From a bacterium (GTDB taxonomy: Bacteria; Verrucomicrobiota; Kiritimatiellia; CAIKKV01; CAITUY01), in assembly GCA_037143175.1 (NCBI GenBank), contig JBAWZF010000031.1, positions 1 to 33,226 on the forward strand: a stretch of DNA of 33,226 bases, read 5' to 3'. Positions 1-33,226 of this stretch are shown piece after piece. The notes beneath the pieces were generated by a model that was not told the origin of the DNA, did no database searches, and saw nothing but the letters and a program-made list of their open reading frames with translations. The position numbers were made by a program, and so were the translations under genes. Position 1 is the stretch's first letter. Every line of letters begins with the position of its first letter.

Positions 1-12
1 CAAAACAAGGTC

Positions 13-265
13 GCTGAATTGCTTGACCTGATTATGGGCCTGTCCCCGGAGTCCCGGAGTCCTGGAGTCCTCCGGAGTCCTGATTATGGGCCTGTCCCCG
101 GAATCCGCGGAGTCCTGTCCCCGGAGTCCTCTGAATTGCTTGACCTGATTATGGGCCTGTCCCCGGAGTCCTTGTCCCCGGAGTCCTTGTCCCCGGAGTC
201 CTGATTATGGGCCTGTCCCCGGAATCCCTGTCCCCGGAATCCCCCGGAGTCCCCCGGAGTCCCCC
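13..265. repeat. Cluster of short GC-rich interspersed repeats (TGTCCCCGGAGTCC family)
   Basis: The tract is built from variants of TGTCCCCGGAGTCC or TGTCCCCGGAATCC, often preceded by TGATTATGGGCC. A unit of about 41 bp is present twice without mismatch at 14-54 and 131-171. The shorter unit starting TGATTATGGG recurs at 29, 81, 146 and 202. The tract ends in tandem CCCCCGGAGTC copies (about 240-263). Reading frames through it give only low-complexity Ser/Pro/Glu-rich peptides, so it is not coding. The CGGAGTC core returns at 24085-24128 beside a RAYT remnant, and a related unit lies at 31202-31215, which suggests a dispersed genomic repeat family. Whether it is REP-like or mobilised is inference. 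Confidence 0.8.
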
Positions 266-319
266 AAGAATTATAGAGCTTCTGATTGGAGTCGTTGGTC
301 GTTCGGGCCTGCCGGTATT

Positions 320-751
320 TTGTTGGCCCTGTCTGTCGGTGCGCAAGCCGCATCCCTCTCCCTTCCTTTGGATCGGAGAAACTATGTGATTGGCGAGAGT
401 GTGCCGCTTGCGGTGAGCCAGGCGGCAGGTCCGGTAAAAGTCGAACTGGTGGATGAGCGCGGTGTCACATCAACATTGTATTCGGGGGCGGTCCAGCCTT
501 TGGTTTGGGATACGACCTTGGTCGCGGCGGGACGGGTTTGTCTCCTTTTGGAGCCGCTCACAGCAAAACAGATCCGCTTCGATGATCAGACCGGCCTCAA
601 CGCTTCAGAATGTGGGTTTGCACCCGATCTTGACCTTCTCGCCAGCTTTCCCCATGATCTCCACCATGAAAACGATGTCTCAGGTCGGCCTCAACGAGCG
701 TGTGCCCGTACCGCCAGAAAAGCGATTTCTTATCCATCCATTCCATCATAA
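320..751 (+). pseudogene. Broken gene for a secreted protein (N-terminal part only)
   Basis: The first residues of this frame are hydrophobic and end in an Ala-X-Ala-like site (SVGAQAAS), as in the end of a signal peptide. About 75 residues of beta-rich sequence follow (DRRNYVIGESVPLAV, VKVELVDERG), resembling an immunoglobulin-like or 'macroglobulin-like' start of a large extracellular enzyme. After roughly codon 80 the sequence loses this character and the frame runs into the region before the next gene. No credible ATG and ribosome-binding site were found, and the upstream side is repeat DNA. I read it as a gene truncated on both sides. The parent family is not recognised. Confidence 0.4.
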
Positions 752-766
752 AAGGGTATCCGCATC

Positions 767-3757
767 ATGACAGCCACTGCAACCTCAGAGCCGCGTTTTC
801 CGGTCGCGGCCTGGAAAGTTATACAGCCGGTCTTTGCTCCTGCGGAGACGAAGCGGTTGGAGGCGGTGTTCGCCCTGGCCAACGGCTACATGGGCCAGCG
901 CGCCGTGCACGAGTTCGTGCCGGCACCGGCCGATAGCCTGCGCGGCTTTTATGTGGCCGGCGTTTTCGACACCTACCTCAACCAGACGATGATCAAGCTC
1001 AAGGGCCGGCCCTCGCACCCGCACCAGATGGTGAATCTGCCGGATTCCCTGCCGGTCCAAGTGACCTTGGATGGCGAGGTGCTGGATCTGACGCAGGCGC
1101 CGCCAAGCGCTTACGCACGCACCTTGCACCTGGATCGCGGCACCCTCACCCTGGAGGTCACGCTGCGGACCCCGCATGGGCTTGAAGTCCGTGTGGCATG
1201 CACCCGGTTTCTGAGCCTGCACCGACGGCACCTGGCGGCGATGCGCATCGTGCTCACCCCGCTCAGCGGCGACATGAACGTCGGGTTCACGTCGCTGGTG
1301 GATGGCAGCGTCACCAACCTCACCCAATCGCACCTGATCGCGGTAAAACCATTGACGGCCGGGGCCGGGCGCAAAGCGGCGCCTGGCAGCGGCCGGTTGC
1401 ACGGGGTCACCTGTCGCACCGCCGGTACCGGCGTAACCGTGGCGGTGGCCGCCCGCGAATTCTGCTCCGGCGCGGCAATCGGCAGCGCTGGTACGCGCCT
1501 GACCTGGAAAGACGGCGTCAGCCGGCAATTATTTGTCACCCCCTGCCGCCGGGGCGAATCCCTGACCTTCGATAAGTTCACCGCCGTGGCCACCAGTCGC
1601 GACCACGACGTGAGCGGCAGTCTCGGCCTCTTCTGCCGCAAGCAGCTCGACGCGGCCATGGCCGCCGGCTTTGCCACACTCGAAACGGAGCAGGCGGCCG
1701 CCTGGGCGGAAATCTGGCGTACCGTCGAAATTGACATCGCCGAAAGCAACGGTGCCGGCGCCCTCACCCAGGGCTTGCACTACTCCCTGTTCCAGATGTA
1801 CCAGAACGCGCCCAATGGCGACCATACCGTGAACATCGGCGCCAAGGGCCTTACCGGCGAGCATTACTCCGGCACCTATTTCTGGGACACGGAAGTATTC
1901 ATGCTCCCGATGTTCGCCTTCACCAGGCCGCAGACGGCGCGCGACCTGGTGCAGTCGCGGGTGCACTACCTGCCCGGGGCCCGACGCAAGGCGACGGAAT
2001 TCAGTCTCCAGGGCGCCGCCTACCCCTTCATGTCCGACGAGAACGGCGACGAAGCCGCAACCCTCTGGCAGTTCGGGCTTCTCGGCGTGCATGTCTCCGC
2101 GGACGTGGCCTGGAGCATGTGGTTTTACTACTGCGTGACCGGTGACCTGGAGTTCATGGCCCACGGCGGCATTGACGTGCTGGTCGAGACCAGTCGGTTC
2201 TGGTTGTCACGGGTCTACTTCCGCACCGACACCGGCGAGTATGTCATCAACCGCGTGCTCGGCCCCGACGAGTACCACCAGGGCGTGGACAACAACTTCT
2301 ACACCAACCTGATGGCGCAGGAGAACCTGCTCAAGACCGTGGCACTGCTGGAGCTGCTGCAGCGGGAGCGTCCCGCCGATTACGCCGCAGCGGTGCAGCG
2401 CCTGCACCTGCAGCCGGCCGAGGTGGCGCGCTGCCGCGAGGTCGCGGCCAAGATGCGACTGCCGCGGGACGCGAAACGCGGCCTCAATCTCCAGGACGAG
2501 CGTTTCGAATGCCTCGAGCCCTACGACCTGAAGGCCAACCCCCCGGGCGGCGCGCTGCCGGCTGTGTGGTCCTATGACCGGATCATGCGTACCCAACTCC
2601 TGCGGCAGGCGGACATCGTGGTCGCACACGTCCTGCTGGGCGACCGGTTCACGCCCGAGGACGTGCGGCACGACTTCGACTACTACGAGCCCAAGACCAC
2701 GCACGATTCCTCCCTCAGTTTCTGCTCCTACAGCATGGCCGCCGCGGCCCTGCGCAAGAGCGAGCTGGCGCTCGATTATTTCCTGCGCACCGCGCGCCTG
2801 GACCTGGACGATATCCACGGCAACGTCTGGATGGGCGTGCACACCGCGTGCCTCGCCGGGGCCTGGCAATGCGTGGTGCTCGGCTTCGGCGGCGTGCGCT
2901 GGTTTGAGGGGAAACTCTCGCTCGCGCCGCTGCTGCCCAACGGCTGGGACAGTTTCGGCTTCAGCGTTGCCTGGCACGGTGCGCGCCTGCACGTCAAAGT
3001 GTTGCCGACGGCGGTGGAACTGCAGACCGATGGCCCGGAAGTGGCATTGCGCCTCGGGCAACGCGCCGTGACGGCGGGGCCGCAGGTGCAGCGCTTCACC
3101 TTCCCGGCACGCCCGGTGCGCGGCGTCATCTTCGACCTCGATGGCGTGTTGGTGGAAACGGCGGAGTTCCATTACCAGGCCTGGCAGAAACTGGCCGACC
3201 GCATCGTAGTGCCCTTCGACCGGCAGCGCAATGAGGCGCTGCGCGGCGTGGATCGCACCAACTCGCTGCGGCTGCTGCTCGGGGAGCATGCGGGACGCTT
3301 CAGTGACGTGGAGAAAGAGGCCTTCTGCTCAGAGAAGAACGCGGTCTACGTCAAGCTGATCGAGGACATCACGCCGAAGGATCTCTTGCCCGGCGCCGAA
3401 AAACTGCTGCTGGCGCTACGCGAGGCGGCCATTCCCGCAGCTGTCGCCTCTTCCAGTAAAAATGCGCGCCCGGTGCTGGAGCGCCTCGGCATCACGTCGC
3501 TGCTGACGGCTATCGTGGACGGCTCGGAGGTGGCGGCGGCCAAGCCTGCGCCGGATCTGTTCCTGCTCGCCGCGGCGAAGCTGGGACTGACCCCGGCGCA
3601 ATGCGTGGTGGTCGAGGACGCCGAAGCCGGCGTCGCCGCGGCCCGCGCCGGTGGCATGGCCTGCATCGGCATCGGCACCCCGGAACGCGTCGGTGACGCC
3701 AACCGGGTGGTCAATTCCGTGGCGGACATCGCGGTGCCCATGCTGGACGCCCTGTGA
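767..3757 (+). CDS. Glycoside hydrolase family 65 sugar phosphorylase fused to a beta-phosphoglucomutase-like HAD domain
   Basis: Residues 1 to about 770 are a complete GH65 enzyme: the N-terminal beta-sandwich carries the LANGYMGQR motif (N39-G40), the barrel has YFWDTEVFMLP, the catalytic acid lies in GPDEYH (E502), and a phosphate-binding HDSSLS motif begins at H646. Residues from about 784 are a HAD phosphatase-fold domain with DLDGV (D790, D792), SSS (895-897), K926 and E950-D951, plus the beta-PGM-type cap motif LRGVDRTNS. GH65 phosphorylases release beta-glucose 1-phosphate from alpha-glucosides, and beta-PGM turns it into glucose 6-phosphate, so the fusion would channel the intermediate. 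The disaccharide (maltose, kojibiose, nigerose, trehalose or other) cannot be read from sequence. No signal peptide: cytoplasmic. The gene is markedly GC-richer than the centre of the window. An AAAAGGG sequence precedes the ATG. Confidence 0.93.
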   Translation: MTATATSEPRFPVAAWKVIQPVFAPAETKRLEAVFALANGYMGQRAVHEFVPAPADSLRGFYVAGVFDTYLNQTMIKLKGRPSHPHQMVNLPDSLPVQVTLDGEVLDLTQAPPSAYARTLHLDRGTLTLEVTLRTPHGLEVRVACTRFLSLHRRHLAAMRIVLTPLSGDMNVGFTSLVDGSVTNLTQSHLIAVKPLTAGAGRKAAPGSGRLHGVTCRTAGTGVTVAVAAREFCSGAAIGSAGTRLTWKDGVSRQLFVTPCRRGESLTFDKFTAVATSRDHDVSGSLGLFCRKQLDAAMAAGFATLETEQAAAWAEIWRTVEIDIAESNGAGALTQGLHYSLFQMYQNAPNGDHTVNIGAKGLTGEHYSGTYFWDTEVFMLPMFAFTRPQTARDLVQSRVHYLPGARRKATEFSLQGAAYPFMSDENGDEAATLWQFGLLGVHVSADVAWSMWFYYCVTGDLEFMAHGGIDVLVETSRFWLSRVYFRTDTGEYVINRVLGPDEYHQGVDNNFYTNLMAQENLLKTVALLELLQRERPADYAAAVQRLHLQPAEVARCREVAAKMRLPRDAKRGLNLQDERFECLEPYDLKANPPGGALPAVWSYDRIMRTQLLRQADIVVAHVLLGDRFTPEDVRHDFDYYEPKTTHDSSLSFCSYSMAAAALRKSELALDYFLRTARLDLDDIHGNVWMGVHTACLAGAWQCVVLGFGGVRWFEGKLSLAPLLPNGWDSFGFSVAWHGARLHVKVLPTAVELQTDGPEVALRLGQRAVTAGPQVQRFTFPARPVRGVIFDLDGVLVETAEFHYQAWQKLADRIVVPFDRQRNEALRGVDRTNSLRLLLGEHAGRFSDVEKEAFCSEKNAVYVKLIEDITPKDLLPGAEKLLLALREAAIPAAVASSSKNARPVLERLGITSLLTAIVDGSEVAAAKPAPDLFLLAAAKLGLTPAQCVVVEDAEAGVAAARAGGMACIGIGTPERVGDANRVVNSVADIAVPMLDAL

Positions 3758-3765
3758 GGCCAGAT

Positions 3766-3975
3766 ATGAGTCTGACCGCCAACTACCGCATCCGGCACGA
3801 ATGAGCGACCCGCGGCTACGACGGCAGCACCTTCTGCCAAGGCCATCAGCAAAACGGCGTACGGTTACCGTGTCGAAACAACAGCCGGGACACGGTTTTC
3901 GTCAACAAATCCCCATCTGGGTATACGGTGGCGGGAGTTAAAGATACCACTATAAAGGCTGACCGGCATGGATAA
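3766..3975 (+). pseudogene. Interrupted short reading frame after the GH65 gene
   Basis: Eight bases after the GH65 stop an ATG opens a frame that begins MSLTANYRIRHE, meets a TGA at codon 13 (3802-3804), then stays open in the same frame until 3973-3975, reading ATRGYDGSTFCQ and onwards. The first part is GC-rich like the GH65 gene, and composition drops after about 3850. This looks like the decayed 5' end of a gene that was once downstream in the same operon. The family is not recognised with confidence; a sialidase-like or sugar-active protein is possible but unsupported. Chance is a real alternative. Confidence 0.3.
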
Positions 3976-4306
3976 GGAAAGTCGAAGTTACAAGGGAGAT
4001 GACTAATTGTCTTTAGCCCGGGCGGTGGTTTCACTGTAAGGATAACCTTCTGATGGGGCACCGCGCATCAAAGCGTAACACATGGTTATGGGAAGCGGTT
4101 ATTAGAAAAAATGATACTTATATACTTTGCGAGCCGATTTCGGTAGCTTAGTTCAAGTTTGGTTGTCGAAGAAGTCGGCTGGAGGTGGGATGAAAGCCAC
4201 TAACTTGTCCGTCCTTTGTCTTCCTAACCCGGCGGCGAACGATGTTCGGGCGCCGATGAGGTCGGCCAGAGGTGCCGCGCCGTAGGCGTGGTGCGATCGG
4301 GTTGAA
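3976..4306 (+). other. Non-coding stretch and probable promoter/leader of the RRM gene
   Basis: I see no gene here. The most promoter-like sequence is a TATACT -10 element at 4121-4126 after an A-rich run, with only a weak -35 candidate near 4098-4104. If used, it gives the RRM gene a leader of roughly 260 nt, which would be unusually long and in line with leaders of cold-shock-type RNA-binding protein genes. TCTTCC at 4219-4224 is complementary to GGAAGA at 4370-4375 beside the ribosome-binding site, so long-range masking is conceivable. Confidence 0.3.
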
Positions 4307-4358
4307 GGGTTCGAGTTGAACCCCTTTCTATAGGAACCGGAAAGAGAAAGAAAGGGGT
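4307..4358 (+). promoter_or_regulatory. Two mutually exclusive leader hairpins upstream of the RRM gene
   Basis: Hairpin A pairs GGGTTC (4307-4312) with GAACCC (4318-4323). Hairpin B pairs ACCCCTTTCT (4320-4329) with AGAAAGGGGT (4349-4358) with no mismatch over 10 bp and a 19-nt loop. Both need bases 4320-4323, so only one can form at a time. They end 12 nt before the purine-rich ribosome-binding site (4371-4380) of the RNA-binding protein gene. The pairing is seen directly. A role in temperature response or autoregulation is inference. Confidence 0.45.
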
Positions 4359-4388
4359 CCAAGAGTGATGGAAGAAGGGAATCGAGAG

Positions 4389-4772
4389 ATGGGCAAGAAA
4401 TTATATGTTGGCAACCTGAGTTATAGCGTCACAAGTGAATCCCTGACACAGGTGTTCTCTGCTTACGGCAAAGTTGTTTCCGCGGACGTGATCATGGATC
4501 GCGAGACGGGTCGCAGCAAAGGCTTTGGCTTTGTTGAGATGACGACTGACGCTGAGGCGACGGCGGCTATTGCGGCCACGAATGGTATGGACGTTGATGG
4601 TCGTGCGCTGACCGTGAATGAGGCACGTCCTCAGGCTCCGCGCGTTGGCGGCGGTGGTGGCTTCGGCGGTGGTGATCGTGGCGGCAGCCGTGGCGGTGGC
4701 TTCGGTGGCGGCGGCGGTGGTGGCTTCGGCGGTGGCGATCGCGATCGTCGCGGTGGCGGCGGACGCCGGTAA
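4389..4772 (+). CDS. Glycine-rich RNA-recognition-motif (RRM) protein
   Basis: A 127-residue single-RRM protein of the bacterial/cyanobacterial Rbp type. RNP2 is KLYVGNLSY near the N terminus, RNP1 is KGFGFVEM (K44-M51), followed by a C-terminal Gly/Arg/Asp-rich tail from about residue 85 made of [11 protein letters not shown]-like repeats. Such proteins bind single-stranded RNA in the cytoplasm and are often cold-induced RNA chaperones. The frame is open from a GTG at 4365 and an ATG at 4368, but ATG 4389 is preferred: it gives the family-typical start MGKKLYVGN and lies 8 nt after the GAAGAAGGGA sequence. A strong terminator follows, so it is probably monocistronic. Specific RNA targets are unknown. 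Confidence 0.93.
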
Positions 4773-4807
4773 TCCAGTCGCGCTCATCAGAGCAAATTGG
4801 ATGATTT

Positions 4808-4850
4808 CGCGGGAACGGGCTGAAAGGTCTGTTCCCGCGTTTTTCTTTTT
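4808..4850 (+). terminator. Rho-independent terminator of the RRM gene
   Basis: A perfect 9-bp stem, CGCGGGAAC (4808-4816) with GTTCCCGCG (4831-4839), is followed by TTTTTCTTTTT (4840-4850). It lies 36 bp after the stop codon. Confidence 0.9.
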
Positions 4851-5055
4851 GGCGGTAGATGGGTGATATCCCGTCGTAATTGCGTATTTTTGTAACCCAT
4901 TTGGCGACCTTGAGGATTTGGCTGCATGCCGGCTTGCCTAACAGCTTTCCAATCGAGTCGAGTATCTCCGACGAAATACGCTTTTCAGGCCGCGACAGTG
5001 CCTGGCAGCCAAAGGGAGGGCTCCACATCAAAGGCGGTGCGCTGTGGCGGGGGAG

Positions 5056-5445
5056 TCAGTTGCCGATTTGTTCTGTCCGGATCAGCCATTCGACAAATGC
5101 AGAAAAGTCGAGTGGTTTTGCGAAAAATCTTGTGCCAAGTTTTGTCATTCGGCTCACATCATCAGATTCCAATCCCTTGCCGGAAATCAGGGCTAATTTT
5201 CTGCATTTACAGCCCTTACGGGATACCATCTCAATAAACTTAAGTCCGTTCACTTTTGGCATATCGACGTCCGAAATAATTACATCTGGACAAATGCATT
5301 CCGGGCTGCAGGGGCACAATGCTGATGAGTAGATGGGGCATGAAAGCGGGCTATCATAGGTTAATACCTCATGCCCCCTGCGCTTAAGCAGTTTTCCTAA
5401 TACAGACAAAACATGTGGGTCATCATCAATTAAAACCACTTTCAT
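5056..5445 (-). CDS. Orphan single-domain response regulator with a cysteine-rich insertion
   Basis: A stand-alone receiver (REC) domain of 129 residues. The acidic pocket is D7-D9, the phosphoacceptor is D59 in SDVDMP, the switch Ser/Thr position is S88, and the conserved lysine is K110 in FFAKPL. There is no output domain, so it would act by protein contact or as a phosphate relay. The unusual part is residues 36-52, between beta-2/alpha-2 and the phosphoacceptor strand, with cysteines at 36, 44, 46, 50 and 52, plus C79 and C81 in alpha-3. Seven cysteines this close together suggest metal binding or redox sensing; that is inference. No histidine kinase lies within the window. It is divergent from uvrC with 174 bp between them. 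Confidence 0.88.
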   Translation of the reverse strand: MKVVLIDDDPHVLSVLGKLLKRRGHEVLTYDSPLSCPIYSSALCPCSPECICPDVIISDVDMPKVNGLKFIEMVSRKGCKCRKLALISGKGLESDDVSRMTKLGTRFFAKPLDFSAFVEWLIRTEQIGN

Positions 5446-5605
5446 TACTGGCAGAATAGTACATTGATCTGATTTTAGGCTATCAGGGAAACCCTGATTT
5501 TGGACTAAGGTTTAAGGATATGCCTGGTTACGCATCAAATACTTGGAGGGTGGGGTTAACACCCTTATGAGTTGCATCATGTCTCGAAAATTAGACTCAC
5601 TTATG

Positions 5606-5620
5606 TATAATTCCATGCTG
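5606..5620 (+). promoter_or_regulatory. Perfect -10 element abutting the uvrC start codon
   Basis: TATAAT at 5606-5611 matches the sigma-70 -10 consensus exactly. The uvrC GTG begins at 5620, about where transcription from this element would start. No good -35 element lies at the usual spacing and no ribosome-binding sequence precedes the GTG. If active it would produce a leaderless mRNA. Confidence 0.45.
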
Positions 5621-7098
5621 TGATCACGATTCCAGATAAGGTGAGGCTGAAACTGCAGGAACTCCCCGAACAACCGGGGTGTTATCTCATGCGGGATCGG
5701 CGCGGTAAAATCATTTACATCGGTAAGGCCACTTCTTTGCGAAAACGCGTTCAGTCTTATTTTCGCGCCAGTACCTGGGCGCGGGCTGATCCCAAACTGC
5801 GCGGCTTGATCCGGAGCGTGGACGACTTCGATATTGTGGTTCTGCGTAATGAGGCTGAAGCTCTGTTGACGGAAGGTCAACTGATCAAGGACTACAAGCC
5901 CCGTTATAATGTCGATTTGCGTGATGATAAGCGTTTTCTCATGCTCCGTATTGACCTGGTGGAGCCCTGGCCCCAGTTCAAGGCGGTTCGAATCCGGAGG
6001 GAGGATGGGGCTGTTTATCTAGGCCCTTATGTTAATTCCGTGGCCACCCGGGTTGCTATGGATTTTGTGGAGAGGAAATTCGGGTTGCGCAAATGTGCCC
6101 CGCGCGAACCGGATGCAACGAATCATAAACACTGTATCAACGATATCGTTCGCTTCTGTTCCGCCCCTTGCATTGGACGGATCACCCGGGAGGCTTATCT
6201 TGAAAAAGTGATGGCAGCCTGTGCTTTCCTCAGGGGGGAAACACCAGTCCTGCTTGAAGCGCTGCGCGCAAACATGGAGGAAGCCGCCTCCCTGCATCGT
6301 TTTGAAGATGCCGCCGCCTTACGCGATACCTGGTTTATGCTTCGGGAGATCACTCAACAACGTGCGAGGGTGGCCTCCACGCCGGCAATCAAAGTGGAAG
6401 ACGCCAAGGCCGGGCTACTGGGGTTACAGCAGGCGCTAGGACTTGCCACCCCGCCGCATGTAATTGAGTGCTATGATATTTCCAATATTTCCGGAACTCA
6501 TTCGGTGGCCAGCATGGTTTGTGCTGTGGAGGGCATTCCCTCCCCTCATCGTTACCGTCATTTCCGGATCAGGACGGTGCATCAGTCGGATGACCCCGCC
6601 ATGATGGCGGAGGTGATCCGCAGGCGGTTCGAGCGGTTGCAGCGGGAAGGAGGGCGAGGCCCTGACCTTCTGGTAGTGGATGGAGGGCTTTCGCAGTTAA
6701 ATGCGGCGCGTGGAGAGCTGATGCTGTTGGGGATTACGCATGTGCCGGTGATCGGGCTGGCGAAACGGTTTGAAGAAATTCATGTGCCGGGCCAAACTGC
6801 GCCGCTTCGTTTATCATCGGATTCAAAAGCTCTTTATGTACTGCAGCGGATCCGTGATGAAGCGCATCGGTTCGCATTAGCCTATCACCGGCGGTTGCGG
6901 GGACGCCTGTTACGGGAGTCTGCACTAGATGAGATTCCCGGCATGGGTGAGAAACGGAAAATGTCATTGTTGAGCCATTTCGGGTCCGTGCTTCGGCTTC
7001 AACGTGCCTCGATAGAGGAGATTGCCACCGTCCCCGGCGTGAGTCTGTCCTCTGCTAAAACCATTTCAGAGTGGCTTCATAAGGGAGAGTCGGGTTAA
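5620..7098 (+). CDS. uvrC: Excinuclease ABC subunit C
   Basis: UvrC is the dual-incision nuclease of UvrABC nucleotide excision repair. Domains in order: GIY-YIG endonuclease (residues about 12-95, with GCYLMRD and IIYIGKATSLRKRVQSYF), a Cys-containing middle part, the UVR motif that binds UvrB (about 210-245), the RNase H-like 5' endonuclease with D286 (CYDISN), D354 (VVDGG) and H416 (EAHRFA), and a C-terminal helix-hairpin-helix pair. At 492 residues it is shorter than the usual 560-620, but every catalytic element is present. The GTG at 5620 is the only start that restores the normal N terminus; an in-frame TAA lies just upstream at 5608-5610. It precedes pepP by 32 bp, so the two may be co-transcribed. 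Confidence 0.95.
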   Translation: MITIPDKVRLKLQELPEQPGCYLMRDRRGKIIYIGKATSLRKRVQSYFRASTWARADPKLRGLIRSVDDFDIVVLRNEAEALLTEGQLIKDYKPRYNVDLRDDKRFLMLRIDLVEPWPQFKAVRIRREDGAVYLGPYVNSVATRVAMDFVERKFGLRKCAPREPDATNHKHCINDIVRFCSAPCIGRITREAYLEKVMAACAFLRGETPVLLEALRANMEEAASLHRFEDAAALRDTWFMLREITQQRARVASTPAIKVEDAKAGLLGLQQALGLATPPHVIECYDISNISGTHSVASMVCAVEGIPSPHRYRHFRIRTVHQSDDPAMMAEVIRRRFERLQREGGRGPDLLVVDGGLSQLNAARGELMLLGITHVPVIGLAKRFEEIHVPGQTAPLRLSSDSKALYVLQRIRDEAHRFALAYHRRLRGRLLRESALDEIPGMGEKRKMSLLSHFGSVLRLQRASIEEIATVPGVSLSSAKTISEWLHKGESG

Positions 7099-7130
7099 TA
7101 GTTATCTGTTAGGGGTTATGGGGAATTCCA

Positions 7131-8930
7131 ATGAGGGATGATGAGATGAATGTTGAACAGAAATTACTGGCTTTAAGAAAACTGATGTCAGGGCGCAAGG
7201 TGGCGGCGCTGGTGATACCGTCGTCGGATCCCCATCAGAGTGAATATGTCGGGGCTCGCTGGCAAACCCGTAAGTGGGCCTCTGGCTTTTCCGGGTCAGC
7301 CGGGACCCTGGTGATAACCCTGAAAACAGCCGCGCTCTGGACAGATGGTCGCTATTTTCTTCAGGCTGAACATGAATTGCAGGGGAGTGGAATCAAGCTA
7401 TTCAAAAGCCGGGAGCCAAATGTGCCGACTGTAAATGATTGGATTGCTGATCAACTAAAGCCCGGTCAAACCGTGGCTTTTGATGGACAGGTGGTTTCCC
7501 TCGAATCGGTACAGGAAATGGAGAAGACGTTTTCCTCGAAAAAACTTAAACTCCATACTCACGAAGATTTGTGCGATCAGGTTTGGACGGATCGTCCTCC
7601 GGTCTCCGTAGCACCAGCCATGGATTTTCCTGTCAAATATGCAGGGATAGGGCGGGTCAAGAAACTCGCCGCTGTACGTGCGACGTTGGTGAAAAAGGGG
7701 GCTGACACCTTGTTGCTGGCCTCTCTGGATGACATTGCCTGGCTATTCAACATCAGAGGCGTCGACGTTGAGCATTCTCCGGTGGTTCTGGCCTATGCCT
7801 TGGTGGGGATGAAGAATGTGTTTCTGTTTGTTGATCGAACCAAAATCCCCATTGCACTGCAGAAATCGCTTAAGAAGCAGGGCATCACGTTGCGTCCCTA
7901 TGACACTGTATGCCGGGCCATCCATGCCATGCCGTCGGGTAAGGTCCTCTGTTTCAATCCGCGGCGGGTAAATAAAATGCTGTCTGACGCTATTCCCAAG
8001 GGGGTTCGGCAGATAGAGGAATCCATTGATATCACCACGGAATTGAAGGCTGTCAAAAATCCAGTTGAGCAGTCGCATTGGCATACCGCCGCCAGGTTGG
8101 ACGGTTTGGCGCTGGTGAAGTTCTTCGCCTGGCTTGAAAATGCCCTGAAGAAGGGGGCGCGGATAACGGAGTATACGGCGAGGGAAGCGCTTAAGGAATT
8201 TCGGCGGGAAGCCCCGGAATATCGGGATGACAGTTTTAATGCAATATGTGGTTATCAGGCCAATGCGGCCATGATTCACTATACAGTCGCTCCTGAGTCG
8301 GCGGCCCTGCTCAAGCCGAAGGGTTTGTTTCTCGTGGATTCGGGGGGGAATTATTACGAAGGAACCATGGATACGACCCGGACAGTGGCGCTTGGTCCTG
8401 TATCGGTGTCGGCGCGTCGCCATTATACCCTGGTGCTGAAAGGGATGATAGCGTTGAGTCGGGTGTGTTTTCCTGTCGGGCTGACCGGCACCCATCTGGA
8501 TGCGTTGGCGCGACTACCGCTATGGGCGGATGGCTTGAATTACAAACATGGAAGTGGGCATGGGGTGGGGGCTTATCTCAACGTGCATGAGGGCCCACAT
8601 GGATTCACTTCTGCATGGAATCAAAGTGTATTCAAGCCCGGGATGGTGGTGACGATTGAACCCGGCTTCTACCGTGAGGGCGAGTATGGGATCCGGATTG
8701 AGAATATGGTTATGGTCGCGGAGGCGGGAAATACCGAGTATGGGCAATTCCTGCGGTTTGACACCTTGACGCTGTGCCCAATTGATACCGCGCCAATAAT
8801 CCCGAAACTGCTCACCCCTGAAGAGCGCGCGTGGCTGAATGCTTACCATAAGAATGTCTGGACTTGTCTGTCGCCACACCTTAAAGGTGATGCCCTCGTC
8901 TGGCTTAGGCAGAAAACCAAATTAATTTAA
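7131..8930 (+). CDS. pepP: Xaa-Pro aminopeptidase (M24 family, large eukaryote-like form)
   Basis: A cytoplasmic metallopeptidase that removes N-terminal residues preceding proline. At 599 residues it has the three-domain plan of the large aminopeptidase P group (XPNPEP1-like): two creatinase-type N-terminal domains (about 1-150 and 160-320) and a pita-bread M24 domain (about 330-560). The metal ligands are all visible: D403 and D414 (VDSGG and MDTTRT), H477 (GSGHGVG), E510 (IEPGFY) and E524 (IENMV). The C-terminal extension (about 540-599) is also typical of this group. Start choice is uncertain: ATG 7131 follows a GGGG stretch, while ATG 7146 (MNVEQKLLALRK) is equally plausible. Confidence 0.93.
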   Translation: MRDDEMNVEQKLLALRKLMSGRKVAALVIPSSDPHQSEYVGARWQTRKWASGFSGSAGTLVITLKTAALWTDGRYFLQAEHELQGSGIKLFKSREPNVPTVNDWIADQLKPGQTVAFDGQVVSLESVQEMEKTFSSKKLKLHTHEDLCDQVWTDRPPVSVAPAMDFPVKYAGIGRVKKLAAVRATLVKKGADTLLLASLDDIAWLFNIRGVDVEHSPVVLAYALVGMKNVFLFVDRTKIPIALQKSLKKQGITLRPYDTVCRAIHAMPSGKVLCFNPRRVNKMLSDAIPKGVRQIEESIDITTELKAVKNPVEQSHWHTAARLDGLALVKFFAWLENALKKGARITEYTAREALKEFRREAPEYRDDSFNAICGYQANAAMIHYTVAPESAALLKPKGLFLVDSGGNYYEGTMDTTRTVALGPVSVSARRHYTLVLKGMIALSRVCFPVGLTGTHLDALARLPLWADGLNYKHGSGHGVGAYLNVHEGPHGFTSAWNQSVFKPGMVVTIEPGFYREGEYGIRIENMVMVAEAGNTEYGQFLRFDTLTLCPIDTAPIIPKLLTPEERAWLNAYHKNVWTCLSPHLKGDALVWLRQKTKLI

Positions 8931-9053
8931 CAACAGGAGTTGCATTGAGACATCAGTCATCCCAAACCAGATGAGCGCCCCGAGATGTTTAATTCTTCAA
9001 AATCCTCCTAAATTGACAAAGGGGGGGGAAACTGGCACGCTCTTTACTTACAT

Positions 9054-9644
9054 ATGGCAACAAGGGATGAACAAGGATTAGCCCCACGTGTGGTGTTAGG
9101 GGTAACGGGCTCGATAGCGGCATTTAAGGCCGTTGAGTTACTACGCCTGATGCAGAAAAAAGGCTGGGATGTTTCTGTGGTCATGACAGACGCAGCAACC
9201 CGGTTCGTTACTCCACTTACCTTTCAAACTTTGTCACGAAACACTGTGGGGCAGGGCTTGTTTGATGAGACGGACGGCTGGCATCCGGAGCACATTGCTT
9301 ATGCGGATCGGGCGGATGTATTGCTGATAGCCCCCTGTACGGCCAATGTCATTGCCAAAATCGCGTACGGTTTAGCAGATGATTTACTGACCTGCACCGT
9401 GCTGGCAACGAAGGCGCCGCTAGTGATCGCGCCAGCGATGAATGACAACATGTGGGCTCATCCAGCGACCCGGGCGAATGTGGTAACCCTGCAAGCCCGT
9501 GGGGTGGCCTTTGTTGAGGTTGCCTCTGGCGATCTGGCCTGTGGCAGGGAGGGGCAGGGGCGCCTGGCCGACCTGCAAAACATTCTTACGGTGGTAGAGT
9601 CTGTATTAACGAAATCTCTATTGAAAAGAGGAGTGAGCACATGA
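9054..9644 (+). CDS. coaC: Phosphopantothenoylcysteine decarboxylase (stand-alone CoaC flavoprotein)
   Basis: An FMN-dependent HFCD-family decarboxylase that makes 4'-phosphopantetheine in coenzyme A synthesis. Motifs: GVTGSIAAFKA near the N terminus, the catalytic-histidine region EHIAYADRADVLLIAPCTAN, the substrate-clamp motif PAMNDNMW, and the ACGREGQGRL cysteine loop. It ends at 196 residues with no CoaB synthetase domain, so CoaB must be encoded elsewhere. ATG 9054 is the only ATG in frame. No ribosome-binding sequence lies close to it; a TTGACA at 9013-9018 lacks a -10 element at normal spacing. Its TGA overlaps the ATG of the following small gene by four bases. Confidence 0.93.
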   Translation: MATRDEQGLAPRVVLGVTGSIAAFKAVELLRLMQKKGWDVSVVMTDAATRFVTPLTFQTLSRNTVGQGLFDETDGWHPEHIAYADRADVLLIAPCTANVIAKIAYGLADDLLTCTVLATKAPLVIAPAMNDNMWAHPATRANVVTLQARGVAFVEVASGDLACGREGQGRLADLQNILTVVESVLTKSLLKRGVST

Positions 9645-9817
9645 CGAAAAATGTATTGATAGCTTTGCTTTTAATCGCCTTGTCTGTCGTTGTTATGATT
9701 TTCACCAAGGGGGATGCTCCGGTGAATTTGGTATTTACGGTGATCAAGCCGGCGGCCTCGCTGGTATACCTGTGCTTTACGGCGCTGGGCGTGACTATTG
9801 GCGTCCTCTTGAAGTAA
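9641..9817 (+). CDS. Small two-helix membrane protein, LapA/DUF1049-like
   Basis: A 58-residue protein starting at the ATGA overlap with coaC, so probably translated by coupling. Two hydrophobic segments (about 4-22 and 29-56) are separated by a short polar loop (TKGDAPVN), and the protein ends in Lys. The pattern, N-terminal helix, short 'asn/pro-val-xx-phe' link, second helix ending in a Gly-rich VTIGVLLK, resembles lipopolysaccharide-assembly protein A domains (LapA). That assignment is by pattern only. In other bacteria LapA-type proteins sit in the inner membrane and affect LPS transport regulation. It lies 7 bp ahead of a membrane-anchored kinase. Confidence 0.7.
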   Translation: MTKNVLIALLLIALSVVVMIFTKGDAPVNLVFTVIKPAASLVYLCFTALGVTIGVLLK

Positions 9818-9824
9818 TGGTTCT

Positions 9825-11969
9825 ATGAGTGATTTTACACTAGCGGGATTCGAGCTGATTGAGAAGGTTGGGGAAGGTGGCATGGGGCAAGTATGGAAAG
9901 CCCGCCAGCTTTCCCTGGACCGGCTTGTGGCAATCAAGTTTCTCCCTCCCCGGCTGAGTCATGATCCCGAGAGTATCAGGCAGATTATCAAAGAGGCGCG
10001 GACGGCTGCAAAACTGAAGCATCCCGGTATTGTGCATGTTTATGATGCCAGTGAACAGGATGGGCATTGCTGTTTGGTAATGGAATATGTCGATGGGTAT
10101 ACCGTCGGGCAGTGGGTTACGCGCAAAAAACTCCTTTCGTATAAAGATGCGCTGGTGGTGATCGAGTCTGTTGCCGTAGCTCTCAAATATGCGTGGCGTG
10201 AGGCTGGCTTAATTCATTGCGACATAAAGCCTGAAAATATCATGATTGATCATGATGGCACCATCAAGGTGGCTGATCTCGGGTTGTCGATCACTCGCGA
10301 ATCGCAGAGTGCGCATCAGGCCTCCGATGAAATTGTAGGCACCCCGGGTTACATTTCTCCCGAGCAGGTTCGGGGAGACGTCCAATTGGATTGCCGTACT
10401 GATATTTATGCATTGGGGTGCTGCTTGTATCAGATGGTGACTGGAGAGCGGCCGTTTAAAAGCCTTACCGACAGTGAGGCCATGGAAGCCCAGGTGTCTT
10501 CGCAGATTCCGGACCCTCGCGACCTTGTTCCCGGAATTCCGGCTTCTGTGTGTGGTTTGATTGAATGGATGCTCATTAAAGACCGGGAGCATCGTCTTGC
10601 GGATTGGGATGCCGTTCTGAAGGAATTGCACCGGGTGCAAAAGAGTTCCATGTTCACGCGCGAGGTTCCGTCTGAGGGGGCTAGTACCATGCGGCGGCGT
10701 GTGCAGGCCACAGCTCCAATTCCTGATTCGAAGAACGACGGGAGACGCCCTGCCTTGGTTCGCATAGCTGTAATATTGGTGGTGGGTGTTCTGCTTGCGG
10801 CAATTTTGGAGTGGCGGACGAGGTGGGTTATTCATAAAAAAATTCCGATCGTAGGGGATCCGATTCCGACGCTTACAGTTAAGGCGGTAACCAATGTGCC
10901 CCCTCCGGCGCCTCATCCGGTTGTGATCCCTCTGAATCATGATAAGGAAATTGCACGAGCAACGAAGCGAATTCACAGGATGGTTGAGGACTTCATTGCG
11001 TCCGGGGATTTTTCTGAAGGAATCCAGTGGCTTGAATCCTATTCGGAAGGCTATGCCAAAGAGACACTGGGGCTCCGTCAAAATCTCGCGCAGTCCCTGA
11101 AGACTAAAAAAGAAGTGCAGGATGAGGTTGTAAAGGCGGAGGCGGATTGGACGAATCGCCTGGTGGAGATTACCTCCTGCGTCTTATCGGGGAAATATAT
11201 GGTTGCCCATCAATTGGTGGATGCGGCGCAAAAAGAAGATAAATTGCGAAAGCACCAGACCGAGATGGTCTCCATGAATCGTATTTTGGAAGATGCCTGT
11301 GTCCTGCCAGATAAGGTCCTGAAAACTTTTGAACCTGATGTCGGAAGAATCGTTGTCATCCAGCTTGTACGCGGTCCATTCACGGGGAGGTTGATTGCGA
11401 TCCGTGATCGAAAATTGGTTATGAAAACCATGAATGATACGGCACAAATTGATGTGCGCTTTGAAGAGTTGTCTTCAGCGGAACGTCAAGCACGTCTTCT
11501 TGCTCTTGATCTTCCTGAGGGAAATTTAGTTCGTGGGGTGGCGGCGTATAACGGTGAAAAGGATGATGAGGCTGAGGCCCTTTTGGGAAAGACCGGTTCG
11601 GTACTTGGGCCCATGCTAATAGAGCGAAAGAAGGCTCTTGCAGGTTTTGCTAAGCCCCCGGAACCAGCGCAGGACATTGCGCGCGCTAATGAAGAGGCGT
11701 CTATGGTTGAGGATCCGGCCTTCATCGCCTTTGCCAAGCTTTTGAAGCGGGCGGGGATTGATCTCGCACAACATGATTTGTCGAAAATGAGAAGTGCCAT
11801 CGAATCTGCTCCAATGAGCTGTGAAATAGCCAAGCAGGCAGACCGGGCTATGGATGAGTATTTAGAGGCCCACGGGACCTCTACCTTTGCGGAGAAGCAT
11901 GCGGATCTGGTTTTAGCTTTTCAGAGTGCGTGTGGACGTGCGATGCGTCAATCGCAGTTCCGCCCTTGA
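9825..11969 (+). CDS. Membrane-anchored PknB-type serine/threonine protein kinase with HCD catalytic loop
   Basis: Residues about 9-270 form a Hanks-type kinase: glycine loop VGEGGMGQVW (15-24), ATP-binding K38 (AIKF), catalytic loop HCDIKPEN (H131-C132-D133), DLG (D151) in place of DFG, and the GTPGYISPEQ activation segment end. The usual HRD arginine is cysteine, so the kinase is of the non-RD type and may not need activation-loop phosphorylation. A single membrane helix lies at about 310-330. The remaining 380 or so residues would be periplasmic; they are largely helical and not recognised as PASTA, TPR or WD repeats. It is last in the coaC / small protein / kinase run and ends 3 bp from the convergent mtnA. 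Confidence 0.92.
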   Translation: MSDFTLAGFELIEKVGEGGMGQVWKARQLSLDRLVAIKFLPPRLSHDPESIRQIIKEARTAAKLKHPGIVHVYDASEQDGHCCLVMEYVDGYTVGQWVTRKKLLSYKDALVVIESVAVALKYAWREAGLIHCDIKPENIMIDHDGTIKVADLGLSITRESQSAHQASDEIVGTPGYISPEQVRGDVQLDCRTDIYALGCCLYQMVTGERPFKSLTDSEAMEAQVSSQIPDPRDLVPGIPASVCGLIEWMLIKDREHRLADWDAVLKELHRVQKSSMFTREVPSEGASTMRRRVQATAPIPDSKNDGRRPALVRIAVILVVGVLLAAILEWRTRWVIHKKIPIVGDPIPTLTVKAVTNVPPPAPHPVVIPLNHDKEIARATKRIHRMVEDFIASGDFSEGIQWLESYSEGYAKETLGLRQNLAQSLKTKKEVQDEVVKAEADWTNRLVEITSCVLSGKYMVAHQLVDAAQKEDKLRKHQTEMVSMNRILEDACVLPDKVLKTFEPDVGRIVVIQLVRGPFTGRLIAIRDRKLVMKTMNDTAQIDVRFEELSSAERQARLLALDLPEGNLVRGVAAYNGEKDDEAEALLGKTGSVLGPMLIERKKALAGFAKPPEPAQDIARANEEASMVEDPAFIAFAKLLKRAGIDLAQHDLSKMRSAIESAPMSCEIAKQADRAMDEYLEAHGTSTFAEKHADLVLAFQSACGRAMRQSQFRP

Positions 11970-11972
11970 GGC

Positions 11973-13043
11973 TTAGCCGCTCTTCGCGGTGGTGAGCCCG
12001 GGTGTGAGCGCGAAGGGGGGATAGAGGATCCCTTTTTCGCAAACAATGGCGGTAATCAAGGCGGCCGGTGTTACATCAAATGCGGGAGAATAGGTTTTAA
12101 CACCTTCTGGTGCCGTGCGACGTCCGAACCCCATGGTGATTTCTTCTGCCGCCCGTTCTTCAATGGGAATTTCCGCTCCCGTCTTTAATGAAAAATCAAA
12201 GGTAGAGCTGGGGGCCAGTACGTAGAACGGGATGCTGTGCGCCTTGGCAAGGACGGCCAAACCATAGGTACCAATCTTATTGGCGGCATCACCGTTGGCC
12301 GTAATGCGATCAGCCCCGACCATGACGGCATCAATTTTTTTGGTTTTCATGACATGCGCCGCCATGTTGTCACAGATTAAAGTGACGTCGATTCCGGCCT
12401 GCATCAATTCCCAGGCCGTCAGACGGGCCCCTTGAAGCAGGGGGCGCGTTTCATCTGCGAAGACCCGGATCTTCATTTTTTGCTCGGAAGCCACGTAAAT
12501 GGGGGCCAGGGCGGTGCCATACTCGGCTGTCGCCAGTCCCCCTGCATTGCAATGGGTTAACACGGTGGCGCCATCATGGAGAAGGGTGGCGCCATGTTTG
12601 CCGATGGCGTGACACATCGCCGCATCCTCATCGCGAACCTGAATCGCCTCACGAACCAGGCGTTCCTTAAAGGCAAGCGGCGCAAGGGTGGCGGAGGCCC
12701 GGATTACCTCGCGCATCCGGTCGAGTGCCCAGAACAGATTGACTGCGGTGGGGCGCGAGGTGGATAGGTAGTCTGCCGCCTGGAGGGCGATGTTTGCCAA
12801 TTCAGGGGTAGTGGCCGTCGCTTCACTCTGGATGGCCGTTGCGACTCCCATTGCCGCGGCAATGCCGATGGCGGGAGCACCGCGGACTTGAAGCGTTTTG
12901 ATGGCTTGCCAGATCTCCTTTACGCTTTGGGTGCGCACATAAACCAGTTCGCCTGGCAGGCGGATTTGATCTACCAGGATGACCGAGCCCGGCAACAGGC
13001 TGGCAGGTGAATCGGGGCTCCAATCAATGGTGCGGATAGACAT
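11973..13043 (-). CDS. mtnA: S-methyl-5-thioribose-1-phosphate isomerase
   Basis: MtnA converts 5-methylthioribose 1-phosphate to methylthioribulose 1-phosphate in methionine salvage. The 356-residue length and motifs fit the family: RGAPAIGIAAAMG near residue 54, catalytic cysteine C165 in LTHCNAGGLAT, and catalytic aspartate D245 in GADRITANGD. It is distinguished from eIF2B-type relatives by the conserved cysteine. It is the last gene of a minus-strand run with the CPBP protease and GT2, starting 15 bp after the protease stop, with GGAG upstream. Its neighbours give no metabolic link. Other mtn genes are not evident nearby, unless the class II aldolase-like gene at 17967 contributes, which its motifs do not show. 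Confidence 0.95.
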   Translation of the reverse strand: MSIRTIDWSPDSPASLLPGSVILVDQIRLPGELVYVRTQSVKEIWQAIKTLQVRGAPAIGIAAAMGVATAIQSEATATTPELANIALQAADYLSTSRPTAVNLFWALDRMREVIRASATLAPLAFKERLVREAIQVRDEDAAMCHAIGKHGATLLHDGATVLTHCNAGGLATAEYGTALAPIYVASEQKMKIRVFADETRPLLQGARLTAWELMQAGIDVTLICDNMAAHVMKTKKIDAVMVGADRITANGDAANKIGTYGLAVLAKAHSIPFYVLAPSSTFDFSLKTGAEIPIEERAAEEITMGFGRRTAPEGVKTYSPAFDVTPAALITAIVCEKGILYPPFALTPGLTTAKSG

Positions 13044-13058
13044 ATTTAAGGACTCCGG

Positions 13059-13910
13059 TTAAGGGCGTATGACAAGTAGCATGGCAAGGTTGATCCCGTT
13101 GAACAGCCCATGCATGATGATGGGAACCCATAGGGATTTGGTGTACAGATAGGCAATGGAAAATCCGGCCGCGATGATCAGCAGCGGGATGAATGAGGCC
13201 AGATGGAAATGGATGGATGCAAAGAGAAGCGAAACGATGAAGATGCCCGCGCCAAGACCAAACTTGCGGATGGCTATGGGAAGGAAGATTCCCCGAAAGA
13301 GACATTCTTCAAAAAAAGGAGCAACCGCGACTGCAAATACAAAGATGATTCCCCGGACCCAGAATGAATAATTTCCGGACAGCAGGATGGCAATGTCCTG
13401 GAGATTGGGGGGGTAGCCTTTGACCGACAAGATTCCCTGGTAAACGAGGGAACTTATGAGCATGAACGGGATGAGGGTGATGTAAAATACAAACCCGTAT
13501 TGGATGAGTTTTGGGGATAAGCGGCCAATACCGAAGGATTCTCGCCAACGCCAACCGCGGGAATGAGCGAGCCACGCGATGCCGCCGATCCCGGCCAGAT
13601 CCAGGGTAAGTCCCTGAATGATGATTTGTGTGCCTTCGCTGGGGTGATTCAACATAGCGGAGATTGCCCACCCTGAGCCAATCAGGATGCCGATCAGGCC
13701 GAGGACTCCCACGCCCTCCCGCCAGGTCCATGGGCGTGCGCGGAGCCACGCAATGCGGTCAGCCCAGGGAATCGGTGACCGTCTGGAGCGGAGGATCAGA
13801 AGGGAGGCCGCCAGAGTCCCTCCCAACAACATCATGATATATAAGAACCCCACAATGAGGGCGGGCAGTGAAGTCGGTTGCAACATAAGCTGCTCGCTCA
13901 TTGTGTTCAT
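13059..13910 (-). CDS. CPBP-family intramembrane glutamic endopeptidase
   Basis: A 283-residue multi-pass membrane protein of the CPBP (CAAX prenyl protease / bacteriocin-processing, Rce1-like, ABI) family. The three signature motifs are present: EEXXXR at E201-E202-R206 (EECLFRG), the FXXXH motif ending at H234 (FASIH), and HXXXN at H267-N271 (HGLFNG). The glutamates and histidines form the intramembrane active site. About seven hydrophobic segments are visible. Substrates in bacteria are mostly unknown. Its ATG overlaps the GT2 stop codon by one base (TGATG), so translation is probably coupled. Confidence 0.92.
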   Translation of the reverse strand: MNTMSEQLMLQPTSLPALIVGFLYIMMLLGGTLAASLLILRSRRSPIPWADRIAWLRARPWTWREGVGVLGLIGILIGSGWAISAMLNHPSEGTQIIIQGLTLDLAGIGGIAWLAHSRGWRWRESFGIGRLSPKLIQYGFVFYITLIPFMLISSLVYQGILSVKGYPPNLQDIAILLSGNYSFWVRGIIFVFAVAVAPFFEECLFRGIFLPIAIRKFGLGAGIFIVSLLFASIHFHLASFIPLLIIAAGFSIAYLYTKSLWVPIIMHGLFNGINLAMLLVIRP

Positions 13911-14908
13911 CAGGATTTCTGGGTGCCCTTGGGAAGGTCGGTCGGTTCAATGGATTCCCGGATGACGTAGATTGGTTTCTGTTGTGCCTCATGATAGGTC
14001 CGGATCTGAAGTTCCGCCAGCAGTCCGATGGAGACAAATTGAAGCCCGAAAAAAATGAGCATGAAAGGGGTGATGACCCAGAATGGTCTTTTGATCAACT
14101 CGGAGCAGAACTCTGTGCTGAAGAAAAGGTGGGATAAATTTGCCCCAGCCATAAAGAGGATCATCAGCATGCCGAGGGCCCCAAAAGCCATCCCCCACTT
14201 GCCGAAGATGTGGATCGGCCGAGTACTGTAGCGCATCAGGAATTTCACGGTGACCAGATCCAGAATAACGCGGAAGGTTCGTCCGATCCCATACTTGGTT
14301 GTGCCAAATTGCCGGGCATGATGGGTGACCACAACTTCGGAGATCTGTCCGCCCACCCAGCTCGCCAACGCGGGGATAAACCGGTGGAGTTCCCCGTACA
14401 ATTGGATGTTCTGCACGATTTCCCGGCGATAGGCCTTGAGGGTGCACCCGTAATCGTGAAGATGGACGCCTGTGATATGACTGATCAGGTAATTGGCAAT
14501 AACAGAGGGGAGGCGACGGTTGATGTAAGTGTCCTTCCGGTCCCGGCGCCAGCCGCTCACAACGTCAAATCCTTTATCAATCTCGGCCAGCAGCTTGGGG
14601 ATATCCGTGGGATCATTCTGAAGGTCGGCATCCATCGTGATGATGATCTCGCCGTGGGACTCATTGAAGCCGGCGCTCATGGCTGCGGTTTGGCCGAAGT
14701 TGCGGCGGAATTGAATGAGGTGGAGTCCGGAATACTGCGTGGACAACTCCTTCATTTTTTTCCATGAATTGTCTTTGCTGCCGTCATCGACCAGTACAAT
14801 CTCATAGGAACGACCGATGGCCGTCAGGGCGGCATGCAGGCGTGAAACCAGTAGTTCAACGCTCTCTTCCTCATTGAAAATCGGTACCACCACGGAAATA
14901 TCTATCAT
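13910..14908 (-). CDS. GT2 family polyprenyl-phosphate glycosyltransferase (DPM1/ArnC-like)
   Basis: An inverting glycosyltransferase of 332 residues. The N-terminal GT-A domain (about 1-225) begins ISVVVPIFNEEESVE, has nucleotide-binding VLVDDGS (38-44) and the metal-binding DAD motif (D93-D95 in TMDADLQNDP). Two membrane helices follow at about 237-258 and 279-299. This plan matches dolichol/undecaprenyl-phosphate sugar transferases such as ArnC, GtrB and DPM1, which load a sugar from a nucleotide donor onto a lipid carrier at the inner face of the cytoplasmic membrane. The donor sugar cannot be inferred. GAGGA precedes the ATG. It opens the GT2-CPBP-mtnA run. Confidence 0.93.
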   Translation of the reverse strand: MIDISVVVPIFNEEESVELLVSRLHAALTAIGRSYEIVLVDDGSKDNSWKKMKELSTQYSGLHLIQFRRNFGQTAAMSAGFNESHGEIIITMDADLQNDPTDIPKLLAEIDKGFDVVSGWRRDRKDTYINRRLPSVIANYLISHITGVHLHDYGCTLKAYRREIVQNIQLYGELHRFIPALASWVGGQISEVVVTHHARQFGTTKYGIGRTFRVILDLVTVKFLMRYSTRPIHIFGKWGMAFGALGMLMILFMAGANLSHLFFSTEFCSELIKRPFWVITPFMLIFFGLQFVSIGLLAELQIRTYHEAQQKPIYVIRESIEPTDLPKGTQKS

Positions 14909-15021
14909 AGCGCTTCCTCATCGTTTTTGGATGCAAATTTGTATCACAGTTCAATCATCCTGCCACGGATAAAAGCAATGGAGTCATTTCTGTCTCGACA
15001 CAGAAAGACGGGCATCGCAGG

Positions 15022-15684
15022 ATGTCGGCTATGAGTCCAAAATTAGTGAATAAACAAGAAGCCGTACGTTCCGACCGATGGGAGGAAAAACTGGCTGTCC
15101 TGGCCCGAAGTCGCGGGGATGGCGAGGCGGTCGCGACGCGGGCGATTCAGCTCAGTCGTCAGTTGAGTCTTTCCCCCTGGATTGCTTTGGGAATTGCCGA
15201 ACGTCTGATTTCGATGAAAGATGCCCGGATCCTGGATCAAGTGGGCCGCTGCAAAGAACTGCAAACAGCCATTCTTGACAAGCATCGCACGATCGAAGAA
15301 TTGCGGGTCATGATGCCGTATGCCGCCCATTTCCTTGCGGTAGAGTTGATGGAAGTGCTGAAACATGAGTCGGGCGATATCCGTGTTGTCATACGGATTC
15401 TTGAATCGGTTTTAAACGCGGAGCGGAATTCGGATGATGAGTCGTTGACCATGCTGGTGCGGACCCGGACGAATAATGAGTATGCCGCTATTGTCCGTAA
15501 GATATTGGGAATCATCCGCCGGACGCGTTGTGATGTGCGTATGGCGCTGGAGGTCGATGCCGGCCATGTCACCGAGCAATTCGCAGCCGATCACATCAGG
15601 CAGAGACGGCGTCTGGCAATGGAAGAGTACCAGGATAACGCGCCTCAAGCTGCTCCAGGTCGTGACCATTGGCCAAAGGGTTAA
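15022..15684 (+). CDS. Unrecognised helical protein of 220 residues
   Basis: No family recognised. The sequence is predicted by eye to be almost wholly alpha-helical, highly charged, with no membrane segment or signal peptide. It contains short helical hairpin-like stretches (LSRQLSLSPWIALGIAERL, VIRILESVL) and an acidic/basic C-terminal tail. ATG 15031 (MSPKLVNKQE) may be the true start because AGGA at 15019-15022 lies 8 nt before it. It is transcribed alone, divergent from the GT2 run and convergent with fusA, sharing a bidirectional terminator. Codon use resembles its neighbours, so it looks like a resident gene. Confidence 0.75.
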   Translation: MSAMSPKLVNKQEAVRSDRWEEKLAVLARSRGDGEAVATRAIQLSRQLSLSPWIALGIAERLISMKDARILDQVGRCKELQTAILDKHRTIEELRVMMPYAAHFLAVELMEVLKHESGDIRVVIRILESVLNAERNSDDESLTMLVRTRTNNEYAAIVRKILGIIRRTRCDVRMALEVDAGHVTEQFAADHIRQRRRLAMEEYQDNAPQAAPGRDHWPKG

Positions 15685-15708
15685 GTCAAGTGTAAGCCTG
15701 TCAAAGTT

Positions 15709-15748
15709 AAAAAAAAGGCGGCCGGGTTGCCCTGGCCGCCTTTTTGAT
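15709..15748. terminator. Bidirectional terminator between the helical-protein gene and fusA
   Basis: AAAAAGGCGGCC (15712-15723) pairs with GGCCGCCTTTTT (15734-15745) around a 10-nt loop. A-run on one side and T-run on the other allow it to end both the plus-strand gene (stop 15684) and fusA (stop 15764). Confidence 0.9.
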
Positions 15749-15763
15749 TTTCTCTTGAAGACC

Positions 15764-17854
15764 TTAGTTGATCTTCTTCATTTCCCGGCGCTTGGTGACG
15801 ATTTCTTCAGCCAGGCCAAACGGTACGGCTTCATAATGTTCGAAGTGCATCGTGTACGAGGCGCGGCCCTGTGAAATGGTGCGCACCACATTTGAGTAGC
15901 CGAACATTTCGCTGAGCGGAACCATGGCGCGGATGACTTTGTATTCCGCCTGTTCATCCATGGAGTCGATACGGCCCCGGCGTTGACATACCGAGCCCGT
16001 GGCGGCGCCCATGTAGTCTTCCGGGGTGACCACTTCCACCGACATGACCGGTTCCAGAAGGTGCGGCTTGCTTTCCAGAAAGAGCTTGTGGAAGCCGGCG
16101 CGGGCCGCTTCAACAAAGGCGAATTCATTCGAGTCAACCTCATGGTAAGACCCGTCGTAAAGCACGACTCGCATATCCACCACAGGAAATCCGGCAATCG
16201 GGCCCTTCATCATTGCTTTGATCACACCTTTTTCAACAGGGGCAATGAAGTTCTGAGGAATACGGCCACCGCGGACTTCGTTGACGAACTCAAACCCTTC
16301 ACCGGGGGCGAGAGGTTCAAGACGCATACAGACATGCGCGAACTGACCACGGCCACCAGACTGCTTGACGTGTTTGTATTCGCCATCGGACAGGCAGGTG
16401 CCCGTTTCCCGGTAAGCCACTTCAGGGCGGCCTACCTGGGCCACCACGCCGTACTCACGTTTCATGCGCTCAACAAGCACTTCCAGATGAAGTTCACCCA
16501 TACCTGCGATGATGGTTTCCTTTGTTTCGTCATCAAAACTGACCACGAAAGTAGGATCTTCATCCGCGAGAGCATGGAGAGAATGGCTCAATTTCTCATC
16601 ATCCGCCCGGCTCTCAGGCTTAATGCTGATGGAAATGACGGGGGCGGGGAACTCAATGGACTCAAGGACGATGGAGTCGTCTTCGAAGCATAAGGTGTCC
16701 CCGGTTTTGGTTTGCTGCAAACCGACCGCGGCCACGATATCACCGCAACGGGCGATATCAATGGATTCCTGCCGGTTGGCATGCATTCGCAGTAGACGGC
16801 CGATGCGCTGCTCTTTTTTCTGAGTGCTGTTATACACCGGCTTGCCTGAGGTGATTGAGCCTGAATAGATTCGAATGAAAACGATTTTCCCCATGTGCTT
16901 GTCGGCCGCGATCTTAAAGGCCAACGCGGAGAAAGGCTCGTTTTCGGAATGGATCCGGTGCACTTCCTTTTCGCCCACGCGTCCGATCACCGGGGCAATG
17001 TCCGCAGGGGAGGGAAGGAAGTCGACGACACCGTCCAGAAGGCGCTGAACACCTTTGTTTTTGAAAGCAGAGCCGCAATAAACGGGGATCACCTTGCGGT
17101 CAATGGTCGCCCTTCGCATGCTGGCCATGATTTCTTCTTCCGACAGGTCGCCGGTCTCAAGGAATTTCTCAAGAAGCACGTCATTTTGCTCGGCGCATTT
17201 CTCAACGAGGAAAGCGCGCCATTTCTTGGCTTCTTCAAGGCGGTCATCCCGGATGGGGTCTTCCGTCCAAGTCTGGCCGCGATCCTGTTCGTTGTAATTA
17301 ATTTCCTTCATCTTGATCAGATCGATGATGCCTGAGAAGGCTTCTTCTTTACCAATCGGAATGACGATCGGAACGGCGTTGGCGCCCAGGATCCTCTGGA
17401 TTTTTTCAACAACGCCGTAGAAATCAGCGCCTGTGCGATCCATTTTGTTAATGAATGCAATTTTTGGAACGCTGTATTTTTCGCTCTGGCGCCAGACTTG
17501 TTCAGACTGGGGTTGAACACCGCCCACGGCGCAGAAAAGAGCCACGGCCCCATCCAGCACGCGCAGACTGCGTTCAACTTCAGCCGTGAAGTCAACATGC
17601 CCTGGGGTATCGATCAGGGAAATGCGATGTTCGCGCCAGTGCGTGGTGGTGGCGGCGGAGGTAATGGTAATTCCGCGTTCCTGCTCCTGGTCCATCCAGT
17701 CCATCGTGGCGGCACCATCATGAACCTCACCGATTTTGTGGGTTTTACCGGAGTAGAAAAGAATACGCTCACTGCACGTGGTTTTACCCGCGTCAATATG
17801 CGCCATAATTCCGATGTTTCGAATCTGCGATAATCCAATCTTGTCGTCAGCCAT
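15764..17854 (-). CDS. fusA: Translation elongation factor G
   Basis: EF-G, the GTPase that drives ribosomal translocation and, with RRF, ribosome recycling. Normal length (696 residues) with all five domains. G motifs: AHIDAGKTT (G1), RGITI (G2), DTPGH (G3), NKMDRTGAD (G4) and GSAFKN (G5); domain IV carries the YRET region and the C terminus ends in MKKIN. GAGGA lies 8-12 nt before the ATG. It does not sit with rpsL, rpsG and tuf as in the str operon; here it is monocistronic. A paralogue elsewhere in the genome is therefore possible. Confidence 0.97.
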
Positions 17855-17932
17855 AATGAGTTCCTCAAAAAAGAATACACTACCCGTGAACTTTTCCCGG
17901 GTAAAATCGCGCGCACTATGAGGTGATAGACG

Positions 17933-17961
17933 TTGAGAATCAAGGAAAAACTGGTTAATAT
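17933..17961 (+). promoter_or_regulatory. Sigma-70-like promoter with -10 abutting the start codon
   Basis: TTGAGA (17933-17938), a 17-bp spacer and TAATAT (17956-17961) make a good promoter. The ATG of the downstream gene begins at 17967, close to the expected transcription start, and no ribosome-binding sequence is present, so the mRNA may be leaderless. Confidence 0.5.
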
Positions 17962-17966
17962 GTCAC

Positions 17967-18596
17967 ATGATCAAAGAGCCAAAAGAAGGATATTTTAAAT
18001 TTTCCCCGCATTTTATTGAGTCGATGGCCTTTCCGCCTGCAATTCTGGCTTCGCTAAATCTCTGGCGAGAGCGGCTTTTCATCCTCCAGTTGATCGGTAT
18101 GTATCAGGAGGGTGAATTGAAAGGGATCGGATATGGTAACATAAGCACCCGGTCAGCCGGAGGCTTTATGATCACTGCAACACGAACGGGTGGATTGGAA
18201 CATCTTGGTTCGCAGCACTATACGGAGATTGTGCATGTTGATTTGGAGCGTAATGCCGTTGATTTTCGGGCGGAATCTTCGCTTACGACGCCTTCCGCGG
18301 AATGCATGACGCATGCGGCATTTTATCAGGCCGATCCGGCGATCGGGGCGGTGATTCATGTGCATCATCTTGATTTCTGGCGCCGTCTCCTTAATACCGT
18401 GCCTACAACAGCTCCTGATGTGGCATATGGGACCCCTGAAATGGCCCGCGAGATTCTTCGCCTTTATCGTGAAACCGACCTGTCTCAGCGGAAACTAGCC
18501 GTGATGGCCGGGCATGAGGAAGGCGTGATCTCGATCGGCCGCGATTTGGATGAGGCCGGGACGGTGCTGCTCACTGCTCACTGTTCACTGGCTTAA
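17967..18596 (+). CDS. Class II aldolase/adducin-family protein
   Basis: A 209-residue cytoplasmic protein of the class II aldolase fold. The zinc ligands H131 and H133 (VIHVHH) and H183 (AGHEEG) and the acidic residue E112 (SAECMTHA) are in the expected order, and GYGNIS (56-60) corresponds to the substrate-phosphate loop. Family members include fuculose-phosphate aldolase, ribulose-phosphate epimerase and MtnB. The sequence belongs to a shorter, poorly characterised branch and its substrate cannot be assigned; MtnB is possible given mtnA in the window but no specific motif supports it. The last 26 bp overlap, tail to tail, with the opposing membrane-protein gene. Confidence 0.85.
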   Translation: MIKEPKEGYFKFSPHFIESMAFPPAILASLNLWRERLFILQLIGMYQEGELKGIGYGNISTRSAGGFMITATRTGGLEHLGSQHYTEIVHVDLERNAVDFRAESSLTTPSAECMTHAAFYQADPAIGAVIHVHHLDFWRRLLNTVPTTAPDVAYGTPEMAREILRLYRETDLSQRKLAVMAGHEEGVISIGRDLDEAGTVLLTAHCSLA

Positions 18597-19569
18597 CTGC
18601 CCCCTGGCGAAGGAAGAGAATGCCGCCAGGGAGTCCCCAGATCAGCATGAAAATAAAGGGGATGAAGGCGAGTAACAGGGCTTTATCGTTGGTGACGCCA
18701 AGTGTCGACCAGAGTTGGATGGAAGCAAATTCCCTTATTCCCGTGCCGCCCGGTGTAAGAGGAATAGCGCTAATCAAGCCTATCATCGGAATAAAGGAAA
18801 GGTAGTCAAGAAAGGTGACGTTAATCCCCAGCGCATTACCCACACACCAACCCACCCCGACAAATGAGATTTGAACCACCACTGAGGTGAGCGCCAGGCG
18901 CAGCAAAAGTCGCGGGTTGGCCCGGCATACATAAAATGCGTTATAGACCCGTTCAACTGTTTCCAGAACATTGCCTACGAGTCGGATATGATTCCACTTT
19001 TTGATCCAGGGGAAAACTTCAAAAAGATGGACGCTAAACGCCACGATGCTGCCGCCTAGTAGGATGGCGCAGGCGGTTAATGCCGGCCAGGCATAGACGC
19101 GGGACACGGCCTGGGCCATAAAGAAATCCCAGCGGGTCAGAATCATCACTCCGACGATGAGTGCTATGACCAATAAGCCGATGATCCGGTCAATCAAGAT
19201 GGAGGAGACCGCTTCCGTTTTTTTGTGATTGGTCTCCCGCGCGGTATAATAGGCTTTAACAAGATCCCCGCCCGTAGGACCGATCATAAAAGAGTTAAAA
19301 AAAAGCCCGATAAAAAAGATTGAGTTGACCCGGCGCCAGCCGAGTTTCATGTCCTGTGCGTCGAGGATCATTTTCCAGCGGGCCATGCACAACATGACTG
19401 GCAGAAGACATAGAAGAAATCCACCCAGCAACCAGGGCCATTCGCCCGCTGTGGATTGCAGGGTCGTTTTCAGTTGGCCCATGTCCATCTTTTTGAAAAT
19501 AAAGGCGAGCACAGCAACAGCAATGCCGAGCTTCAGAACGGTTGAAAAAGTCTGGCTTACTTTGCTCAT
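18571..19569 (-). CDS. Lysylphosphatidylglycerol synthase TM region / UPF0104 flippase-like protein
   Basis: An inner-membrane protein of 332 residues with about eight hydrophobic segments. The family (PF03706-type, seen in MprF N-terminal domains and in AglD) is recognised from NSFMIGPTGGDLVKAYY (about residue 91-107) and PLTPGGTGIREF. It lacks the soluble aminoacyl-transferase domain of MprF, so it probably moves or modifies a lipid or polyprenyl-linked sugar rather than aminoacylating lipids. Its ATG overlaps the stop of the upstream SDR gene by four bases (ATGA on the minus strand). The pairing with a nucleotide-sugar enzyme suggests a role in surface glycan export. Confidence 0.88.
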   Translation of the reverse strand: MSKVSQTFSTVLKLGIAVAVLAFIFKKMDMGQLKTTLQSTAGEWPWLLGGFLLCLLPVMLCMARWKMILDAQDMKLGWRRVNSIFFIGLFFNSFMIGPTGGDLVKAYYTARETNHKKTEAVSSILIDRIIGLLVIALIVGVMILTRWDFFMAQAVSRVYAWPALTACAILLGGSIVAFSVHLFEVFPWIKKWNHIRLVGNVLETVERVYNAFYVCRANPRLLLRLALTSVVVQISFVGVGWCVGNALGINVTFLDYLSFIPMIGLISAIPLTPGGTGIREFASIQLWSTLGVTNDKALLLAFIPFIFMLIWGLPGGILFLRQGAVKPVNSEQ

Positions 19570-20480
19570 GGTTGATTCAGGATGTCGCTTAGGGTTTGAT
19601 CCAGGGGGATGATGGAGGCCCAGTCGGTATCGTGACGGATTCTGTCCGTATTGAGAGTCGGATTTTCATCGGTCGGGCGATAGAAGGCCGGGTCCCGGCT
19701 GATATCAGGTTTCACGCCGGCTAACTCGCAGAGGCGGGTGAGCACGTCCCCTACCCGGACTTCATGACCGGAGGCGATGTTGTAGGCCTTACCCACATTT
19801 CCTTTTTCAATGAGAAGACGGTAGGCGCGGACAATGTCACGAACATCGGTGAAGTCGCGCCGATTATCGAGATTGCCGACTTTCATGGATGGGGGGGCTC
19901 CGTCCCGGATGGCAGCGACTTGCCTGGCAAATGAGGCAATTGCAAATTTGGGTGACTGACCCGGTCCGATGTGGTTATGCGGACGGGCGACGAGGACGTT
20001 CATTTTATATTGTTTGGCGTAGAGCAGACAAATCTGATCGGCAGCAGCCTTGGAGATGGCGTAGAAGGTATCCGGGCCGAGTAATTCGTCTTCATGAATA
20101 GGGGCGGATCGAGTGCGCATGCCGTATACATGAGAGGTGGAGATAAACAGGATGCGGGCTTGGGAAGATGTTTTGCGGAATGCCTCCAAAACATGAGTGG
20201 TGCCCGCAAGATTGATATCAAATATTTTGGCCGGGTCGCCTATGCCGGAGGGGACAAAGGCCCATGCCGCGAGATGAATACAGGCATCGGCATGGGCCTC
20301 ATTCACGGCTTTATCAGTTGCTTCGGCATCCGTAATATTGGCTGAAACATAAGTTGAGGACGTTAACCAGGCGGGTGTGTTTCCGATATCCAGGCCTATC
20401 ACCTCATGGCCGTTGAAGGTCAATTCATTGATTAAATGCCTGCCGACAAATCCACAGGCCCCTGTAACTAATATTTTCAT
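19566..20480 (-). CDS. Extended SDR nucleotide-sugar dehydratase/reductase, GDP-6-deoxy-mannose reductase (Rmd)-like
   Basis: An NAD(P)-dependent extended short-chain dehydrogenase of 304 residues. The Rossmann motif is GACGFVG (7-13), the catalytic residues are S114-S116 and Y140XXXK144 (YAISK), and ARPHNHIGPGQ with GNLDNRRDFTDVRDIVRAY is the pattern common to GDP-mannose 4,6-dehydratases and GDP-4-keto-6-deoxy-D-mannose reductases. The short C-terminal region and RPTDENP favour the reductase (making GDP-rhamnose), but substrate remains inferred. It would supply an activated deoxy-sugar for surface glycans and is translationally coupled to the flippase-like gene downstream. Confidence 0.88.
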   Translation of the reverse strand: MKILVTGACGFVGRHLINELTFNGHEVIGLDIGNTPAWLTSSTYVSANITDAEATDKAVNEAHADACIHLAAWAFVPSGIGDPAKIFDINLAGTTHVLEAFRKTSSQARILFISTSHVYGMRTRSAPIHEDELLGPDTFYAISKAAADQICLLYAKQYKMNVLVARPHNHIGPGQSPKFAIASFARQVAAIRDGAPPSMKVGNLDNRRDFTDVRDIVRAYRLLIEKGNVGKAYNIASGHEVRVGDVLTRLCELAGVKPDISRDPAFYRPTDENPTLNTDRIRHDTDWASIIPLDQTLSDILNQP

Positions 20481-20511
20481 ACGATGACTCTCATCTTTTA
20501 CGTCTCACTTT

Positions 20512-21426
20512 TCACGTTTTCGCCCAGGCGGTTTGAATGATTTTCAGCCCTGCCGCGATGTCCTCGGCGGCCACTGATGGGGAGGGTTCAAGCACGCGGA
20601 TGATATCATCCTGGGCGACTTCTTTAAACAATTCAAATTTAGTGGCTCCCGCTGGCGGCATCAGGTGGTCGGTGGCGGGTGGGCGGACATCATGGATATG
20701 CATGCCGGCGAGCCAGGGGCGTAATCGTTTCGCCCAGCGGGCATGGCTGATCAATCCGATATTTTCCCTGATCTGCCCATGCCCCATATCAAGCCAGCAA
20801 CGGAGTCGGGGTGAGTTGTAATGCGACAAGAGACGTTCCATTTCGACCTCAGTGGGGATCGACTCCCAGGTCGGCAGAATCTCGAAAGCCAGTGTGCGTT
20901 GGGTTTCTTCAAGCAGGGGCATCAGGCGTTCGATGCCGGCGTAGAGATGGGGGAGTTGAGCCGTCACCGCTTTCTCGCGGGCGACAATAAGTTGCATCCG
21001 GATCTTCTCATAATCCTCATCATATTGACGCCCGGCTGCTGTCAACTCCACAAGCTGCGGGGAGAACATTTTCATTTCCACATTGCCAGCGTGAACCACC
21101 ACGACGCGGGCTCCAATTTCGGCGGCGAAGCGGATGGTGTTTTCAAGATAATGCAAGGCGTTGGCGCGGATATTGGGATCAGAAGCCGAGAGGGTAAAAG
21201 GTTCAGGCGAAGGGAAGGGAACGGGAGGGAGCGGACAGTAGGCGTGCAGGCTATCCACTTTTACGCGGCCGGCGGCGACCATACTACGTACACCGGAGAC
21301 CAGATTCGGGGTGAGATCAAAGCCTAATTCGACATGATCAAACCCGAGGTCGAGAATTTCCTCAAGCATGGCCTCGCCGGTTTCATGCCGGCGGGCATTC
21401 CAACGAGTTGTCAGGCTGAAGATCAT
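20512..21426 (-). CDS. Sugar phosphate isomerase/epimerase-like TIM-barrel protein (AP endonuclease 2 superfamily)
   Basis: A 304-residue xylose-isomerase-like TIM barrel. Landmarks are the starting strand FSLTTRWN, VELGFD, a VVVHAGN strand, LAFEILP, the metal-site segment CWLDMGHG (Asp and His), MHIHDVRPP, and a final VLEPSPS. Members bind a divalent metal and include inosose isomerases, hexulose 3-epimerases and endonuclease IV; the substrate cannot be assigned. It lies 31 bp upstream of the SDR gene on the same strand, so the three genes probably form one transcript. It begins just after the rpsU terminator. Confidence 0.88.
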   Translation of the reverse strand: MIFSLTTRWNARRHETGEAMLEEILDLGFDHVELGFDLTPNLVSGVRSMVAAGRVKVDSLHAYCPLPPVPFPSPEPFTLSASDPNIRANALHYLENTIRFAAEIGARVVVVHAGNVEMKMFSPQLVELTAAGRQYDEDYEKIRMQLIVAREKAVTAQLPHLYAGIERLMPLLEETQRTLAFEILPTWESIPTEVEMERLLSHYNSPRLRCWLDMGHGQIRENIGLISHARWAKRLRPWLAGMHIHDVRPPATDHLMPPAGATKFELFKEVAQDDIIRVLEPSPSVAAEDIAAGLKIIQTAWAKT

Positions 21427-21436
21427 GGGCTAACAG

Positions 21437-21474
21437 AAAAAAAGCTCCCTGAATTTGGAAATCCAGGGAGCTTT
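21437..21474 (-). terminator. Rho-independent terminator of rpsU
   Basis: On the plus strand AAAGCTCCCTG (21441-21451) pairs with CAGGGAGCTTT (21464-21474) without mismatch. Read on the minus strand the stem is followed by seven Ts (complement of 21437-21443), as expected for ending rpsU. Confidence 0.92.
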
Positions 21475-21493
21475 CAGAGATTCATTAATTGAA

Positions 21494-21679
21494 TCAGGCG
21501 ATATTGTACGCCGCGCGTGCGCGGGCACGGGCTGCCTTGCGTCGGCGTTGCTCGCTGGGCTTTTCGAAATAACGGTTGGCACGAATTTCCTTCATAATGC
21601 CTTCCTTATCCATAATTTTCTTCAAGCGCCGCAGAGCTTTGTCAACGGTTTCGCCGCGTCTAATTTTGACTTGAGCCAC
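21494..21679 (-). CDS. rpsU: Small ribosomal subunit protein bS21
   Basis: A 61-residue, strongly basic protein matching bS21: VKIRRGETVDKALRRLKK, then GIMKEIRANRYFEKPSEQRRRK and an Arg/Ala-rich tail. bS21 sits on the platform of the 30S subunit near the Shine-Dalgarno helix and helps initiation. A longer frame opens with a GTG at 21691, but that codon is part of the AAGGTGA ribosome-binding sequence. The GTG at 21679 lies 8 nt after it and gives the usual N terminus (MAQVKIRRGE), so it is chosen. A terminator follows at once. Confidence 0.95.
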   Translation of the reverse strand: MAQVKIRRGETVDKALRRLKKIMDKEGIMKEIRANRYFEKPSEQRRRKAARARARAAYNIA

Positions 21680-21728
21680 GTGTAATGTCACCTTCCCTTC
21701 GTGATCCGGATCCTGATTTAGCTGATCC

Positions 21729-21755
21729 TTGAATCAAACAGGCGCATGGTATACT
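21729..21755 (+). promoter_or_regulatory. Candidate promoter of the SGNH hydrolase gene
   Basis: TTGAAT (21729-21734) and an extended -10 element TGGTATACT ending at 21755 are separated by 15 bp from hexamer to hexamer. The spacing is short, but the TG extension can compensate. It would leave a leader of roughly 170 nt before ATG 21930. Confidence 0.4.
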
Positions 21756-21929
21756 GGAGTTTGGCGGATAATTCAAGGAATTCTTTGCCTGAAGTCATGG
21801 TGGGGCACAGTAGGCGTTTGTAAATCGTGGTCCTGTTATTAGGAGAGGATCGGGTGGGGCGAATTCCAGATGGTCAAAGTCGCTGGCCTTGGTTATCTTG
21901 CCAGCTACATTATGAACGAAGGAGCGGGC

Positions 21930-23216
21930 ATGAGTTCTGTAATCAGCGGGTTGCACAAATTTGGCGAATCACGATGGGGGCGGGTACTGGCCTGGGGGCT
22001 ATTGCTTTTGAGCCTTGTTAATGTCGCGGTATTGATGCTCATGGCCATCAAAGGGGGACCGTTGAGTCGTGTCATTCATGCCACCCATCCTCAACCCCGG
22101 TTTGGACTGGTTTTTTGTGGTTGGTTTGGTTGGTTCTTTTTGCGGTATGGGTTGAATTATAGTCGGCGGCAGTGGTTTGTCTTTTCAGGACGTTTAGTGT
22201 TATGTGCGTTTAGTACGGCATTGGCATTTCTGGTGGCGGAAGTCGGGCTGCGGGTCATTCTAAAGCGAACCCAGGAAAGTCAGTCACTGGATCGATTGGA
22301 TGCAATTTCTTCTAAACTGACCAAAGAGACGATCAGCAGTTCCCATCCTCTGGCGGCCATTGTCAGGCGGAGTTCATTCCCGGGACTGGTTTATGAGTTA
22401 CAACCCCGGCTGGTGATGGATTTCGGGCACCACTGGGTTCGAATTAATAGTTCTGGCATGCGTGATGTCCGGGAATACCCGGAGGCCAAGGGGACGAACA
22501 CGTTCCGGATTGTCGGCTTGGGTGATTCCGGCATGTTCGGTTGGGATGTGGAGCAGGAGGATCCCTATATGGCGGTTCTGGGCCGTCAGCTTAATGCGAG
22601 GGGCGATGGCCGCGTCTATGAAGTTTTGAATTTCGGGGTGCCGGGTTATAACACCCAGCTTGAGCTCGAAATGCTGAAGTGCCGGGCGCTGGCATTTGCC
22701 CCGGATATTGTCGTGATTGGCTGGTGCGACAATGATTTTAACTACCCTTTTTTCATTCCCCAAAAAAGCCAATGGAGCCGGAAAAATACTTCTTTCCTCT
22801 ACTACCTCGTTTTTAACCGCCAGAAATTTGCTGAGATTGCCTTAAATCGCATTAGCGATATGCGTGAATATAAGGAGGGCAATGTCCCTGAATATTTTAA
22901 AGGCGGAACAGATATTAGCGGGGTAAAACAGTGTTTCGCCGAGATCATGGAGTTAAGCCGCAAACATCGGTTCAATGTACTTGTGTTCGGGCCTATGCAA
23001 CGCGAGGCGGTGGAGATCTGTAAAGAAGTGGGTGTGCCGTACTTTAACACCCATGAGCGGATCTCTGAGACTCAGTATCCTCCCGAATATCTCGTTCACT
23101 ATATGCATCCGGCACCAGCAGGACACAAGGTATTGGCGGAGTTTATGGAGAAAGAACTGCGTTCGCGCGGCTGGTTACCGAACCCTCTGCCAGCCACGCC
23201 ACCTCTGCCGCAGTGA
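21930..23216 (+). CDS. Membrane-anchored SGNH/GDSL-family hydrolase
   Basis: A 428-residue protein. The N-terminal third carries three hydrophobic segments (about residues 18-40, 56-72 and 86-110), followed by an SGNH catalytic domain. Block I is GLGDSGMFG with nucleophile S200, block III is GWCDNDF with N268, and block V is HPAPAGH with H393. Members deacylate or acylate-exchange glycans and lipids; here a periplasmic O-deacetylase or ALGX-like modifier is plausible but inferred. The frame extends to ATG 21870, but ATG 21930 has GAAGGAG 5 nt upstream and is preferred. The last twelve or so codons lie antisense to an aldo/keto reductase scrap, so the native C terminus may have been altered. 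Confidence 0.88.
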   Translation: MSSVISGLHKFGESRWGRVLAWGLLLLSLVNVAVLMLMAIKGGPLSRVIHATHPQPRFGLVFCGWFGWFFLRYGLNYSRRQWFVFSGRLVLCAFSTALAFLVAEVGLRVILKRTQESQSLDRLDAISSKLTKETISSSHPLAAIVRRSSFPGLVYELQPRLVMDFGHHWVRINSSGMRDVREYPEAKGTNTFRIVGLGDSGMFGWDVEQEDPYMAVLGRQLNARGDGRVYEVLNFGVPGYNTQLELEMLKCRALAFAPDIVVIGWCDNDFNYPFFIPQKSQWSRKNTSFLYYLVFNRQKFAEIALNRISDMREYKEGNVPEYFKGGTDISGVKQCFAEIMELSRKHRFNVLVFGPMQREAVEICKEVGVPYFNTHERISETQYPPEYLVHYMHPAPAGHKVLAEFMEKELRSRGWLPNPLPATPPLPQ

Positions 23217-23325
23217 GTTTTATTTCTGTGGCTCCGAGATCTTCAGTCAGGTGGCCAACATCGAGCGACCCGATAATGGGAATCACCGGAATGTCCTGAT
23301 TGAGCAGCCATGGCGGATAAAATTG
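23179..23325 (-). pseudogene. Aldo/keto reductase C-terminal fragment
   Basis: The minus strand encodes FYPPWLLNQDIPVIPIIGS followed by a segment ending LGATEIKLTAAEVAWLAEGS. This corresponds to the last helix-strand unit of aldo/keto reductases (typical pattern: L-Q-P-F-P-V-x-P-I-I-G, then E-x-L-x-x-N-L-G-A, then L-T-x-E-x-x-W-L). No nucleotide-binding core or catalytic Tyr/Lys is present, so this is a roughly 49-codon remnant. It overlaps the end of the SGNH hydrolase gene. Confidence 0.6.
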
Positions 23326-23427
23326 GAGCCCAGTTTGATTCAGCGCGCCTCTACCGTGAGGGTTGTGAGGTAACACACTGTTCGGGTTTCCGTTGCGGAT
23401 AAGCAGTCTGAGTGTTAGTTTATCAAC

Positions 23428-24072
23428 GTGAAAATGATAAAAAAGGCGTTGGTTGACATTCAATCCACTCAGGATCTGCTTGAAAAGGCGATGAAACTTT
23501 CCGGATTGGTGACGACCGTATTCAAGGAGGCCGGTTGGGATCTTGTTGTTGTAGGTGGCTCTGCGGTGGAATTCTATACAGAGGGGGACTACATGTCCGG
23601 TGATGTGGACTTTTGCCGCCGGTCACTCACCCCGATTCCTTTGCGTGTTGCTCAGGAAGTTATGGGGCAACTTGATGCTACGGGTGGGCCCCGGAGCTGG
23701 ATGGTGGCTGGCTTGTTTGTTGATCTTTTGGGTTTCGTCGAGAATGAAGCCGTTTCACCCTATCGGGAAATCGATACACCCTATGGAAAAATCAGTATCC
23801 TGCCAGTCGAATTGGCGTTAGTCGAGCGTGTCCTGACGGCCGTATATCCGCGACCGGATGTAGAGGCAAGGGCAATTGCCAATTTAAGAAGGAGATATCA
23901 AATGAAATCAATGCTGGTCTTTAAGGTCTCCTGGACATGGGAAGAGTGGCAGCAAAGTCGTGCGCTCCGCAAGGCGATTTCCCGACAAATTGGACCTCCT
24001 GAAACTCGCCGTCAAAAAAGTTCGTCCGATCGTCGTTTGCGTGCCGCCTTTTCCGGACGCCGTGCCCCGTAA
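23428..24072 (+). CDS. Nucleotidyltransferase-fold protein (AbiEii-like/DUF-type)
   Basis: Residues about 15-150 have a minimal nucleotidyltransferase fold: VVVGGSAVEFYTEG (GGS at 43-45) and SGDVDF (D59 and D61 as metal ligands), then LFVDLLGF and KISILPVELALVERVL. Related proteins are type IV toxin-like (AbiEii) or aminoglycoside-type transferases; no partner antitoxin lies upstream. Beyond residue 155 (RRRYQMKSML...) the sequence changes character, becoming Lys/Arg-rich, and the end lies in repeat DNA, so the C terminus is probably not native. An internal ATG at 23901 has a strong AGAAGGAG sequence 9 nt before it and could start a second product. The start could be GTG 23428 or ATG 23434. 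Confidence 0.7.
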   Translation: MKMIKKALVDIQSTQDLLEKAMKLSGLVTTVFKEAGWDLVVVGGSAVEFYTEGDYMSGDVDFCRRSLTPIPLRVAQEVMGQLDATGGPRSWMVAGLFVDLLGFVENEAVSPYREIDTPYGKISILPVELALVERVLTAVYPRPDVEARAIANLRRRYQMKSMLVFKVSWTWEEWQQSRALRKAISRQIGPPETRRQKSSSDRRLRAAFSGRRAP

Positions 24073-24084
24073 GGGCAGGCGGAA

Positions 24085-24128
24085 GGCACCGCGGAGTCAA
24101 GGCACCGCGGAGTCGGCACCGCGGAGTC
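24085..24128. repeat. Three tandem copies of GGCACCGCGGAGTC
   Basis: Identical 14-bp units at 24085-24098, 24101-24114 and 24115-24128. The last unit runs into the left inverted repeat of the RAYT remnant. CCGCGGAGTC also occurs at 105-114 in the left-hand repeat cluster. Confidence 0.9.
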
Positions 24129-24600
24129 AGCCCTCAAACGGTAAATATAGTTGCGCTAAGGGGGTTGAGGAGGGTAGCGTTGAGACATGGTAAGGAAATT
24201 GAGGGTAGAATATGAGGGAGCGATCTATCACGTGGTGATCCGCGGGGTGGAGCGGCGGAAGGTGTTTAGCGATGATGCGGATCGGGAGCGGTTTCTGGAC
24301 CGGCTGTCGAAATATGCCGTAGAGATGGAGGGTGGGGGCCGTGAAGCGGTTGCCATTGCCGGAACAGATAGAGGCGTTGCGCGGGTATGTTGTGCAAGTA
24401 CGGCGGCCTAAGTCAGCGGAATGTTGCTGGTCTCATGGGTGTCGGCACAGGGGCGGCGGTCAGTTTCCAGTTGAAGCGGTTGGAGCAGGCGCTAAAGACG
24501 GATAAAATGCTCGCTGGTCGGGTGGATCATATCGAAGGTCTCCTCGGTGGACTACGGCAAAAAGCGAAACTAGCGAAAGGTTTATCGTTTGAGGGCTGAC
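24126..24600 (+). mobile_element. Decayed REP-associated element bounded by 20-bp inverted repeats
   Basis: GTCAGCCCTCAAACG at 24126-24140 is the exact reverse complement of 24586-24600. Extending inward to 24145 and 24581 gives 19 of 20 paired positions. Between them lies a broken RAYT gene. The right repeat contains the last codons and stop of that gene (SFEG-stop), so the left copy is an inverted duplicate of the gene's own 3' end. This architecture suggests a short non-autonomous or decayed element; mobility is inferred. Confidence 0.65.
24187..24599 (+). pseudogene. REP-associated tyrosine transposase (RAYT) remnant with internal deletion and frameshift
   Basis: The 5' part (from ATG 24187) reads MVRKLRVEYEGAIYHVVIRG and continues RRKVFSDDADRERFLDRLSKY, the classic N terminus of Y1-type REP-associated transposases. 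About 45 codons later similarity is lost. From 24387, in another frame, KYGGLSQRNVAGLMGVGTGA and VSFQLKRLEQ match the C-terminal helix-turn-helix tail of these proteins, ending at TGA 24597-24599. The HUH motif (HxH) and catalytic Tyr of the central domain are absent, so the protein cannot be active. RAYTs normally act on short palindromic REP sequences. Confidence 0.85.
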
Positions 24601-24601
24601 C

Positions 24602-24841
24602 CCGATCCCTTGGGATAGTGCGATCCATTTCATCGGCCGCGCCGGCTGGATCCGCCGTGTGAAGAATGGAAGCATTCAGGCGTGCCTTGCTGATGGGGAA
24701 TTGATCCAGGCGTTTGGCCTGCGCTTCGAAGGACGGGGCCCCTGGAGTTGCGACGGTGAAGGAGTTGGGCGGGTTCAACTCCATGGCGGTGCCCCCAGGG
24801 TGGTACAGATTTTAAAGGAGAAAATATCATGCACAAAATGA
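24602..24841 (+). pseudogene. C-terminal scrap of an unrecognised protein beside the RAYT remnant
   Basis: Immediately after the right inverted repeat, one frame is open from 24602 and reads DSAIHFIGRAGWIRRVKNGS, then LADGELIQAFGLRFEGRGPW and GGAPRVVQI. It looks like a beta-rich C-terminal end, perhaps of a polysaccharide lyase or heparinase-like enzyme, but the family is not secure. It has no start of its own and the upstream part is missing, in keeping with a deletion or insertion by the element. Its tail overlaps the ribosome-binding site of the next gene. Confidence 0.35.
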
Positions 24842-25851
24842 ACAGCAGACAAAGAATCAAAGCCATAATTGCTGGGGAGCCTGCGGATCGTTGTGGATTC
24901 TGGATGGGGAATCCTGATGCGGCGACCTGGCCGATCTATCATCACTATTTTGGCACCAGCACAGAGGAGGAACTACGGCAGAAACTCGGTGATGATTTGC
25001 GTTGGATTTGCCCTCAGTTTTTCCCTGATGTCTATCGTGATCCACAAGGACATGGCATGTTTGACGCAGGATTGAAAAAGGAGAGACATGGACAAGCTGG
25101 GCCATTCGCCAACTGCGAGGATGTTCGTGAGGTCGAGGATTACCCCTGGCCCAATCCGGATTATCTGAACTTCGATACCTGTCTGGCGGCGTTGGACAAT
25201 GCCGGTGAGGTATACCGGGCAAGCGGGTTCTGGACCTGTTTTTATCACAACATCATGGATCTGTTCGGCATGGAAGATTACATGGTGAAGATGTACACGA
25301 ACCCGGATGTGGTTCATGCCGTTACCGATCGGGTTTGCGGCTTTTATTACGAGGCCAATGAGCGGTTTTTCAAGCTCGCGGGAAACCGGCTGGATGGGTT
25401 TTTCTTCGGCAACGATTTTGGCACGCAATTGGATTTAATTTGCGGTCCCGAGCAGTTTGACGAGTTTATCATGCCCTGGTTTAAGCGGTTTACGGAGCAG
25501 GGACACCGGTGGGGGTATCAAGTTATCCTGCATTCCTGCGGTGCTATTCATCGTGTGATTGGCCGGCTTGTTGAGTCCGGTGTGGACTGCCTGCATCCGT
25601 TGCAGGCGTTGGCCCATAACATGGATGCCGAAACGCTGGCGCGTGACTTTAAGGGGCAGATCGCCTTTATGGGCGGTATCGACACCCAGCATTTGCTGGT
25701 GCATGGAACACCTGATGACATCAAAGCTGAGGTGCGGCGTGTCAAAAAGCTGTTGGGACCCGGGTTGATTGTCAGCCCCAGTCATGAGGCGTTATTGCCG
25801 AATGTTCCTCCCGCGAATGTACAGGCCATGGCCGAGGCGGCCATCGAATAG
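24829..25851 (+). CDS. Uroporphyrinogen decarboxylase-like (URO-D/MtaA superfamily) protein, HxCG type
   Basis: A 340-residue URO-D-fold TIM barrel. It is not HemE: the N-terminal arginine motif of heme-pathway enzymes is missing. HSCGAI (H235, C237) resembles the zinc-binding HxC motif of methyltransferases such as MtaA/CmuA, and GVDCLHPLQ and FMGGIDTQHLL are typical of the wider family. Such proteins either decarboxylate or transfer methyl groups to or from cobalamin or thiols; the reaction here is unknown. AAAGGAG stands 10 nt before ATG 24829. It is followed after 47 bp by the GH38 alpha-mannosidase on the same strand, so it probably acts in the same sugar pathway. Confidence 0.88.
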   Translation: MHKMNSRQRIKAIIAGEPADRCGFWMGNPDAATWPIYHHYFGTSTEEELRQKLGDDLRWICPQFFPDVYRDPQGHGMFDAGLKKERHGQAGPFANCEDVREVEDYPWPNPDYLNFDTCLAALDNAGEVYRASGFWTCFYHNIMDLFGMEDYMVKMYTNPDVVHAVTDRVCGFYYEANERFFKLAGNRLDGFFFGNDFGTQLDLICGPEQFDEFIMPWFKRFTEQGHRWGYQVILHSCGAIHRVIGRLVESGVDCLHPLQALAHNMDAETLARDFKGQIAFMGGIDTQHLLVHGTPDDIKAEVRRVKKLLGPGLIVSPSHEALLPNVPPANVQAMAEAAIE

Positions 25852-25898
25852 ACCGTTCTTAATACGAATTGAAGAAGGAACATGACCCGGAGACAATC

Positions 25899-28682
25899 AT
25901 GAAAAAAACGATAACTTACGATGCTCATTATATTTCAGGAACCCATTGGGATCGGGAGTGGTACCGCCCTTTTCAGGAATACCGGTTTCTCTTGGTCCGT
26001 TTGATGGATGAATTGCTCGACCTGATGGAGCGTGACCCTGATTTTCGGTATTTTCATCTCGACGGGCAAACTTGTGTGTTGGACGACTATCTTGAAATCC
26101 GACCGGAGAACCGGGGGAGGTTGGCCTCGCTGATTCGCGAAGGGCGGATCCTGATCGGGCCGTGGTTCACCATGCCCGACCTGTTCTGCGTCGGAGATGA
26201 GGCCCTTATCCGCAACCTGTTACTTGGACGCCGGATTGCGGGCGAGTGGGGCGTGGAGCCCATGCCGGTGGGGTTTGTGTGCGACATGTTCGGGCATCCT
26301 TCACAATTGCCCCAGATTTTTGCAGGATTTGGCATGCGCGACGTGCTTCTTGGCCGCGGCACCAACGAATCCACTACCCCCATGTTTTTCACGTGGGAGG
26401 CACCGGATGGTTCCCGTTGTTTCACCTTCAAATTGCAGGATTTGCAGGGATATGGCGCGCTGGCAGTGCCGCGCACGGTGATGGAGGTTGACACCTTTCT
26501 GACCAGCGGAATGAAAGAATTCGGAGCGGATCTGATGGCGGCCGGTGATGACGCGGATGCGGTCACAGCCGTTCGTGAAAAGCATTGCCGCAAGGAAATG
26601 GCCGCCTATGTGCGCCACGAGATGAGCCGTGCCAACGGAAAAACCCTATGCCTGATGGATGCGATGGACCACATTGCTCCCGCTTCAGAGGTTAAGCGAT
26701 ATCTCCGGCTCATCCGTGCGGCTTGTCCGGAAGTGCGGCCGCATCACTCCACGCTTCCGGAGTTTTTCAAGGAGGCACGTCGCACGGCCCGGTCGCTGCC
26801 CTTACGCCGGGGAGAACTGCGCGAACCCAGTCAGAACAAAGCGCCCTATCTGTGGCTGATCCCCAACTGTGTCTCGGCGCGGGTACGGATGAAGCAGGCT
26901 AATGATACCTGTCAGAATCTGCTCGAGAAATGGGTTGAACCCCTGGTTGCTATAGCCAATCTGAACGGGGCAAACATGCCTGAACAGCACCTCCGGGTGG
27001 CCTGGCGCAATGTGTTGCTCAATCATGCGCATGATTCTATCTGTGGCTGCTCCATCGATCAAGTTCATCGCGATATGATGTACCGCTACGATCAGGCGCG
27101 AGTGCTGGGAGAGCAGTTGCGGGTACAGGCGTTAGGCGCATTGACGGCAGGGTGCGGCGATCTTGCTCGGGCTAAAGACGAGTTTACGCTCACGCTTGTG
27201 AATGCCCTGCCGACTACAAGGGATGAAGCTGTGACGTTTGATGTGGATCTACCGACCGACTGGCCGACGGATTCTGCCGACGGATTCAATACTCAACGGC
27301 TTAAAACATTCGTATTGGAGGATGCCGCAGGCAACACCGTTCCGTATCAGAGGTTGGCCTTTATTCCCAAAACCAGCGAACGCTCGCGGTTTGCCAGATT
27401 CTGTTTCATTAGTGACGGCGATTTCACACGCTACACGGTTGCCGCACGGGTTGAACTTCCCGCCTGCGGCTTTGTTTCGCTTCGTGTCAAGCCGTCCCCG
27501 ATGCCGGTACGGAGCGTGGGGACCCTGCGCACCGGACCGACTTCGGCAGAAAACGAGTATCTGGCGGTTGCGATCGCATCCAACGGGACACTCACGCTCA
27601 CGGACAAGGTTACCGGTCAGTCGTATACGGATCTGTTAATCTTCGAGGATCGAAGTGAGGTTGGTGACGGCTGGTTTCACGGGCATTCGCTTAACGATGA
27701 ACAACGGCTATCAACGGCCAGTGCGGCGCAGGTAGCCGTGGTTTATGACGGGCCTGAGATCGTGTCGTTCCGCGTAACGGTGACCCTGATGGTCCCGGCC
27801 TGCTACGACCACGCCTTGGAGCGGCCTGTAATTGAACAGGTTCCGCTGATCGTCTCCAGCCAGATTTCATTACGGCGTGGTGCCCGTGTTGTGGATGTGG
27901 AGACGCATATCGATAACACGGTCGAGGATCACCGGCTGAAGGTGCTGTTACCTACGGATTGTGCGGGGGCTAAGACGTACTTGGCGCACCATCCTTTCGA
28001 TTTCGTTGAGCGGGAAATCCGGGTAGATGCCGCGACGTCCACTTGGCAGGAGATGGAGCAGGCGGAGAAGCCATTCCTGGGGATGCAGTCCGTGGCGGCG
28101 GGAAGGCGTGGGCTGGCCTTTCTCTCGGCGGGTGGACTGCACGAGGGCGGTGTGGCTGATGACCGACGTCGGACGATGCAGATCACGTTGCTGCGTTCCT
28201 TCCGCAAGACTGTAGGGACGAGCGGAGAATCGGATGGGTTGGAACGTGGGCTAATTATCCATCGTTTTGCACTCATGCCGTTTGGTGGCGTATTGCCACG
28301 CGCCGAGGCCATGCGTGAACTCGCTAAAATTCAGGCAGGCATCATTAGTCGTCAGACCGGATCCCGGCCATCCGGATACCCGGCGATGACGGGTAAGGAA
28401 CCAGCGACGCAGAGTTTTATCGAGGTGAAAGCGGGAAGGTTGGTGCTGTCTTCGATAAAGCCGGCCGAGCAGGGGGGGGGGCTGGTTATCCGGCTATGGA
28501 ATCCGACGGGGCAAAGGTGGGCCGACACGATCCGTTTATGGCGAAAGGTGAAGGACTCGAAGTATATCGATCTGAATGAGAAGCCGATAAAGAATTCGGG
28601 GGTACCTCGTGTGGTCGGGAATGAGATTACCGTGAGTGCAGGAGCGCATCAAATCGTAACCATAAACGTAACCATGAACTGA
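25899..28682 (+). CDS. Glycoside hydrolase family 38 alpha-mannosidase
   Basis: A 927-residue GH38 enzyme that cleaves alpha-mannosides with retention, using a bound Zn ion. The metal-binding HWD (H16, D18 in GTHWDREWY), the nucleophile region CDMFGHPSQ with D129, and the third histidine site NHAHDS (H376-H378) are all present. The central three-helix domain (about 270-440) and the C-terminal beta domains (about 450-927) are complete. There is no signal peptide, so it works in the cytoplasm on imported oligosaccharides or glycosides. The open frame extends upstream to TTG 25869, but ATG 25899 has GGAG 6 nt before it and starts naturally (MKKTITYDAHYISG). No transporter is nearby. Confidence 0.95.
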   Translation: MKKTITYDAHYISGTHWDREWYRPFQEYRFLLVRLMDELLDLMERDPDFRYFHLDGQTCVLDDYLEIRPENRGRLASLIREGRILIGPWFTMPDLFCVGDEALIRNLLLGRRIAGEWGVEPMPVGFVCDMFGHPSQLPQIFAGFGMRDVLLGRGTNESTTPMFFTWEAPDGSRCFTFKLQDLQGYGALAVPRTVMEVDTFLTSGMKEFGADLMAAGDDADAVTAVREKHCRKEMAAYVRHEMSRANGKTLCLMDAMDHIAPASEVKRYLRLIRAACPEVRPHHSTLPEFFKEARRTARSLPLRRGELREPSQNKAPYLWLIPNCVSARVRMKQANDTCQNLLEKWVEPLVAIANLNGANMPEQHLRVAWRNVLLNHAHDSICGCSIDQVHRDMMYRYDQARVLGEQLRVQALGALTAGCGDLARAKDEFTLTLVNALPTTRDEAVTFDVDLPTDWPTDSADGFNTQRLKTFVLEDAAGNTVPYQRLAFIPKTSERSRFARFCFISDGDFTRYTVAARVELPACGFVSLRVKPSPMPVRSVGTLRTGPTSAENEYLAVAIASNGTLTLTDKVTGQSYTDLLIFEDRSEVGDGWFHGHSLNDEQRLSTASAAQVAVVYDGPEIVSFRVTVTLMVPACYDHALERPVIEQVPLIVSSQISLRRGARVVDVETHIDNTVEDHRLKVLLPTDCAGAKTYLAHHPFDFVEREIRVDAATSTWQEMEQAEKPFLGMQSVAAGRRGLAFLSAGGLHEGGVADDRRRTMQITLLRSFRKTVGTSGESDGLERGLIIHRFALMPFGGVLPRAEAMRELAKIQAGIISRQTGSRPSGYPAMTGKEPATQSFIEVKAGRLVLSSIKPAEQGGGLVIRLWNPTGQRWADTIRLWRKVKDSKYIDLNEKPIKNSGVPRVVGNEITVSAGAHQIVTINVTMN

Positions 28683-28715
28683 AAACGAAATTGATTCTAA
28701 ATCCCATCAAAGATT

Positions 28716-28829
28716 TCAGTGTGACAGGGGACGGGCGCGATGATCGGTATAGGCCGCGCAGTGTTGTGCGGCGGCGATGGTTTCGGCCCGCTCCCTGACA
28801 CTATCGCAGATGGCGGTGAGTTCAACAGA
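28716..28829 (-). pseudogene. Gfo/Idh/MocA oxidoreductase N-terminal fragment
   Basis: On the minus strand the frame SVELTAICDSVRERAETIAA, then AQHCAAYTDHRA fits the beta-2 / alpha-3 part of Gfo/Idh/MocA NAD(P)-dependent sugar dehydrogenases (typical pattern V-E-L-V-A-I-C-D, E-R-A-E, Y-T-D). It is preceded by a TAG in frame and ends with a stop 37 codons later. It lacks the GxGxxG motif and the catalytic domain. This is a relic only 38 codons long, so chance cannot be excluded. It lies between the mannosidase and the AraC gene. Confidence 0.45.
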
Positions 28830-28848
28830 CTACCGGCGGAAGCGCATG

Positions 28849-29802
28849 TCATGACCGGGTTGAGAGGGGAATACCGGCACTTCGCTCCTTGGAGCCGTGT
28901 GAACGATAGGCGTGGGGAGTGCAGTGGCAATGGCGGCGGAATGCCTTGGAGAAGGTGAAGGCGTCGGAATATCCCGTCTGGAAGGCGATTTCCTTCACCA
29001 GGAGGTCGCTCTGGCGCAGCAGATTGCGCGCGGCGTCGAGACGAAGCTCGTCGCGGTAGCGGCCGGGAGAAACGCCGTAACGGTGCTTGAACAGTCGTCC
29101 GAGATGTGCGGGAGTCACTCCCGCCCGGGCGGCTACTGCCGCCAGTCCGCCCGCTCGGGTGTAATGGGCATCAAGATAATCGTGGGCGCTGACTTCAGGG
29201 GATCGCATCGCCGGGGTGCCGGGCAATTGTTGTCCGCCCAGAACACCTGCAATAAACGCGAACAACTGCAGGACGCCCAGGTGGAGATTCAAGACAGGTA
29301 TGGGGCCGGATGACGACAGGGTGTCGCGAAGACTGGCCAGAAGGGGCGGAAGCGTGAGCATGGCGGATTCGGGCATCTGGATCACCGAAGGGGCGTTCCG
29401 CAGGGGAATTCCTGTGTAATGGTTCAGGAGTGAGAGCCACGATGGCGGCGATTCCATACCTTCGTAGGCGAAGGTGATGGCATGATAACGGGTAATCCCT
29501 TTACTGCGGGGGAGAAAGCAGTGCGCCTCACCGGGAGCCGTGAGGAGGCAGAGCCCGCGACGGGTCGGAATCTTGCGCCCCTCCAGGATCATCTCGTTGT
29601 CCGCCTGACAAAACAGCACGAGATGAAATACCTCATGGCGATGTTCGCGCTGCCTTGTAGATCCCTCGTGTTTCTCGAACAGGGTGAGATTGGTGAGGTA
29701 GAAGCGTCCGCACCCGGGAAAACTCATGCACGCTGGCGCCGCTTGACTTTGCGACGTCGCCGTGAACCGTGCCTCAGTCGCAGAAATATCATTAATTGAC
29801 AT
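28849..29802 (-). CDS. AraC/XylS-family transcriptional regulator (cupin sensor)
   Basis: A 317-residue regulator. The N-terminal part (about 30-115) is a cupin-type ligand pocket (HRHEVFHLVLF with H54, H56). The C-terminal pair of helix-turn-helix units (about 205-302) shows GGLAAVAARAGVTPAHLGRLFK and IAFQTGYSDAFTFSKAFRR, the AraC signature. It faces a URO-D-like gene across 95 bp containing repeated TGACAT sites, so it likely activates that gene in response to a sugar or derived metabolite. The GH38 operon upstream may also be in its regulon. The ligand is unknown. Confidence 0.93.
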   Translation of the reverse strand: MSINDISATEARFTATSQSQAAPACMSFPGCGRFYLTNLTLFEKHEGSTRQREHRHEVFHLVLFCQADNEMILEGRKIPTRRGLCLLTAPGEAHCFLPRSKGITRYHAITFAYEGMESPPSWLSLLNHYTGIPLRNAPSVIQMPESAMLTLPPLLASLRDTLSSSGPIPVLNLHLGVLQLFAFIAGVLGGQQLPGTPAMRSPEVSAHDYLDAHYTRAGGLAAVAARAGVTPAHLGRLFKHRYGVSPGRYRDELRLDAARNLLRQSDLLVKEIAFQTGYSDAFTFSKAFRRHCHCTPHAYRSHGSKERSAGIPLSTRS

Positions 29803-29855
29803 GGTTAAATCCTAATATGACATGATTATGGCGTCAACAAGCAGTATTATGACAT
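29798..29855. promoter_or_regulatory. Repeated TGACAT sites between the AraC gene and the second URO-D-like gene
   Basis: TGACAT occurs at 29798-29803 (overlapping the AraC start codon), 29818-29823 and 29850-29855. The last two extend to TATGACAT and start 32 bp apart, about three helical turns, as for AraC dimers binding direct half-sites. The function is inferred from position and spacing. Confidence 0.45.
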
Positions 29856-29897
29856 AGTAGTATACGTCTTAATAAGTTGAAGCAGGAGGATTCAGTC

Positions 29898-31106
29898 ATG
29901 GGTGCATACGAACAGGCAACGGCGGAACAGCGGCAGCAGGTCGATCAATTGTTGGCCGATACAAAGGCCAATGGCGGTTTGGCCCCGGTTGATATCGAGC
30001 GTTTCTGGGCCGATCAGGAAGTTGCGAATAAGGATCCCTTTGGCGCCGATATCCCACAGATTCCCCTCGGAGCGATCTGCAACTGGGAATGTGTGTTTGA
30101 TGAACTGGGGGTGGCGCAGGATTGGTGGCGCTTCCAGTACACGGACGAAGCATGGGCGCTCGACTTGAGCCGGCGCTACAACGATCTGTCTGAAAAAATC
30201 GTGGGACGTCGCCTGCTTACCGAAAAGTCTGTCGACCGGACTTTACAATGCCCGGAAGTCAAGGGCTTGAATGATATCTTCGAATCCAAAAATGTTTGGG
30301 AAGGAGGCGCGACCGGGTCATGGTGGCTAAAGCAGTCAGCCAGCACCCCGGGTGAACTGGTAAGGCTCCTGGATCGTGTGGAGCAGCGACTGGAGCATTT
30401 ACATGATTTTCTGCTGCCCGATAACTGGTCTGATGAGAAACGTCGTCTGGACGCCCTGGGTGTGAAGCTGCCGCTCTATCGATGGCAGCGTGGTCCCTGC
30501 ACGTTTGCCTGTTCCGTGTATGGCATTGAAAATATGTTGTTTCTCTTCTTTGATGATCCCGCCCTGATGCGCCGATTTGGTGACCTGATCCAGCGGGCCA
30601 TTCTGGAGCGGGCGCGGGTGATTGACGAGGAGGCGGGATTCACGCCGGATACTGCGCCGAAAGGGTGGGGGTGGGCGGATGATAATTGCTGCCTCTTTAA
30701 TGCAGAGATATACGAGTGGTTTGCCATGCCGATCCACAGAGCCGTTTTTGCCCGGTATGCGCCGAAACCCGAGGACTGGCGTTATCAGCATAGCGATTCA
30801 AACATGGGCCACCTGCTGCCCTTGCTCTCGGAATTGGACCTCAAGGGAACCAATTTCGGCCCGACCCTGACAGTTGCAGAGATTCGTCAATACTGTCCGA
30901 ACGCTGTGATTGACGGGCAACTGGCGCCGTTTACCTTCAGCCGGAACGAGGAGGCCAATATGGTGGCCGAGTTCCTTCGCGATTTCGAGCAGGCTAAAGT
31001 AAAACGCGGATTGCGATTCGCCGCAGCAGGCTCCATCAACAACGGTAGCCGGTTGACCGGCATGCGCCTGCTGATGGCCGCCATCCAGCGCTATGGCCGC
31101 TATTAA
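29898..31106 (+). CDS. Second uroporphyrinogen decarboxylase-superfamily-like protein
   Basis: A 402-residue cytoplasmic protein with a URO-D-like TIM-barrel pattern: an Trp-rich N-terminal region (about residues 35-90), a middle with VYGIENMLFLFFDDPALMRRF (metabolic-barrel helix), WGWADDNCCLF, then QHSDSNMGHLLPLL and LKGTNFGPTLTVAEIRQYCP. The HxCG of the first URO-D-like protein is replaced by HSDSNMG, so a bound zinc-thiol chemistry is less likely. Substrate and reaction are not known. The frame reaches TTG 29877, but ATG 29898 has AGGAGGA 7 nt upstream and is chosen. It is transcribed away from the adjacent AraC gene, which suggests direct control. Confidence 0.72.
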   Translation: MGAYEQATAEQRQQVDQLLADTKANGGLAPVDIERFWADQEVANKDPFGADIPQIPLGAICNWECVFDELGVAQDWWRFQYTDEAWALDLSRRYNDLSEKIVGRRLLTEKSVDRTLQCPEVKGLNDIFESKNVWEGGATGSWWLKQSASTPGELVRLLDRVEQRLEHLHDFLLPDNWSDEKRRLDALGVKLPLYRWQRGPCTFACSVYGIENMLFLFFDDPALMRRFGDLIQRAILERARVIDEEAGFTPDTAPKGWGWADDNCCLFNAEIYEWFAMPIHRAVFARYAPKPEDWRYQHSDSNMGHLLPLLSELDLKGTNFGPTLTVAEIRQYCPNAVIDGQLAPFTFSRNEEANMVAEFLRDFEQAKVKRGLRFAAAGSINNGSRLTGMRLLMAAIQRYGRY

Positions 31107-31234
31107 TTGTTTTCTCTGTGGAATTACCTCTCTGACTTGGTGCCTCGAGCTATGTCAGGTCCGAAAAGAGATTATTGATATCCAACGACTTGCACGGCAG
31201 GTGTCCCTGGAGTCCCTGACCCACAATCCGGTGA
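31107..31234. repeat. Intergenic spacer carrying a single CGGAGTC-like repeat unit
   Basis: No gene is seen. TGTCCCTGGAGTCC at 31202-31215 differs by one base from TGTCCCCGGAGTCC of the left-hand cluster. It lies between the two convergent sugar genes (URO-D-like 2 and the second AraC gene). Confidence 0.5.
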
Positions 31235-32077
31235 TTACTCGCGGGCGCGGGACCGGTAGGCGGAAGGCGTTAGTCCCGCAGTCCGTTTGAACTGCCTGGA
31301 GAAGAGGAAGATGTCGCCGTAGCCAGCACGCTTAGCCACCTCGCTGACGCTCAAAGTGGTCCCGCGTAGCAACTCCTTGGCCAGTACGACCCTGGCGTTG
31401 ATCACGTATTGCCGGGGGCTGAGGCCGGTCTGGGTCTTGAACAACCGCGAAAAGTGGCTGCGCGTGTAGCCGGCCTTTTCCGCCAGTCGGTTGACTCCGC
31501 CCAGATCGTGCAGGTGTTCCTGGATGTGGGCCGTGAACCGGCGCCAGGCCACGGGTTCCTCGGCGGCCTGCGGTCCGGGGATTAAGGGGGTGTCGTGCGT
31601 GAGTTTGATCAGCAACCCGCGCAGCAGGCTGTTCGCTGCCGTCTCGAGTTCCGGCGGCAGGGCCATTCCCGCGCGGGCGTCCATGGCGCGCTCGGCGATC
31701 CAGCGGGTGACCTCCTCCGCGAGACGCGGGGACCGCACGGTGAGTTGCTCCGGCGGCAGGTGCGCCGAGTCCGGGGGGATGACCCGGCCCTGCGCATCGA
31801 GCAGGTCGAAGTGGATCGCCGTCACGCCCAGCGGATTGCGGGGGCTTTGCGAGCATTCATAGGTCCACCCCGGCCGCGACCAGTGACAAAACCCGGCGTG
31901 GATCGGCACCTGTCCGGTAGGCAGCCGCCGCTCGCCGCGTCCGGCCCACCAGTAGAGGAGCACGTTGCGCCGTTTGCGCCGTTCCTGCGGCGAGAAGTCC
32001 AACCGCGCCATCGCCGGCCACCGCCGCCGCGTGCAGCGGGTCCAGTCAATGCGTACGTCGATACCGTTCCAGTCCAT
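31235..32077 (-). CDS. AraC/XylS-family transcriptional regulator (GC-rich)
   Basis: A 280-residue regulator. The C-terminal DNA-binding domain (about 182-278) has GGVNRLAEKAGYTRSHFSRLFK and VSEVAKRAGYGDIFLFSRQFKR. The N-terminal part (about 30-110, with HAGFCHWSRPGWTYECSQS) is a cupin-like sensor. It begins MDWNGIDVRIDW at ATG 32077; an upstream extension to 32119 would run through the shared promoter region and is not favoured. The gene is markedly GC-rich, like the DapA/NanA-family gene it faces. Conserved 17-bp direct repeats in the 128-bp divergent spacer are likely its operator. Confidence 0.9.
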   Translation of the reverse strand: MDWNGIDVRIDWTRCTRRRWPAMARLDFSPQERRKRRNVLLYWWAGRGERRLPTGQVPIHAGFCHWSRPGWTYECSQSPRNPLGVTAIHFDLLDAQGRVIPPDSAHLPPEQLTVRSPRLAEEVTRWIAERAMDARAGMALPPELETAANSLLRGLLIKLTHDTPLIPGPQAAEEPVAWRRFTAHIQEHLHDLGGVNRLAEKAGYTRSHFSRLFKTQTGLSPRQYVINARVVLAKELLRGTTLSVSEVAKRAGYGDIFLFSRQFKRTAGLTPSAYRSRARE

Positions 32078-32088
32078 GCCGAGAAAAT

Positions 32089-32153
32089 AGCACAAAATGC
32101 CAAATGAGTGAAAGCACAATATGCCATACCCATGCCACGCTTATTAGCACATA
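32089..32153. promoter_or_regulatory. Candidate AraC operator: direct repeats upstream of the DapA/NanA-family gene
   Basis: AGCACAAAATGCCA (32089-32102) and AGCACAATATGCCA (32113-32126) differ at one base of 14 and start 24 bp apart. With flanking bases they give TAGCACAAAATGCCAAA and AAGCACAATATGCCATA. A shorter third site, AGCACATA, is at 32146-32153. Two 17-bp half-sites in direct orientation recall the araI sites of the AraC regulon, so this is a likely operator. Confidence 0.65.
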
Positions 32154-32205
32154 CTTCGGCTTATCCATGGTAGTCAAGGATTCGATAACACAAGGAGACA
32201 TGCGA

Positions 32206-33159
32206 ATGAGTAAGTATCGAGAGCATCGTTGGATGGGCGTATTCCCCGCGACCCTATGTCCTTTTCATGAAGACGAATCGATGGATGAAGGCGGCCTGCG
32301 CGCCTACATTCGCGACCTGGCCGTGGTTCCGGGCCTTAAGGGCCTCGTGCCCAACGGCCACACCGGCGAGATCATGAGCCTGCGCGAGAGCGAGCGGGCG
32401 ACGGTCACCCGTATCGTGGCGGAAGAGGTGAAGAAGAGCGGCAGGAGCCTCAAGGTCATCAGCGGCGTCTGTGGTGAGGGCAACCTGTCGGCCATCGACC
32501 ATGCCATCGCGGCGAAGGAAGCCGGCGCGGACGGCATCCTCCTGATGCCGCCCCACCACTGGCTGCGGTTCGGCCGCACGAGCGCCGAAGCCATCGGGTT
32601 CATCGCCGACGTGGCCGAGGGCGCGGATATCGACATCGTCATCCACCAGTATCCGGCCTGGACCAAGGCTGGCTACACGCTCAAGGAAATGCTGGAGATG
32701 GTGAAGATCCCGCGGGTCCAATGCATCAAGATGGGCACACGCGACATGGCCCGCTGGCTCTGGGACTACGAGCAGCTCAAGGCCGCCCGTCCGGGCCTGA
32801 GCATCATCACCTGCCACGATGAGTACCTGCTGCCAACGCTGCTGGAGGCGGGCGACGGCGCCCTGATCGGGTTCGCCGGGTTTGCTCCCGAGCTCATGGT
32901 TGAACTGGTACATGCCTGCCTGGAAGGCGATCTGCCCCGCGCCAAGAAAGCTCAGCAGACCGTTGCGCCGCTGGCCCGGTTGATCTATAACTTCGGCGAA
33001 CCCGGTTGTGGCGCGCACCAACGCATGAAGGTGGCCAAGTGGCTGCTGGGCGGGATCTCCAGCCCGGTCTTCCGCCGGCCCGTGCGCCCGCTGCCACAAG
33101 CCGAGGTGCAACGCCTGCGCGAAGGACTGCAGGCGATCGGGCTGAAGACGGTAAATTAA
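32206..33159 (+). CDS. DapA/NanA-superfamily aldolase (dihydrodipicolinate synthase family)
   Basis: A 317-residue class I aldolase TIM barrel that would cleave or form a 2-keto acid through a lysine Schiff base. Key sites are GHTGE (51-55, in place of GTTGE), Y149 (VIHQYP) and Schiff-base K175 (CIKMGTRD). The family also includes N-acetylneuraminate lyases, 2-keto-3-deoxygluconate aldolases and related sugar-acid lyases; the exact substrate cannot be assigned, and the AraC-linked context favours sugar-acid catabolism over lysine synthesis. The frame continues upstream to ATG 32104 and ATG 32200, but ATG 32206 lies 8 nt after AAGGAG and is preferred. It is probably followed by another gene in the same operon. 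Confidence 0.92.
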   Translation: MSKYREHRWMGVFPATLCPFHEDESMDEGGLRAYIRDLAVVPGLKGLVPNGHTGEIMSLRESERATVTRIVAEEVKKSGRSLKVISGVCGEGNLSAIDHAIAAKEAGADGILLMPPHHWLRFGRTSAEAIGFIADVAEGADIDIVIHQYPAWTKAGYTLKEMLEMVKIPRVQCIKMGTRDMARWLWDYEQLKAARPGLSIITCHDEYLLPTLLEAGDGALIGFAGFAPELMVELVHACLEGDLPRAKKAQQTVAPLARLIYNFGEPGCGAHQRMKVAKWLLGGISSPVFRRPVRPLPQAEVQRLREGLQAIGLKTVN

Positions 33160-33203
33160 ACGAAACCTGTCGACTGCAATCGAGAAAGAAAGGAAACCGC
33201 CAC

Positions 33204-33226
33204 ATGCCGAACACCCTCCCCATCCC
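33204..33226 (+). CDS. Start of the next gene, cut by the window edge
   Basis: ATG 33204 follows AAGGAAA by about 8 nt and opens a frame MPNTLPI that runs off the window. It lies 44 bp after the DapA/NanA-family gene in the same direction, so it is likely in the same operon. Too short to identify. Confidence 0.5.

Follow-up and report, generated by a model that had tools for sequence, protein, structure and literature searches.

A UROD-superfamily protein encoded beside a GH38 alpha-mannosidase as a candidate corrinoid-dependent demethylase of methylated mannose

The 33,226-nucleotide stretch of DNA analysed here (the window), from a lake or sediment bacterium, encodes a protein of the UROD superfamily (UroD1) directly ahead of a GH38 alpha-mannosidase (Table 1), which raises the question of what such a protein does next to an enzyme of mannoside breakdown. 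The explanation that best accounts for the pair, and that we hold to be somewhat better than evenly probable, is that UroD1 is the methyltransferase I (MT1) of a corrinoid-dependent O-demethylase for O-methylated mannose or mannosides.

Table 1. Features in and around the UroD1-GH38 pair (positions in the window)
Feature	Position	Strand	Basis or remark
aaaggag, ribosome-binding-site-like, ahead of the UroD1 ATG	24812..24828	+	sequence
UroD1, UROD superfamily, predicted corrinoid-dependent O-demethylase (methyltransferase I)	24829..25851	+	Pfam, AF2, Foldseek, profile, conservation
UroD1-GH38 spacer, 47 nt	25852..25898	+	sequence
GH38 alpha-mannosidase, no obvious secretion signal	25899..28682	+	Pfam GH38N/mid/C/C2, phmmer
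AraC-family regulator	28849..29802	-	profile match; orthologue in G004 also divergent from UroD2
UroD2, divergent UROD-fold protein	29877..31106	+	HSDS invariant where HxCG expected

The UroD1 protein and its predicted metal site

UroD1 is an intact open reading frame of 340 aa that matches Pfam URO-D (PF01208) with 78.7 bits (cut-off 23.9, E 5e-22) and carries the HxCG residues H235 and C237, as a preliminary description of the window had reported. The best Foldseek match of its AF2 model (pLDDT 92.9) is MtaA (4ay8/4ay7), and the structural Z-score is ~26 to both HemE and MtaA, a tie (Foldseek, VIA-align 2). Plain phmmer searches of PDB sequences returned no relatives of UroD1 or UroD2, and a profile, instead of a single sequence, was needed to link UroD1 to entries such as 4ay7. 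Its best NCBIfam matches are all of the MtaA/CmuA type and all far below cut-off; the score against TIGR01463 (MtaA/CmuA subfamily) is 58 bits for a cut-off of 235.4, which leaves UroD1 outside that subfamily. Identity with HemE was rejected, as there is no HemE profile among these NCBIfam matches and the MRQAGR segment of HemE 4wsh has no counterpart in UroD1 in a HMMER alignment, findings that support the earlier view that UroD1 is not a heme enzyme.

The candidate metal ligands read from the sequence are H235, C237 and E320, the last with H319 next to it. H235, C237 and G238 are invariant in 85/85 UroD1 orthologues, nearly all of which keep the H235/C237/E320 set, and E320 is aligned with the zinc cysteine of 4ay7 in the profile match. 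An HxC zinc motif is common to UroD1 and the MtaA/MtbA methylcobamide:coenzyme M methyltransferases, which are closest to it in fold (4ay7/4ay8) and, though below threshold, in sequence family. Whereas the zinc ligands of MtaA/CmuA (TIGR01463) are His-Cys-Cys, which in MtaA serves S-methylation, the third position of UroD1 is Glu320, as in O-demethylases. In UROD-superfamily O-methyltransferases one or both metal-site cysteines are replaced, typically by Glu/Asp (PMC10418091), and the predicted site of UroD1 conforms to this rule for O-demethylases.

Corrinoid machinery in the genome and in UROD/GH38 operons

In characterised systems a corrinoid protein gene usually lies beside that of MT1, although this is not strictly required. 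No such gene is present around UroD1 in the window, in agreement with the preliminary description, and one lies near UroD1 in only 2/80 loci (L193 and L224). The same description had proposed a search of the genome for corrinoid proteins; a single MtaC-type corrinoid protein was found in the genome, together with the activator RACo, as an O-demethylase would need at the level of the genome. It also contains an MT2 candidate and a UROD-MFS-MTHFR run. Use of the corrinoid protein in a glycine-betaine-type (MttB) system was rejected, since no MttB-type methyltransferase family occurs in this genome (G000). Across 58 genomes of the class, UroD1-like genes and RACo show near-perfect co-occurrence (39/0/1/18, p 4e-14). 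UROD-family proteins number 18 in the window's genome and 68 in a relative.

Operons of other genomes bring these components together. The counterpart of the window GH38 in a sister species (G004), ~82-83% identical (83% by BLAST), lies in an operon of the order MFS-UROD-GH38-lyxose/mannose isomerase-PfkB-mannitol DH-CBM9-like-corrinoid protein, where the UROD gene lies 8 nt upstream of GH38 and its product, unlike UroD1, has a His-Cys-Cys (S-type) site. Another genome (G042) contains the run UROD-corrinoid-Gfo/Idh-like-UROD-GH38. These corrinoid proteins in UROD/GH38 operons, the co-occurrence with RACo, and the invariant HxC with a carboxylate at the MtaA zinc positions all argue against UroD1 being a corrinoid-free UROD-fold enzyme on a mannose-derived sugar, e.g. 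a lyase or decarboxylase. We regard that alternative as improbable, even though a corrinoid gene is missing from the surroundings of most UroD1 loci and HemE, level with MtaA in structural Z-score, shows that the fold can also support decarboxylation.

Linkage of UroD1 to GH38 across bacteria

The GH38 gene is intact and encodes 937 aa from TTG 25869 or 927 aa from ATG 25899. The distance of 47 bp given in the preliminary description is correct with the latter start, and a spacer of this length is consistent with a single transcript for both genes. All four Pfam GH38 domains match the protein and the catalytic segments HWDREWY, D-x-FG and MD-x-MDH are conserved (phmmer), which places it in the family. 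It has this full domain set and these segments in common with the bacterial GH38 enzymes 3lvt, 5kbp and 2wyh, its nearest solved relatives, and with the mannosylglycerate hydrolase MngB, but is distant from all of them in sequence, and its 380 bits against the MngB model (NF007331) fall below the equivalog cut-off of 1138.

A GH38 gene lies within ~8 kb of UroD1 in 18/80 loci from many phyla, on the same strand in 18/18, where ~1.4 would be expected from GH38 density; these counts are not independent because the loci are MAG contigs, several of the same Aminicenantes lineage. For UROD paralogues taken together the rate is about six times lower (10/258; Fisher 2e-6). Final neighbour counts come from six-frame HMM searches, with representatives re-checked by Pfam. 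The GH38-neighbour label requires 16 changes on the UroD1 tree, and linked MAGs are labelled Aminicenantes, Chlamydiota, Verrucomicrobia, Armatimonadetes, Anaerolineae and Bacteroidetes. A D-lyxose/D-mannose isomerase occurs in nine of the UroD1 loci and a Na+:solute symporter in 16, and in L182 and L184 the gene order is UroD1-mannitol DH-GH38. The linked GH38s form several divergent subfamilies, which may differ in substrate.

Close to the window the picture is different, as none of the nine nearest UroD1 orthologues has a GH38 neighbour and in the sister species the UroD1 and GH38 orthologues lie on different contigs. Separation of the pair in close relatives had been named beforehand as grounds for refutation; it is found, yet it is outweighed by the same-strand pairing that recurs across phyla. 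The absence from the nearest orthologues would fit a chance juxtaposition after rearrangement, with each gene active elsewhere in metabolism, as would the decayed transposase-like stretch just upstream of the pair and the DDE transposase that precedes UroD1 in G004. We nevertheless judge chance to be very improbable, given linkage in MAGs of six labelled groups and a UROD gene upstream of the window GH38's own counterpart in G004. The Gfo/Idh relic mentioned in the preliminary description was not found; in the decayed stretch the only resemblances, all below threshold, are to the C-terminus of an aldo/keto reductase and to a Y1/IS200-like transposase.

The preliminary proposal that methyl-transfer chemistry is coupled to mannoside breakdown, weakened as to the relic and the keeping of the pair in close relatives, receives strong comparative support from the recurrent same-strand linkage, the corrinoid proteins in GH38/UROD operons, and the genome's corrinoid protein and RACo. 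The GH38, isomerase and symporter neighbours point to mannose, although they do not imply that this mannose is methylated. UroD1 could instead be a corrinoid methyltransferase for another donor (a methoxylated aromatic, methylated thiol, haloalkane or other C1 compound), with GH38 a co-resident of carbohydrate islands. Known MT1s of the UROD superfamily include enzymes for methoxyaromatics (MtvB, OdmB, VdmB, MtoB) and for haloalkanes (CdmB) (PMC13222342; PMC8359953), and 62/80 UroD1 loci have no GH38 and diverse neighbours. Against this stand the consistent strand of the linked GH38s, their excess over UROD paralogues, and the mannose-isomerase and sugar-transport genes, and we consider another donor unlikely.

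A proposed route and its relation to known systems

Demethylation by UroD1 would begin with import of a methylated manno-oligosaccharide. UroD1 would bind the methyl-ether oxygen at its His-Cys-Glu metal site and hand the methyl group to the Co(I) centre of a small corrinoid protein whose gene lies in another part of the genome, after which a pterin-binding MT2 would transfer it to tetrahydrofolate for oxidation by MTHFR. RACo would re-reduce the corrinoid, and GH38 would free mannose, which in relatives with the isomerase and kinase would enter fructose metabolism. The catalysis by UroD1, this order of steps and methylated mannose as substrate are all inferred.

The corrinoid O-demethylases of acetogens and archaea (MtvB/OdmB/VdmB/MtoB) combine a UROD MT1, a small corrinoid protein, a pterin-linked MT2 and an ATP-dependent activator. 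Candidates for all four occur in this genome, and the metal site of UroD1 is likewise predicted to be O-type. However, the known enzymes act on methoxylated aromatics, whereas the genes linked to UroD1 are for an alpha-mannosidase, mannose isomerase and sugar transport, and here the parts of the system lie scattered; UROD paralogues are numerous, and a single corrinoid protein was found in this genome. The chloromethane methyltransferase CdmB is also a UROD-superfamily MT1 of a corrinoid system, as predicted for UroD1, but is reported to act on haloalkanes without zinc (PMC13222342), while UroD1 retains the metal-site motif.

A literature search, with most subscription journals outside its coverage, returned no precedent for corrinoid demethylation of sugars, and the sole sugar demethylase in the literature searched is an oxygen-requiring P450 of porphyran degraders (PMC10033563). 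This enzyme likewise removes an O-methyl group from a glycan sugar (6-O-methyl-D-galactose) within a glycan-degradation locus, but releases formaldehyde and is unrelated to UroD1. The recurrent pairing in unrelated bacteria suggests a previously undescribed, oxygen-free stripping of methyl groups from methylated mannose. If so, an anaerobic corrinoid route would explain how algal methylated glycans are used where water and sediment are anoxic, some of the very many uncharacterised UROD-family proteins would gain a function, and sugars would join the methyl donors of corrinoid metabolism. More tentatively, at a little under even confidence, oxygen-independent glycan demethylation may be widespread in anaerobic bacteria, with expanded UROD methyltransferases, each allied to particular glycosidases, feeding a shared corrinoid protein and hence C1 metabolism, and UroD1 as the mannose-linked member. 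Methylated glycans would then be a source of both sugar and methyl groups.

UroD2, which has no Pfam match, is a second UROD-fold protein in the window, absent from the preliminary description; it is possibly a second methyltransferase, with an uncertain connection to the pair. The AraC regulators reported nearby are indeed present, two in number and both Pfam-supported.

The UroD1 locus and its predicted metal site

The window, contig C31, belongs to a MAG of 3.3 Mb (107 contigs, 95% complete; G000). The close spacing of UroD1 and the GH38 α-mannosidase gene, and the nearby AraC regulators, both part of the preliminary description, are upheld. The Gfo/Idh relic placed beside the pair was not recovered: the region at 23.2-24.8 kb is decayed and instead gives matches, all sub-threshold, to the end of an aldo/keto reductase and to an IS200-like transposase. 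Just upstream of UroD1, 24187-24330 (+) resembles a decayed IS200/REP-transposase start (Y1_Tnp, E 0.054), near which short direct repeats (GGCACCGCGGAGTC) lie at about 24088-24130.

Features around the UroD1-GH38 pair
Feature	Position	Strand	Basis
UroD1	24829-25851	+	URO-D by Pfam; ribosome-binding-site-like sequence ahead of ATG
GH38 α-mannosidase	from ATG 25899	+	all four GH38 domains by Pfam; 47 nt after UroD1
AraC regulator, divergent	next after GH38		Pfam
UroD2	29877-31106	+	UROD fold; matched by no Pfam model
Second AraC regulator	beyond UroD2		Pfam
DHDPS-family aldolase or lyase	after second AraC regulator		Pfam

The AF2 model of UroD1, built on a 16-sequence alignment (pLDDT 92.9), has the M. 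mazei methyltransferase MtaA (4ay8, 4ay7) as its top Foldseek match, followed by HemE; as these two tie at Z of about 26 (VIA-align 2), the fold alone leaves function undecided. Against the MtaA and CmuA family models, UroD1 scores below the cut-offs. The UroD1 profile matches 4ay7 (E 5e-4), aligning H235 and C237 with its HxC and E320 with the cysteine of its PGCG segment, which are the zinc ligands of MtaA. The HxCG site previously ascribed to UroD1 is conserved, H235, C237 and G238, together with H256 and Q259, being kept in 85/85 orthologues; H319 and E320 are present in 82 of the 85, two of the other three being gapped at that position. In the UROD superfamily, His-Cys-Cys pairs with S-methyl transfer and a carboxylate in place of Cys with O-methyl transfer (PMC10418091). 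With E320 at the cysteine position, UroD1 looks by this rule like an O-type methyltransferase.

Linkage of UroD1 with GH38

Separation of the pair in close relatives had been set beforehand as grounds for refuting a link between methyl transfer and mannosides, and near the window the pair is indeed split. None of nine near UroD1 orthologues (63-82% identity) has a GH38 neighbour, their surroundings varying case by case (MFS, transposase, Gfo/Idh, lactate racemase, formate/nitrite channel), and the sister species (G004) carries orthologues of UroD1, GH38 and UroD2 on three contigs. Across wider phyla the linkage recurs. An orthologue profile was run on 84,980 species genomes and the best 80 loci (more exist), spread over many phyla, were analysed; six-frame HMM searches placed GH38 in 18 of them, always on the strand of UroD1 (18/18), against about 1.4 expected from a GH38 density of 48 matches in 34.4 Mb (eight GH38-bearing genomes). 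Pfam upheld representative GH38 from both the strong and the divergent groups.

GH38 directly adjoins UroD1 in some loci (L195, L199, L204) and is separated from it by a mannitol-dehydrogenase gene in L182 and L184; several Aminicenantes, whose GH38-linked loci are related to one another, have the order symporter-GH38-UROD-UroD1, then lyxose isomerase. Lyxose isomerase occurs in 9 of the best 80 loci and a Na+:solute symporter in 16. The UroD1 tree requires 16 changes of GH38 label, so the linkage was not inherited as a single block. UROD paralogues in general show GH38 linkage in 10/258 cases, a rough comparison with the UroD1 loci because they come from eight genomes of one class; in these same genomes GH38-UROD adjacency within 500 nt is enriched only mildly (4, the window included, versus 0.57 expected).

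Candidate corrinoid partners and apparent mannoside operons

The preliminary description had called for a check for corrinoid proteins elsewhere in the genome, and the parts are present: one MtaC-type protein with both B12-binding domains, adjoining a PocR-type AraC regulator and acetate kinase, and one RACo activator. The genome also holds 18 UROD-family genes, and a candidate second methyltransferase (MT2) that comes near methyl-THF:corrinoid methyltransferase yet falls under its cut-off; a search of this genome for an MttB-type methyltransferase found none. At L091 (C33:7274-11219), a UROD gene precedes an MFS transporter and an MTHFR that includes the MTHFR C-terminal domain; a PocR-AraC regulator lies upstream, and the arrangement resembles a second methyl-donor operon. 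Among 58 genomes, kinship ignored, 39 have RACo together with UroD1-like genes and 18 have neither; RACo stands alone in one, UroD1-like genes alone in none.

In the sister species, the orthologue of the window's GH38 (82-83% identity) stands in the order MFS, UROD (206.9 bits), GH38, D-lyxose/D-mannose isomerase family, PfkB kinase, mannitol-dehydrogenase family, CBM9-like and corrinoid protein, the last being 89% identical to that of the window's genome. This locus (G004:C10; L134:5189-15159) appears to form a complete mannoside operon, one that includes a second corrinoid-protein gene of its own, likely a duplication or a transfer into the sugar operon. A weak point for the demethylase reading is that its UROD carries His-Cys-Cys, and so may be a methyl-accepting partner or use another donor. 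A genome of another family (G042) has, in this order, UROD, corrinoid protein, a gene that we read from its sequence as Gfo/Idh-like, UROD and GH38, and GH38 abuts a UROD gene in G007 and G012.

That an O-type UROD methyltransferase is repeatedly linked with α-mannosidase, mannose isomerase and sugar-transport genes, in genomes encoding a corrinoid protein and its activator, is best explained by a putative demethylation of O-methylated mannose or mannosides. The proposed coupling of methyl transfer to mannosides is partly supported and is strengthened on its main point, by the recurrent GH38 linkage and the corrinoid parts of the window's genome; the wider pattern outweighs the split pair in near relatives. 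The lake and sediment provenance recorded for several relatives invites the guess that the methylated mannose is algal. Aromatics are the substrates of the known corrinoid O-demethylases (PMC8359953, PMC13222342); the sugar demethylase met in the literature searched is an oxygen-dependent P450 (PMC10033563). No description of a corrinoid sugar demethylase was found in the literature searched, whose coverage excludes most subscription journals.

UroD2 and other UROD proteins

The AF2 model of UroD2 (pLDDT 82.5) has UroD and MtaA as top fold matches. An HSDS, kept in 8/8 homologues, sits where UroD1 has HSCG. Its orthologues (57-77% identity) are scattered over genomes of the window's class, and UroD2 possibly represents an uncatalogued UROD clade. 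Elsewhere in the window's genome, UROD paralogues at L092 (C19) and L100 (C73) lie beside a GH141-like beta-helix protein, SASA esterase and alpha-L-rhamnosidase, a hint that other sugars may have UROD partners too. Compact UROD/corrinoid/RACo clusters occur in other families (L155, G046:C22; L160, G021:C49), and two of their UROD proteins have PGCD at the third metal position but no HxC histidine.
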